Shown here in pieces: positions 1-51,415 of a stretch of DNA of 51,415 nt. A program made the position numbers and the translations under genes. The stretch spans positions 1-51,415 of the forward strand of contig VFZY01000010.1 in NCBI GenBank assembly GCA_016870915.1. Direction: 5' to 3'. Below the pieces are notes generated by a model. That model had not been told where the DNA came from. It made no database searches and saw only the letters and a program-made list of their open reading frames with translations. The stretch comes from Acidobacteriota bacterium. Its GTDB lineage: Bacteria > Acidobacteriota > Terriglobia > Bryobacterales > Bryobacteraceae. How positions within the stretch are numbered: the first letter of the stretch is position 1; each line of letters begins with the position of its first letter.

Positions 1-176
1 GCTCCCCATCCCCCTGCCCGGTAGGCTGCAAGCCAGTTGTAGATGCAGGCCCGGGCAAAACCCAGTGCCTGGATCACCACCTCTGGACTCTCGCCCGCTT
101 GCACTCGCTCGACGGCGCGGATGCGGATCTCTTCCAAGGTCTTGTGATCAAGAGATCGGGCATCTCGCTTGGGCAT
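1..176 (-). CDS. IS630-family transposase, N-terminal 58 residues (partial)
   Basis: On the minus strand an ATG at 176 opens a frame that runs off the window edge. It begins MPKRDARSLDHKTLEEIR and continues through ERVQAGESPEVVIQALG to YNWLAAYRAGGW. This is the helix-turn-helix DNA-binding head typical of IS630/Tc1-like transposases (RDARSLD..TLE..R..AV..V.AGESPE....LG). The DDE catalytic domain would lie outside the window. It reads away from the sugar transferase gene, consistent with insertion into that gene. The family call rests on the recognisable N-terminus only. Confidence 0.75.
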   Translation of the reverse strand, partial: MPKRDARSLDHKTLEEIRIRAVERVQAGESPEVVIQALGFARACIYNWLAAYRAGGWG

Positions 177-220
177 GATCCATTTTACCAGATGTCTACC
201 TACTTATGCACTCATTAATA
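1..220 (-). mobile_element. End of an IS630-type insertion element (rest lies outside the window)
   Basis: The transposase start at 176 reads leftward out of the window, so the region up to about 220 is the 5' end of the element. The sugar transferase reading frame resumes at 222 with no upstream start and a stop codon at 216-218. The junction is therefore placed at about 219-221, next to a TA dinucleotide (219-220), the usual IS630 target. The terminal inverted repeat cannot be confirmed because the other end is absent. Confidence 0.6.
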
Positions 221-221
221 T

Positions 222-1093
222 GTCCTGGATGAGATGCCTGCCGGCACCGGGCTGGAAGGCGGCCAGGTGATCGGCCCCATCAACCAGCTCACCGCCATCG
301 CCCACGAACAGAGACCGGATCTAATCGTGGTCGATTTCGCCGACCGCCGCGCCAAGATGCGGTCGACGAACTGCTGGACCTGCGCTTCAAGGGTTTCCGG
401 ATCGAGGAAGCCAGCACCACATTCGAGCACATCTGCCACCGCGTCTGCTCCAAGGACCTCCGCCCGGCCCAGCTAATCTTCTACGGCAGCCGCGGCCCCC
501 GCCCGTACGGCTACCGCGCCCAGGGGCTGGTGAACTTTCTGGTCGCCGCGTTCGGCTTCCTGGTTGCCCTTCCCATCATGGCCATCACCGCCGTGCTGGT
601 GAAGCTCACCTCGCCGGGCCCCGTGTTCTTTTCCCAGGAGCGGGTGGGGCTTAACAATCGCGTCTTCAAACTCTACAAGTTCCGCTCCATGCGCGCCGAT
701 GCCGAAAAGAACACCGGGGCCGTCTGGGCCACCCGCAATGACCCGCGGGTTACCTCCATCGGCAAGTGGCTCCGGAAGCTTCGCATCGACGAACTGCCGC
801 AGTTGATCAACGTCCTCAAAGGCGAGATGTCGATGGTGGGCCCGCGCCCCGAACGCCCCGAGTTTGTCGATCAACTCGCCCGCCAGATCCCCTATTACCG
901 CCAGCGCCTCGCCGTCCGCCCCGGTGTCACCGGCTGGGCCCAGATCAACCATAAGTACGGCGATACGCTCGAAGACACCATCCGCAAGGTGGAATACGAC
1001 CTCTACTACATCAAGCACATCGCCTTCACGCTCGACATCTACATCATCTTCCACACCATCAAGACCATGCTCCTCCGCCGTGGCGCCCAGTAA
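222..1093 (+). pseudogene. Exopolysaccharide sugar transferase (polyprenyl glycosylphosphotransferase), 5'-truncated and frameshifted
   Basis: Initiating EPS transferases of this family (WcaJ/WbaP-like) are about 460 residues: N-terminal membrane helices, a nucleotide-binding-like domain, then a catalytic domain that moves a sugar-1-phosphate from UDP-sugar to undecaprenyl phosphate. Here the membrane helices are missing, cut off at the IS630 junction. The middle domain starts at 222 (LDEMPAGTGLEGGQVIGPI) and reads to 359. The frame then changes: KM is followed by VDELLDLRFKG one frame over, as if one C were lost from ATGCCGGTC at about 360. The catalytic domain is intact and open from at least 530, with KLTSPGPVFFSQERVG, KFRSMR, RIDELPQLINVL, MSMVGPRPERPEF and VTGWAQIN. 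The gene is probably non-functional as it stands, although the C-terminal domain is complete. Confidence 0.8.
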
Positions 1094-1139
1094 GCCGTCT
1101 TAAGGTAATTCCGCTCACGCATCTAACCCGTTCGCCCCG

Positions 1140-2285
1140 GTGAGCCACGCCCGGCCTCCGCCGATGGTACGCCTGGACCAGCACATGCCTCTGATCTGGG
1201 CGATCGCGCTCACTGCCTTTATCTTTTCCATCCTGCTCAGCCCCGTCTGCTCGCGGATCCTCGCCCTGTTCGGCGTGCTCGATCAACCCGATCAGCGGCG
1301 CAAGCTGCACTCCGTTGCCACACCCCGTGGTGGCGGCATTGCCGTTGTCGCGGCTTCCGCCGCCGCCCTTCTGGTCTGGCTGCCGGAGACCGCGCCCCAG
1401 ACAGCACTGATCCGTCAGATCGCCCCGGGGGCACTGGCGATGTTCCTGGTGGGCCTCGCCGATGACCTCACGCATCTGGCTCCCTGGGGCAAGCTCGCCG
1501 GGCAGACCGTCGCGGCCGGGCTGGCCTGCGCGGCCGGCATCCGGATTGGCCATGTGGGCGGTGTGGCCATTGAAAACACTGCCCTCAGCGTGGTTCTGAC
1601 GATACTCTGGCTGCTCATCTGCACCAACGCCTTCAACCTGGTGGACGGCCTTGACGGCCTTGCCGCGGGCGTGGGCATGTTCTCCACAGCCACGGCGCTG
1701 GCCGCGGCGCTCATCTTCGGCCTGGAGCCGTTGGGTGTGGCCGCCGCGCCGCTGCTGGGAGCCCTGGCCGGTTTCCTGGTCTACAACTTCAACCCCGCGA
1801 CGATCTTTCTGGGCGACTCGGGAAGCCTGGTGCTCGGCTTCTGCCTGGGCTGCTTCGCCATCTTCTGGAGCGGCAAGACCGCCACTCTGCTCCAGCTTCT
1901 GGAGCCCCTCATGGCTCTTTCGCTACCCCTCGCCGATACCGTCCTGAGCATTCTTCGCCGGCTCGCCCGGCGCCAGCCGATCTTTATGGCGGACCGGGGC
2001 CATGTCCATCACCGCCTGCTGGACCGGGGTCTCTCTCCGCGCAACGCCGTTCTGGCTGTCTATGCGTTCTGCGGCCTGGCCGCCGTCCTGGCCCTGGTGC
2101 AGAGCGTGGTCACCGACGCCCGGTATGCCCTGCTCAACGCGATGGCATTCGCATGCGCCCTGTGGACCGGATTCCGCTTTCTCCGCTACACCGAGTTGTC
2201 TTGGCCCGGACGGGAGGGGAGAAAACCTCGTCTTACCGTTCTTGCGGATCTGCGAATTGGCCGCAAGCGCAAGACCGTGGCGTGA
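1140..2285 (+). CDS. WecA/TagO-like undecaprenyl-phosphate N-acetylaminosugar-1-phosphate transferase
   Basis: Integral membrane enzyme of the MraY/WecA family that loads the first sugar-1-phosphate of a glycan onto undecaprenyl phosphate. The 381-residue product has about ten hydrophobic segments and the full family motif set: PRGGG at 62-66, the DD pair at 108-109 followed by a KL, NAFNLVDGLDGL at 163-174, GDSGS at 225-229 and the HVHH motif at 288-291. Start choice is uncertain: GTG 1140 has no clear ribosome-binding site and in-frame ATGs follow at 1164 and 1185, the latter just before the first helix. It sits 47 bp after the damaged sugar transferase, so it may supply the only working initiating transferase of this EPS cluster. 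The exact sugar cannot be read from sequence. Confidence 0.88.
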   Translation: MSHARPPPMVRLDQHMPLIWAIALTAFIFSILLSPVCSRILALFGVLDQPDQRRKLHSVATPRGGGIAVVAASAAALLVWLPETAPQTALIRQIAPGALAMFLVGLADDLTHLAPWGKLAGQTVAAGLACAAGIRIGHVGGVAIENTALSVVLTILWLLICTNAFNLVDGLDGLAAGVGMFSTATALAAALIFGLEPLGVAAAPLLGALAGFLVYNFNPATIFLGDSGSLVLGFCLGCFAIFWSGKTATLLQLLEPLMALSLPLADTVLSILRRLARRQPIFMADRGHVHHRLLDRGLSPRNAVLAVYAFCGLAAVLALVQSVVTDARYALLNAMAFACALWTGFRFLRYTELSWPGREGRKPRLTVLADLRIGRKRKTVA

Positions 2286-2300
2286 ACGGACCCCGAACGC

Positions 2301-2330
2301 AAAAAACCCCAGGCCGTTACCGGCCTGGGG
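2301..2330 (-). terminator. Rho-independent terminator of the downstream FecR-like gene
   Basis: A perfect 10-bp stem (CCCCAGGCCG at 2307-2316 with CGGCCTGGGG at 2321-2330, loop TTAC) is flanked on its left by AAAAAA (2301-2306). Read on the minus strand it is a hairpin followed by TTTTTT. It ends transcription of the minus-strand gene whose stop codon is at 2425. Confidence 0.85.
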
Positions 2331-2369
2331 CGAAACTTCCGATCGATGAGCGCCTGACTCGCTGTTGAT

Positions 2370-2412
2370 AGCCGGCAAAGGCCGGGGCGGCCCCGTGTCC
2401 GTCTTGCCGGCT
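2370..2412. other. Branched hairpin in the convergent 3' region
   Basis: AGCCGGCAA (2370-2378) pairs with TTGCCGGCT (2404-2412), enclosing a smaller GGGG/CCCC hairpin at 2384-2394. It lies between the WecA-like and FecR-like stop codons, upstream of the T-tract terminator on the minus strand. It has no T-tract itself, so it is more likely a 3' stabilising structure than a terminator. Confidence 0.45.
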
Positions 2413-2424
2413 GTAGCTTAGGAG

Positions 2425-3270
2425 CTAGTTGCTGTTGGTAGCCTCGTAGATCCCATACCCGAGGCCGACACCAGCGCCGACAATCACCGTCGTCCACAGC
2501 AATGGGTTCGCCATGAAGACTAGAGGCATACCACCCGAGGCGCCCCCGCCCGGAACCGGCTCGTCGGAGTTCCCCTTGGACGGTGCGGCGGTGACAGAAG
2601 CCACTTCCACAACCTGCGAGGTGTCATCGGCGTTCGGCCGGCCCGTGCCCGACACCCGCACCCGTTTCCCGGTGTGCGAATCCAGGCCCCGGCCAGTGAG
2701 TTCCACGGTCAACCCGGTGGCCCGGTCGGAAAGCAGATACTTCCCGTTCTCGCGCCGGATCTCGCCGGTCACGGTGGTGGTGTGAGACCCCGCCGGAGCC
2801 TGGTCAAACGCAACCGCGCTGCCGGATTTCACCCGTGCCACCAGAATCCCACCCGCGCCTCGAACGGCCAGCTCGCCGTTCACCGCGCCCACGGCGACAC
2901 GCCCCGCATTCAGGTACTCGATGCGCGCCACGGCGGAACCCGCCGACGGAGCCACCTGGAGACCGAGCGCCTCCACGGTGTAGTCGCGGCGCGCCGATAC
3001 CAGGCTGACGCCTTCGGTGAGCACCATCCGGCCGGCATACAGCTTCACCTGCGTGCGCGGCCCCAATGTCACTGCCACCTGATTCAAGTCCACGCGGCCC
3101 GCAAGATCCGCGGTTCGCACAACGGAACCGCTGTTGACGTTGCCGTGCCCCTCAAGGCGCACGCCGTCAACCTCCAATTTTCCTTTCGAACTCGCCACGC
3201 CAATTGCATCCGGACCCGCTAACAAGCCCGGTGCAGACGCCGCGAGTACGATCGCTAAGAGTCTGATCAT
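2425..3270 (-). CDS. Secreted FecR-like domain protein, paralogue A
   Basis: Exported protein of about 281 residues: a signal peptide (MIRLLAIVLAASAPGLLA), a FecR-like beta-rich region and a hydrophobic C-terminal segment (LLWTTVIVGAGVGLGYGIYEA). The FecR-like part shows SGSVVRTADLAGRVDL and a run of VTLGPRTQVKLYAGRMVL. A later block (TTTVTGEIRRENGKYLLSDRATGLTVELTGRGLDSHTGKRVRVSG) suggests a small OB-like or DUF-type domain. ATG 3270 is preferred over the upstream TTG at 3285 because GGAAAGGAAG sits just before it. Its neighbour at 3402 is a clear paralogue in the same orientation, so a tandem duplication is likely. No sigma or anti-sigma partner is adjacent, so classic FecR iron signalling is not implied; a periplasmic or surface role in the EPS cluster is inferred. 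Confidence 0.7.
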   Translation of the reverse strand: MIRLLAIVLAASAPGLLAGPDAIGVASSKGKLEVDGVRLEGHGNVNSGSVVRTADLAGRVDLNQVAVTLGPRTQVKLYAGRMVLTEGVSLVSARRDYTVEALGLQVAPSAGSAVARIEYLNAGRVAVGAVNGELAVRGAGGILVARVKSGSAVAFDQAPAGSHTTTVTGEIRRENGKYLLSDRATGLTVELTGRGLDSHTGKRVRVSGTGRPNADDTSQVVEVASVTAAPSKGNSDEPVPGGGASGGMPLVFMANPLLWTTVIVGAGVGLGYGIYEATNSN

Positions 3271-3401
3271 TGTCTTCCTTTCCAAGTCCGGTCCAACTTC
3301 GCCCGGCCCATCATCATTCGCACCCCTCGGGTCTACTGATATTTATCGGTAAACGGGCGCAAAACAAGCAGATTCCCATCCCGAAAGCCTGGCGGCGACT
3401 G

Positions 3402-4271
3402 CTAGTTACTGGCGGTCGCCTCATAGATGCCCACGCCAAGCCCGACACCACCGCCGATGACCGTCAGAGCCAACGCCGTCTTCGCTCCCGTCGACATGCC
3501 GCCGAGTTTCCCGGCTTTGCTCGCGGTCGACACGGACTTCGTCTTCTTCGTGGGCGCCCCGCCACCTGGCACCGGCTCCTCGTCCGTCTCCCGGACACGG
3601 GCCACGGTGATGGAAGTCACCTCGATCACCTGCGACGTGCCATCCCGATTCGCCCGCGCCTCACCCGTCACCCGGACGTGTTTGCCGGTGTGGGCCTCAA
3701 GTCCGCGCCCGCTTAGTTCCACGGTCAGGCCGGTGGTCCGGTCCGAAAGCAGGAACTTTCCGCCTTCATGCCGCACGTGACCGGTGACAATGCTGGTCCG
3801 CCCCTCGCCCGGCTCAAGCGTCAGAGCCGTCCCCGATCTCACGCGAGCCACGGTGATGCCGCCCTCGCCCTTCACCGTCAAGCCGCCATTCAAAGCCGCC
3901 ACGACAATGCGCCGAGGATCCGCATACTCCACCCGTGCCACAGCCGAGCCATCCGACGGGCTGACCCGGAACCCCAGCGCCTCCACGGTAAAGTTACGCC
4001 GGGCGGCTACCACACCCTGGCCTTCAGCAAGCAGCAACCGGTCCTGATAGAACCTGGCCTGCGAGCGCGGCCCAAGGGTCACCGCCACCTGGCTCAGGTC
4101 AACCCGGCTGGCATGGTCCGCCGTTTGAACCACGGAGCCGCTGTTCACACTGCCTTGTCCAGACACGGGCATCCGGTCAACCTGCAGGTTCCCCCGTGAG
4201 TTAACCACTCCAAGCGGCCCTTCGCCAGCCATCAGATTCACGGCCAACGCAATCAGTATTACTTTCTTCAT
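3402..4271 (-). CDS. Secreted FecR-like domain protein, paralogue B
   Basis: A 289-residue paralogue of the preceding protein. The signal peptide is short (MKKVILIALAVNLMAG). The core repeats the same order: GQGSVNSGSVVQTADHASRVDL, VAVTLGPRSQARFYQDRLLL, VEALGFRVSPSDGSAVARVEY, GHVRHEGGKFLLSDRTTGLTVEL, and a C-terminal ALTVIGGGVGLGVGIYEATASN. Compared with paralogue A it carries an extra basic/Ser stretch (PTKKTKSVSTASKAGKLGG) before the terminal helix. The start ATG at 4271 follows GGAAAGGAACAG. It is divergent from the TPR/Wzy genes and upstream of paralogue A by about 130 bp, so one transcript for both is plausible, ending at the terminator at 2301-2330. Confidence 0.7.
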   Translation of the reverse strand: MKKVILIALAVNLMAGEGPLGVVNSRGNLQVDRMPVSGQGSVNSGSVVQTADHASRVDLSQVAVTLGPRSQARFYQDRLLLAEGQGVVAARRNFTVEALGFRVSPSDGSAVARVEYADPRRIVVAALNGGLTVKGEGGITVARVRSGTALTLEPGEGRTSIVTGHVRHEGGKFLLSDRTTGLTVELSGRGLEAHTGKHVRVTGEARANRDGTSQVIEVTSITVARVRETDEEPVPGGGAPTKKTKSVSTASKAGKLGGMSTGAKTALALTVIGGGVGLGVGIYEATASN

Positions 4272-4388
4272 CTGTTCCTTTCCCGGCCCTGCCCCTCTAT
4301 GCGGGCATCCTTTCTACCTGAATGATCGGTGGCCCTACTGAAAAAGAGTACGGCTGCCGAATCTCTTTCCAAGCAGACTGTGTTTTCG

Positions 4389-5600
4389 ATGCGTTCTACA
4401 GTGTTGCGGAGAATACTAACCGTCGCGTTTGTCATCGCGTTGCTGGTTGCCCTTCAACGGTCGGCACGGCGCGCCCACGCGGTTTGGCTTATCACGCAGC
4501 CCGGCCGCCAACCCATTGAGCGGTCTTGCCAGGCTGAACCGGGCAACGCCCTCTGTTTTGCGGTTCTGGCTGCCGCGGTGGAACTGCAGGGGGAAAGCCC
4601 CGATGTCTGGCTTCACCGGGCCATCGGCTTGGCGCCGAGAAAAGCCCGCTACCTGGTGGACGCCGCCACCTCCGCTGAAATGTCGGGCGGCCCGGCCACC
4701 GCCCTGCGCCTGCTTGAACAAGCCGAACGTTTCAACAAGATGTGGCTGCCGCGCTGGGCTCTGGCAAGCTTCCACTTCCGCCAGGGGAACAGGGAAGAGT
4801 CGCTGCGCTGGGCCCGGCTGGCGCTTGAGCGGTCGTATGGAGACCGGGCGGCGGTGTTCGATCTGGCGGCGCGGGCCGGAGCAGGGCCCGAGGTGATCAC
4901 CGGCTCCCTGCTGCCGGACGGTCCGGAGTTTCCGGCGGCGTATCTGAACTATGTTCTTAAGGATCCGGCACGACCGGGACTCGCCGAAGCGGCGCTTGCC
5001 GCCGCGCGACAGGCTGAAAACGCTCCTCCTACGCTTCGCGCCCAGCTTCTGGAAGCCTGCAACCGGCTGATGCTCACCGGCAACTTCGCCTCGGCCGCTG
5101 AGTTATGGGATCAACTGGCGCGGCATAAGGCCGTTCCTTACCCGCCTGCCACGGCTCACCATGCCGGCATCAATGGCGATTTCCGCCACAAACCGGTGGC
5201 GGGCGGCTGGGACTGGTGGATGCCAGTGGTGGAGGGAGTTGAAAGCTCCTGGCGCCAGGAGCCGGGTGAGGTCCGTTTCACGCTCTCCGGTCAGCAGGCG
5301 GAAAGCTGCGAACTGCTTGCCCAGTGGCTCTGGCTGAGGGCAGGCGCCACGTATGAGCTGTCCATCGAAAGCCGCGGCGGCGGGCCGGGGCTTGGCTGGC
5401 GGCTTCATCACCCGGATGGTGGCGCGGCCGGCGTCATCCAGACCGTTCCCGGGGAGGATTGGAATGAGCACAAGCTCACCATCGCAGCCGCACCGGAGGC
5501 TCGCGCCGTTCGCATGGTGCTGGCGAGCACGCGGGTGGCGGGCCATCCGCGCCCCCAGGGTGAATATCGCGTGAGAAGGGTGTCCTGTGCCCGGCGTTAA
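4389..5600 (+). CDS. TPR-containing membrane-anchored protein of the EPS cluster
   Basis: About 403 residues from ATG 4389 (an in-frame GTG exists at 4329, but the ATG sits right before the membrane segment). An N-terminal helix (ILTVAFVIALLVALQ) is followed by helical TPR-like repeats (ALCFAVLAAAVELQGESPDVWLHRAIG, ATALRLLEQAERFNKMWLPRWALASFHFRQGN). The C-terminal third is beta-rich (GGWDWWMPVVEGVESSW, FTLSGQQAESCELLAQWLWL) and resembles a carbohydrate-binding-like sandwich. The 3' end overlaps the Wzy-type gene by 14 bp, so the two are translationally coupled. Family members next to O-antigen ligases are thought to assist polymerisation, but no specific function is known. Confidence 0.65.
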   Translation: MRSTVLRRILTVAFVIALLVALQRSARRAHAVWLITQPGRQPIERSCQAEPGNALCFAVLAAAVELQGESPDVWLHRAIGLAPRKARYLVDAATSAEMSGGPATALRLLEQAERFNKMWLPRWALASFHFRQGNREESLRWARLALERSYGDRAAVFDLAARAGAGPEVITGSLLPDGPEFPAAYLNYVLKDPARPGLAEAALAAARQAENAPPTLRAQLLEACNRLMLTGNFASAAELWDQLARHKAVPYPPATAHHAGINGDFRHKPVAGGWDWWMPVVEGVESSWRQEPGEVRFTLSGQQAESCELLAQWLWLRAGATYELSIESRGGGPGLGWRLHHPDGGAAGVIQTVPGEDWNEHKLTIAAAPEARAVRMVLASTRVAGHPRPQGEYRVRRVSCARR

Positions 5601-6807
5601 CAGGTTTCTTGCCCTCGTTCTGGGCTCATCGCTGGCCCTGGCGCTGTGGACCCTTTGGATCCCGAATGATTGGTCTGTTTCCTTGGTGCACGCGGTGATC
5701 GCCATTGCGGCCATGGTGCTCGCGGCGCGCGGCGAGTTGCGGCGCCCTCCGGCCGCGGTCCTGGCCTTGGGTCTGGTGGTGGGGGTGGGTCTTCTTCAGC
5801 TTGCGTTGGGCCGCACGGCCTATCGTTGGGACACGGAGGGTGACCTGATCGGGTATATCTTTGCCGCGGCGCTGGTGTATGTGGTGGCCACGCTGGCCGG
5901 AGAGCCAAGCCTGCGCCATCAGGCGGCCACGGCCCTGGTGTGGTTTGGCGTGGTGGTGGCGTCCGTGTCGATTGTCCAGCAGTTGGTGCCCTATGAGAAG
6001 CTCGCAAGGCTCACGCCCAATCCGAATCTGGTGCCGCTCTACGGGCCATTCGCCTCGCGCAACCGGTTCGCGATGTTCGTCGAGCTCTGCCTGCCGGTGG
6101 CCGTCTGGCGGGCCGCCACAGGGCAGGGAATGCGGTACGTGTGGATGGCGGGCATCCTGTTTGCCAGCGCAGTGGGCGGAGCGTCCCGGGCTGGCTTTCT
6201 GGTGTTGACGCTCGAACTGGGCGCAGTGCTCTGGCTGGCCTACCGCCACGGGGCCGCCGATAACCGGCGCCTGCTGCGAGCAGGCACACAACTTGTTCTA
6301 GCCATCGCACTCGCCGGCGCCGTGGCGGGCTGGGGTTACCTGGCCCAGCGTCTGGAAACCAGTACCCAGGGCGACAGTATCCGCGCTAACTTCTACCGGT
6401 CCACGCTGGCAATGATGGCTGACTACCCCTGGACCGGGGTTGGCCTAGGCGCCTGGCCCATGGTGTACCCGGAGTACGCACGGTTCGACAACGGGCTGTT
6501 GGCCAATCAGGCGCATTCGGACTGGCTGCAGTGGCCGGCCGAGGGCGGGCCGGTGATGCTGGCCGCCATGTTGGCCCTGGCTTGGTTCAATCTGCGGGGA
6601 GGAGTGCGGTCACCCTGGACCCTGGGCGGATTCGCGGTCTTTGTCCACGCTCTGGTCGATTTTCCGTTCCACGGGGCACCCGCTTTTCATTTGTTCACAT
6701 TTGCCGTGATGGGGCTGGTGGTTTCAGCCGAAAGACAGGAGAAGGATGTCACGGAGCGCCGCAGGGCACGGGGTTTGGCCCAGTCCGCCGCCGTCCACGC
6801 ATCCTGA
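5587..6807 (+). CDS. O-antigen ligase/Wzy-type polysaccharide polymerase
   Basis: Polytopic inner-membrane protein (406 residues, about 11 helices) of the O-antigen ligase/polymerase superfamily, which joins lipid-linked repeat units in the periplasm. Visible landmarks are SRNRFAMFVEL (158-167), a SRAGF turn (200-204), and the large periplasmic loop with R271, YPWTGVGLGAWPMVYPEY (280-297) and AHSDWLQWPAEGG (309-321). The loop's Arg and His are the residues usually required. The start is GTG 5587, overlapping the upstream TPR gene, with AGAAGGG about 7 bases upstream. It is followed after 18 bp by the export protein. Whether it is a polymerase or a ligase cannot be decided; in an EPS cluster, polymerase is more likely. 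Confidence 0.82.
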   Translation: MPGVNRFLALVLGSSLALALWTLWIPNDWSVSLVHAVIAIAAMVLAARGELRRPPAAVLALGLVVGVGLLQLALGRTAYRWDTEGDLIGYIFAAALVYVVATLAGEPSLRHQAATALVWFGVVVASVSIVQQLVPYEKLARLTPNPNLVPLYGPFASRNRFAMFVELCLPVAVWRAATGQGMRYVWMAGILFASAVGGASRAGFLVLTLELGAVLWLAYRHGAADNRRLLRAGTQLVLAIALAGAVAGWGYLAQRLETSTQGDSIRANFYRSTLAMMADYPWTGVGLGAWPMVYPEYARFDNGLLANQAHSDWLQWPAEGGPVMLAAMLALAWFNLRGGVRSPWTLGGFAVFVHALVDFPFHGAPAFHLFTFAVMGLVVSAERQEKDVTERRRARGLAQSAAVHAS

Positions 6808-6825
6808 GTACGCAGAAAGGCTGAT

Positions 6826-7788
6826 ATGACTCTCCGGATCTTCCTCTGTTTCACCGTGGCCGCCTTTGAAGTTCTGGCGCAAACTCCGAATCGCCCCACC
6901 CATCTTTACGGCCCTATGGCGGACCCTGGCGCCTCGAATCTTCCTGCCCAAAAGATTGGCGCCGACGATCTTCTATCGATCTCGGTCTACGACGCCCCGG
7001 AGCTTACCCGCACGGTTCGCGTCTCAGCCGACGGCACCATCCGTCTGCCCATGCTCAAGCAGCGCATCGAGGCGGGCGGAAAGCTGCCCGCCGATATCGA
7101 ATCGGTGATCGCCCGGGCTCTGATCGCGGAGGGCATTCTGATTGACCCGGTGGTCACGGTGGGTGTTTCGGAGTATCACAGCCGGCCCATCAGCGTGGTC
7201 GGTTCGGTGCGGCGCCCGGTGACCTTCCAGGCCGTTGGCCATCTCACGCTTCTCGAGGCACTGGCCAAGGCCGAAGGGCTGCACCAGGACGCCGGCTCCG
7301 AGATTCTGATCACCCAGCCACGGCCCGGAGAACCCGGGCTGGTCACCCGCATCGCGGTCAAGGAACTGTTCGACCAGGCCAAGCCTGAGTTGAACATCCT
7401 GCTGCGGGGCGGGGAAGAGATCCGGGTGCCCGAAGCACGCAAGATCTTCGTGGTCGGCAACGTCAAGAAGCCGGGTGGTTTCATGGTGCGCGAATCGAAC
7501 AACACCACGCTGCTCAAGGTGCTGGCGGAGGCCGAAGGCCTTGCCCCGTTCGCCGCCAAGCAGGCCTTTATCTACCGGCGCGATCAAGAGAAGAACGAAA
7601 AGAAAGAGATCCCCATCGAACTGGCCAAGATCATGGAGCGTAAAGCCGCCGACGTTCCGCTTGAGCCCGAGGACCTGGTCTACATTCCGGACAACCGCCG
7701 GGCCCGCGCCACCATTGGCGCTATCGAAAAGACCGCGGCTTTCGGCCTGGCCACTGTGTCCGGCATGCTGATCTGGCGCGGCCGCTAA
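6826..7788 (+). CDS. Polysaccharide export protein (Wza/Poly_export family, SLBB domains)
   Basis: The 320-residue protein carries a signal peptide ending near AQT at 18-20 with no lipobox cysteine visible. A Poly_export domain follows (GADDLLSISVYDAPELTRTVRVSADGTIRLPML, about 45-115). Two SLBB-type segments follow, SRPISVVGSVRRPVTFQ...LLEALAKAEGL from 119 and RKIFVVGNVKKPGGFMV...LLKVLAEAEGL from about 205. A C-terminal hydrophobic stretch (AAFGLATVSGMLIW) could cross the outer membrane, as the Wza helix does. The start ATG follows AAAGG. It forms the exit channel for the polymer made by the upstream enzymes; its partner kinase is probably the gene at 18875, in the second EPS block. Confidence 0.85.
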   Translation: MTLRIFLCFTVAAFEVLAQTPNRPTHLYGPMADPGASNLPAQKIGADDLLSISVYDAPELTRTVRVSADGTIRLPMLKQRIEAGGKLPADIESVIARALIAEGILIDPVVTVGVSEYHSRPISVVGSVRRPVTFQAVGHLTLLEALAKAEGLHQDAGSEILITQPRPGEPGLVTRIAVKELFDQAKPELNILLRGGEEIRVPEARKIFVVGNVKKPGGFMVRESNNTTLLKVLAEAEGLAPFAAKQAFIYRRDQEKNEKKEIPIELAKIMERKAADVPLEPEDLVYIPDNRRARATIGAIEKTAAFGLATVSGMLIWRGR

Positions 7789-7814
7789 TCATAGCCAGTC
7801 CATGGAGGGACACC

Positions 7815-8180
7815 TTGACCTGCAACTCTTGCGGTAGCGCCCAAACCAGACGTTCCCAGCGGAGATCGGTGGAAGATTGGGGCCTTTCCGTCGTCGGTGT
7901 TTTTCCTTACCGCTGCCGGGGCTGCAATCACCGGTTTCATTCCTCAACCATCGTCACCGCCGGCCGCCGGACCATTCAGTCCGTGACGGCGGTGTTCCGG
8001 CCCCTGCTCACCAAGCCCAACAAACGCACGCGATTGCAGCGGCAACTGGGCGCCTGGCGCAGCGATTACTGGCGTTGGCGCCAGCGCAAGCTGGGCGTGG
8101 TGCAGCGCCGGTTCTTCATCGCCGGTATGCTGGCTGCCTCGCTCGCCGCGTTTCTCAAGATCATCAGCATTGAACGATGA
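7815..8180 (+). CDS. Small zinc-ribbon protein with C-terminal membrane helix
   Basis: This gene uses TTG 7815, supported by GGAGGG at 7804-7809. The product (121 residues) begins TCNSCGSAQTRR and has a second cysteine pair in YRCRGCNHRFH, so one Cys4 zinc ribbon is likely. A very basic middle region (RTRLQRQLGAWRSDYWRWRQRKLG) leads to a single hydrophobic helix (FFIAGMLAASLAAFLKII). It lies 26 bp behind the export gene, probably in the same transcript. Small zinc-ribbon proteins occur beside EPS genes in Acidobacteriota but none is characterised that I can name, so function is unknown. Confidence 0.65.
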   Translation: MTCNSCGSAQTRRSQRRSVEDWGLSVVGVFPYRCRGCNHRFHSSTIVTAGRRTIQSVTAVFRPLLTKPNKRTRLQRQLGAWRSDYWRWRQRKLGVVQRRFFIAGMLAASLAAFLKIISIER

Positions 8181-8241
8181 CATATAATTCAGAGAGCGTA
8201 AAAGGCTGATTCGAGTCCGCCTTCAAACGCTTTCTCAAACC

Positions 8242-9195
8242 ATGCAACGAAGAGCCTTCGTCCAACTTCCCGCCGCCGGACTGGCGGCCGCCGCGGCCAT
8301 CGAACCCATGCCTATGACCACCCTGGGCAAGACCGGGCTGCGCATCTCGCGCTTCTGTCTGGGCGGCGCCCACATGCGCATGAAGGGCGAGGAGAACGCC
8401 ATCCGGATGATCCACCGCGCGCTCGAGCTGGGTGTGACATTCTTTGACAGCGCCGCCAAGTATCACAAAGGCGCCAGCGACGAAGCCTACGGCAAGGCCC
8501 TTGAGGGTAAGCGCCAGCAGGTCATCCTGATGTCGAAGGCCGAGAAACGCGACGCCGTGAGCGCCACCGAGCAGCTCGAAAACACCCTGCGCCTCATGAA
8601 GACCGATTACCTCGACCTGTGGCAGTGCCATGAGGTGGTCCATCACTGGGAGGTGGACAAGATCCTCGGCCCCGGCGGCGCGCTCGAAGCGTTCGTCAAG
8701 GCGAAGAAAGACGGCAAGGTCCGCCACATCGGCTTTACCGGCCATGCCGATCCCTCGGTCCACCTTCGCCTGCTTGAAAGCTTCGATGGCTGGGAGACCA
8801 TCCAGCACCCGGTGAACCTCATCGACCCGCACTACCTGAGCTTCACCTACAACGTCCTGCCCCGCGCCCGCCAGAAGGGCCTTGGCACACTGGCCATGAA
8901 AGCCAACGGCATGGGCGCCATCGGCAAAGCCAACATCGCCCCCATTGAGGAGTGCCTGCGCTTTACCCTCTCCCAGGATCCCGACTCCATCGTTTCCGGC
9001 CCGGAAACTATCGAGCACATGGAACAGAACATCGGCGTCGTCAAAGCGTGGCGGAAGTTCACACCCCAGGAGATTTCGGCCATCCTCGACCGCACCCGCC
9101 GGGGCCCCATCGGAAGCGCCATCGAGCGGTACAAGAAGAAGGAACCCTGGCTTGCCTACACCGGTCATATGCACCGGGACGGCGAAGCGGACTAG
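8242..9195 (+). CDS. Aldo/keto reductase with twin-arginine-like leader
   Basis: NAD(P)H-dependent oxidoreductase of the AKR TIM-barrel superfamily (317 residues). The catalytic tetrad can be placed: D69 (FFDSAAKY), Y74, K99 (ILMSKAEK) and H130 (LWQCHEV). The cofactor end includes GFTGHADPSVH and SIVSGPETIEHMEQN. The N-terminus MQRRAFVQLPAAGLAAAAAIEP looks like a short Tat-type leader, as seen in many Acidobacterial reductases, so export to the periplasm is possible. No Shine-Dalgarno is visible before the ATG. It stands alone between the EPS block and the acyltransferase. The substrate is unknown. Confidence 0.82.
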   Translation: MQRRAFVQLPAAGLAAAAAIEPMPMTTLGKTGLRISRFCLGGAHMRMKGEENAIRMIHRALELGVTFFDSAAKYHKGASDEAYGKALEGKRQQVILMSKAEKRDAVSATEQLENTLRLMKTDYLDLWQCHEVVHHWEVDKILGPGGALEAFVKAKKDGKVRHIGFTGHADPSVHLRLLESFDGWETIQHPVNLIDPHYLSFTYNVLPRARQKGLGTLAMKANGMGAIGKANIAPIEECLRFTLSQDPDSIVSGPETIEHMEQNIGVVKAWRKFTPQEISAILDRTRRGPIGSAIERYKKKEPWLAYTGHMHRDGEAD

Positions 9196-9217
9196 CCCGG
9201 CACGCCGGCCGCCCCCA

Positions 9218-9245
9218 CCCCCGGTTCCCGGGGGGAGATTTCTTT
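9218..9245 (+). terminator. Probable terminator after the aldo/keto reductase
   Basis: CCCCCGG (9218-9224) and CCGGGGG (9228-9234) form a 7-bp GC stem with a 3-base loop, followed by a T-rich but interrupted tail (GAGATTTCTTTT). It lies 23 bp after the reductase stop codon. The rest of the gap to 9457 holds no clear gene or strong promoter. Confidence 0.55.
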
Positions 9246-9457
9246 TCGCCAATCCGGTGATTCGCGCGGACATTGTACGCTCATCATCCGATGAAAAGAG
9301 TTAGAATTGGAGTGCGGGGATACGCTCGGCCGGCAATGCACTGACCAGCCCGATACACCCCCCGTTCGGAGGAGTGGCGTAGAGAACATGGACCAGGATC
9401 GGGACCCTGGCTGAACTCTCGTCGCTGGAAACGCCGCTGAGACGTTTTTGTCAAACA

Positions 9458-10615
9458 ATGCTTGAGGGCCCGGCCGGCCCGGGACGTATCCTACCCATGG
9501 AAGGCCTGCGTGGGGTTGCCGCCCTGCTGGTTCTTCTGGTTCACTACCACAGCCTGTTCCTGCCTTTTTCGGGCGGAGCAGACTGGCTGAGGAACGCCTC
9601 CCTGTTCGCGGCATCGATTGGCCATACCGGTGTCGATCTGTTCTTCATCCTTAGCGGCTACCTCATATATGGCGTGATGCTCAAGAACAGTTTCCGTTTT
9701 CCGCCTTATCTGGCCCGGCGCGCCCGGCGGCTTTATCCGGTATTTCTGGGTGTTTTTTCCGCCTATATCTTACTCAGTTATCTCTTCCCGGAAAAGAGTA
9801 AGCTCCCCGCGGGCGGAGGTGATCTGGCGGTTTATCTGCTCCAGAACCTGCTGATGCTGCCCGGCATCCTGCGCGTCACGCCGATGATCACACCGGCCTG
9901 GTCGCTTAGCTACGAGTGGCTCTTCTACCTGTTGGGCCCGGCGGTGGTTTGGGGCACCGGCATGCCGCGCTGGGCGCCACGCCGCCGTGTTCTTCTTCTG
10001 CTTGGCATCGCCGGCGCCCATCTGGGTCTCTGCGCCCTGGGCGTGGCCGACCACCCACGGATGGCCGTGTTCGTGGCCGGATGCCTGCTTTGGGAAGCGG
10101 TTCAGACGTCTCCGCGGATGTGGCTGCCTGCCACCTGGGAGCCGGCGGCCTTGACAGGATACCTGACAAGCCTCGGCATCATCGGCTGGATGATCTCCTC
10201 ATCCAAGGACCCGATTGTGGTCTCGGTGGCCAGCCCCGCGTCTTACTCCGGACTGCTACTGTTCAGCGGATTCTGGTTCGTGGCCTACAGCCTGTTTCAC
10301 CAGGGATTGCTCGCGCGATTCTTCTCGCTCGACATTCTGCGCTGGATGGGCAATATCAGCTATTCCTACTACCTTGTGCACGGCCTGGTCCTGCACGGGC
10401 TGAAGATGATTCTGGGGAAAGCGGTGACGGCTGCCGGCATCGAGCCTTCCCCCGCTCTGTACGTTGCCTTGTTCCCGGTTGCCCTGGCGGTTACCGTGGT
10501 GGCCGGGGCAATGCTGTTCATCGCGCTGGAGCGCCCGGTCCTTTACACCAAGCCCGCTGCGGCCCCAGTCGTGATGGCCGGTCTCAAGCCCGGCGCCCGC
10601 CTCCCGGCGGACTGA
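9458..10615 (+). CDS. Acyltransferase 3 family membrane protein
   Basis: Integral membrane acyltransferase (385 residues, about 10 helices) of the OafA/NodX/YrhL type, which O-acylates surface sugars. Hallmarks are the opening MEGLRGVAALLVLLVHYHS with the family histidine, the TGVDLFFILSGYLIYGVML block and an RRARRLYPVFLG motif after the second helix. A later NISYSYYLVHGLVLH block holds the conserved YLxH. There is no Shine-Dalgarno upstream of ATG 9458, but the N-terminus matches family starts. It may decorate the EPS encoded on either side, although it is not in the same operon. Confidence 0.8.
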   Translation: MLEGPAGPGRILPMEGLRGVAALLVLLVHYHSLFLPFSGGADWLRNASLFAASIGHTGVDLFFILSGYLIYGVMLKNSFRFPPYLARRARRLYPVFLGVFSAYILLSYLFPEKSKLPAGGGDLAVYLLQNLLMLPGILRVTPMITPAWSLSYEWLFYLLGPAVVWGTGMPRWAPRRRVLLLLGIAGAHLGLCALGVADHPRMAVFVAGCLLWEAVQTSPRMWLPATWEPAALTGYLTSLGIIGWMISSSKDPIVVSVASPASYSGLLLFSGFWFVAYSLFHQGLLARFFSLDILRWMGNISYSYYLVHGLVLHGLKMILGKAVTAAGIEPSPALYVALFPVALAVTVVAGAMLFIALERPVLYTKPAAAPVVMAGLKPGARLPAD

Positions 10616-10619
10616 CAGA

Positions 10620-10979
10620 CTACTTCCCGGGTCCCGGGAGCATCTCCTTCCACGCCGCTTCATCCTGACCCGCGCTCACCAGCTTGCCCGCCCGAACCAA
10701 CGGCAACCGCAACAGCTTGGGGTGTTCCTCAATCCGGCGGATAAGATCCGGCTCCGTCACCCGGAGATACTTGAGTCCGGCATCGGCATACGTTTTGCCT
10801 TCCCTATCCAGCAGCCCCGTCAACCCGAACCGGTCCGTGAACCGGCGGAGCTCGCCGGGCGCCATCGGCTTCACCTCCAGGTCCACCAGTTGGATGGGCA
10901 CGCGCCGCTCCTTGAAAAACCGTTCGGCGGCGCGTGTCTCCCGCGAGCTCTTGACGCCAAAGATCTGAACCGGGTTCAC
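10620..10979 (-). CDS. ArsC/Spx-family thioredoxin-fold protein lacking the active-site cysteine
   Basis: A 119-residue ArsC-like protein (VQIFGVKSSRETRAAERFFKERRVPIQLVDLEVKPM...LRLPLVRAGKLVSAGQDEAAWKEML). Relatives have a catalytic Cys in the GxKxCxxTRKAxxF motif. Here the position reads SS, so arsenate reduction by the usual mechanism is unlikely. The start is GTG 10977-10979, whose bases overlap the TGA of the upstream gene (GTGA). AAGGAG lies directly upstream, so the pair is coupled. Function is unknown; it may be a redox-inactive regulator or partner of the preceding protein. Confidence 0.7.
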   Translation of the reverse strand: MNPVQIFGVKSSRETRAAERFFKERRVPIQLVDLEVKPMAPGELRRFTDRFGLTGLLDREGKTYADAGLKYLRVTEPDLIRRIEEHPKLLRLPLVRAGKLVSAGQDEAAWKEMLPGPGK

Positions 10980-12415
10980 TCCTTCATTTTCACCGCTTTG
11001 CGGTCCGCGAAGCAGCGGTGGGCGAAGACGTTCCCGCGCTGGGTCAGGAATAGCGGCCCGAATGCCTGGTTCTGATCGTGCATCACGCCCAGCATCTCGA
11101 TCATCCGCTGCTGCGCCGTGGCCACGGGCAGCTCACCCGACAACGCCGCCAGCACCGCCCCGGCCACTCCGTGCGCCGCGAATGCGTCCGACCCCAGGGA
11201 GACCGGAATCGGCCCGGTCGCCCGCAGGTGGCCCCGCAAGCGGTCCGTGACAGCCTCATCCCGGTCACGCCAATTCTGAATCTGTCCCAGCGCCGTATTT
11301 TCCAGGCTTCGCATACGCGTGTTGATGATGGTATTGGCCACGATCTCCGCGCTCCGTTCCGCCTGCCGCCGGGTGGTGATCAGGCGGCCCGGAATACGGA
11401 TGGTCCGAAGATCCCGGATTGTCTCGTTGCGGATGACGTCCGCCCACCGGTTGCGATCCGCAAACATCAGCAGCCGCACCGACGAAGCCGCCAGAAAGCC
11501 GCGAAGAATATCCACGGGGTGCGAATCCTCCGGAGCCCCCTCATTCCGCAGAGCCCCGCCAAAGCCGCGGAAGAAAGCGATCAGGCCAATTCCGGCCGCG
11601 GGGCCCATGTTCAGGATCCCCATCACATCGGCCGCGGTCTCCTCGATCCGGTCCGACCAATACTCCGCAAGCGATCCCATCCGCGCCTGCACCAGCGCGC
11701 GCTCCACCGCCTCCGCCAACTCCGCCCGCAAGCCTGTATCGGCGCCCAGAATGTCATGCCCGGCCGTTTCGTGGCTCAATGCCGACCACGCCATCAACCC
11801 TTTCCGCGCATTCGACGGCGGCAGACTGACCAGACCGGTCAGGAACGGCCGCTGGCCCTCCACTCCGAACTCGGTGGTGACCTCCGCGCTCCAGGTATAG
11901 GGGCCCGTTTCCGGCTCCCCAAACTTCACCATCGGGGCCAGCACACTGCGATCCGGCTTCTTCACGCCCACACGGTCCTGGGCGCTGAGGAAGCCGTCGT
12001 AGAGATCGGCCACCACCTCCTGAAACGCCCGCAGGGAGGAACGCTCGAAACCGTCGGCCGGCTGGAGCAGGGAGTGTGCCAGATCCATCATCAACCGGCC
12101 GGCTCCATCGTCCTGCTTGTCCTGGGCCAGAACCTCGTCAAAACCGGCCTTTTGCAGATCTTGGATCAGAGCCGTGAACGGGTCAAACATAGCGGCCCGG
12201 TAGACGGGCGCCAGCTTTAGACGCGCCGCCGGCAAGCGCCGCGACAGAGCGGCGAAATCGCGCGGATCGGGCGGCCCGGCACTCCGGTCGAGCGCGGCCG
12301 CATTCGCGTCCCGCACACAGTCATTCATTCTCGCCACAGGGTTGGGGCCAATGATGGCGGCCGGCCCCTTCACTTTGAGCGTCTTTCTTGCCTTAACGGC
12401 GGCAGTTCCAGGCAT
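10976..12415 (-). CDS. Unknown protein with HExxxH and EExxAD motifs (possible metalloprotein)
   Basis: A 479-residue protein I do not recognise. The start at ATG 12415 is chosen because GGGAGG lies just upstream; the frame stays open further but looks non-coding there. There is no signal peptide (MPGTAAVKARKTLKVKGPAA). The notable feature is HETAGHD at 215-221 followed by WSDRIEETAADVMGILNMGP at 253-272. This histidine/acid pattern resembles, but does not match, gluzincin zinc sites (HExxH with a downstream ExxxD). The remainder is helical. It is coupled to the ArsC-like gene by a 4-base overlap and divergent from the YbaK gene. A hydrolase or metal-binding role is only a guess. Confidence 0.55.
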   Translation of the reverse strand: MPGTAAVKARKTLKVKGPAAIIGPNPVARMNDCVRDANAAALDRSAGPPDPRDFAALSRRLPAARLKLAPVYRAAMFDPFTALIQDLQKAGFDEVLAQDKQDDGAGRLMMDLAHSLLQPADGFERSSLRAFQEVVADLYDGFLSAQDRVGVKKPDRSVLAPMVKFGEPETGPYTWSAEVTTEFGVEGQRPFLTGLVSLPPSNARKGLMAWSALSHETAGHDILGADTGLRAELAEAVERALVQARMGSLAEYWSDRIEETAADVMGILNMGPAAGIGLIAFFRGFGGALRNEGAPEDSHPVDILRGFLAASSVRLLMFADRNRWADVIRNETIRDLRTIRIPGRLITTRRQAERSAEIVANTIINTRMRSLENTALGQIQNWRDRDEAVTDRLRGHLRATGPIPVSLGSDAFAAHGVAGAVLAALSGELPVATAQQRMIEMLGVMHDQNQAFGPLFLTQRGNVFAHRCFADRKAVKMKE

Positions 12416-12538
12416 GGATGCCTCCCTTCTCTTTACTAAGCGCGCGTCACCAGCCCCAGGGGCCACGCCCGGACATTTTTTCACAACCCGCACCGGTGGC
12501 CGCTTCGATTTGGGAAGATCACAACTTGAGATGACACC

Positions 12539-13018
12539 TTGGCCACGCAGAAGACCAACGCCATGCGGATCCTCGAATCGATGGGGATCCCCTTCGAGGT
12601 TCGCGAATATGAGATGGATGCAGAGCACCTGGATGCCATAACCGTGGCGGCCAAGGTGGGGCTGCCTCCCGAGCAGGTGTTTAAGACCCTGCTGGTGCGC
12701 GGAGACCGCAACGGCTGCGCCTTCGTGGTCATCCCCGGGAACATGGAGCTCGATTTCAAGGCCGCCGCCCGGCTGAGCGGCGACCGGGCCATTGAGATGG
12801 TTCCACTCAAGGAGGTCACCCCGCTCACCGGCTACATCCGCGGCGGAGTGACCGTTCTGGGCGCCAAGAAAGACTATCCCGTTTACGTCGACTTCACCAT
12901 CGATCTGTGGGATGTCATCTCGATCTCAGCCGGTCAGCGCGGCGTGCAGTTGTTGCTCACCCCGGCCGGCTATCTTCAGGCTGTCCGTGGCACGGTGGGC
13001 GAAATCGCCCGGTTCTGA
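12539..13018 (+). CDS. ybaK: YbaK/EbsC-type Cys-tRNA(Pro) deacylase
   Basis: Trans-editing enzyme that removes mischarged Cys from tRNA-Pro; a 159-residue single domain. It matches the family along its length: KTNAMRILESMGIPFEVREYEMD at the start, VAAKVGLPPEQVFKTLLVRGD, then VVIPGNMELDFKAAAR with the conserved region, GYIRGGVTVLGAKKDYPVYVD and ISISAGQRGVQLLL near the end. The start is probably TTG 12539; family members begin a few residues before the KTNA motif. The next ATG (12563) would remove conserved residues. It is divergent from the HExxxH gene across a 123-bp gap without an obvious promoter. Confidence 0.85.
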   Translation: MATQKTNAMRILESMGIPFEVREYEMDAEHLDAITVAAKVGLPPEQVFKTLLVRGDRNGCAFVVIPGNMELDFKAAARLSGDRAIEMVPLKEVTPLTGYIRGGVTVLGAKKDYPVYVDFTIDLWDVISISAGQRGVQLLLTPAGYLQAVRGTVGEIARF

Positions 13019-13028
13019 ACGCCGGGCA

Positions 13029-14319
13029 TCAGTTCTTCAGCCGTACCCAAAGGGCGTGGGCATCGGCCCGCTCGACACCGCCGGCATCAACGTTCGTCAT
13101 GGCCGCGATGGACTCGACTTTCGCGTTTCGCCCGCCCTCGGTGACCTTGAGAACGCCTACGCCAGGTGTGGTGCCCGTGCTCACGTGGGGGTCCGCGGTG
13201 AGCGGGTTCGGGCCGCGCAGGCTCGTGAACATGTGCCCACCGTTGGGGGACAGGAAGAGCAAGTCCGGCGTCGGGTCCTGAGACTGCGTGCCCACCAGAT
13301 TGATCCGGTTCACAATCTGATCGTTTCCCGTATCCACGACGAAGATGAAGTTCCGGCCGCGGTCGGCGACCCAGAGATACCTGTTGTTCCTTGTGAGGGC
13401 TGCCCTGTGTGCGTCGGCGTGCTCGACATCCTCGCTGAAGACTACCTTGGGAGCCGGCGTGTTTGGCGGGTTGGCCGCAGAGTAGACGCCAGGGCCCAGG
13501 GGAAAGGCGTAGAGATCGGCTTCGTAGAGATTGGCCGCTGTGCCGCCGCCGGAATTGATGTACATCTTGTTGCCCGCCTGGGCGCCCAGGCAGCCGTTAG
13601 GGTGCACGGTGGCCTTGTCGTATTCCGCCACGATGCGCATCGGCGTGGACTTGCCGTCGATTATAAAGAGTCCGCCGCCGCGCAGAGTGACGAAGTTGTA
13701 GACGCTCGATGAGTCGATGATGGGACAGATGGGCGCGTTATCGGGCCGGAGCGCCAAGCTTTGGCAGGCCAAACCGTTGGGTGTGATGCAGAGAGCCAGG
13801 TCAATCCGGGCCGCGTGGTCCAGCACGAATGTGTTGCTGGGATAGTGCGTGTTGATCCGCTCATACAGCTTGCCGTTCTGGTTGGCCACCGCCACGTAGG
13901 TCTCATCCGGCGACGGGAAGGATTGATGCACCTGGCGCGCCCCTGTACTGCCCACCGAGGTGCGGATGCAGGCCACCGGCTGGCGGGTCTTGGCATTGAG
14001 AAACAGCACATGCCCACTGGCCACAAATGAAATGATCGCGTGGGTGTTGGAGGCGTTCATCGTCAGCATGTGCGGCCGGGCCGGGTTGGCGCCGGTCAGC
14101 GCCAGGCAAAACGCCGCGGCGCCAACGCCCAGGTCGACTTTTTCCGGAATGGCGGTCTTGGCCTTGTTCTCCAGGTCATGCCCATCCCAGATATACACGG
14201 TTCCGCCGTAGGTCTTGCCGGGCGAGTTTGGACTGGTCGATGCTCCAGACTTCGTACTTATCGTTTCCGGCGGTCCAGGCGGCGCCGGTGAGCAGGAAAG
14301 CCGCAAGCAACAGCTTCAT
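13029..14319 (-). CDS. Secreted beta-propeller-like (YVTN/LVIVD-type) protein, frameshifted near the N-terminus
   Basis: About 430 residues of repeated short beta-blades (YLWVADRGRNFIFVVDTGNDQIVNRINL, ETYVAVANQNGKLYERINTHYP, LFIIDGKSTPMRIVAEY). ATG 14319 with AAGGAG upstream gives a good signal peptide, MKLLLAAFLLTGAAWTAGNDKYEVWSIDQS. The rest (SPGKTYGGTVYIWDGHDLE onward) lies one frame over; one extra A in the AAA at 14227-14229 explains it, restoring QSNSPGK. Either the gene is freshly broken or the base is a sequencing error. Such propellers are common exported proteins of unknown role. It ends 10 bp from the convergent YbaK stop codon. Confidence 0.7.
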
Positions 14320-14336
14320 ATGGGCTCCTTAACAGC

Positions 14337-14357
14337 AAAAGGGCCCGCTTAGGGCCC
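14337..14357 (-). promoter_or_regulatory. GC hairpin plus T-run in the leader of the propeller gene (possible attenuator)
   Basis: GGGCCC occurs at 14341-14346 and 14352-14357. On the minus strand this gives a 6-bp GC stem followed by TTTT, placed just before the AAGGAG of the propeller gene. A leader terminator or a hairpin controlling the ribosome-binding site is possible. A TAGAAT at 14372-14377 on the same strand could be a -10 element. Confidence 0.3.
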
Positions 14358-14516
14358 GTCTCCAGGTGTGCATTCTATCACTGTGGGAACCCAAAAAAGC
14401 CGTTCACCGATTTTGTAAGACTATTTTTCCTTTTGAATCAATGACTTGGAAAAAAGAAGGCTGTATCGTAGTTCGGCCCCTATTCAGAATCAAGGCGTAG
14501 GAAGGTTCACGAACAC

Positions 14517-16517
14517 ATGCGACTTCTCTCAAAATTGACCATCACGGCAATCGCGGCCGGCGCCTACGCCCCGCTCGCGGCTCAGACTCAGGTGGATTTG
14601 CGGACTCAGTCCAAGAGCGCCGACTTTGCGGCGTTCGCGATCAGCCGCCCCAACCGGACCGGCACGGGGCTCCCGGCCACCTGCCAGACAGGAGAAACCT
14701 ACTGGCAGAACGACGCACCGGCGGGGCGGAACCTGCTGGGCTGCGTGGCCACCAACACCTGGCGCACGCTCAGCCTGCCCACCAGCAACCTTGCGGCCAC
14801 AACCGGCCAGGCATTGGTGTGGAACTCAGTGAGCGGGCAATGGGAGCCAACCACCATTGCGCCAGCGCCAAACTATTCACAGACTTTCTCGGCGGCCACC
14901 ACAGTGACCATCCTGGGCACCGCCCATCTGCTGGGCACCGCGAATCTGATCGTGGATTGCTACAACAACTCGACCCCTTCGCAGCGCGTCGAGCCCAATA
15001 CCATGACCGTGCATTCCACCACGTTCGATGTGGTGATCACGTTCACCGTGGCCCAGACCGGCCGCTGCGTGGTGAATGGCACAGGCAGCCAGCCTGGGGT
15101 CCTGACCAGCGTCTTCGGCCGTACCGGCGTGGTGACCGCGCAGGCGGGCGATTACAGCTTCGCACAGCTTTCCGGGCAGGCCGATGCGACACAGGTGGGG
15201 TCCGGCACGGTGAACAACACCGAGTTCGGCTACCTGGCAAACGTGACCAGCGACGTGCAGACGCAGTTGAATGGCAAGTCGGCCACATCCCATTCGCACA
15301 ACACAGGCGGCGACCTCTCCGGTGACGTTGGCAACGTCACGGTCAACCGGCTGCGCAACCGGACCGTGGCCACCACGGCGCCCACTGACGGCCAGACACT
15401 GGTCTGGAGCCAGACCAACAATCAGTGGCAGCCGGGCGGTGTGGTCTCGCTGCCTTCCATGACCGGCAACACGGACAGGATCCTGTCCAACAACGGCGCC
15501 GCGGCCGACTGGCGTCCGCTCGGCGGCGATATCAGCGGCGCGCCGCATGCGGTGGCCGTCAATGCGATCAAGGGCCGCCCGGTGGCGGGCACCACGCCCA
15601 CCAATGGCCAGGCGCTGGTGTGGAACTCGACGCTCAGCCAATGGGAACCCCAGAACCAGGCCAGTTCGGCGAATACGAACGCCACCTTGATCCACAACCG
15701 GAACATCGCCTCAACCACGCCTACGGATGGACAGGTTCTTACCTGGAACGCCGCGACGACTTCCTGGGTGCCACAGGCCTCCTCGACGGGCGGCGCCGGA
15801 ATGTCGTCCCAACTGGGCGACCTGCGTACCGTGCGGACCTCGAGCACCGTGCTTACGGTGGGCGAGAACTACTCCACGGTGACACCCTGCAACGTGCGGT
15901 TCGGAACGCAAACCGCGTCGCTGGTTCAGCCGGCCACGGTGACCATCACCGCGGGCACGGGCACGGCTCGGATCTATATCGACTCCAGTGGCGCGGTTCC
16001 CGCATTGAGAGTGGCCGCCGACGGCGTCACGCTGATCTGCAACACGCAGTGCTCGACGACAACCGGCTCGGCTTTTCCGGATGCTTCCATTCCCCTGTAC
16101 ACCTGGACGTCGGTGGCCGGGGTGTGGGACACGAGCGGCGGTGTGGATCTGCGGGCTTTCCTCAGTTCCACCTCGATCAACCGGGGATACGGGATCAGCC
16201 TGTCGCAGTCGGCTATGTCGACCACGGTGAGCGTGGACACGGCCACCGTGCCAACCTACGTGACCACTCTGGCCACGCTGAACTTCCCCACCATACCCAA
16301 CATTGCGTGCTCCTCGGACCTGACGTTCGCCATGCCGGGGGCAGCGATGACGGATGCCGTGGCGCCCGGCTGGCCGGCCACGCTTGAGAACGGCCTGATC
16401 GGGATCATGCGGGTGACCGCGCCGGGAATCATCGCGGTGCGCATCTGCAACTACTCCGGAGCAACGATGGATCCGGTGCAAAACAGTTTCCGGGCGACCA
16501 TCGTCCGGAGTTTCTAG
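14517..16517 (+). CDS. Secreted phage-tail-fibre-like repeat protein
   Basis: A 666-residue exported protein: signal peptide MRLLSKLTITAIAAGAYAPLAAQ, then modules known from phage tail fibres and collar proteins. An early block has LPATCQTGETYWQNDAPAGRNLLGC. A module from about residue 119 (SQTFSAATTVTILGTAH...FTVAQTGRCVVNG) is followed by SVFGRTGVVTAQAGDYSFAQLSG, then GGDLSGDVGNVTVNRL. Four copies of a PTDGQ.LVWN....QW motif lie at about 99, 289, 361 and 401. No other phage gene is nearby, so this is a host surface protein built from tail-fibre modules. It shares its LPATC..GE module with the gene at 25848 and its CVVN module with the giant protein at 26804. Function is unknown; adhesion is likely. 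Confidence 0.7.
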   Translation: MRLLSKLTITAIAAGAYAPLAAQTQVDLRTQSKSADFAAFAISRPNRTGTGLPATCQTGETYWQNDAPAGRNLLGCVATNTWRTLSLPTSNLAATTGQALVWNSVSGQWEPTTIAPAPNYSQTFSAATTVTILGTAHLLGTANLIVDCYNNSTPSQRVEPNTMTVHSTTFDVVITFTVAQTGRCVVNGTGSQPGVLTSVFGRTGVVTAQAGDYSFAQLSGQADATQVGSGTVNNTEFGYLANVTSDVQTQLNGKSATSHSHNTGGDLSGDVGNVTVNRLRNRTVATTAPTDGQTLVWSQTNNQWQPGGVVSLPSMTGNTDRILSNNGAAADWRPLGGDISGAPHAVAVNAIKGRPVAGTTPTNGQALVWNSTLSQWEPQNQASSANTNATLIHNRNIASTTPTDGQVLTWNAATTSWVPQASSTGGAGMSSQLGDLRTVRTSSTVLTVGENYSTVTPCNVRFGTQTASLVQPATVTITAGTGTARIYIDSSGAVPALRVAADGVTLICNTQCSTTTGSAFPDASIPLYTWTSVAGVWDTSGGVDLRAFLSSTSINRGYGISLSQSAMSTTVSVDTATVPTYVTTLATLNFPTIPNIACSSDLTFAMPGAAMTDAVAPGWPATLENGLIGIMRVTAPGIIAVRICNYSGATMDPVQNSFRATIVRSF

Positions 16518-16546
16518 ACACAAAAACAGATAGGTGAGTGATTGTT

Positions 16547-16643
16547 GGGGGCGGATAGCCGCCCCCTCAGGCCGCGGTCCGGCAAGTTGGCATGAGAGAG
16601 CCGGCCAATGTGTTCGGAGTTGCCGGGCCGCGGCCTGAGGGGG
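16547..16643. repeat. Nested inverted repeats between convergent genes (bidirectional terminator candidate)
   Basis: GGGGGCGG (16547-16554) pairs with CCGCCCCC (16559-16566). A second, much longer stem joins 16562-16585 to 16620-16643 (24 bp, with one G-U wobble), enclosing TTGGC/GCCAA at 16587-16591 and 16604-16608. The two stems share the C-run at 16562-16566, so they are mutually exclusive. The element lies between the stop codons of the tail-fibre-like gene (+) and the dehydrogenase gene (-). There is no T-tract. Confidence 0.65.
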
Positions 16644-16717
16644 TGGAGTTCGCCCCAGTTTTTCGATCCCTGTGCAGACATAGGCGGGGAACTCCGCCCG
16701 GCCGCCGCCGGCGCCGT

Positions 16718-18004
16718 CTAGGCGGGTTGCCCGGGGAACGCGCCCACAAGATCAATGATCGGCTTGCCCTGGGCGGCGAGCACGGCATGGATCTCCCTGG
16801 ACGGCTTCTGCGCCACGACGATATGGGTGGACCAGGCGAGCATGTCCTCAAGTGCGCGGTCCATCAGGCGCCCGATGTGCGGGATGGCGCTCAGAACGAA
16901 GCTCTTATTGGCCCCATAGATGGCATCGAGCTGGATATGCGGGTCGTAGATGCGCAGTTCGCGCCCCTTGCCAATCAACTGCTCCACCAGGTTCACCACC
17001 GGGCTTTCGCGCAGATCGTCGGTGTTTTCCTTGAACGCCAGCCCAAAGATTCCGGGCCGGGCGCCCGGCGGCAGATCGAGCACGGCGTGGACCGCGCGCT
17101 GCAATTGCCATTCGTTGCTGGGCAGCGTGCTTTCAAGCAGCGGAAGCTTCAGGTCCATGCGTAGCGCGCGATAGGTGAGCGCGCGCAGATCCTTCGGCAG
17201 ACAGGAACCGCCAAAAGCAAAGCCTGGCTTGAGATACGCCGCCGAGGTGTTCAGCTTGTCATCCTTGCACAGCGTCTCCATCACCTCGTGCCCGTCGACG
17301 CCCAGTCTTGCGGCCAGCGCTCCGATTTCGTTCGCAAAGGCCACTTTCACCGCATGGAAAGCGTTGCAGGCGTACTTGATCATCTCCGCGGTGCGCAGGC
17401 TGACCAGGCAGGGCGGAACATTGAGAGGAGCGTAGATGGAGGCCACGCGGGCCACGGCCTGAGCGTCATGGCCGCCCACCACCACCAGCGACGGCTCCAT
17501 GAAGTCCTTCATGGCGGCGCCTTCGCGCAGGAATTCAGGGTTTGAGACCACGCGCACCATCGGATGATCGCCAAGGGCGGGCATCACCACTTCCTCGCAG
17601 GTTCCCGGGAAAACCGTGCTGCGCACGGCCACCACCAGCGGCTTGGTACGCGAGGAGAGCGTGGCGGCAATCTCTTCCACCACCTTCCGCAACTGGCCCA
17701 ACCCCAAATTCCCGTTCTTTTCCGAAGGGGTTCCAACGCAAATCAGAGCGACATCGGCGTCGTGCACACCTTCTTCCACCGACGTGGTGGCGCCCAGACG
17801 GCCGGCCGCCACGCCCGACTTCACCATCTCCTCCAGGCCCGGCTCATAGAATGGCGCCCGGCCTTCCAGCACGCTCCGGACTTTGAATTCGTCCTTGTCA
17901 ATGCCGGTGACCCGGTGGCCGATGTGGGCAAAACAGGCGGCGGAGACACAGCCGACGTACCCAAGGCCGAGAATGGCTACATTTTGTTCAATATTTGCAC
18001 TCAT
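16718..18004 (-). CDS. Nucleotide-sugar dehydrogenase, most like GDP-mannose 6-dehydrogenase (AlgD)
   Basis: NAD-dependent four-electron oxidation of a nucleotide sugar to its uronic acid, supplying acidic sugar for EPS. The 428-residue length is normal. Seen: Rossmann motif VAILGLGYVG (8-17), ICVGTPSEKNGNLGLG, VVAVRSTVFPGT, VSNPEFLREGAAMKDF, TAEMIKYACNAFHAVKVAFANE and the catalytic cysteine in GFAFGGSCLPKDLRALTYRA (Cys about 267). Further on are NTDDLRESPVVNL and LIGKGRELRIYDPH. The PSEKNG, GANKSFV and IPHI features favour the AlgD branch over UDP-glucose dehydrogenases. Start ATG 18004 (MSANIEQN) is used; the frame extends upstream to 18100 without supporting signals. It is divergent from the kinase operon. 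Confidence 0.85.
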   Translation of the reverse strand: MSANIEQNVAILGLGYVGCVSAACFAHIGHRVTGIDKDEFKVRSVLEGRAPFYEPGLEEMVKSGVAAGRLGATTSVEEGVHDADVALICVGTPSEKNGNLGLGQLRKVVEEIAATLSSRTKPLVVAVRSTVFPGTCEEVVMPALGDHPMVRVVSNPEFLREGAAMKDFMEPSLVVVGGHDAQAVARVASIYAPLNVPPCLVSLRTAEMIKYACNAFHAVKVAFANEIGALAARLGVDGHEVMETLCKDDKLNTSAAYLKPGFAFGGSCLPKDLRALTYRALRMDLKLPLLESTLPSNEWQLQRAVHAVLDLPPGARPGIFGLAFKENTDDLRESPVVNLVEQLIGKGRELRIYDPHIQLDAIYGANKSFVLSAIPHIGRLMDRALEDMLAWSTHIVVAQKPSREIHAVLAAQGKPIIDLVGAFPGQPA

Positions 18005-18352
18005 AATGCCGTTTTCAGTATCCCAATCCGGCGCCTTTGCACACAATGGACGCCCACGCGCAGGGACGGAATGTCCTCTGCAAGGACTCATCGACGGCAA
18101 CGGAACGGTTCAAGCGTAAGCTTTCGAACCGCCTTACATCATTTCGAGAATCACTCTAAACGATTGCATCACAACGATTTACAAAATAATTCACGCCATC
18201 CCTAATTTGGGGTGAGATTCCAGTCGAGTATTACCAACAACAGGATTGTATAGCCAATTCGGGCCATCCGGCGATCGGTTAAAAAACCGAGACCTGGGAC
18301 TGGCCGGGCGGCAGCTTTGCCCGGAAGCCGAAGGCTGCGTTCCAAAACCCTT
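18005..18352. other. Divergent regulatory region with hairpins
   Basis: About 350 bp without a gene between the dehydrogenase and the antiterminator remnant. It is visibly more AT-rich around 18130-18260. Structures seen: a stem CGGTTC/GAACCG (18106-18111 and 18126-18131) with inner AAGC/GCTT; TCGGTT-AAAA-AACCGA near 18280; and CCGGGC/GCCCGG at 18304-18309 and 18319-18324. The last has GGCGGCAGCTT in and beside its loop, close to the ops pause element used by NusG-family specificity factors (GGCGGTAG). No convincing -35/-10 pair was found. Confidence 0.4.
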
Positions 18353-18888
18353 ATGTTGAAACCCGGCTGCTGGTATGCCCTGAAAGTGAAGCCGCGAGCG
18401 GAAAAAGCGTCTTCGCCGCCGCTCAGGCGAAAGGATTTGAGCCCTTTCTGCCGATCTACAGGGTGCGGAAACAATGGTCGGACAGGGTGATGGAGTAAGA
18501 ATGGCCGCTCTTTCCCGGTTATCTGCTGGTGCAAGCCACCGCGGACATGCCGGGGCGGCTGGTGGAAGCCCCGGGGGCTCTGGGATTTGTGGGTTTTGGC
18601 TCCGGGCCGGAGCCGGTGCCCGATCACGAGGTTGAGACAATCCGGACGCTCACCCGGTCCGGACGTGCACTGAGCCCGCATCCTTACCTACGGGTGGGGA
18701 GCCGGGTGAGGGTGGAGACAGGGCCGCTGGATGGAGTTGAGGGCGTCCTCGAACAGGTGCGAGGGGCCGGGCGGCTGGTGGTAAGCGTGAATCTGCTGAT
18801 GCGGAGCGTTCTGGTCACCCTGGACGGTGATCGTGTAGCGCCGCTGGCGGTGAAAGGGACAAGCGCCGGACAACATGTCCAACGATAA
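18353..18888 (+). pseudogene. NusG-like transcription antiterminator (RfaH/UpxY/LoaP type), broken
   Basis: Specialised NusG paralogues let RNA polymerase read through long EPS operons. Here ATG 18353 opens the NGN domain (CWYALKVKPRAEKAS). At about 18411-18415 the frame changes by one base and continues as AAAQAKGFEPFLPIYRVRKQWSDRVME. An in-frame TAA (18496-18498) then precedes EWPLFPGYLLVQATADMPGRLVEAPG. The C-terminal KOW domain is well preserved (LRVGSRVRVETGPLDGVEGVLE...RLVVSVNLLMRSVLVTLD). So there is one frameshift and one nonsense codon in an otherwise conserved gene. Its 3' end overlaps the kinase gene by 14 bp, showing it was the first gene of that operon. Confidence 0.8.
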
Positions 18889-21142
18889 TCAGAACAACAT
18901 CGAGCAGCCGTACAACCGGGTACTGCCAAGCGTCATCGACGTGCGGGCGGGCGGAGCACTGGCGCCGCCGCTTCCGCAGGTGAACCTTGGCGACTCCGAA
19001 CCCGAGGAGGCGACCGTACCGCTCACCCATTATCTATGGGTGATCCGCCGGCATATCTGGAAGGTGGCGGCCTTTGTGACCGCGGCCGTGGCAGCCACGG
19101 TGGTGGTCTCCTCCCGGCTGACGCCGGTCTATGAATCGACGGCGACGGTCTATGTGGACCGCCAGGCGCCGGCCGGCATTGTGGGCCAGGAGTCCCAGAT
19201 GATTGCGCCGAGTTTCGACTCCGAGCAATTTGTCGCCACCCAGATGCGCCTCATCCAAAGCGACGCCGTGTTGCGGCCGGTGGTGCAGCGCTACCGCCTG
19301 CTCGACCACGAAACGCAGCTTGAGGGCGAGGAGCAGCAGCGTGACCGGGCGGTCGAGGCGCCCTACATCCTGAAGAAGTTGAAGGTCACGCGGCCTCCGA
19401 ACACCTACCTGCTCCAGATCTCCTACCGCTCCTCCGACGCCCAGCTCGCGGCCGACGTGGTGAATGGGATCGCCGAATCGTACATCGCCCACACCTACAA
19501 CATCCGCATCAAGTCCTCCACCGACCTGGCGCGCTTCATGGAGAAGCAGTTGGACGAGGTGCGGGCCAAGATGGAGAGCTCCTCACAGCGTCTTTCGCAG
19601 CTTGAAAAAGAGCTGAACGTGGTGAATCCGGAAGAAAAGACCAGCATCCAGACCGCGCGCCTGTTGCAGTTGAATACGGCCTACACGGCCGCCCAGGGCG
19701 ACCGCGTGCAGAAGCAGGCCGCCTATGACGCCACCAAGACGGGCCAGTTGGAAGCGCTCCAGGTATCGGGCCAGGGCGAGAGTCTGCGCAAGCTGCATGA
19801 GCGCCTGAATGAAGCGAGCGAAAAGTTTGCGCAGGTGAAGACGCACTTTGGCTCGAACCATCCCGAGTACCGCCGGGCGGCCGCCCAGCAGCGCGAAGTG
19901 GAGCGCCAGTTCGATGAGATGCGCCAGAACATCCGGCAGCGCGTGGAGGTGGAGTACCGCGAGTCGCTCGACCGGGAAAAGCGGCTGGAGGCCGAGGTGG
20001 CTCAGGCGAAGGTGGAGATGGACCGTATCAACGCCAGATCCGGCGAATACCAGAAGGTGAAGCGCGAGGCCGAGACCGACAAGACGCTCTATGAAGAGCT
20101 GGTGCGCAAGATTCGCGAGTCGAACATCAACGCCGGGTTCCAGAACAACACGGTGCGAGTGGCTGACCGCGGACGGCCGGGTTGGAAGCCGGTGTTCCCG
20201 AAGATCCCGCTCAACGCGGCGCTGGCCTTTGTCTTCAGCCTGCTGGTGGCGGTGGGTGCGGCGATCCTGAGCGACACGCTCGACAGCACGGTACGCGATC
20301 CGGAACAGGCCGCCCGCATGTTGAACACACACGTCATCGGAACGCTGCCGGCGGTGCGCGACATCAAGCAGTTGACGATTCCGGTGATGCTCGGCACGGG
20401 GCCCAATGGCGCCATGCAGATGTACAAGGGCCGGTCGCAGGACCGTCAGATCTCAACCTACGAGGAAGCGGTCCGCACGCTGCGCAGTTCGGTGCTGCTG
20501 ACGGACTTTGACCGCCGCATCCGCACCCTCCTGTTCACCAGTGCGACAGCGGGCGAAGGGAAGTCGACCACGGCAAGCCATCTGGCCTTTGTCCATGCCG
20601 AACAAAAGAAGCGCACGCTGCTGGTGGATTGCGATCTGCGCCGCCCCTCGCAGCACAAGATCTTCGGCGTGCCGTCAAATCTGGGTCTATCGAACGTTCT
20701 TAACGGCGAGATCGGCTGGCGGCAGGCCCTGATCCGGCTGGAAACGAATCCGAATCTCGACATCCTGACGGCGGGCCCGCCCAGCCGCCGGGCGGCGGAT
20801 CTGGTGGGCCCCATGATTCAGGGCCTGGTGGAAGAGATGAGCAAGGACTACGATCTGATCGTGCTGGACGGGCCGCCGCTGCTGGGCTTTGCCGAGAGCC
20901 TGCAGATGGCCAGTTCGGCCGATGGCGTGATCGTGGTGACGCGCGCTGGCGAGACCAGCCGCAAGGCGGTGGGCGCGGCGATGAATACGCTGGCCCGGCT
21001 TCGCGCCAACGCCGTGGGCCTGGTGCTCAATCAGGTGAAGAAGCACCATAGCGATCACTACTACTACTATGGGTATTACGGCAAGTACTACAAGCGCTAT
21101 CAGACGGATCAGGAGGATGCCACCAAGACGGTGGAAGCCTGA
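18875..21142 (+). CDS. Wzc-type chain-length regulator/tyrosine autokinase (BY-kinase)
   Basis: Inner-membrane protein (755 residues) controlling EPS polymerisation and export. Order: cytoplasmic N-terminus, first membrane helix about 62-80, a long periplasmic Wzz/coiled-coil region (to about 440), second helix AALAFVFSLLVAVGAAIL (about 447-464), then the kinase. Seen in the kinase: Walker A SATAGEGKSTTASHL (about 551-565), Walker A' LLVDCDLRRP (about 583-592), Walker B DLIVLDGPPLL (about 659-669) and a tyrosine cluster HYYYYGYYGKYYKRY near the C-terminus for autophosphorylation. ATG 18875 overlaps the antiterminator remnant. It pairs functionally with the Wza-like channel at 6826. Confidence 0.9.
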   Translation: MSNDNQNNIEQPYNRVLPSVIDVRAGGALAPPLPQVNLGDSEPEEATVPLTHYLWVIRRHIWKVAAFVTAAVAATVVVSSRLTPVYESTATVYVDRQAPAGIVGQESQMIAPSFDSEQFVATQMRLIQSDAVLRPVVQRYRLLDHETQLEGEEQQRDRAVEAPYILKKLKVTRPPNTYLLQISYRSSDAQLAADVVNGIAESYIAHTYNIRIKSSTDLARFMEKQLDEVRAKMESSSQRLSQLEKELNVVNPEEKTSIQTARLLQLNTAYTAAQGDRVQKQAAYDATKTGQLEALQVSGQGESLRKLHERLNEASEKFAQVKTHFGSNHPEYRRAAAQQREVERQFDEMRQNIRQRVEVEYRESLDREKRLEAEVAQAKVEMDRINARSGEYQKVKREAETDKTLYEELVRKIRESNINAGFQNNTVRVADRGRPGWKPVFPKIPLNAALAFVFSLLVAVGAAILSDTLDSTVRDPEQAARMLNTHVIGTLPAVRDIKQLTIPVMLGTGPNGAMQMYKGRSQDRQISTYEEAVRTLRSSVLLTDFDRRIRTLLFTSATAGEGKSTTASHLAFVHAEQKKRTLLVDCDLRRPSQHKIFGVPSNLGLSNVLNGEIGWRQALIRLETNPNLDILTAGPPSRRAADLVGPMIQGLVEEMSKDYDLIVLDGPPLLGFAESLQMASSADGVIVVTRAGETSRKAVGAAMNTLARLRANAVGLVLNQVKKHHSDHYYYYGYYGKYYKRYQTDQEDATKTVEA

Positions 21143-21162
21143 GGGGAGTCCGGCGGGCGCGC

Positions 21163-22083
21163 GTGGCGCCGCACACTAACCGAAAGCCGGACACACATTT
21201 GAAACCACGCAAGGGAATCCTGCTGGCGGGCGGAAGCGCCACACGGCTGCGGCCCGCCACCTCAGTGATCAGCAAGCAACTGCTGCCGGTCTATGACAAA
21301 CCGATGGTGTATTACCCGCTGTCGACGCTGATGCTGGGGGGGATGCGCGAGGTGCTGCTGATCTCGACACCGCAGGATCTGCCGTTATTCGAGCGGTTGT
21401 TGGGCGACGGGAGCCGGCTGGGAATTCGCATGGCCTACAAGGCGCAGCCGAAGCCGGAGGGGCTGGCGCAGGCGCTGGTACTGGCTGAGGAGTTTCTGGA
21501 CGGAGCCCCTTCGTGCCTGATTCTCGGCGACAACATCTTCTACGGCCACGGATTGCCGGAGATGCTTCAGACATCGTCGCGGCAGGAGCGGGGGGCGACG
21601 GTTTTCGGCTATTTCGTGAACGATCCGGAGCGGTATGGCGTGGTGGAGTTTGACGGGGCTGGGCGGGCTGTATCGATTGAGGAAAAACCGGCACGGGCAC
21701 GATCGAACTATGCGGTGGTGGGGTTGTACTTCTACGATTCCGAAGCGCCGCGCCATGCGCGCGAGTTGAAGCCTTCGCCGCGCGGTGAGTACGAGATCAC
21801 GGATTTGAACAACGTTTACCTGAGGGCCGGGGAGTTGGAAGTGATGCGGATGGGCCGCGGCTTCGCCTGGCTTGACACCGGGACGTTTGAGTCGCTGCAG
21901 CAGGCGGGGAATTTCATTCAGGCGATCGAGGATCGCCAGGGCCTGAAGATCGGCTGCCTGGAAGAGACGGCGTACCGGATGGGGTACGTCACGCGTGAGC
22001 AACTGGCCGGGAACGCGGCCGAGTACAAGAATTCACCTTATGGGCAATACATCGCCCGGATTGTCCGCGACGGGAACGTCTGA
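21163..22083 (+). CDS. rfbA: Glucose-1-phosphate thymidylyltransferase (RmlA/RfbA)
   Basis: Makes dTDP-glucose, first step to dTDP-rhamnose. The product shows KGILLAGGSATRLRPATSVISKQLLPVYDKPMVYYPLSTLML, the nucleotide-binding signature of the family. ILGDNIFYGHGL, FGYFVNDPERYGVVEFD, SIEEKPARARSNYAVVGLYFYD, GEYEITDLNNVYL and GFAWLDTGT follow at normal spacing. Start is uncertain: GTG 21163 gives a 12-residue extension over normal RmlA, while TTG 21199 (LKPRKGILLAGG) matches usual length; neither has a good Shine-Dalgarno. It follows the kinase by 20 bp. No rmlB, rmlC or rmlD gene is in the window. Confidence 0.9.
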   Translation: MAPHTNRKPDTHLKPRKGILLAGGSATRLRPATSVISKQLLPVYDKPMVYYPLSTLMLGGMREVLLISTPQDLPLFERLLGDGSRLGIRMAYKAQPKPEGLAQALVLAEEFLDGAPSCLILGDNIFYGHGLPEMLQTSSRQERGATVFGYFVNDPERYGVVEFDGAGRAVSIEEKPARARSNYAVVGLYFYDSEAPRHARELKPSPRGEYEITDLNNVYLRAGELEVMRMGRGFAWLDTGTFESLQQAGNFIQAIEDRQGLKIGCLEETAYRMGYVTREQLAGNAAEYKNSPYGQYIARIVRDGNV

Positions 22084-22160
22084 TTTCCGGCCGGCCTCCG
22101 TTTGGGCCCGCCCGTCTCTGTCACGAACGGGCATTATCTATCACCAATCGTCCAGATAGA

Positions 22161-22203
22161 CAGGTGCATTCTACACCTGCGGGGACGAGAGGTATAGTAT
22201 AAT
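22161..22203 (+). promoter_or_regulatory. Putative promoter/operator of the first giant gene
   Basis: TATAAT at 22198-22203 is a consensus -10 box about 60 bp before the ATG. No good -35 lies 16-18 bp upstream; instead there is an inverted repeat CAGGTG-CATTCTA-CACCTG (22161-22179) in that place, which could bind an activator. The gene has AAGGAG at 22247-22252. Confidence 0.45.
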
Positions 22204-22262
22204 TTCTTACAAAACCCTCCGCTCGTACCGTAGCACCAACCCTGAGAAGGAGAAAAATCCAG

Positions 22263-25200
22263 ATGAAACTGTTCGGGCTTGCCCTGATGATGGGAACTCG
22301 CGCGCTTGCCCAGGTTGGGATTCCGTTGGAAGGACAGGAGACATCCACCACGTCCACCATCGCGAACCTCACCGTTGCCGGCGTCACCTCAACGCAGGCG
22401 ATTATCAACTACACCTCGCCAGTCACCTCGCCGTGTACGGTCGAAGTGTCTGAAAATACTTCGTTTAACCCGCTTGTGAACGACGTCAACCCAATGCTTT
22501 TCCCCGGCTCGAACCTCGACAATCGAGTGGGCGGGGTGTTCGAGACCGGATTTCGTAGTTTCGTGGCCGGCCGGCACACCATGCAGTATCGCCAGACCAG
22601 TGTCAACCCGTTCGCGGCCCCCGACAACCGGCGGTATAGCCGGGCCCTCCAAGCCAACACGCTCCACTACTACAGGATCACCTGCGGCATCATCACCGCC
22701 ACGGGGACCTTTCAGACCAGCAACATCCCCCTGGGGAAAAACTTCAATGAGCTGCCAGGAAGTGACCACCGGTTCGTCGGCACCTACAACTGGCCCACCA
22801 TCGACCCCTCCGATCGCTCCCAGACCATGACGGACCCCTCCACGGGCCTTCTCGTCAAACGCCTCACCACCTCCACCGACTCCGTCTCCACGCAGTTGAA
22901 CAAGCCCGTAGCCCGGTGCCGCGGCTGGCGTTGGGAAGGTATCGTCCCCGGTGTCAGTTGCAACCTGATCCAGGACAATAATCAGGCGACATCCTATTCC
23001 TTCGGCGCCCGTGACACGCTCCACATCGACCTTGGCGCCGAGGCCTACCTTCCGCCCGCCCACTTCGAGGTCAACGCGGTGCTGGTTCGGATGAAGGCTG
23101 CCATCGACGGCACGCCCACGGGGGAAGACCGGTTCGTCGACGTCTGCCTCACCATCAACGGAACCTTTTGCTCGTCGGACCGCAAGGCCGTCGACCTCAC
23201 CACCTGCTCTGCTACCGCGTACACCGGCGAGTGCGCCAACATCGGGTCCTTGAACCCCGGCGACTTGTGGCGTGCCTCCGGGTACAACAACTCAGCCGGA
23301 GCGCTGGGCAGCGCCGATTTCGGCGTCCTGATTCAACCCCGCACCACAACCCAGCCAAGGATCTCCATTTACCATGCCCGCTACGACATCCAGGGCGGGC
23401 TGCGGTACGGCTTCCCCTACTCCGGCGCCGACAACCTGTGCTCGAACAATTCAACCACCGTGGCCGGCGACCCCCACTACATCTGCTGGGTGCCGGCAGG
23501 CTACAGCGGCCAGCGGGCAAGTCTCTATTCCATCAACGCAAACACCGGCCAGAGCTACCATCTGGGCGGCGCCCTCACGGGCACCAGCGTGTCCACAAAC
23601 AGCATGCCTTGCAACACGCTGTCGTTCGACCAGAACATCTGGAACCGTTTTTACTGCCTGGGCTCCACGGGAGGCAACACGGTGGTCCTCGCAGGCGAAT
23701 GGATCGGCCCCATGAACGTCAACAGCGCGGGGATCGCGGTGGAGCAGTACAACCCGGCGTTGCTCCGCTGGACCCTGCTCACTCCGGGCTCCAACCACAT
23801 CAAGAACCTGATCGCCGCCTATGAACCACGGTTCAACGCCGGCTGGCAGGCCAACAGTTATTGCAACCTCCAAAGCACCCAGAAGAACAACCTGATCATC
23901 CTCTGCATCGCTTTCCAGGACAATCATGCCTGGGTGGTGGCTTTCAACCCGGGCAACAACCTGCCGCTCGGCAGCGGCGGCACAGGCAGCGTCGTCGCCG
24001 CCATTCCGAGCTGGGACACGCCCGCCACCCGCTGGTGCGCGCTCCACTCGGTGATTGACGGCCCGGCGGACTCGCCCACCGTCAACCTCACCATCGTCGC
24101 GCACGGCAATGGCAGCACCGCCGTCCCCACCATGTCCATGCCCACTTTCGGCGCCGGGCCTTACCGCGTGCGCGTGGCCGGCCCCACCGGCGGCGCCATC
24201 ACCGCCACCGACACCATCTTCACCATCCAGCCGATCAATGGTCTCTACGAACCCGTCGACCCCGACCCTCACACCTCGGAGGCTTCCAACGGCTATCTGA
24301 TGGATGCCAGGCCCGGCGATCTTTTCCGGATCCTTGACACCTCGACAGGCAACGAATGGGTGGAACTGGTCCAGAAGCTGCCCAATAACCAATGGGAGGT
24401 GCGGCGTGGCGCGGGGAACAACAACTCGCCGTACATGACCGGCACCGGGTTCACTGTTTTCTCCATCTACACACCCACCTACAGCCACGCGGCTGGCACC
24501 CAAATGTACGCCTACTGCCGCGGCAAGACGCTCGCCCGCGGAGACTCGGGCACAGTGTTCTGGAACTTCGAGACCGACCCGCGCGGCACAGGCATCAACT
24601 GCCCGGACTGCGTAGGCGCGGACTCAAGCCAGATCATCGAGCACATCAACACCGGCGGCCACGTCGTCAGCCGGAACAACAAAACGGTCATGATCGGCAA
24701 CCTGGATTCCGGGTGCCCCCGTGTCGACGGCAAGGCGCAATGCTGGGCCACACAGTTCGGCAATGAGGCAACCGCCTTCAACACCTATCCGGCGGTGCAT
24801 GCCAATGCCCAGCCATCGTTTGAAGGCGTCACTGGAGCGGGCATCACCAGCTTCACCTACCACCCCAGCTACAGCCAGACCCAATCCACGCCCTACGAAA
24901 AGGACCGCTCGTTCCTCGACATGGTTCCCATGACCTACGGTTTGGCCTACGGTACGTTCAATCTGGTGTCCGGCACCACCTCCGTCTACAAGGGGAGCGG
25001 CCTCACCCTCAACCCCACCAAGCAGTCGACCATTGCCACTTGCGGCGATCAGATTCTGCGCGATGAATCCGGCCCCACGCTCGGCAACAGCATCACTGAT
25101 GGGACCCAGTACCGCTACTGCATCGCCCGGAAACCTGGCGAGTGCCGGTCCGATTCCCTCGTGGGAGACACCTATGTGAGCTGCCCGGGCACCACCTATA

Positions 25201-25778
25201 AGTACTCAAGCGACCCGTCCACCGTCCGGCGCTGTTCCGTCACCGTCCTGCCGGGATACGCCCAAAGCACCGTTCGCGACATCTGCGTGGGCGATGCCTG
25301 GGCCTACTCGCAGTCCCTGGTGCAGGCCTCGGCGTGGCAGAGCAGCCCCAAGGGCGAGCTCAACCGCAACCTGGGTAACATCTTCGGCCGCTTCCATGCC
25401 CCGGAGACAGCCTACGCCAGCGCTCGTATGCTGCCAAGCGGCCCCTGGGCCCTGGTGCCCGCCTGGCCGCTGGGTGGCACCGAGGTGTTCCTGATGAAAG
25501 TCCCGCCCTATCCGGCCTCCGATGGCTTCGACCGCTCGAAGTTTGTTCCGGTGACTCTCAACTTCCTGCGGCCCAACGTGTTGGGAATCAACTCATTCAC
25601 GGTGGAGTTCGGCTATCTCGAAAACGCCCCCGAACCGTCCTTCCTCTGGTGCACCACACGCAAGGAGACCTGCGTCAAAGGCACGCTCAAAGGATTCTCT
25701 ACTACCAGATCCGGTTCCGGGACGCCACCGGCGCCCTCAAGACATCGTCGATGCGCACCGCCTACGCGGTTCCCTGAC
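22263..25778 (+). CDS. Giant secreted protein of unknown function, paralogue A (C-terminus disrupted)
   Basis: About 1,170 residues. A signal peptide (MKLFGLALMMGTRALAQ) precedes a fibronectin-III-like N-terminal domain (VAGVTSTQAIINYTSPVTSPCTVEVSE). Long beta-rich sequence with many cysteines follows (for example DVCLTINGTFCSSDRK, RWCALHSVIDG, NCPDCVGADSSQIIEHINTGGHVVSR). It is homologous end to end to the product of 26804-30730. At about 25690 the frame breaks: GTLK is followed one frame over by RILYYQIRFRDATGALKTSSMRTAYAVP and a TGA at 25776-25778. That tail matches HRIVYYRIRYRN of the paralogue, where about 27 more residues separate the parts. A deletion of roughly 80 bases that also shifted the frame explains this. 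Without correction the frame stays open to 26054, overlapping the opposite gene. No known family recognised. Confidence 0.65.
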
Positions 25779-25789
25779 GACTCTCGAAA

Positions 25790-25824
25790 AATCCGGGAGC
25801 CGGAACCATGGGCTCCCGGATTTC
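25790..25824. terminator. Convergent terminator, strongest for the minus strand
   Basis: A perfect 13-bp stem, AAATCCGGGAGCC (25790-25802) with GGCTCCCGGATTT (25812-25824), has a 9-base loop. On the minus strand it is followed by TTTTTCG, a proper T-tract, for the gene ending at 25848. On the plus strand only ATTTCGG follows, so it acts mainly leftward while also lying 12 bp after the natural stop of giant gene A. Confidence 0.8.
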
Positions 25825-25847
25825 GGACCCTCCCCTCTTGCCTTGGC

Positions 25848-26747
25848 TTAAGGCTCCAGGTAGATGGCCGGCGGCAGAGTGTTCGACGCCGTGATCGTCC
25901 CGCAACTGGCCGGGAACGTGACGTCGCCCGCAACCCACGTCAAGGCGGCCACGGTTCCAGCCCTCTTCACCGTGCCCGCGTTCAGAATGTCGAGACCCGA
26001 AGCATGAACCGCGCCCGCCCAGAGCTGTACGCCCGTGGCCGAACCCGTGAATGAGACATGATAGACGCCCGGGTTCAGCGTGAGCGCCGGCGACAGAGTT
26101 ACCGTCTTCGCGCCCGTGGTGGCGCTGCTCGCCACCGCCGACTGGGCCAGCATCGTCCCACAAGCCTGATCCCAGATCGCAAACTTCATCGTCGAGCCGG
26201 CCGAGGCGGCGAAGACGTTGACGCTCAACCGTCCCACGGTGATGGCTTCCGACACCACGATCTGGTACACCCGGTGGGTGCCGCTCACCGTAAATGGCGT
26301 CGTGGCCGAGCCGCTGCTGCCGAACGGCGACCAGAAGCCGAAGCCCACACTGGAGGTAAGCAGAGGGCTCCACCCGCTGGCCAGCCGGCCGGTACCATTG
26401 GCTTTCACGATGGCATTGGCGCCCGGCGTGGCCGTGGCCACTTCGTCAGCCCCGCCATGCTGGTGCGAATTGGCGTGCGGACCGCCCGCCCCGCCGCTCA
26501 CCTGCGCCCAGTTGTTGTCGGTTGAGCACAGGTGCAGGTTCTGGCCGGCCAGACTGGTGGTCCGGAAGAACATCTCCCCGGCCGAACAGGTGGCGGGCAG
26601 CGTGGCGCCGCTCTTGGCGGGCTTCGTAAGGGTGGCCGCGGAGGCATCCAGGCTGCCCTGAATCGTCCGTCCGCCATTGATTGTCGTTTGCCCCTGAAGA
26701 AGGGTTGCGGCCAGCGTCGCGCCGGCCAGCAGGATTCTGGTCTTCAT
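25848..26747 (-). CDS. Secreted tail-fibre-like protein, short paralogue
   Basis: A 299-residue exported protein. ATG 26747 is chosen because GAGGACACTT lies upstream and it opens a signal peptide (MKTRILLAGATLAATLLQGQ). It has LPATCSAGEMFFRTTSLAGQNLHLC, the same module as LPATCQTGETYW..AGRNLLGC in the 14517 protein, then a spacer with HANSHQHGGADEV typical of phage tail proteins. The C-terminal half (FTVSGTHRVYQIVVSEAITVGRLSVNVFAAS...NPGVYHVSFTG) looks like a jelly-roll carbohydrate-binding or tip domain. It sits 56 bp downstream of giant gene B and ends at the strong terminator, so the two are probably co-transcribed. Confidence 0.7.
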   Translation of the reverse strand: MKTRILLAGATLAATLLQGQTTINGGRTIQGSLDASAATLTKPAKSGATLPATCSAGEMFFRTTSLAGQNLHLCSTDNNWAQVSGGAGGPHANSHQHGGADEVATATPGANAIVKANGTGRLASGWSPLLTSSVGFGFWSPFGSSGSATTPFTVSGTHRVYQIVVSEAITVGRLSVNVFAASAGSTMKFAIWDQACGTMLAQSAVASSATTGAKTVTLSPALTLNPGVYHVSFTGSATGVQLWAGAVHASGLDILNAGTVKRAGTVAALTWVAGDVTFPASCGTITASNTLPPAIYLEP

Positions 26748-26803
26748 AAGTGTCCTCTGTTGTGTTCGAAGTTTCCCTGGTATGTTTTCGCGAAGGCGGC
26801 GCG

Positions 26804-29800
26804 CTATGGCACCACCTCCGCCTGAATGGCGCTCGACGCAATGACCTGATTCAAGGCGTTGCGGTACCGGATGCGGTAATAAACAATCCGGTGCGATATC
26901 CCCGGCACGGTCACCGTGCACGAGCCGGTGCACGGCTGCCCGGTGTATGTCTCAGACGCGAACGCGTAATTGTTGCCCGTGTGATTGCCGCGAACGCACT
27001 CCTCCTGCCGGCTGGTGCAGAAGAACTGGTCCGCGGCGCCGTTCTCCTCATACCCGAAGGCCACCACCACGTTGTCCACGCCCAGACCGGGCGGCGGTTG
27101 CACCCGGACGTTGACGGGAACAAACGAGGAACGCGTGGCGCTGTCCCTCCCTGGATAGGGCGGTATCCTCGCCATGTAGATGTCGGCGCGCTCATGTCTC
27201 CAGGCCGGAAACAGAAGCCACTTGTTGTCCGGCGTCTGTTTGGCGTTGTGGAACAACGTCTGTGTCTTGTGGTGAATTCCAAACCCATAACTCAGCGTTC
27301 GATTGCCTTCGCCGAAACTTGAGCTGCGCTGGGCCCCGAACTGCACCACCGCCTGGCCGTAGGCCGTCGCATCCCCCACGCAAAGATCGATCAACGGATT
27401 GGGCGGCGCCACACTGTTCGCACCGTTGGCGCAGTTCGCCTTCGGGTTGAAAAGGGAGATGTTCGGACAGTGCGTGTACACATCGCCCGGCGCCGAGTCC
27501 GGCCGGCATTCGCCGGGCTTATTCGCCACGCAGTAGGTGTATGGCGTCGCATCTGAAATCAGACTGCCGGTCTGCGGACTCGAAATGTCGCGCAGAATCC
27601 GTTCGCCGCAGGTGGCAAGCGTCGGCAGGAACTTCCTGTCCAGCACATTCGCCGGCACCACCTTGTATGTTGCCGTGGTGCCCGGAACCAGGTTCGCGTC
27701 CGACAGGTTGTACGGGCCGGATCCGTTCATGAACGGCAGCACATCGACAAACGGCGACTGCAACTCATGAGACGACGCGTTCGACTGATGGTAGCTCGGG
27801 TGCTGCTGGTAGTCGTTCCCGGAGCCCGGGCTCTTGAAGCCCGAAAACGGCGGCACCGCGTTGTTGAACACCTGAGGCGGCTGATTGATACCGTTCGGCA
27901 CCCCGCCTACCTGATTGCTGTAGCAGACCGGGCCGCCCAGAACGTTCGGGCAGCCGCCGTCGGCGTTGGCCGAAGTCACCATGCCATGCACGCGAGCCAC
28001 CAGATGGCCGCCGATGCCGAAATGCTCGGTGACCTGCGAGGCCACCTTGGGATCGGTGCAGGGCGGGCAGCCGACGGTCGACGTCCCTGTCGGATCCGTG
28101 AACGGATTCCACCAGATGTGCGGGGCGTCGCCGCGGCGCATGGTCTTGGACCGGCACTCAACACCGATCGACGTGCCGGCCGGCCAGGACTTCGGCATCC
28201 CGGTGATGAAGCCCGGCGAGAACGTAAAGCCTAGGCTCGACGGGTAGAACGGCGAGTTGCCGTTCATCTGCGCGATGCGCCGGATGGTCCACGTGTTGCC
28301 GGTCTTGGCCACCAGTTCGAACATTTCATCCGTGGTTCCGGAGTACACGCCGTCGCCATTGGCGTCGAAGTAGAACATGTCGTTTGGCTGCGCATCCATC
28401 AGATACCCGTCGGCCGCGTCGCCAAACCGGCGCCCCGTGGCATCCACTGCATTCACTACGCACCGGCCGGTGCGCGCCGTCAGGAACGTGATGGTGATGT
28501 TGAAGCTGGCGTCGGTGGTGATGGCGGCGGGTGTCATCAACGCCGCCGGGGTCACCGTGGTGTCGTGGCAGGTGATGGTGCTGCTGTTGAAGATGGGCGC
28601 CGGTGTCACCGTGGTGTAGTTGTGCTGTGAGGCATTCACCGTCACCACGGTCTGCCCGGTGAACGTCACCGAGTAGCGTGGCAGGCGCTCGAACGGCTCA
28701 AACCGGCGCGGATCCGAACTGCTCATGTAGGGATTGGCCGGAACCGTGATCGTGGTGTCGGTAAGCGAAACGCTGTTCACACTGTTCTGCTGGTAGGGTC
28801 CGCTCATCACCAACTGCCCAAGACCGACCAACCGGTTCATCTGCACGGTGAACCACGATGCGTCCGGACCGGCGTTCAGTACCGAATGGCCGCCACACCA
28901 CCGGGAAAGCGGCATTTTGTGCAGCGTGGTGAAGGCTCGCACGCACGGACGCCCGCCGGTGCAGTTATTGGTCCAACTGCTCTGCGGCAGCGGCTGGCCG
29001 TCGCCCGGATCGAAGACCCCCCACCACGTCAGCCCGTCCTGGCGTACCCAGCACCGGATCGCGAGAAAGCCGCCTTGCTGATGCACGATCTGGCAACTGG
29101 AGTTGTCCTGCCAGTAGGTGTTGTAGCTCGGGTCGAAGTCCTGGATCAGCTTCACCAGATGCGATCCGCCAGGGGTCAGAACCGTGATGCGCATCTTGGA
29201 TGATGAGATATTCGGCAAACCACCTGGAGCCGGGCAATCACCCGCCCCCGAGCAGTCCACCTCTCCCGTGTACTCACCCATCACGACAACGGTCTTGCCC
29301 GTGGCGTCGTTGACCGAAAGATACCATCGCCGGGCGTTCAGGCCATCGAAGATCGGAATCGGCTGCGCGCGCCGGGCGCCGATGTTGTAACCGGCTGGGG
29401 CGTCCGCGATCGCGTTGGTCTGGATGGGGCCGATCCGGTAGACATCGCCGGTATCGGTGTTGATCGACACCATCGTTGCGGGCGAGCCTACGCCCATCAT
29501 GAAGCAGAAGTAGAAGGTCTGGCCGTTCTTCACCACCGGCACAAAGGAGCAAACTTCCTCCGACCCCGCCGACGTCCAGTTGTAGATCCAGCCTGCCTCC
29601 AGGTTGTACCGGACATGCTCCAGGGTAAGATCCGGCTGCGTGGCCGTCCGGGGGGTGATCAGGATGCCGAAGTTCGCCCGGTTCAGAATGCCATCAATGT
29701 AGTGGCGGTCGCCGCGCCAGGTCTCAAGAGACCATTCAAGGGAGCAGGAGTACGTCGTCAGGCTGCACGTGGTGACATCCAATTCCTTGACATCCGAATC

Positions 29801-30730
29801 GCAATTGGTGCCGTTGTTCGTCAGGCACACATCGACGAAACGGTCCACGCCGGTGGCCGCCGAGGCGAAGCCCGCCCGGAACTCGATGGTGATGCCGTTG
29901 GTCTCATAGGCGTTGAACGACACCGCCGACCGGGTGTTCAGGTTGACATAAAGCGAGCCGGTGTTGCCGGAGGCATGCGTGGTGGCCGGCGCTGCCGATG
30001 ATGTCGCGCCGCAGGCCGCGCCCGCGCCAGTCCCGGACCAACTGGGCCCGGAGCACGACGATGGATTCCGCGCCGTCACCTGGCTCTGAGCCCACTGGGG
30101 CGTGGTGATACGGCGAATCAGAGCCCCTGTCAAAGGGTCGATGATCCGTTCCGCCTGGCCGGCCGGGCTCCAGTCCGGGTCGGGCCAGTTATAGTGGCCT
30201 GGATCGCCGTGATCGGAGGGAAGCATCTCCGGGTAGGTCTTGCCCAGCGGGATGTTCGGCGTCCGGAACTCTCCCGTGGCTGTGTGCACGCCGCACGTGA
30301 TGCGGTAGTAGTGCGTCATGTCGGCCTGCAGGGCCCGGCTGTAGCGCCGTCCGTCGGTGGCCAAGAAAGGATTAGCCGACCCCTGAGAGTAGCTCATCCC
30401 ATGCCGGCCCACCACAAAAATGCGGTTGGTGCCATCCGGGGTCCAGGAAGCCCGGTTGTCGGTGTCAGCGCCGGGAAACAGGACCGGGTTTACGTCATGA
30501 ATCAGAGGTGTCAGGGCCGGCGATTCGCTCGCCTCCACCTGACAGGGGTTGCCGTCCGGGGCCGAGTAAGCAAGAATCGCCTGTGTGGGTGAGACACCCA
30601 GCACTCGGACGTTGGAGATTTGCGCCCGTGCCGCGCCCGGGTCAAAAAAGAGCAGCAGCAGGAAGGGGCTGAGCCCCCGCAGCAGCTTGCCGCCCGGAAA
30701 GGCGTGTGGTTGGTTCCGAAAAAGTGTCAT
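26804..30730 (-). CDS. Giant secreted protein of unknown function, paralogue B (intact)
   Basis: A 1,308-residue exported protein; the ATG at 30730 follows AGAGG and a basic, hydrophobic leader ends near ARAQ (residue 36). The N-terminus is FN3-like (VRVLGVSPTQAILAYSAPDGNPCQVEASE). The body repeats the landmarks of paralogue A: FVVGRHGMSYSQ, RRYSRALQADMTHYYRITCG, DVCLTNNGTNCDSD, SRWCGGHSVLNAG, SQVTEHFGIGGHLVARV, LATCGERILRD, VANKPGECRPDS, LLFPAWRHERADIYMARIPPYPG. Between about residues 680 and 770 it contains a segment absent from A that ends in FNITITFLTARTGRCVVN. This is the same module as FDVVITFTVAQTGRCVVNG in the tail-fibre-like protein at 14517. The many conserved cysteines suggest disulfide-bonded domains outside the cell. 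Family and function unknown. Confidence 0.7.
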   Translation of the reverse strand: MTLFRNQPHAFPGGKLLRGLSPFLLLLFFDPGAARAQISNVRVLGVSPTQAILAYSAPDGNPCQVEASESPALTPLIHDVNPVLFPGADTDNRASWTPDGTNRIFVVGRHGMSYSQGSANPFLATDGRRYSRALQADMTHYYRITCGVHTATGEFRTPNIPLGKTYPEMLPSDHGDPGHYNWPDPDWSPAGQAERIIDPLTGALIRRITTPQWAQSQVTARNPSSCSGPSWSGTGAGAACGATSSAAPATTHASGNTGSLYVNLNTRSAVSFNAYETNGITIEFRAGFASAATGVDRFVDVCLTNNGTNCDSDVKELDVTTCSLTTYSCSLEWSLETWRGDRHYIDGILNRANFGILITPRTATQPDLTLEHVRYNLEAGWIYNWTSAGSEEVCSFVPVVKNGQTFYFCFMMGVGSPATMVSINTDTGDVYRIGPIQTNAIADAPAGYNIGARRAQPIPIFDGLNARRWYLSVNDATGKTVVVMGEYTGEVDCSGAGDCPAPGGLPNISSSKMRITVLTPGGSHLVKLIQDFDPSYNTYWQDNSSCQIVHQQGGFLAIRCWVRQDGLTWWGVFDPGDGQPLPQSSWTNNCTGGRPCVRAFTTLHKMPLSRWCGGHSVLNAGPDASWFTVQMNRLVGLGQLVMSGPYQQNSVNSVSLTDTTITVPANPYMSSSDPRRFEPFERLPRYSVTFTGQTVVTVNASQHNYTTVTPAPIFNSSTITCHDTTVTPAALMTPAAITTDASFNITITFLTARTGRCVVNAVDATGRRFGDAADGYLMDAQPNDMFYFDANGDGVYSGTTDEMFELVAKTGNTWTIRRIAQMNGNSPFYPSSLGFTFSPGFITGMPKSWPAGTSIGVECRSKTMRRGDAPHIWWNPFTDPTGTSTVGCPPCTDPKVASQVTEHFGIGGHLVARVHGMVTSANADGGCPNVLGGPVCYSNQVGGVPNGINQPPQVFNNAVPPFSGFKSPGSGNDYQQHPSYHQSNASSHELQSPFVDVLPFMNGSGPYNLSDANLVPGTTATYKVVPANVLDRKFLPTLATCGERILRDISSPQTGSLISDATPYTYCVANKPGECRPDSAPGDVYTHCPNISLFNPKANCANGANSVAPPNPLIDLCVGDATAYGQAVVQFGAQRSSSFGEGNRTLSYGFGIHHKTQTLFHNAKQTPDNKWLLFPAWRHERADIYMARIPPYPGRDSATRSSFVPVNVRVQPPPGLGVDNVVVAFGYEENGAADQFFCTSRQEECVRGNHTGNNYAFASETYTGQPCTGSCTVTVPGISHRIVYYRIRYRNALNQVIASSAIQAEVVP

Positions 30731-30835
30731 ATCTGCCTCTGCCCGCGATGCTACCGGGCGGGAGCGCGGGGCGTACGCACTTTTCGTTATTAAGTGAATG
30801 AAAACAAGTCAAAAAGAGTTTTTCCAGGGCGCGAT

Positions 30836-30869
30836 AACGGCACTTTTGGAAAAACCCAAAAAGGCCGTT
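30836..30869 (-). terminator. Hairpin directly after the response-regulator stop codon
   Basis: AACGGC (30836-30841) pairs with GCCGTT (30864-30869), and inner CTTTT/AAAAG runs add an imperfect second stem. It abuts the stop codon of the response regulator. No T-tract follows on the minus strand, so termination would be weak. The remaining AT-rich stretch to 30731 contains TTGACT and TAATAA on the minus strand, possible promoter elements of giant gene B with a short 14-base spacer. Confidence 0.4.
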
Positions 30870-31550
30870 TCAGACAGAGAAACGGTAGCCTTTGCCCCGG
30901 ATGGTGTGGATGAACCGGGGGGTTTGCGGCGTGTCTTCCAGCTTCTGCCGGAGCCAGGCGATGTGGACGTCGATGGTGCGGCTGTTGATGTCGGAATGAT
31001 ACTGCCAGACGTTCTGCAGGAGCTCCTCGCGCGGCACCACGCGGCCGCGCTGATCCACCAGGTAGTGCAGCAGTTGCAGCTCCTTGCCGGCCAGACTCAC
31101 CGGCTGGCCGCCCTTGGTGGCCTCGCCGCTGTCGAAATCGATTGAGACGTCGCCGAAGACGTAGCTTTTCACCTGCGCCCGGTTCTCCTTCTTCACGCGG
31201 CGCAGCAGGGCTTCGACACGGGCCAGAAGCTCGGAGGGCTCAAAGGGCTTGGCCAGATAGTCGTCGGCGCCGAGTTTCAGGCCCACCACGCGGTCGATCA
31301 CCTGAGTCTTGGCCGTGAGCATCATCACAGGGACATCCTGGCCCCGCTGGCGTAGTTCCCGGCAGACGTCAAAGCCGGTCTTGCGCGGCAGCATCACATC
31401 GAGCAGAACCAGATCATAGCCGCCGGCAGCCGCCTTTTCGAGACCGCTGACGCCGTCGGTGGCCGAGTCCACTTCATAGCCTTCCGAGGCCAGAAGATCC
31501 GAAACCGTGATGACAAGCCCGGGCTCGTCTTCAACCAATAGAATGCGCAA
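30870..31550 (-). CDS. OmpR-family response regulator
   Basis: DNA-binding regulator (226 residues) of a two-component system. Receiver domain: acidic pair E7/D8, phospho-acceptor D51 (LVLLDVMLP), T79 (MMLTAK) and K101 (YLAKPFEP). The winged-helix trans_reg_C domain runs from about 128 to the end (LSLAGKELQLLHYLVDQ-like block, SRTIDVHIAWLRQKLED, IHTIRGKGYRFSV). The start is TTG 31548-31550, supported by AGGACGAAT immediately upstream; it overlaps the kinase gene by 20 bp, so kinase and regulator are coupled. Targets are unknown; the neighbouring giant-protein gene, read in the same direction, is one candidate. Confidence 0.9.
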   Translation of the reverse strand: MRILLVEDEPGLVITVSDLLASEGYEVDSATDGVSGLEKAAAGGYDLVLLDVMLPRKTGFDVCRELRQRGQDVPVMMLTAKTQVIDRVVGLKLGADDYLAKPFEPSELLARVEALLRRVKKENRAQVKSYVFGDVSIDFDSGEATKGGQPVSLAGKELQLLHYLVDQRGRVVPREELLQNVWQYHSDINSRTIDVHIAWLRQKLEDTPQTPRFIHTIRGKGYRFSV

Positions 31551-33303
31551 ATTCGTCCTGCATTTCCGGAGGCGCCGCCGGAATCCGCACCACGAACTCC
31601 GCCCCCTTTTCCCGTTCCGTGTTCACATGGATCGAGCCGCCATGCGCCTCGACGATCTTCTTCACCAGATTGAGCCCCAGGCCCGACCCGTGCACCTGAT
31701 CCTGCAGCGCGCGCCGCCCGCGGAAAAACGGGTCGAAGACGTGCGCCAGTTCCTGCGACGGGATGCCGGCCCCACGGTCAGCCACCCGGATCTCCACCCA
31801 CCGCGACCCCTCGGGCCCCGGCGCTTCGCGCGCGCTCAGACCAATCCAGTTGCCGCCATCCAACCCATACTTCACCGCGTTGTCGAGCAGGTTCTGCACC
31901 ACATGCTTCATGGCCAGTTCGTCGGCCAGAATCAGCGGCAGCCCGCCCGCGATGTCGCGCTCCACGGTGAGCAGCGGATGGTCGAGCGCCGCGCGGCTGC
32001 TCCGAAACCCGGCATCGATCAGGCTTTCCACCGCCACCGGAAGACGGTCCTCAATGACACGCCCGGCTCCGGCGCGCGCGAATCGCATGACTTGTTCGAC
32101 GAGTGCGGTCAGCTTTTCACTCTCATCGGCGATCAGTTTCCCGTAGCGCTCCACCTGATCCGGTTTGGCGGCCACGCGGCCGCGCAGATTGAAGGCGGCG
32201 GTGCGGATGACGGTGAGCGGCGTGCGCAGTTCGTGCGAAACGCTGGTGACGAAGTTCATCTGGAGATCGGCCAGGTTCTGGGCTTTGCGTGAGAGCCGGA
32301 CCAGGGTGGCCACGGCCGCCAGCAGCAAGACAAGCAGGCTGGCGGAGATACCCAGGTTGCGCCAACGGGTGCGATCGACGATGGCCTCAAGCGACCCGGC
32401 GCGGTGGCGCACGCTCAACTGCCAGCGGCCCCGGCCGGGACCCAACGGACCACCGGGGCCAGGGCCTCCCGGCGGCGGGCCCGGCCCGAATCCCGCCGGC
32501 GGACCACCCGGGTCGCGGAAACCCGCGTTCCGCATCAGAATCTCGCCCGCATTCACCTGGAAAAGCCCCACTTGGCCGTCGGCCTTGCCCGCGATGAGCT
32601 GTCCGGATTCCACGGAGGTGGACTGATAAATCATTTCATGCCGGGGCCCGTTTGAGATTACCTCCACCAGGTAATCGTTCTTGGCCCCCAGATGGTTTTT
32701 GACCAGGATGGGAAGAACCTCGGAGCGGACATAGTCCGTGTTTAACTCCACCAGAAGCCAGTCGGTTGGACCGAACCGGGAGGGACCCGGCTCGCCGGGG
32801 CGAAACCGGGGGATCTCGATCAGCCCGCTCGCGGGCGGCTCGGCTGGTGGCCACGGCCGGCCGCCGGCCCGGCTGCGGGCGTGCTGCCATTCGGTGGGCC
32901 AGGGTTGGGAGGACCATTGGGCCGAATCGAGGTCCAGCAGCTTGAGTTCGGCCTCATTGGGGTGGGGCAGGGCAATGGCGATGCGCCGGAAGATGCGCGG
33001 GTGTTCTCCCACAGCCGTCCACTGCCGGTAACGGGCGGTAATGGCGGCTTCCAGACCGGCCTGCTCCACCTCGTCCTGGGCGGGTAGCAGGGCAACCGCG
33101 GCCGTGGAGATCTGCTGGTTGAACTCGCGGGCCATCCGGAACAGGCTGGTTTGAAGCGCATCCTTCAGCCGTTCGTGCTCGGCGACGCTGATTTCGCCAG
33201 TCCAACGGTACTGCAGAACCGCGAGCACGGAGCAGAGCACCACCAGCAGCCCCATGAAGAGCCACCAGAGCCATGCCCGCTGCCTGAGCCTGTCCATGTC
33301 CAT
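31531..33303 (-). CDS. Membrane sensor histidine kinase
   Basis: A 590-residue kinase: helix 1 at about 11-31, a roughly 285-residue periplasmic sensor, helix 2 at about 316-336, then HisKA and HATPase domains. Phospho-acceptor H357 is in SHELRTPLTVIR. The ATP site shows the N box (HVVQNLLDNAVKYG), G1 (VADRGAGIP), FDPFFRG and G2 (GSGLGLNLVKKIVEAHGG). The sensor ends in an unusual Gly/Pro-only tract (about 264-293) just before the membrane, probably a rigid or flexible extracellular spacer. The signal sensed is unknown. It is first gene of the pair with the OmpR-type regulator; its promoter should lie in 33304-33400. Confidence 0.9.
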   Translation of the reverse strand: MDMDRLRQRAWLWWLFMGLLVVLCSVLAVLQYRWTGEISVAEHERLKDALQTSLFRMAREFNQQISTAAVALLPAQDEVEQAGLEAAITARYRQWTAVGEHPRIFRRIAIALPHPNEAELKLLDLDSAQWSSQPWPTEWQHARSRAGGRPWPPAEPPASGLIEIPRFRPGEPGPSRFGPTDWLLVELNTDYVRSEVLPILVKNHLGAKNDYLVEVISNGPRHEMIYQSTSVESGQLIAGKADGQVGLFQVNAGEILMRNAGFRDPGGPPAGFGPGPPPGGPGPGGPLGPGRGRWQLSVRHRAGSLEAIVDRTRWRNLGISASLLVLLLAAVATLVRLSRKAQNLADLQMNFVTSVSHELRTPLTVIRTAAFNLRGRVAAKPDQVERYGKLIADESEKLTALVEQVMRFARAGAGRVIEDRLPVAVESLIDAGFRSSRAALDHPLLTVERDIAGGLPLILADELAMKHVVQNLLDNAVKYGLDGGNWIGLSAREAPGPEGSRWVEIRVADRGAGIPSQELAHVFDPFFRGRRALQDQVHGSGLGLNLVKKIVEAHGGSIHVNTEREKGAEFVVRIPAAPPEMQDEFAHSIG

Positions 33304-33781
33304 ACGCTATCACTACTCCCGGACCGCTTGAGATCGTCTAGCACTCAAACACGGCAAAAGGAGGGACGGACCACCAGGCCAGGTAAAACTACGTAAAGAG
33401 ATGAGGGCAAAAGTATTAAGGCGCGGACTGGAGGTCCGCGCCTGGTATGAATGAACGATTATGAATGGAGACTACGAAACGAGATGATTGCTTTCCGCTC
33501 TTCAACTCGACGACTTCAATTTTCCCTGGGGAGCATCTCTGTTCCCCTTCACTGAGGAGATCGATATCCGCCGGGAAATCGGATCACGAAATTCGCTCTG
33601 CTTAACACACTTTAATGTTCCGGGCGCTCGCAGATGCATTCGGACCCGTTCACGGATGCATTCGGACAATGCCCGGGCCGACGGCATACCCGCTCAACGA
33701 GTTATCCAGGTTGAGGAACTCGGGTCAGACCAATTCACCGCTGCCGTGGCGCCTGTCTGGCCTGATTTCGGAAAGGTCCGG
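33304..33781. other. Intergenic region between recA and the two-component operon
   Basis: No credible gene in 478 bp. Seen: a 13-base direct repeat GATGCATTCGGAC at 33633-33645 and 33655-33667 (22-bp period), and interleaved 6-bp inverted repeats CTCAAC/GTTGAG and CGAGTT/AACTCG within 33693-33722. A GC hairpin at 33420-33442 is listed separately. Short open frames here have no coding signature. Confidence 0.5.
33420..33442. terminator. GC hairpin between recA and the kinase gene
   Basis: GGCGCGGAC (33420-33428) and GTCCGCGCC (33434-33442) form a perfect 9-bp stem with loop TGGAG. On the minus strand it is followed by TTAATACTTTTG, a weak T-rich tail, so it could end recA transcription before the kinase gene. 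Confidence 0.5.
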
Positions 33782-34813
33782 CTAACGGCCCGCCGGGGCG
33801 GCCAGCGACAGGTCGGCCGGGGCCTTCAGGTCGAGCTTCTTGCGGAGCTCCGTCTCAATGGCGGCGGCGATGGGGGCGTTGTTGCGGAGGAACTGGCGGG
33901 CGGTTTCGCGGCCCTGGCCGATGCGTTCGCCGCGGAAGCTGAACCAGGAGCCGCTCTTTTCCACCAGACTCTGGGTCACACCCAGATCGAGCAGGTCGCC
34001 TTCGGCCGAAATGCCTTCCCCGTACAGGATGTCGAATTCTGCTTCACGGAACGGGGCGGCGACCTTGTTTTTCACCACCTTCACGCGGGTGCGGTTGCCG
34101 ATGACACTGTCGCCGTCCTTGATGGCGCCGGTGCGGCGCACATCCAGCCGGACCGAGGAGTAGAACTTGAGAGCGCGTCCGCCGGTGGTGGTCTCCGGGC
34201 TGCCGAACATCACGCCGATCTTTTCGCGAACCTGGTTGATGAAGATCACACAGGTGCTGGTGCGGGAGATAGCCCCGGTGAGTTTCCGCAGGGCCTGCGA
34301 CATCAGGCGCGCCTGCAGACCGACGTGCGAATCGCCCATTTCACCTTCCAGTTCGGCCTTGGGCACCAGGGCGGCCACTGAATCCACCACCACGACATCC
34401 ACTCCGCCGCAGGCGATCAGGGCGTTGGTGATCTCCAGAGCCTGTTCGCCCGAATCCGGCTGGGACACCAGAAGATTGTCGACATCGACACCCAGTTTGC
34501 GGGCGTAGACCGGATCCAGAGCGTGTTCGGCGTCGATGAAGGCGGCTACACCGCCCCGCTTCTGCGCTTCAGCGACCACATGGAGCGTAAGGGTGGTCTT
34601 GCCCGAGGACTCCGGTCCAAAGATCTCAACCACACGGCCGCGCGGCAGGCCGCCCACGCCGAGCGATGCATCCAGGCTGATGGACCCGGTGGAGATCACG
34701 CTCACCGGAAGAGCATGGTTTGAGCCCAGACGCAGGACAGAACCGCGCCCGAACTGCTTTTCCATCATCGCGATTGCCTGGTCTGTAAGACGCTGGCGTT
34801 CCTTGGGATCCAT
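33782..34813 (-). CDS. recA: RecA recombinase
   Basis: Strand-exchange ATPase of homologous recombination and SOS induction; 343 residues, normal length. Seen: Walker [10 protein letters not shown] (66-74), [15 protein letters not shown], the Walker B run [24 protein letters not shown], the L1/L2 DNA loops ([17 protein letters not shown] and [21 protein letters not shown]) and the C-terminal acidic/basic tail region. No LexA-type operator of a kind I can recognise and no strong Shine-Dalgarno is visible before the ATG. It is a single-copy chromosomal marker that anchors the window to the chromosome. Confidence 0.98.
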
Positions 34814-34925
34814 AACAACTTAGTGCCGCGGCCCGGACATCATTCTCAGGAAATTCCTGGCAGGGCGGACGCTTGGGGCCTGGACCCTGTAGTACCTCTG
34901 GGCAGGTTGCGGACTTGGGATGCCG

Positions 34926-34958
34926 TTGTTATAGTCAATCTGGCGCTATAACTATACT
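34926..34958 (+). promoter_or_regulatory. Possible promoter of the Ig-like repeat protein gene
   Basis: TTGTTA (34926-34931) with TATAAC (34947-34952, 15-bp spacer) or TATACT (34953-34958). These lie in an otherwise AT-poor region about 50-80 bp before the TTG start at 35008. A GTAGGCA direct repeat follows just downstream. Confidence 0.4.
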
Positions 34959-35007
34959 AGAGACCTGTGTAGGCAGGCGTAGGCAATTCCGGGTGAGGAG
35001 AGTTCTC

Positions 35008-38000
35008 TTGACTGGTCATCAACGCGTGTTGTGGACGGCTTTGCCGGTTCTTCTGCTGGGGGCCGCGCAAGCTGACGCACAGCTACTGTCATACGCCGGC
35101 GGACCCGCGACGGTTGTCAGCGGCCAGACGGTGACCACGTCGCTCGTTCAGATCTACCTGACCGCGCCCTTGGGCGGCGCTCCGATTTCGGTCAGCAGCA
35201 GCAATCCGGCGGTTCTTTCGGTTCCCTCCGTGGTGACTATTCCGGAAGGAGCCAACCGGGTGTTCTTCCCAATCACAGCCAGTATGGTTGCCGCCCATAC
35301 GCTGGTCACCGTGACAGCAAGCACGCCCCAAAACGTCAAGACCTTCAACGTCACGGTTATTCCCATGGCGGTGGCCAGCGTTGTTGTCCCTCCCACCTCC
35401 CTCGGAGGCCGCGTCCTCACCGCCTCGAATCTGGTGATTCTGAACGGCAAAGCGCCCGCCGCGGGCTTCCCTGTGACGCTGGCAAGCTCGAACACGGCGG
35501 TGGTCACGGTGGCTCCGGCCACACTGACCGTTCCGGCCGGCTTGGACCGAACCAACTTCACCATTACCACGGCGCCGGTAGCGGTGGATGCATCGGCCAC
35601 AATTACAGCCACGGGCGGCGGCATCACCAGGAGTGCCTCGATAACCGTGACGGCTCCGGCTCCCAGTTCGTTGACGTTGGGGCAGACCGGCATTCTGGGT
35701 GGGCTGACGGTGGCCAACAATCGTGTGCTGTTGAATGCGGCGGCGCCGGCGGGTGGCTCGGCGATCACCTTGGCCAGCAGCGATCCGGCCGCGGTTCCGG
35801 TACCCGATGTTCTGGTCATTCCGGCCGGCGCGACCCAGGGTACTTTCAACATCGTGACCAGCGCGGTGGCGGCGCCGGTGGCGGCTATCATCAGCGCCAC
35901 GGGCAACGGCGTCACCAGGACGGCTACGCTCACGGTGGGTCCGCTCACGCTGAATTCGGTGACGGTATCGAACGCTTCTCCCGGCGGCGGCATTACAGTG
36001 AACGGGAATCAGGTGTTCCTGAACGGCCCGGCGCCCGCCGGCGGCGTGACGGTTGCCCTGGGAAGCTCGAACCCCGCCCTGATCGTCCCGCCCTCGGTTC
36101 TGGTTCCGGCCGGGGCCTCGTCGGCGAGCTTCAGCTTCACAACGGGTGTGGTGGCAGCAGCTACTCCGGTGGTCATCACCGCCAGTTTCATGGGCATCGA
36201 CCGGACCGCGAATGTCACCGTGACTCCCGCGGCGCTGACCTTGGTGACAATACCCTCGTCGATTGTGGGCGGCAATAGTACCGCTACGCCGGCGGTAACC
36301 CTTTCGGGCATCGCACCCGCCACGGGCGCCGTGGTGGCTCTTTCCAGTTCGAACCCCGCGGTGGCCTCCGTGCCGGCATCGGTCACGGTGCTTTCCGGGG
36401 CCACAACCGCGACTTTCACCATCACCACAACCGCTGTTACAGCGGCCACGCCGGTGACAATCACGGCCAACTACCTGGGTGTCAACAGGACCGCGACGAT
36501 CAACGTTCAGCCGGTGCTGATCAGCCAGTTCACCGCGTCGGCGAATACCGTGGGTGGCCGGGTGACACAGGACGGCAATCCGCTCTATCTCAACGGCCCG
36601 GCGCCACCCGGCGGCGTGACCGTGACGGTGACCAGTTCCAACCCTGCGGCCCTGGTTGCGGAGAACCTGACGATTCCGGAGGGTTCGACGTCCGGACGCG
36701 TTCGCCTGACGGCGATTGCCGTGCCCACGGACACGGTGGTGACGGTGACGGCGACCCTCGGGTCCAGCACCAAGACAGCAAATGTCACGGTCAAGGCTTC
36801 AGTTCCCAACGCCTTGCTGCTTTCCCGGCAGAGCATTGTGGGGGGCACGAATACGGGAAGCAACCGCATCATCCTATCCGGCACGGCAATCGCCGGCGGA
36901 CAGCCAATGACGGTGACCAGTTCCAACCCGGCCGCGGCCACCGCGCCCGCCACTGTGACCGTAGCAGCCGGGGCGTCATGGGTTGACTTCAACATCACGA
37001 CATTTCCGGTGACGGAAACAACGCCGGTGACCTTCACTGTGACCTACGGCGCCGTCTCGGTGACGGCCACCGCCAACATCACACCGGTGATCGGCCTCAC
37101 TTCGGTGAACCTGACGCAGCCGCAGGCGACGGGCCCGGGAACGCTCCCCGGCAACCAGTTGGTGCTCAATGGCCCGCTGGCGGTTGCGGGAACGGTCACT
37201 CTGAGCAGCAGCAATCCGAGCGTTGCCAGTGTGCCCGCCTCGGTGAGCATCCCCGCCAATGCCACTTCGGGAACGTTCACCGTGACGCTGAACACCGTGG
37301 CGGCACCCACCAACATCGTCATCTCCGCCACCTATGGCGGCGTGACGCGGCAGGCGAACCTTACGGTGAATCCGGTGGTGGATCTGACAACGCTTACGCT
37401 GGCGCAGCCGCAGGTGCTCGGCGGCACCACGTTGAATGGCAACAGCTTGGGCCTGAACGTGGCTGCTTTTGGCGCCGGATTCGCGGTTTCTCTCTCCAGT
37501 TCGAACCCGTCGGTGGCCTCGGTTCCGGCGTCGGTGACCGTGCCCTCGGGCGCGTCCTCGGCTCTGTTCAGCATCACGACCAGCCCGGTGGCGGCGCACA
37601 CCGATGTGGTGATCACGGCAACAGCGGGCACAACGGTGCGAACAGTCACGCTGACGGTGACCGAAAGCGTAACGTTGACTGCCCTGTTGCTGGCACAGCC
37701 GGGATTGGTGGGCGGCAACTCCTTACCAGGAAATCAGGTGATTCTGAGCGGGCCCGCTCCGTCGAGTACGGCGGTCCAGCTTGCCAGTTCCAACCCGGCC
37801 GCCCAGACTCCCGCCGAGGTAATCGTGCCCACGGGACAGAGTTCAGCGGCATTCACCATCACCTCAAGCGTGGTGACGGCCCCGATGGACCTGGTGATCA
37901 CAGCCACACTCGGCGCCACCAGCCGCACAGCGAATCTGTCGCTGGCCACGCCGACTCTGCTTTCTTCGATAAGCCTGATCCAGGCATCGATTACGGGCGG

Positions 38001-38730
38001 ACTCACGCTCAGCGGCAGCCAGGTGGTGCTGACGGAACCGGCGCCGGCCGGCGGCTACGTAGTGGCTCTCGCCAGTTCGAACACGGCTGTGGCCACCGTA
38101 CCGGCCAATGTCACAGTGCCTGCCGGGGCCACAACGGCCACCTTCACCATCACCACCAACCCCACGGCCTCCAACGCCGCGGCTGTCATCACGGCAACGG
38201 CAGGCAGCGGCGTGCGATCACAGACTTTGACGGTCACGCCACCACAACTGGTGAGCGTGACGCTGGCTGAGCCTTTGGCCTCGGCGCAATCGAGTTTCGG
38301 CGGCAATGCAGTGACATTAAACGTACCGGCCCCGGCGAGTGGGACGACGGTTGCATTGAGCAGTTCGAACGCGGCCGTAACGGTTCCGGCGAGCGTGGTT
38401 GTTCCCGCCGGCGCAACAACCGCCACATTCAACATCAGTGTGGGTAGCCTTGCCGCCAACGGAACCGCCACGATCACGGCAACGCTGGCTGGCGGCAGCC
38501 AGACCGCTCTGCTGAACCTTCAGGTGGTTCGGCTCTCATTCATCAACCCGTTGTCGAACATATCAAGCGGGCGCACATCCACCATCAACGAAGTACACCT
38601 TACGGGCCCGGCGCCCGCGGGTGGAGCTCTCGTCCAATTGAGCGTCACGCGGCCTGAAGTCTTCAATTCTCCGCCAGTTTCAGTGTTGATTCCCGAGGGC
38701 CAGACCAAGGCGTCATTCACCCTAACATAA
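35008..38730 (+). CDS. Giant Ig-like repeat surface protein, segment 1 (signal peptide and 13 repeats)
   Basis: TTG 35008 with GAGGAG at 34995-35000 is preferred over the far-upstream GTG-type start at 34873, which would put 45 odd residues before the signal peptide (TGHQRVLWTALPVLLLGAAQADAQ). The mature part is 13 tandem units of about 93-96 residues, each with a GG..N..(V/L)xLNGPAPAGG opening, an LSSSNPAVASVPASVTVPAGATSATFTITT core and an ATxxGxxRTATLTV end. This is a bacterial Ig-like/Calx-beta-type fold, usual for long surface adhesins. Segment 1 stops at TAA 38728, but the same repeat continues one frame over from about 38721, so a base was lost near 38722-38724. Confidence 0.75.
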   Translation: MTGHQRVLWTALPVLLLGAAQADAQLLSYAGGPATVVSGQTVTTSLVQIYLTAPLGGAPISVSSSNPAVLSVPSVVTIPEGANRVFFPITASMVAAHTLVTVTASTPQNVKTFNVTVIPMAVASVVVPPTSLGGRVLTASNLVILNGKAPAAGFPVTLASSNTAVVTVAPATLTVPAGLDRTNFTITTAPVAVDASATITATGGGITRSASITVTAPAPSSLTLGQTGILGGLTVANNRVLLNAAAPAGGSAITLASSDPAAVPVPDVLVIPAGATQGTFNIVTSAVAAPVAAIISATGNGVTRTATLTVGPLTLNSVTVSNASPGGGITVNGNQVFLNGPAPAGGVTVALGSSNPALIVPPSVLVPAGASSASFSFTTGVVAAATPVVITASFMGIDRTANVTVTPAALTLVTIPSSIVGGNSTATPAVTLSGIAPATGAVVALSSSNPAVASVPASVTVLSGATTATFTITTTAVTAATPVTITANYLGVNRTATINVQPVLISQFTASANTVGGRVTQDGNPLYLNGPAPPGGVTVTVTSSNPAALVAENLTIPEGSTSGRVRLTAIAVPTDTVVTVTATLGSSTKTANVTVKASVPNALLLSRQSIVGGTNTGSNRIILSGTAIAGGQPMTVTSSNPAAATAPATVTVAAGASWVDFNITTFPVTETTPVTFTVTYGAVSVTATANITPVIGLTSVNLTQPQATGPGTLPGNQLVLNGPLAVAGTVTLSSSNPSVASVPASVSIPANATSGTFTVTLNTVAAPTNIVISATYGGVTRQANLTVNPVVDLTTLTLAQPQVLGGTTLNGNSLGLNVAAFGAGFAVSLSSSNPSVASVPASVTVPSGASSALFSITTSPVAAHTDVVITATAGTTVRTVTLTVTESVTLTALLLAQPGLVGGNSLPGNQVILSGPAPSSTAVQLASSNPAAQTPAEVIVPTGQSSAAFTITSSVVTAPMDLVITATLGATSRTANLSLATPTLLSSISLIQASITGGLTLSGSQVVLTEPAPAGGYVVALASSNTAVATVPANVTVPAGATTATFTITTNPTASNAAAVITATAGSGVRSQTLTVTPPQLVSVTLAEPLASAQSSFGGNAVTLNVPAPASGTTVALSSSNAAVTVPASVVVPAGATTATFNISVGSLAANGTATITATLAGGSQTALLNLQVVRLSFINPLSNISSGRTSTINEVHLTGPAPAGGALVQLSVTRPEVFNSPPVSVLIPEGQTKASFTLT

Positions 38731-40583
38731 CAACGCTCTGGGTACCCTCACTCACCACGGCCACATGGTCCGCCAGGTGGCTTGGCAGAACGGTCACCGC
38801 CAACCAGAACGTCCAGCCGCTCACCGTGTTGAGCTTCTACATGACCTCGACCGTCCGCGGCGGCCAGGTTCTTGCCGGCAACACGGTCACTCTGAGCGGG
38901 GCCGCGCCTCCGGGCGGCGCCGTCGTCGAGATCACAAGCTCCAACCCGGCCGCCGCCAGCGGCCCGGCCTCGATCACACTTCCCGAAGGGCAGATCATCT
39001 CGAGCGCGTTCAACGTCGACACGCAGATCGTGCCGGCGGACACCGAAGTGGTGTTCACCGCCACCTACAACGGAAGCTCCAAGACCAAGACGATCACCGT
39101 GCAAGCATCGTCCCTGACATCGGTGGAACTGATCCCCAGCACAGTGGTGGGCGGCACCACCTCCACGGCAAACCGGCTGAACTTCACTTTCGCGCCGCAG
39201 TCGCCGGTGACAATCAACCTCACCAGCTCGAATCCGGCACTGGCCACGGTACCGCCAGCGGTGATTCTGAGTCCGCCGAACTCGTTTGTGACGTTCAATA
39301 TCTCCACATCCGCGACGCCCGACTTCACGCCGGTCACGATCACTGCCACCAGTGGAGTATCGGTCAAGACCGCGGTGCTCACCGTTGGGCCCGTTGGAGT
39401 GAGTGGCGTTACGCTGTCTCAATCGAACGTAGCCGGCGGCCTCACCATCGGCGGGAACCTGGTGAACCTGAGCGGTAACGCTCTGGCCGGCGGAGCCGTG
39501 GTGAACATGTCGAGTTCGAACCCGGCGCTGGTTTCGGTTCCGGCGACGGTGACGGTTCCAGGCGGGGCGAGTTCGGCGCAGTTCTCATTCACGACAGGCG
39601 TTGCGGCCGCGGCCACCAGTGTCACCATCACGGCCACCCTGGGCACCACCGTGCAGACCGCGACAGTGACGGTGGGTCCCACCGCTCTGATCTCCATGTC
39701 GGCTCCGGCATCTCTGATCAGCGGCGCCTCTTCGAACGCCGGTCTGGTGACTCTCAACGGCCCGGCGCCGGCCGGCGGGATTACTGTGGCTCTGTCGAGT
39801 TCGAATACAGCAGCCGCCACAGTTCCAGCCTCGGTGGTTGTGCCGCAGGGCGCCAGTTCAGCCAATTTTACGGTGACCGCGGCCCCGACGGTCTCGGCCG
39901 TCAGCACGACGATCACCGCCAGCTACGACGGTGTGACGCGCACCGCCACCGTGAACGTGGCACCAGCCACGTTGGTATCGCTCCTGATGTCCAGCCAGGT
40001 GGTGGGAGGCAATACCACGACTAATAGTTCAGTCACTATCAACGCCCCGGCCTCGGCGGGCGGCGTGACAGTGAACCTCGCGAGCAACAACGCCGCCCTG
40101 ACAGTGCCTCCCACGGTTGTGATTCCGGAAGGACAGAGTTCAACCACCTTCACGGTAAACACAACTCCGGTCAGCACCACGGCAGTGGTGACTGTGACGG
40201 CGACGCTCGGTTCCACGACACGCACGGCCACGGTGAACGTGCAACCCCTGCAGGTATCCCATTTCACGATGACGCAATCGAGCGTTGGCGGAGGCGGCAC
40301 GGTGCTCCGGAACTACGTGCAACTCAACGCCCTGGCGCCCTCGGGCGGTGTGACAGTGAATCTCTCAAGCTCGCACCCAGGGGTGCTGACCGTGCCGGCT
40401 TCCATTGTGATCCCGGCCGGATCCGGCTCAGCAGCGTTCACAATCTCGACAACGCCAGTTGGCACCGCGGTTCCGGTGACCATCACCGCGACATACGGCA
40501 CTTCCTCAAAGACCACGGTGTTCACCGTGGACATAATCCGTCTGCTCTCGTTCGCGATGTTTGAGACCGGCAAGGAAGATTGA
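38724..40583 (+). CDS. Giant Ig-like repeat surface protein, segment 2 (6 repeats)
   Basis: Continues the reading of segment 1 after the frameshift (NITTLWVPSLTTATWSARWLGRTVTANQNVQ) and adds six more units, for example SFYMTSTVRGGQVLAGNTVTLSGAAPPGG and SHFTMTQSSVGGGGTVLRNYVQLNALAPSGG. It has no own signal peptide or ribosome-binding site; an internal GTG at 38826 would start mid-repeat. It ends at an in-frame TGA (40581-40583) inside what should be the next unit. It is interpreted as the middle part of one long gene, not as an independent gene. Confidence 0.7.
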   Translation, partial: NITTLWVPSLTTATWSARWLGRTVTANQNVQPLTVLSFYMTSTVRGGQVLAGNTVTLSGAAPPGGAVVEITSSNPAAASGPASITLPEGQIISSAFNVDTQIVPADTEVVFTATYNGSSKTKTITVQASSLTSVELIPSTVVGGTTSTANRLNFTFAPQSPVTINLTSSNPALATVPPAVILSPPNSFVTFNISTSATPDFTPVTITATSGVSVKTAVLTVGPVGVSGVTLSQSNVAGGLTIGGNLVNLSGNALAGGAVVNMSSSNPALVSVPATVTVPGGASSAQFSFTTGVAAAATSVTITATLGTTVQTATVTVGPTALISMSAPASLISGASSNAGLVTLNGPAPAGGITVALSSSNTAAATVPASVVVPQGASSANFTVTAAPTVSAVSTTITASYDGVTRTATVNVAPATLVSLLMSSQVVGGNTTTNSSVTINAPASAGGVTVNLASNNAALTVPPTVVIPEGQSSTTFTVNTTPVSTTAVVTVTATLGSTTRTATVNVQPLQVSHFTMTQSSVGGGGTVLRNYVQLNALAPSGGVTVNLSSSHPGVLTVPASIVIPAGSGSAAFTISTTPVGTAVPVTITATYGTSSKTTVFTVDIIRLLSFAMFETGKED

Positions 40584-41465
40584 GTGTTGCACCTGCTCAA
40601 TAAGGCAGTCGGTGGGCTGAACTACCACCTGCACCGCGTGACCCTGAACGGCCCGGCGCCGGTGGGAGGCGCGGTAGTGAATCTCACCAGCGCGAATCCA
40701 TCGCTGATCGGCGTTCCCGCAACCGTCACTGTACCCGCGGGCGCCGTCCGTGCCACTTTCAATGCAACTACCCAAGAAGTGGTGGCCAACACCAACGTGG
40801 TCGTGACCGCGTCGTACCTGGGTGAAGACCGGGCTGCGACCGTTACGCTGCTGCCCATGCCGCAGAACATTGGCTCTCTGCCACCCGGTGTGAGCGTTCA
40901 TGTGGGCTATGCGGACTACCTGCATCATGATAAGTCGGGCCTGGGTCCGAACACACCGCTCTACCTGAACGACAACAATCCCACGCACATGATGATTCCA
41001 GGCAACGATTACGACATCGATAGCTCGGTGTTGCGGATCGATAACAACAGCGGCGGGCCCCTGACGGTGGACAAGATCTATTTCGTGATGAATGGCGGCG
41101 CGGGTCCGACCTTTGACCTGTGGTCCAGTTTCACAATCCCCAACGGCTCACTGGCTACAGTGCTTCAGACCAAGGCCAGCGCGTGGAACTTCGACGGCAG
41201 CGAGTTCGGGATGCCCCTGGGATCCTGCAACAACTTCTGCGGTACGGCTCTGAACCCATGCCCCCATACGCCGCCTTTGATCAAAATGCGTGTGAACGGC
41301 CAGCCAAACGAGATCACCCTGGTGGACACGGCGCACCTGCTTACCACCGGCGGCATCGATCTGCTGGTATGCCCGGCTACCGTGGGTGGCGGTGAGTCGC
41401 TCCAATGGAGAGCGATTGGGACCACCGGCGCGTGGGATCGGGACGGCAACGGAAGCGCTCCATAG
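40584..41465 (+). CDS. Giant Ig-like repeat surface protein, segment 3 (last repeat and C-terminal domain)
   Basis: Same frame as segment 2, directly after its TGA. It completes one more unit (AVGGLNYHLHRVTLNGPAPVGG, VPATVTVPAGAVRATFNATT) and then has a non-repeat C-terminal domain of about 200 residues: SVHVGYADYLHHDKSGLGPNTPLYLND, YDIDSSVLRIDNNSGGPLTVDKIYFV, SCNNFCGTALNPCPHTPP, ending in GNGSAP. The joint between segments has about ten residues more than a normal unit around the stop, so the TGA is not a simple substitution. The C-terminal domain is unknown; no sorting signal or autotransporter barrel is visible. Confidence 0.65.
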   Translation: MLHLLNKAVGGLNYHLHRVTLNGPAPVGGAVVNLTSANPSLIGVPATVTVPAGAVRATFNATTQEVVANTNVVVTASYLGEDRAATVTLLPMPQNIGSLPPGVSVHVGYADYLHHDKSGLGPNTPLYLNDNNPTHMMIPGNDYDIDSSVLRIDNNSGGPLTVDKIYFVMNGGAGPTFDLWSSFTIPNGSLATVLQTKASAWNFDGSEFGMPLGSCNNFCGTALNPCPHTPPLIKMRVNGQPNEITLVDTAHLLTTGGIDLLVCPATVGGGESLQWRAIGTTGAWDRDGNGSAP

Positions 41466-41475
41466 CCTTCGGTCC

Positions 41476-41955
41476 TTACGATCAAGCACACGGGTTGCGC
41501 CAGCAAGGCATGGGTTCGGGCGTAAAAAATGACCTACCGGCATGGGCTTTGGCGTAAAAATCCCCTCTTTTCATGAGGTTGGGCGTAACTGCCGTGTGCC
41601 TGGCAGGAAGCCTGGCCGCGAGCCCCGGGACGGCTGACGGCAAGTTGTTGATTCCTTTGAGGGAAATCTCTTATGGTCAAGCACACCCTTTGTTTTCAAC
41701 GGTTTGATGAGATTTACGGTCAGGCACATGGAATTTCCGCTGAGGCACATGGTTCGCGCTCTGGGAGTCGTGTCCGTAAGCCCTTCACACTGTGGAAGTT
41801 GGCTCAAAACCGGTGTTTCCTGGCCAAAACGCCTATGAAATGATCAAAACCATAATGGTCAGAAGATGATTTGGACATGGATTGGGGTCGAGAAGAGTTC
41901 CGTCATGTGCCTGACAATAAATCTGACCCTTGACCCATGGGTTTGACCGTAAAGA
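41476..41955. repeat. Iteron-like repeat array upstream of the replication initiator gene
   Basis: Two related short repeats fill this gene-free stretch. Type 1, consensus TTACGGTCAGGCACAYGG: plus-strand copies at 41476-41493, 41671-41688, 41714-41731 and 41735-41752, and inverted copies at 41592-41609 and 41903-41920; the core CARGCACAY is kept in all. Type 2, consensus CATGGGTTYGGGCGTAAAA: 41509-41527, 41541-41559, 41572-41590 and 41936-41954; the first three are 31-32 bp apart. The stretch is also AT-richer than its surroundings. A palindrome ACCCATGGGT (41933-41942) overlaps the last copy and a TTGACC. Such arrays are where iteron-type initiators bind. Confidence 0.65.
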
Positions 41956-42014
41956 TCTAGCCCGTGGCCGAAAAAGGGTGTACAACATAGGAGCGGGGAT
42001 TTGTTCTAACCACT

Positions 42015-43634
42015 GTGGCACGAGACATCGTCAAGCCGTCTCTCCTCAACCTGTCCGTTGAAGAAGAGAACCTGGCTGCCATTCCATTCGCTGTATTGGA
42101 ACGGCGTGTCGGCAAGAAGCTCGATAAGCTGGAAGTCCGGGGAACCAAAGTACTGCCGGACGGCACCGAGCTTGAGGTTCTGTGGCAGGTTCAGGGCGAT
42201 AACGACCTGGGACTGCCCACCGAGCAGGATCTCGATATTTTCGTTGCGCTGGGCGTGTTGACGTTCCGGGGCAACTTCGAAAAGACGATTGTCTTTACCG
42301 GGCGCGAGATCGCCAAGATTCTCAACACCAACGTTCACGGGAAGTTCTACCAGCGCCTGAAGCTGGCCATGGGGCGCCTGATCGCTCTACGCTTCCGTGC
42401 CGTGGCGTCGAATGAACGCCAGGAGCATGTGAAGTGGGTGAATGTCTTCCAGGAAACAAGCTTTGCACTCGACCGCGATTCCGGCCGCTGCACGGGCACC
42501 GTCACCTGGACCGACAAGATCATCAACTCGATGGGAAGCGGCTTTTTCCGCCTGCTGGATGCCAGCCGGTACATGGAGCTGGATGGCATTACGGCCAAGC
42601 ACCTGTACCGTTTTCTCACCGTTGCGTTTGAAAAGACCGACACGATTTTTATCGATGCGCGGAAGCTCGCGACGGAGCATCTGGGCATTCTGACGCCGCC
42701 GCAGTACCTCTCGCGTTTGATGCAGACGCTGGAGCCGGCCTTTGAGCAGTTGATCCGCGTGGAGGTTCTGGGCGGTTACCATGTCGCTTCGGCCGAGGAG
42801 TGGCGGATCGCGTTGAGACGCCATCCCGCGTATGTGCCTGAACGTAAGGCGCTGCTGCTGGAAGCTCCCGGCAAGGATCCGGAGACATTGCGTGCGCATT
42901 GCCAGCGCCAGTTGGAGCAGGGCGGCCTTGCGACACGCGTCGCCGCGGCGTACTGTTCTTCCGCTGAAACACACGCCGATTTCTATGGCTTTGACCGCGC
43001 CGGGCGTCTGCTGCGGGGCATGATCGACAATGGCGTCATCTCGCACGTGGCGGTGTCGGTTGTACGGCGCGCGCTGGACCTGCTTTCGATGAACGCCGAA
43101 GTGCCGAAGCTGGAAGCGCGCGAGACGCTCGATCTCATCGAGATCGCGCTCGATGTGTGTGAGCAGAAAAAGCGGTCGCGCGAGAATCTGAAGAACGCCG
43201 GGGGCCTGTTGATCAAGCTGATCAAGGACCCGGAAGCACGCAAGCGCATGGTGGGTGAAGGCACCGAGGAGTCTCTCAAGGAGAACTACCGGCGCCGGGA
43301 AGAAGCATCGCGGCGCCAGCGCCACGAAGAAGAAGAGCGGGAGTTGATTCTGGAATACGAACAGTTCCGCGAATCGATGGCCACGCACATCTTCGCCGAG
43401 CTCACCGATGCCCGCAAGGCCACACTACGCCAGGAGAAAGCGGCTTTGTTTTCACACCAGGAACGGTTCCTGCGGCTGGGTGAAGAAGCCCAGCAGCGCG
43501 AGATTGAGCAAGCGATTCTGCTCGATTTGGCGCGGCAGGAAGTGGCTCCGTTCGAGAAATGGCGGCTGCGCCGGCGGGCTCAGCAGGCGGTGCTGCCGTT
43601 TATCGAAGAAACGGCTCAGTGGGCCAAGGCTTGA
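42015..43634 (+). CDS. Plasmid-type replication initiator (RPA/RepA-like)
   Basis: A 539-residue protein with the winged-helix order of replication initiator protein A: LPTEQDLDIFVALGVLTF, REIAKILNTNVHGKFYQRLKLAMGRLIALRFRAV, VNVFQETSFALDRDSGRCTGTVTW, FFRLLDASRYMELDGITAKHLYRFLTVAFEKTDTIFIDARKLATEHLGI and QYLSRLMQTLEPAFEQL. The last 150 residues are a charged helical/coiled-coil region (SLKENYRRREEASRRQRHEEEERELI). The start is GTG 42015 without a close Shine-Dalgarno. The iteron-like array lies directly upstream, so autoregulation and origin binding are likely. The 3' end overlaps the opposing glycosyltransferase by 19 bp. It sits in chromosomal DNA 7 kb from recA, which is unusual for this family. 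Confidence 0.7.
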   Translation: MARDIVKPSLLNLSVEEENLAAIPFAVLERRVGKKLDKLEVRGTKVLPDGTELEVLWQVQGDNDLGLPTEQDLDIFVALGVLTFRGNFEKTIVFTGREIAKILNTNVHGKFYQRLKLAMGRLIALRFRAVASNERQEHVKWVNVFQETSFALDRDSGRCTGTVTWTDKIINSMGSGFFRLLDASRYMELDGITAKHLYRFLTVAFEKTDTIFIDARKLATEHLGILTPPQYLSRLMQTLEPAFEQLIRVEVLGGYHVASAEEWRIALRRHPAYVPERKALLLEAPGKDPETLRAHCQRQLEQGGLATRVAAAYCSSAETHADFYGFDRAGRLLRGMIDNGVISHVAVSVVRRALDLLSMNAEVPKLEARETLDLIEIALDVCEQKKRSRENLKNAGGLLIKLIKDPEARKRMVGEGTEESLKENYRRREEASRRQRHEEEERELILEYEQFRESMATHIFAELTDARKATLRQEKAALFSHQERFLRLGEEAQQREIEQAILLDLARQEVAPFEKWRLRRRAQQAVLPFIEETAQWAKA

Positions 43635-44437
43635 TCATAGATGGCGGCCATGGTTTGGCTGGCATTGGCAAGTGTGAAGTTCCGGTGAATGAACTCCCGG
43701 CCAGCCTCGGCAAGCTTCAGCCGAAGCCCCGTGTCCTCCACCAGGGTGCGCAGCCGCGCGGCGAGTTCAACGGAGTTTCCCGGCTCAAACGTCAGCCCGG
43801 TAATCCCCTCCTGAGCCAGTTCGACGTTGCCGCCAACGCGTGAAGCAGCCACCGCGCAGCCGCACGCCATCGCCTCCATAATCGAGTTCGACAGAGCTTC
43901 TGAAAGGGACGGAAGCACGAAGATATCCAGACGGCGAAGCCACTCCGCCACCCGTGTTGTGCTGGGCCGGGTGATGACGCTGTCGCCGAGATTCAACTGC
44001 CGGGCAAGCTCGAGCACCTTCTCCACCATCACACCACTGCCCACCAGGGCGAGCTTCCAGTTGCGCCCCGCCGCGCCGGACCGGGCGAACCCTTCAACCA
44101 GCGTTTCGAGGCCCTTTTCGGGACGCATCTGGCAAACCACGCCGACGACACCCGCGGCGTCATCCAGAGCCGGCTCGGCGATCCTGGGTCCCTCAGGCTG
44201 GAACGCGGCTGTGTCAATGCCGTTGTAGCAGAGATGAATGAGGCCTTCGTTCACGCCATCTTCCACCAGGTGCGTTCGCATGGCTTCACAGTTGACGACA
44301 ATGCCATCCACCAGCCGGTCGGTCCAGCGGAGAAAGTGATGCCGTAAGCCGGGTGTGAGTGTGCGGTATGCCCGCTGGCTCGACAACACGACGGGGGCGC
44401 GGTACCAACATGCGATGGGCACCCCGAACATGTTCAT
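43616..44437 (-). CDS. GT4-family glycosyltransferase, N-terminally truncated
   Basis: C-terminal two-thirds of a GT-B glycosyltransferase (RfaB/WcaL type): VVGVVCQMRPEKGLETLVEGFAR, the donor-site EALSNSIMEAMACGCAVAASRVGGNVELAQEG (Glu of the EX7E motif) and PGNSVELAARLRTLVED. ATG 44437 is internal: family-like sequence continues in frame upstream (TLGRYIRQHGIQLVHTFDVP) to about 44497, then becomes unrelated and reaches a stop at 44537-44539. The acceptor-binding N-terminal 80-odd residues are missing, so activity is doubtful. It overlaps the repA 3' end by 19 bp, suggesting the junctions here are recent. Confidence 0.75.
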   Translation of the reverse strand: MNMFGVPIACWYRAPVVLSSQRAYRTLTPGLRHHFLRWTDRLVDGIVVNCEAMRTHLVEDGVNEGLIHLCYNGIDTAAFQPEGPRIAEPALDDAAGVVGVVCQMRPEKGLETLVEGFARSGAAGRNWKLALVGSGVMVEKVLELARQLNLGDSVITRPSTTRVAEWLRRLDIFVLPSLSEALSNSIMEAMACGCAVAASRVGGNVELAQEGITGLTFEPGNSVELAARLRTLVEDTGLRLKLAEAGREFIHRNFTLANASQTMAAIYDQALAH

Positions 44438-44517
44438 GGGAACGTCGAAGGTATGGACCAGTTGGATGCCGTGCTGCCGGATGTAGCGGCCCAGGGTGCG
44501 GGCTCCGGAGACGGCGC

Positions 44518-44802
44518 TGGACCGTCTTCGGCCGCTTCACGAAGACCGATTACAAGAACCTCTCCATCCAAAACACGACCGAGATGGGCGACGTCTTCTT
44601 CCTGCAAAAATCCCGCAACTGGCAGATCTCGCACTCGGCGCCGCTCACTCCGTCGCTTCTGAATCCGGGGGTGAGCCTCTCACCCGCCCACCGATCTGGG
44701 CGACAATGCCAGGACGAGATCAACGGCATGTCCCGGCCCATCCATTCCTGGACATTCACGATGCCGGTGTGTACCCCAACACGGTTCGTGCGAACCGGAT
44801 AG
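44518..44802 (+). pseudogene. Orphan C-terminal fragment of an unrecognised gene
   Basis: An open frame with coding-like composition, WTVFGRFTKTDYKNLSIQNTTEMGDVFFLQKSRNWQISHSAPLTPS and on to a TAG at 44800. It begins abruptly where the truncated glycosyltransferase ends (44505-44518) and has no start or ribosome-binding site. It looks like the 3' end of a gene whose front was lost in the same rearrangement. I do not recognise the family. Confidence 0.35.
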
Positions 44803-44805
44803 AAT
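44782..44805 (+). promoter_or_regulatory. Palindrome and -10 box upstream of the TonB-dependent receptor
   Basis: CGGTTCG-TG-CGAACCG (44782-44797) is a perfect 7-bp inverted repeat, followed 2 bp later by TAGAAT (44800-44805), a good -10. No -35 is evident, so the palindrome may be an activator or repressor site. The half-site CGGTTC/GAACCG also occurs in the divergent region at 18106-18131. Confidence 0.45.
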
Positions 44806-44844
44806 GAACTCACCCAAAGGCATCACTCTTCAGGAGGTTTTAGC

Positions 44845-47800
44845 ATGTTCGTGAGATCGGGTCTTCTTGGATTCGCGCTTGCCGTTTCGGCGGTGGCGCA
44901 GAACGTCACTGGCAACATCGTAGGCACCGTGCGCGATGCCTCGGGTGCCTCGGTACCAAAGGCTTCGGTGACTCTGGTGAACGAGGGCACGGGGCTCGAC
45001 TTCAAGACCGAGACGAACGCCGATGGCGACTTCATCGCACCGGGCCTTGCCAGCGGCCGGTATGAGGTGCGTGTCGAAGCAGCGGGCTTCCGGCCGGGCT
45101 TGGCCAAGGGCTTGACGCTGCTGGCCAACCGTTCCATCCGCCAGGACTTCACGCTCGAAGTGGGCCAGGTGACGCAGGCCGTGGAAGTAACGGCCGCGCC
45201 GCCGGTGCTCAACACGGAGAACGCGACGATCGGCAATGTCATGCAGTCTCAGCAGATCACCAGCATGCCGCTGAACGGCCGGTTCCTCGACCGCCTGATC
45301 CGCATCTCGGCCGGTGTCACCAGCGACAGCGCCTCAAACCCGCGCGTGGCGGGCAGTTCGTATTGGGGCGGCATGTCGTTCAACGTGGACGGCGTGGCGT
45401 TCAACGATCCGGGTAACGGAGGCGGGGCGTACTCGTTCCGGCACGGGATGTCGACCCTGCCGAGCGTCGATGCGGTGAACGAATTCAAAATCGACTCGAA
45501 CAGCCAGAAGGCGGAGTTTGAAGGCGCCGCGTCGGTGACCATCGCCACCAAGAGCGGCACGAATCAGTTCCATGGCACGCTCTTCCATTTCAACCGCAAC
45601 AAGGCGTTCACGGCCCGGAACTTCTTCGCGCTGACCAGGCCGCCCTTCAACCGGAACGAGTTTGGCGGCATGATCGGCGGCCCGATTGCGCGGAACAGGA
45701 CGTTCTTCTTTGGCGGGTATGAGGCGCTGCTTGAGCGGTCGCCAAGGACGTTCACGGTAAGCGTGGCGACGGCGGCGATGCGGCAGGGGAACTTCACCGG
45801 ACTGCCGGCCTTAGTCGATCCGCTGGCGAATGTTCCCTTTGCGGGCAATCAGGTTCCTTCGACGCGCATTGACTCGCGCGCCACGGCGCTGATCAATCGG
45901 GTGGCAATGCCGAATGCTCCCGGGCTGGGGCCGGCGGGCACGCTGAGCAACCACATCACGAACATCAAGAACGATTCCGATATCAAGCGCTACTTCGTGC
46001 GGCTGGACCACAAGCTCACAACCCGCGACAGCCTGTCGTTCACGGGCAACATTTCAAAGGCGTTCCCGTACTTCGTGGCGCAGGCCTATCCGCAGGGCTA
46101 CGGATCGTGGGACAACGGCGGCAACGACACGCGGGTGGGCAACCTAACCTGGACGCGGAATTTCTCGCCCACCATCCTCAACGAATTCCGTACCGGGTAC
46201 ACCTATCATGGCCCGGTGCGGCAGGGCATGAACCGCGATTTCGATCCACGGTCGCTGTTTCCGGACCTGTATGGCCCGCTGCCGGTGGGCGGCCTGCCGA
46301 CGGCCAACATCACCGGGCACGTGTCGATTGGCGATTACGGCGGCAGCGAGCGCGGCAAGCAGTTGACACGCCAGGTGATCGACAACATCACCTTCATCCG
46401 GGGCCGGCACACGATCAAGGCCGGCATCGACTTCGCCAACTTCCGGATGTCGTCGCCGCCCGGCGCGTTCGGGCTGGGCACGGGTGTGGCGAACAATGCC
46501 GCGCTGGGACGGTTCGACTTCAATGGCCGGTTTACGTTCGATGGCACCGGGTCCATTCAACCGGCGCATGGGTTTGCGGACTTCCTGTTGGGCTATGCGA
46601 ACTTCACGTACCGTTCGACGCCGACGGCGGTGAACCTGTTCTACAACACGCGCTACAGCGCCTTTGTGCAGGACGACTGGCAGGTGACCTCGCGGCTGAC
46701 GCTGAGTTTCGGTGTGCGGTACATGCTGCAGACCACCTGGAAGGAGCGCGACCTGGCGCAGGCGAACTTTGACTTCGCGACGGGGCGGCTGGTGATTCCA
46801 CGGTCGTCATTGCCGCCGCAGAGCCAGCAGCGGCTGTTTTCGGCGTATCCGATTTCACTCAACGAGAACTACCCGATTCTCCAGGCTGACAAGAACAACC
46901 TTGCTCCGCGCGTGGGTTTTGCATGGCGCCCGTTCTCGAGCAACAAGACCGTGCTGCGCGGCGGCTTTGGTCTGTATCACAACTTTCTGCCGGTGTTTAT
47001 CGGCTTCCGGCAAATGGGATTCTCGAATCCGCCGTTCCTGTTGGCGGAAACGTTCGAATCGACGCCGGGGAGGACGCCGTCGTTGACGCTGGCGCGGCCG
47101 TTCCCGGGTGGCGGGTCGATTTCACCGAACCCCGGAATTACGATCGTCGAGAACAACATTCGGAACAGCGCGTCCTACCAGTGGAACTTCACGCTGGAGC
47201 GCGAGGTGGTGGGAAATCTTGGACTGCGTGCGTCCTATGTGGGCAACAAGACGACGCATCTGCCGTTCTACAACTACAACATCAACCTGCCGCGCGAGAT
47301 GCGCCCGGGCACGCTGCAGAGCCAGCGGCCGTACCAGCCGTGGGCCGACATTCTGGCGCTGCGCGGGGCGGGGGATTCAACGCTGCACCAATTGCAGTTG
47401 GAGGCAGTGAAGCGCTATTCGGCCGGATTGAGCCTGCAGATCGAGTATTCGTGGAACCGGTCGCTGGATAACACGCCGATTGTGGGTGGTCCGCAGAATC
47501 CGTATAACACGGCGAACGATCGCGGGAATTCCGATCAGGTGCGGCGGCATATCTTCACCGCGGCCTATACCTACGAGTTGCCGTTCGGGCCGGGGCGCAA
47601 GTTCCTGACCAGGGGCGGCGCGGCGGGCAAGATCGTGGGCGGGTGGGGTGTTTCGGGCATCACCTACCTGCGCACGGGGCAGCCGTTCTCCGTGGGCTTC
47701 AACAACACGGGCGGGGCTTGGTATGCCAACCGGCCGAACGTAACGCGGGTGGGCAATCTGCCGCGCTCGGAGCGGAGCATTTTGCGGTGGTTTGACGCGT

Positions 47801-48075
47801 CGGGCTATACGGTGCCGGCGCAGTTCACGTTTGGGAACGCGGGGCGCAACATGCTGTTCGGCCCCGGCGATATCGTGTTCGACGTGAGCGTCCTGAAGGA
47901 TACGTCGATCAATGAACGTTTCAAGACCCAGTTCCGGGCGGAGTTCTTCAACATGCCGAATCACGCGAACTTCGGGAATCCGGGGGCGAACATCTCGGTG
48001 GCGGCAAGCCTGGGGCGGATCACGGGTGCGGGGGATCCGCGGCAGATTCAGTTTGGGTTGAAGCTGATTTTCTGA
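44845..48075 (+). CDS. Oar-like TonB-dependent outer-membrane receptor
   Basis: A 1,076-residue outer-membrane protein. The start ATG has a textbook AGGAGG (44832-44837) 7 bases upstream. After the signal peptide (MFVRSGLLGFALAVSAVAQ) comes a carboxypeptidase-regulatory-like domain (NIVGTVRDASGASVPKASVTLVNEGTG...YEVRVEAAGF, about 24-75). A plug domain follows (IGNVMQSQQITSMPLNGRFLDRLIR, FNVDGVAFND, VNEFKIDSNSQKAEFEGAASVTIATKSGTNQFHGTLF). The beta-barrel shows GYEALLERSPRTFTV, RLDHKLTTRDSLSFTGNISK, FVQDDWQVTSRLTLSFGVRY and ends in a terminal aromatic (FGLKLIF). Acidobacteriota carry dozens of these; polysaccharide or peptide uptake is presumed. No cognate binding protein is adjacent. Confidence 0.85.
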   Translation: MFVRSGLLGFALAVSAVAQNVTGNIVGTVRDASGASVPKASVTLVNEGTGLDFKTETNADGDFIAPGLASGRYEVRVEAAGFRPGLAKGLTLLANRSIRQDFTLEVGQVTQAVEVTAAPPVLNTENATIGNVMQSQQITSMPLNGRFLDRLIRISAGVTSDSASNPRVAGSSYWGGMSFNVDGVAFNDPGNGGGAYSFRHGMSTLPSVDAVNEFKIDSNSQKAEFEGAASVTIATKSGTNQFHGTLFHFNRNKAFTARNFFALTRPPFNRNEFGGMIGGPIARNRTFFFGGYEALLERSPRTFTVSVATAAMRQGNFTGLPALVDPLANVPFAGNQVPSTRIDSRATALINRVAMPNAPGLGPAGTLSNHITNIKNDSDIKRYFVRLDHKLTTRDSLSFTGNISKAFPYFVAQAYPQGYGSWDNGGNDTRVGNLTWTRNFSPTILNEFRTGYTYHGPVRQGMNRDFDPRSLFPDLYGPLPVGGLPTANITGHVSIGDYGGSERGKQLTRQVIDNITFIRGRHTIKAGIDFANFRMSSPPGAFGLGTGVANNAALGRFDFNGRFTFDGTGSIQPAHGFADFLLGYANFTYRSTPTAVNLFYNTRYSAFVQDDWQVTSRLTLSFGVRYMLQTTWKERDLAQANFDFATGRLVIPRSSLPPQSQQRLFSAYPISLNENYPILQADKNNLAPRVGFAWRPFSSNKTVLRGGFGLYHNFLPVFIGFRQMGFSNPPFLLAETFESTPGRTPSLTLARPFPGGGSISPNPGITIVENNIRNSASYQWNFTLEREVVGNLGLRASYVGNKTTHLPFYNYNINLPREMRPGTLQSQRPYQPWADILALRGAGDSTLHQLQLEAVKRYSAGLSLQIEYSWNRSLDNTPIVGGPQNPYNTANDRGNSDQVRRHIFTAAYTYELPFGPGRKFLTRGGAAGKIVGGWGVSGITYLRTGQPFSVGFNNTGGAWYANRPNVTRVGNLPRSERSILRWFDASGYTVPAQFTFGNAGRNMLFGPGDIVFDVSVLKDTSINERFKTQFRAEFFNMPNHANFGNPGANISVAASLGRITGAGDPRQIQFGLKLIF

Positions 48076-48121
48076 GGCTGCAGACCCTGGCCTTCGGGCG
48101 AAGCGTTGATTAGACCGTCGC

Positions 48122-48334
48122 TTAGAGGTCCTCGGGACGAAGACCGGTTTCCTTGCCAATCTTGGCGAGGGCTGCAGGACCAACTTCCTCGCTATCGTGG
48201 AAACAGAACGTATAATTCGGCCAACCATGACGCTGGAGCTTCCGATGGGAGCCGACCTGCTTCTTGAGGCTCCATCCGATCCTATGCAAAGCCGCATAAA
48301 CTCGCTTTGCTTTCGTGGCGCGCCACGTGCTCAT
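48122..48334 (-). CDS. hicA: HicA-type toxin (mRNA interferase)
   Basis: A 70-residue dsRBD-fold toxin, normal length for HicA. The family core GSHRKLQRHGWPNYTFCFHDSEEVGPAALAKIGKETGL carries the catalytic histidine (SHRK) and the closing beta-strand/helix. Its ATG (48334) overlaps the TGA of the upstream antitoxin (ATGA), so translation is coupled, with the antitoxin made first. Inhibits growth by cleaving mRNA when unneutralised, as known for the family. Confidence 0.8.
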   Translation of the reverse strand: MSTWRATKAKRVYAALHRIGWSLKKQVGSHRKLQRHGWPNYTFCFHDSEEVGPAALAKIGKETGLRPEDL

Positions 48335-48546
48335 GCGGCGAATAGGAGGCGGAGGGGTTCGGGCACGGTTTCTCCACTTTCGATCATGTCAGCGAGTACC
48401 TGGAGAGCGATTGCCTTGACCTTGCGAACGGCTTCTGTTTCAGTGACACCATAGGCCATGACGCCCGGAAGATCCGGTACGGAGGCTAGAATCCGGCCAT
48501 CTTCCTCGCGCTCTACTTCAACGCGGATCGGCTCGATTGTGACCAT
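48331..48546 (-). CDS. hicB: HicB-type antitoxin
   Basis: A 71-residue HicB-like antitoxin with partial RNase H fold: EVEREEDGRILASVPDLPGVMAYGVTETEAVRKVKAIALQVLADMIESGE. It lacks the C-terminal ribbon-helix-helix or HTH domain of longer HicB proteins, as in many short HicB forms, so DNA binding may need the toxin complex. It is first gene of the pair, lying 57 bp downstream of the AAA/DUF4143 gene. Confidence 0.8.
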   Translation of the reverse strand: MVTIEPIRVEVEREEDGRILASVPDLPGVMAYGVTETEAVRKVKAIALQVLADMIESGETVPEPLRLLFAA

Positions 48547-48603
48547 GACGATTCCAGTTTAGCGAAAGACGAACAGAGTTCGAGCCTTACTCTTGCGCGA
48601 AAG

Positions 48604-49758
48604 CTAAAGCAAGGATTCGATGGCTGGACCCAGCGGCATGAACCACACCGTGAGATCGCCAAAGCGCCGCTCATAGGGTTGGTCAACGTCGCGGCAGACC
48701 ACCAGGTTAGGTCCGCCGGGGTACCGGCGGCGAAATGCCCGCAGGCCTTGGGGGTGGAACGCCGAGGCTCGCCACTTGCATTCGATGGCTGTGGGAGCGG
48801 CGGCGGGACGCGCCCGGACAACGAAATCGACTTCGTGCTTTTGTTTGTCGCGCCAGTACCGGATTTCAGCCCGTGGATAGCGGGCGCGCAACTCGTTCAG
48901 CACGTAGTGTTCCCACAACACACCATAGTCGGAAGGGCGGAGTTCACGCCAGTCGTTGAGGGCGCGGACGAAGCCGGTATCGAATCCGTACACCTTGGGA
49001 GCGGCCACGATCTCAGCCGCTTGATGGGTGTGGAATGGGCGCACGCGGTGCACCACCAGCGATGCCTCCAGCACCGCGAGGTAGTTTTGAACCGTGCCAC
49101 GGCTCACCTCACACGGCCCGGCCAGGTTCGATGCTTCAAAGATCGCGCCGCTTTGCGCGAACAATAGCTCGAACAGGCGCAGGAACGAGGCGCGCCGCTC
49201 GATTCGGAAAAGCTCCTGGATATCGCGGCTCCAGAACGAATCGATCCACTCCTGGACGGCATCCTCGGAAAGCCGGTTTGTCTGATAGAACCCCGGGAGC
49301 CCGCCCTGGGCCAGACGATGTTCCACCGGCAAGCCGCCGAACGCCATCCGGTCGTCTTCAATCATGGGCGTGAGCCAGACGTCAGCTTTCCGGCCGGTGA
49401 GGGTGTCGCCGAAGCGGGCCGAGGCTCCCAGGGTGCTGGAGCTGGTTGCCAGCACGCGCAAGTGCGAAAAATGGTCCGCTGCGATCTTGAGCACCTCCGA
49501 CGGCCGTTGCAGGCGGTGCACTTCGTCCAGTGCCACGAGGCCTCGGCGGCCCCGCCAAAAACTCTCCGGATCCTCAATCATGCGACGTACGGAGGGGAGT
49601 TCGCAGTCGAAGTACTCGACGCCCGGAAGGCTCTTGGCAAGCACGGTTTTGCCCGCGCGGCGGACGCCGGATAGCCAAACGACCGGGACACGCTCGAAGC
49701 GGGTCAGGATTTGAGAGATCCAGTATTGCCGCGTGACCAAACGACAGTAGTATTGCAA
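48604..49758 (-). CDS. AAA-family ATPase with C-terminal DUF4143
   Basis: A 384-residue soluble protein: P-loop ATPase with Walker A GVRRAGKT (31-38) and Walker B LVALDEVHR (about 74-82), sensor-like VLATSSSTLG, then a winged-helix segment. The C-terminal DUF4143 nuclease-like fold (YGVLWEHYVLNELRARYPRAEIRYWRDKQKHEVDFVV...TAIECKW) holds E..EVDF..ECK residues resembling a PD-(D/E)xK site. The start is uncertain: TTG 49758 overlaps a 25-bp palindrome; TTG 49740 (LVTRQYWISQI) fits the family N-terminus better. Proteins of this family are widespread, poorly characterised and common in accessory islands. It is co-directional with the TIR fusion and HicBA. Confidence 0.75.
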   Translation of the reverse strand: MQYYCRLVTRQYWISQILTRFERVPVVWLSGVRRAGKTVLAKSLPGVEYFDCELPSVRRMIEDPESFWRGRRGLVALDEVHRLQRPSEVLKIAADHFSHLRVLATSSSTLGASARFGDTLTGRKADVWLTPMIEDDRMAFGGLPVEHRLAQGGLPGFYQTNRLSEDAVQEWIDSFWSRDIQELFRIERRASFLRLFELLFAQSGAIFEASNLAGPCEVSRGTVQNYLAVLEASLVVHRVRPFHTHQAAEIVAAPKVYGFDTGFVRALNDWRELRPSDYGVLWEHYVLNELRARYPRAEIRYWRDKQKHEVDFVVRARPAAAPTAIECKWRASAFHPQGLRAFRRRYPGGPNLVVCRDVDQPYERRFGDLTVWFMPLGPAIESLL

Positions 49759-49777
49759 ATAGTACGACTATATGCAA
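49753..49777. promoter_or_regulatory. 25-bp palindrome at the start of the AAA/DUF4143 gene
   Basis: TTGCAAATAGT (49753-49763) and ACTATATGCAA (49767-49777) are inverted repeats with a 3-base centre and one mismatch. The element is AT-rich in contrast to its neighbours and overlaps the first possible start codon, a good position for an operator. A second inverted pair, ATTTGCGAA (49803-49811) and TTCGCAAAT (49851-49859), lies between it and the TIR fusion stop codon. Confidence 0.5.
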
Positions 49778-49889
49778 CCCAGGCTACCGCGCTACTTCAT
49801 TCATTTGCGAATCAATCCGGGGGTCCGTGTGGCACCGAGCCGGTTAGCGGTTCGCAAATCTCTGATATTGCGCGATTCAAGACTCGCCG

Positions 49890-51151
49890 TCACACGCCTG
49901 CTGCCCGGGTTCTGGACCGTGGTTGTTGGCCGAACTTCCGGACGAACTGTTCAAGGATGTGCTTGTTGCTGGCAGCGATCAATCCAGTACGTTGAGTTGC
50001 CGAGCCAAGTTCCCATGAACCTTTGCTCGGAGGCCACGTGGTATCGCAGCCTTCCGCTGCTCGAAGGATTGCCAGGCCCGGAACGACATCCCAGGGGTAT
50101 GTGAACATCTGAAAGAAGAGGTGATGTGACCCCCGGCTGATTGCAGTCAAAGCCAAGAGTCCGCAGCCCCACATCCAGACCCGGCGCACAGAATTGTGGA
50201 ACCGCTTCGGAAGATCGTCCGCGAAGCAACGGTTGATCCTGTCCTGCTCGGAATTGACATGCGTGAGAGCATGACAGCTACTCATGTCGAGGGTTTCCCT
50301 GGCAGTTGTGAGCCTTTCGGTGCTGCCGTCGAGAATCAATCGGCGTTCCGCCGGAAACCCGCCTCCACCTGAGTACATTTCCATCCTGGCCGGCGCTACG
50401 ACCACTCCTAGAAGCGGCTTGCCGTTAAGCATGAGTCCTATGCCAATGCAAAAGCGGTCATCGCCCGAAACAAAATTCAGGGTGCCATCGAGCGGATCAA
50501 TTGTCCACGCATAACCAACCGATGGATCCGTTCCTGACTGGTGAACGGCTCTTCGGCCAAAATATACTCGCCAGGGTATCGTTCACTGATTCGATCCGAG
50601 ATCACTCGTTGAAGGTCTTGATCAATCTTAGTGGCATAATTCTTCCGGTTGTCACCGTCAACGGCAAGAGGGCGGCCAACCTGAAACCGAATACCATATC
50701 GATGCATCAGTTGTGCCGCAACCTCAATCCCAAGGTTTTGCATAAATCGAAGCCGTTGACTCTCAGGTAGCTCAAGAGACTTCAAGAGGCGCTGAAGGTC
50801 ATGCTTGCCAAACTGAAAGCGGTCAGGGAATGTGCCGCACATTGGGAAGTGATCGGGATGAGCCCAACGGGGGTCCCAAGGGCCATCATGGACGATCACA
50901 ATCCTCTTCTTGCAGTCATGAGCATAGGTGTATTCGTCTTTTTGATACTTAGCAGACAGAGAGTCATGAGTGAGGCACAGTACAAACACGTCCGAGTCCA
51001 ATATTTGCCTCGACGTATAATCTAACCAATTGGTGAGATGTTGCTTCAGCGCGATAAACGTGTAAAAACCGTGATTCTCCAATTGCTTGTTCAATTGAAT
51101 GGCTATGCTTGGAGAACTCCCGCAGTACGATAGGAAGACTTTTTGCGGCAT
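49890..51151 (-). CDS. TIR domain fused to an inositol-monophosphatase-like domain (one-base frameshift)
   Basis: ATG 51151 with an AGGTGG-type site upstream opens MPQKVFLSYCGSSPSIAIQL, a TIR domain (about 1-90) with NWLDYTSRQILDSDVFVLCLTHDSL and KDEYTYA; E73 is the candidate catalytic residue. From about 135 an IMPase-family phosphatase follows: metal-site YILAEE (196-201), WTIDPLDGTLNF (216-227) and WDVVPGLAILRAAEG (354-368), so both IMPase signatures are present. The first part reads to 50477 and the second from frame 49890-50531; they join if one A is restored at about 50531 (SQE then TDPSVGYAW), giving about 420 residues. A base lost from an A-run is the simplest cause, by error or mutation. 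TIR domains of this type cleave NAD; IMPases remove phosphate from inositol phosphates, PAP or NADP. I know no characterised protein with this fusion. Lower GC than neighbours suggests acquisition. Confidence 0.75.
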
Positions 51152-51371
51152 GACCACCTCTGAATGGCTATTCTCATTGAGTGGCAAACCAACATCGTTG
51201 GCCAGCGGCACCCTCAGCTTACAATACACTCCTTTCGGTGAGATCGCAAGGTACCGCATTCTGCCACCTAAAATGTCACCAAGAGGTCCCTCGTTGTGCC
51301 AAATGAAAAAGTAACCGAATTTTGCATGAGCCATCCGCCTCGGCCGAGGCGAACCGGGGTGCGCTGGTGGA
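51152..51371. other. Upstream region of the TIR fusion
   Basis: The minus-strand frame stays open here upstream of ATG 51151 but does not look coding and has no better start. No clear promoter was found. The region should contain the control elements for both the TIR fusion (leftward) and the probable transposase (rightward). Confidence 0.35.
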
Positions 51372-51415
51372 ATGGACATGCACTCACGCGAGCAGTACCT
51401 GGAAGCTCTGCGGGA
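51372..51415 (+). CDS. Start of a probable integrase/transposase gene (partial)
   Basis: ATG 51372 (or 51378) opens MDMHSREQYLEALR to the window edge. The SREQYLEALR opening is typical of integrase-core transposases whose first helix-turn-helix follows. Only 14 codons are visible, so the call is tentative. Confidence 0.35.
   Translation, partial: MDMHSREQYLEALR

What the first reader, a model, noticed from the sequence alone, without database searches (positions are those of the whole stretch)
49890..51151. TIR domain fused to an inositol-monophosphatase-like phosphatase
Seen: an N-terminal TIR fold (FLSYCG, SDVFVLCLTHDSL, KDEYTYA) and a complete IMPase set (AEE, WTIDPLDGTLNF, WDVVPG), readable as one about 420-residue chain once one A is restored near 50531. 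Known: bacterial TIR domains consume NAD or make cyclic ADP-ribose-type signals in anti-phage defence; IMPase-family enzymes dephosphorylate inositol phosphates, PAP or NADP, and in some archaea are fused to NAD kinase. Inference: the phosphatase may act on NADP (feeding the TIR with NAD) or on a TIR product, acting as sensor, supplier or off-switch. I do not recall a described system with this architecture.
Basis: partly seen in the sequence, partly recalled or inferred. Interest (0 to 1): 0.85.

Follow-up and report, generated by a model that had tools for sequence, protein, structure and literature searches.

The report
TIR domain fused to phosphatase enzyme
A bacterial gene joins a TIR domain, the NAD-destroying part of many immune proteins, to an inositol-phosphatase-type enzyme in one protein; it is broken by a reading-frame slip in this assembly, but an unbroken copy exists in a distant bacterium, so the combination is real, and it appears to be rare.

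Summary
The minus strand at 51151-49890 encodes a TIR domain followed directly by an inositol-monophosphatase (IMPase) domain, split by one net frame change between 50549 and about 50516. Pfam scores TIR_2 and Inositol_P above cut-off. A motif scan of about 85,000 species genomes found one intact homologue, in a Phycisphaeraceae MAG: one open frame, 43% identical over 414 columns. The fusion is therefore real and conserved; the break is local, probably an assembly error or recent mutation. The window TIR models as a TIR fold, with Glu73 in the place of SARM1's catalytic Glu. The IMPase keeps its EE, DPLDGT and WD motifs, but both fusions have Gln where 30 of 31 non-GDD relatives have Glu. Both genes look horizontally acquired. 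No third member appeared in 1,924 genome searches (repeats included), and no paper describing it in six literature searches. Best guess, untested: a stand-alone NAD(P)-consuming effector whose phosphatase removes a phosphate from NADP or a related nucleotide beside the TIR. A phosphate-sensing or dimerising role for the IMPase is almost as likely.

The parts
50768..51151 (-). TIR domain, residues 1-128, ATG start at 51151
   Evidence: Pfam TIR_2 E 2.9e-11 on residues 5-87; AlphaFold model pLDDT 85.5 with TIR-type alternating strands and helices; best Foldseek match SARM1 E 3.9e-6; VIA Z 15.7, rmsd 2.7, 126 aligned to a SARM1/TIR-1 chimera
50933..50935 (-). Glu73, candidate catalytic glutamate of the TIR
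   Evidence: invariant with L069; the A4 profile aligns it with a Glu of the SARM1 and of the TIR-STING segment; coordinates
50540..50761 (-). IMPase domain, N-terminal part (residues 131-204, with the metal-ligand motif AEE at 50549-50557)
   Evidence: weak Inositol_P match to profile 26-75 in this frame; 29 of 70 aligned residues identical to L069
50480..50582 (-). overlap of the two reading frames in which the frame change must lie; homology narrows it to about 50516-50549
   Evidence: stops at 50585 (IMPase frame) and 50479 (TIR frame); no in-phase X XXY YYZ heptamer in the overlap
49890..50534 (-). IMPase domain, C-terminal part, with DPLDGT (50481-50498), GDDRF (50451-50465), WMWGCG (50160-50177), PWD (50088-50096) and stop
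   Evidence: Pfam Inositol_P E 5.2e-31, profile 84-268; 113 of 202 aligned residues identical to L069

Best explanation
A horizontally acquired, stand-alone, two-domain enzyme of about 420 residues: an N-terminal TIR NAD(P) glycohydrolase joined directly to a catalytically equipped IMPase-superfamily phosphatase. Shown by sequence and models (confidence in this architecture about 0.97): both domains, their order, one-chain conservation in a second genome, the catalytic residues, foreign base composition, and a local frame break here. Inferred: on a trigger (phage infection or other stress) the TIR assembles and cleaves NAD, while the IMPase domain strips a phosphate from a nucleotide beside it, most likely the 2'-phosphate of NADP(H) or a related adenosine phosphate. 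That would turn NADP, a potent inhibitor of TIR catalysis in the case of SARM1, into NAD, a TIR substrate, and so collapse both coenzyme pools. The frame break is most likely an assembly error or a recent mutation, not programmed. The confidence below is for the mechanism.
For: Architecture. TIR fold and Glu73. IMPase: EE, DP and DGT in 48 of 48 aligned rows; both fusions carry Gln where 30 of 31 non-GDD relatives have Glu, the place that I recall as IMPA1 Glu213, an inositol contact, so the substrate is probably not inositol-1-phosphate. The best sequence match and best Foldseek match of the intact fusion in the PDB is S. aureus IMPase-II (phmmer E 4.3e-20; Foldseek E 8.1e-17), which has a 2'-AMP-bound entry (5dw8). 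The family includes NADP phosphatases: PDB titles of 5eyg, 5eyh and 5f24, and the archaeal NAD kinase/IMPase fusion MJ0917 with NADPase activity (PMC8553519, passages). SARM1 hydrolyses NADP as well as NAD, and NADP inhibits SARM1 TIR catalysis with a Kis of about 50 uM (PMC8844822, passages). Foreign origin: GC3 0.53 and 0.61 for the two parts against 0.74-0.84 in eight window genes, and 0.53 against 0.68-0.76 in three neighbours of L069. The break is local: no other stop in the two frames, L069 is intact, and two further apparent frame changes on this contig suggest base-level errors. Weak support for a defence setting: a PADLOC candidate (PDC-S01) ATPase and a HicAB pair lie downstream in the window.
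Against: No activity is known for either domain. Identity to S. aureus IMPase-II is only 24-28%, and VIA-align ranks histidinol-phosphatase (Z 30.4) and human IMPA1 (30.3) slightly above it (29.6), with SuhB at 29.4; entries titled NADP phosphatase come lower (Z 25-26). NCBIfam scores HisN above CysQ above SuhB for the intact fusion, all far below cut-off, and HisN above CysQ is also seen in the four GDD IMPases scanned. Loss of the Glu does not point to NADP in particular. SARM1 cleaves NADP directly, so a separate NADP phosphatase is not required. The homologue's contig shows no clear defence genes, so the defence role rests mainly on the TIR family.
Confidence: 0.36

Rival explanations
1. 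The IMPase fold is mainly a sensor and dimerisation module: it binds a phosphorylated small molecule (a nucleotide or sugar phosphate changed by phage or stress) and gates assembly of the TIR, as ARM-SAM, STING or APAZ do for other TIRs. Its phosphatase activity is slow or only resets the switch.
For: Matched TIRs sit on regulatory partners that drive assembly (SARM1, SPARTA, TIR-STING among the PDB matches). The model leaves only about five residues between the last TIR helix and the first IMPase helix, although that stretch is of low confidence. IMPases are usually dimers (recalled).
Against: EE, DP and DGT are kept in both fusions and WD is present in both, as expected if catalysis is selected. 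No ligand has been identified.
Confidence: 0.3
2. The phosphatase acts on the TIR product: it matures or destroys a phosphorylated ADP-ribose-type signal, so that the protein is a signal generator with a built-in second step or off-switch.
For: TIRs make ADPR and cyclic ADPR-type signals (PMC9503650, passages, which also describes phosphatase domains coupled to ADP-ribosylglycohydrolases). Tethering of consecutive enzymes is common (general knowledge).
Against: No receptor or effector gene of the Thoeris type was seen among the neighbours scanned; in the window the upstream side is cut off by the contig end.
Confidence: 0.17
3. The window copy is a decaying pseudogene of no present function, and the fusion functions only elsewhere. 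(This concerns the window copy alone and does not exclude the mechanisms above.)
For: As read, the gene would give a 224-residue TIR protein with a truncated IMPase.
Against: Only one lesion in about 420 codons; the part after the break keeps 113 of 202 residues identical to L069 and the checked motifs; two other apparent frame changes on the same contig point to sequence errors.
Confidence: 0.25
4. Programmed ribosomal frameshifting joins the two halves.
For: The frames overlap by about 100 bases and a -1 shift would produce the fusion.
Against: No in-phase X XXY YYZ heptamer in the overlap, and the homologue is a single open frame.
Confidence: 0.02

Closest known systems
SARM1 / TIR-1 (TIR NAD(P) hydrolases) and SPARTA TIR-APAZ
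   Same: TIR fold; candidate catalytic Glu in the same place; among the top PDB matches
   Different: their partners are regulatory (ARM-SAM, APAZ/Ago), not a phosphatase
Archaeal NAD kinase/NADP phosphatase fusion (MJ0917)
   Same: an IMPase-family domain with NADPase activity fused to an NAD(P)-acting enzyme (PMC8553519, passages)
   Different: the partner is NAD kinase, not a TIR; a metabolic enzyme with no immune role that I know of
S. aureus IMPase-II (PDB 5i3s, 5dw8, 3t0j)
   Same: first match of the intact fusion by sequence and by Foldseek
   Different: stand-alone enzyme, 24-28% identity, no TIR; VIA-align ranks other IMPase-family enzymes as high
Thoeris TIR proteins (ThsB; type III ThcB4)
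   Same: NCBIfam and PADLOC hits of the TIR part
   Different: 25.6 bits against a cut-off of 220; no Thoeris partner seen; no phosphatase domain in those proteins as I recall them; the intact homologue has no PADLOC hit at E 0.01

Membership tests
TIR domain NAD hydrolases | TIR sequence family | tested here: met
   Pfam TIR_2 44.3 bits, cut-off 28; homologue 65.7 bits
TIR domain NAD hydrolases | TIR fold | tested here: met
   window TIR model pLDDT 85.5, pTM 0.83; SARM1 first in Foldseek. Fold alone is not exclusive: nucleoside deoxyribosyltransferases reach Z 14.1 and 13.9, and type II dehydroquinases appear in Foldseek
TIR domain NAD hydrolases | catalytic glutamate | tested here: met
   Glu73 aligned with a Glu of the SARM1 segment and invariant with L069; E642 is the essential SARM1 residue (PMC8844822, passages); that the aligned Glu is E642 rests on recall
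TIR domain NAD hydrolases | NAD(P) cleavage | not testable with these tools
   needs an assay
IMPase superfamily (PF00459) | family profile and fold | tested here: met
   Inositol_P E 5.2e-31 and 1.3e-38 for the homologue; VIA Z up to 30.4 over residues 129-413
IMPase superfamily (PF00459) | metal-ligand residues (EE, DP-DGT, WD) | tested here: met
   EE, DP and DGT in 48 of 48 rows; WD present in both fusions
inositol-1-phosphate-type IMPase/SuhB | Glu at the inositol-contact place (IMPA1 Glu213, recalled) | tested here: not met
   Gln in both fusions against Glu in 30 of 31 non-GDD relatives
NADP phosphatase | hydrolysis of the 2'-phosphate of NADP | not testable with these tools
   only distant similarity to enzymes with that activity
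Thoeris | scores as a Thoeris TIR protein | tested here: not met
   25.6 bits against cut-off 220; PADLOC ThsB E 4.2e-5 on the TIR part only
Thoeris | adjacent effector gene (SIR2-SLOG or other) | tested here: inconclusive
   none among the L069/L087 frames scanned or the downstream window genes scanned; upstream side lost at the contig end
anti-phage defence system | protection from phage | not testable with these tools
   needs an experiment

The most novel reading that the evidence does not exclude
A new class of TIR immune effector in which the TIR is paired in one chain with a working phosphatase that feeds, de-inhibits or processes its nucleotide chemistry (NADP to NAD to ADP-ribose products, or a dephosphorylated ADP-ribose signal), linking NADP metabolism to TIR killing or signalling.
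Probability: 0.45. Interest if true: 0.85.

Novelty: new variant of a known kind. Interest (0 to 1): 0.62.

Why it matters
TIR domains are chemistry shared by bacterial, plant and animal immunity, and their partner domains usually tell how they are switched. A catalytic phosphatase as the partner is unexpected and makes a testable prediction: that TIR action is coupled to dephosphorylation of NADP or of a TIR product. An intact homologue that could be expressed is now in hand.

Tried and rejected
Exact-peptide scans with the TIR half found no relative in genome contigs or viral contigs; P0003 found none in viral contigs; a WMWGCGLL-type pattern matched nothing there, and the GDD pattern matched one viral contig that encodes an unrelated protein. 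tblastn with the TIR half found nothing in plasmids or phages. With a whole-length query no record covered 80% of it; the rows shown were IMPase-type. One search used the IMPase half only.

Whole-genome searches for the fusion: 297 and 396 genomes of the window's phylum, 392 of the homologue's phylum, 251 of its order, 250 of the window's class, 170 and 168 of two further phyla (no positive control in those sets). That is 1,924 searches with overlapping genomes. None showed a third fusion. The match lists are cut but sorted by E-value. Of the loci fetched, frames were checked for a TIR part and none was found outside the window's own. Searches used a threshold of E 1e-25; the window's own split halves scored 4.3e-76 and 4.4e-27. 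The motif scan needs an exact motif, so members without it are missed. Its 18 loci were 1 fusion, 15 stand-alone IMPases or fragments, and 2 unrelated proteins.

The contig (12.9 kb) also carries a HEAT-repeat protein, an aspartyl protease, a nickel superoxide dismutase, an alpha-2-macroglobulin fragment and a GAF/PAS/cNMP-binding class III cyclase, 7.3 kb from the fusion. The cyclase has PADLOC PycC hits (E 2.7e-26) on its cyclase domain; I read it as an ordinary sensor cyclase, but it is a result against 'no defence-like gene nearby'. Two other neighbours have weak PADLOC hits.

Rejected: programmed frameshift; misassembly chimera of two genes (intact homologue); Thoeris membership. The TIR alignment used a regular expression that recovered 11 of 30 fetched loci plus the two fusions; it was only a look, at least one row is doubtful, and it is not used as evidence. 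In the IMPase tree three fragments (L059, L060, L065) were left out of 48 rows, and treekit warns that long branches meet near the fusion clade, so only the grouping of the two fusions (100/100) is used.

Not available: no text on S. aureus IMPase with NADP was found in the library. Papers PMC2042097 and doi 10.1093/nar/gkv1267 are not held.

Full report
What is there. The minus strand from 51151 to 49890 carries two overlapping open frames. The first (51151-50477) encodes a TIR domain and the start of an IMPase domain; the second (to 49890) encodes the rest of the IMPase. Pfam scores TIR_2 at E 2.9e-11 and splits one Inositol_P profile between the frames: positions 26-75 weakly in the first (below cut-off) and 84-268 at E 5.2e-31 in the second. 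A ribosome-binding-like GAGG lies five bases before the ATG. The gene starts 264 bases from the end of its 51,415-base contig, so nothing is known of its upstream side.

The fusion is real. The IMPase part has an unusual GDDRF motif. A degenerate DNA pattern for it matched 18 stretches in a collection of about 85,000 species genomes. One of them, L069, from a Phycisphaeraceae MAG (Planctomycetota), encodes an unbroken chain with both domains: TIR_2 E 7e-18, Inositol_P E 1.3e-38, and 43% identity to the window reading over 414 alignment columns, E 7e-118. By part, identity is 35 of 127 (TIR), 29 of 70 (IMPase start) and 113 of 202 (IMPase rest). The listed genomes of the two phylum samples share no handle, which suggests two phyla.

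The break. The frame change lies between 50549 and about 50516. No in-phase slippery heptamer occurs in the overlap, and the homologue needs no shift. The window shows two other apparent frame changes: the paralogue of the 22263-26054 frame continues in another frame at about 25690 (30 residues, 43%, E 0.006), and the repeat protein changes frame near 38730 (read by eye). A local sequence error is therefore likely, though a mutation cannot be excluded without reads.

TIR. A model of the window TIR (pLDDT 85.5, pTM 0.83) matches SARM1 best in Foldseek (E 3.9e-6) and scores VIA Z 15.7, rmsd 2.7, 126 aligned against a SARM1/TIR-1 chimera, with SPARTA and plant TIRs close behind. Nucleoside deoxyribosyltransferases also reach Z 14.1 and 13.9 and dehydroquinases appear in Foldseek, so the sequence evidence matters: a profile of the two fusion TIRs finds SARM1 first among PDB sequences (E 1.3e-4), level with a TIR-STING fusion, and puts Glu73 on a Glu of both.

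IMPase. The model of the intact fusion (pLDDT 78.0, pTM 0.69) matches IMPase-family enzymes across residues 129-413. Foldseek puts S. aureus IMPase-II first, but VIA places histidinol-phosphatase, IMPA1, IMPase-II and SuhB within about 2 Z units (28-30.4) and entries titled NADP phosphatase at 25-26, so the fold does not tell the substrate. EE, DP and DGT are present in 48 of 48 rows. At the place that I recall as IMPA1 Glu213, both fusions have Gln; of 31 non-GDD relatives 30 have Glu and one Ser; the 15 GDD relatives have His, Phe, Tyr or a gap. The two fusion IMPases group with 100/100 support on a long stem (long-branch warning).

Context. Base composition marks both genes as foreign: GC3 0.53 (TIR part) and 0.61 (IMPase part) against 0.74-0.84 for eight window genes; 0.53 against 0.68-0.76 for three L069 neighbours. 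Downstream in the window are an AAA_14/DUF4143 gene, a PADLOC candidate family, and a HicAB pair. The L069 gene stands beside a DUF1501 gene, with a protease, a HEAT protein, a superoxide dismutase and, 7.3 kb away, a GAF/PAS cyclase with PADLOC PycC hits. No neighbour is shared among those scanned, which suggests a single-gene unit.

How it may work. TIRs cleave NAD, and SARM1 also NADP, with NADP inhibiting TIR catalysis at about 50 uM (PMC8844822, passages). IMPase-family enzymes include NADP phosphatases, and in archaea one is fused to NAD kinase (PMC8553519, passages). I therefore favour a self-contained effector in which the phosphatase acts on NADP or a related nucleotide beside the TIR (0.36), with a phosphate-sensing or dimerising module close behind (0.30) and product processing third (0.17). 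Nothing here shows activity or phage protection.

What is known. Searches of the open-access library gave no paper whose listing describes a TIR-IMPase protein; two searches listed only 20 of 1,137 and 12 of 28 papers. In two surveys of conflict systems that I searched for terms, 'inositol' and 'IMPase' do not occur (PMC9503650; PMC7159879). Most subscription papers and bioRxiv preprints are not held, so this is not proof of novelty. No third fusion was seen in 1,924 genome searches, repeats included. I rate it a new variant of a known kind: a TIR effector with a new, catalytic partner.

Noticed in passing
48122-48546 (-): HicA toxin and HicB-like antitoxin pair, both over Pfam cut-off.
   Followed up: partly
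48604-49758 (-): AAA_14/DUF4143 ATPase next downstream of the fusion; PADLOC candidate family PDC-S01. Not seen beside the homologue.
   Followed up: partly
about 25690 and about 38730: Two further apparent frame changes in coding-looking sequence: the C-terminal part of the 22263-26054 protein and a long Ig-like repeat protein. Suggests indel errors in this contig.
   Followed up: partly
22263-26054 (+) and 26804-30730 (-): Two large paralogous proteins of about 1,300 residues, 35-39% identical in the main matches, on opposite strands.
   Followed up: no
42015-43634 (+): Possible plasmid-type replication initiator (RPA, 24.3 bits, just under the cut-off of 27).
   Followed up: no
G000 (whole genome): Ten TIR_2 matches at E up to 0.001 in this one genome: rich in TIR proteins.
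   Followed up: no
L055-L063, L065-L067, L070-L072: Stand-alone IMPases or fragments with the GDD motif in several phyla (Alphaproteobacteria, Nocardiopsis, Acidobacteria, Gottesmanbacteria and others), none with Glu at the recalled inositol-contact place; function unknown here.
   Followed up: partly
L087:9049-11940 (-): GAF/PAS/cNMP-binding class III cyclase on the homologue's contig, with PADLOC PycC hits on the cyclase domain.
   Followed up: no
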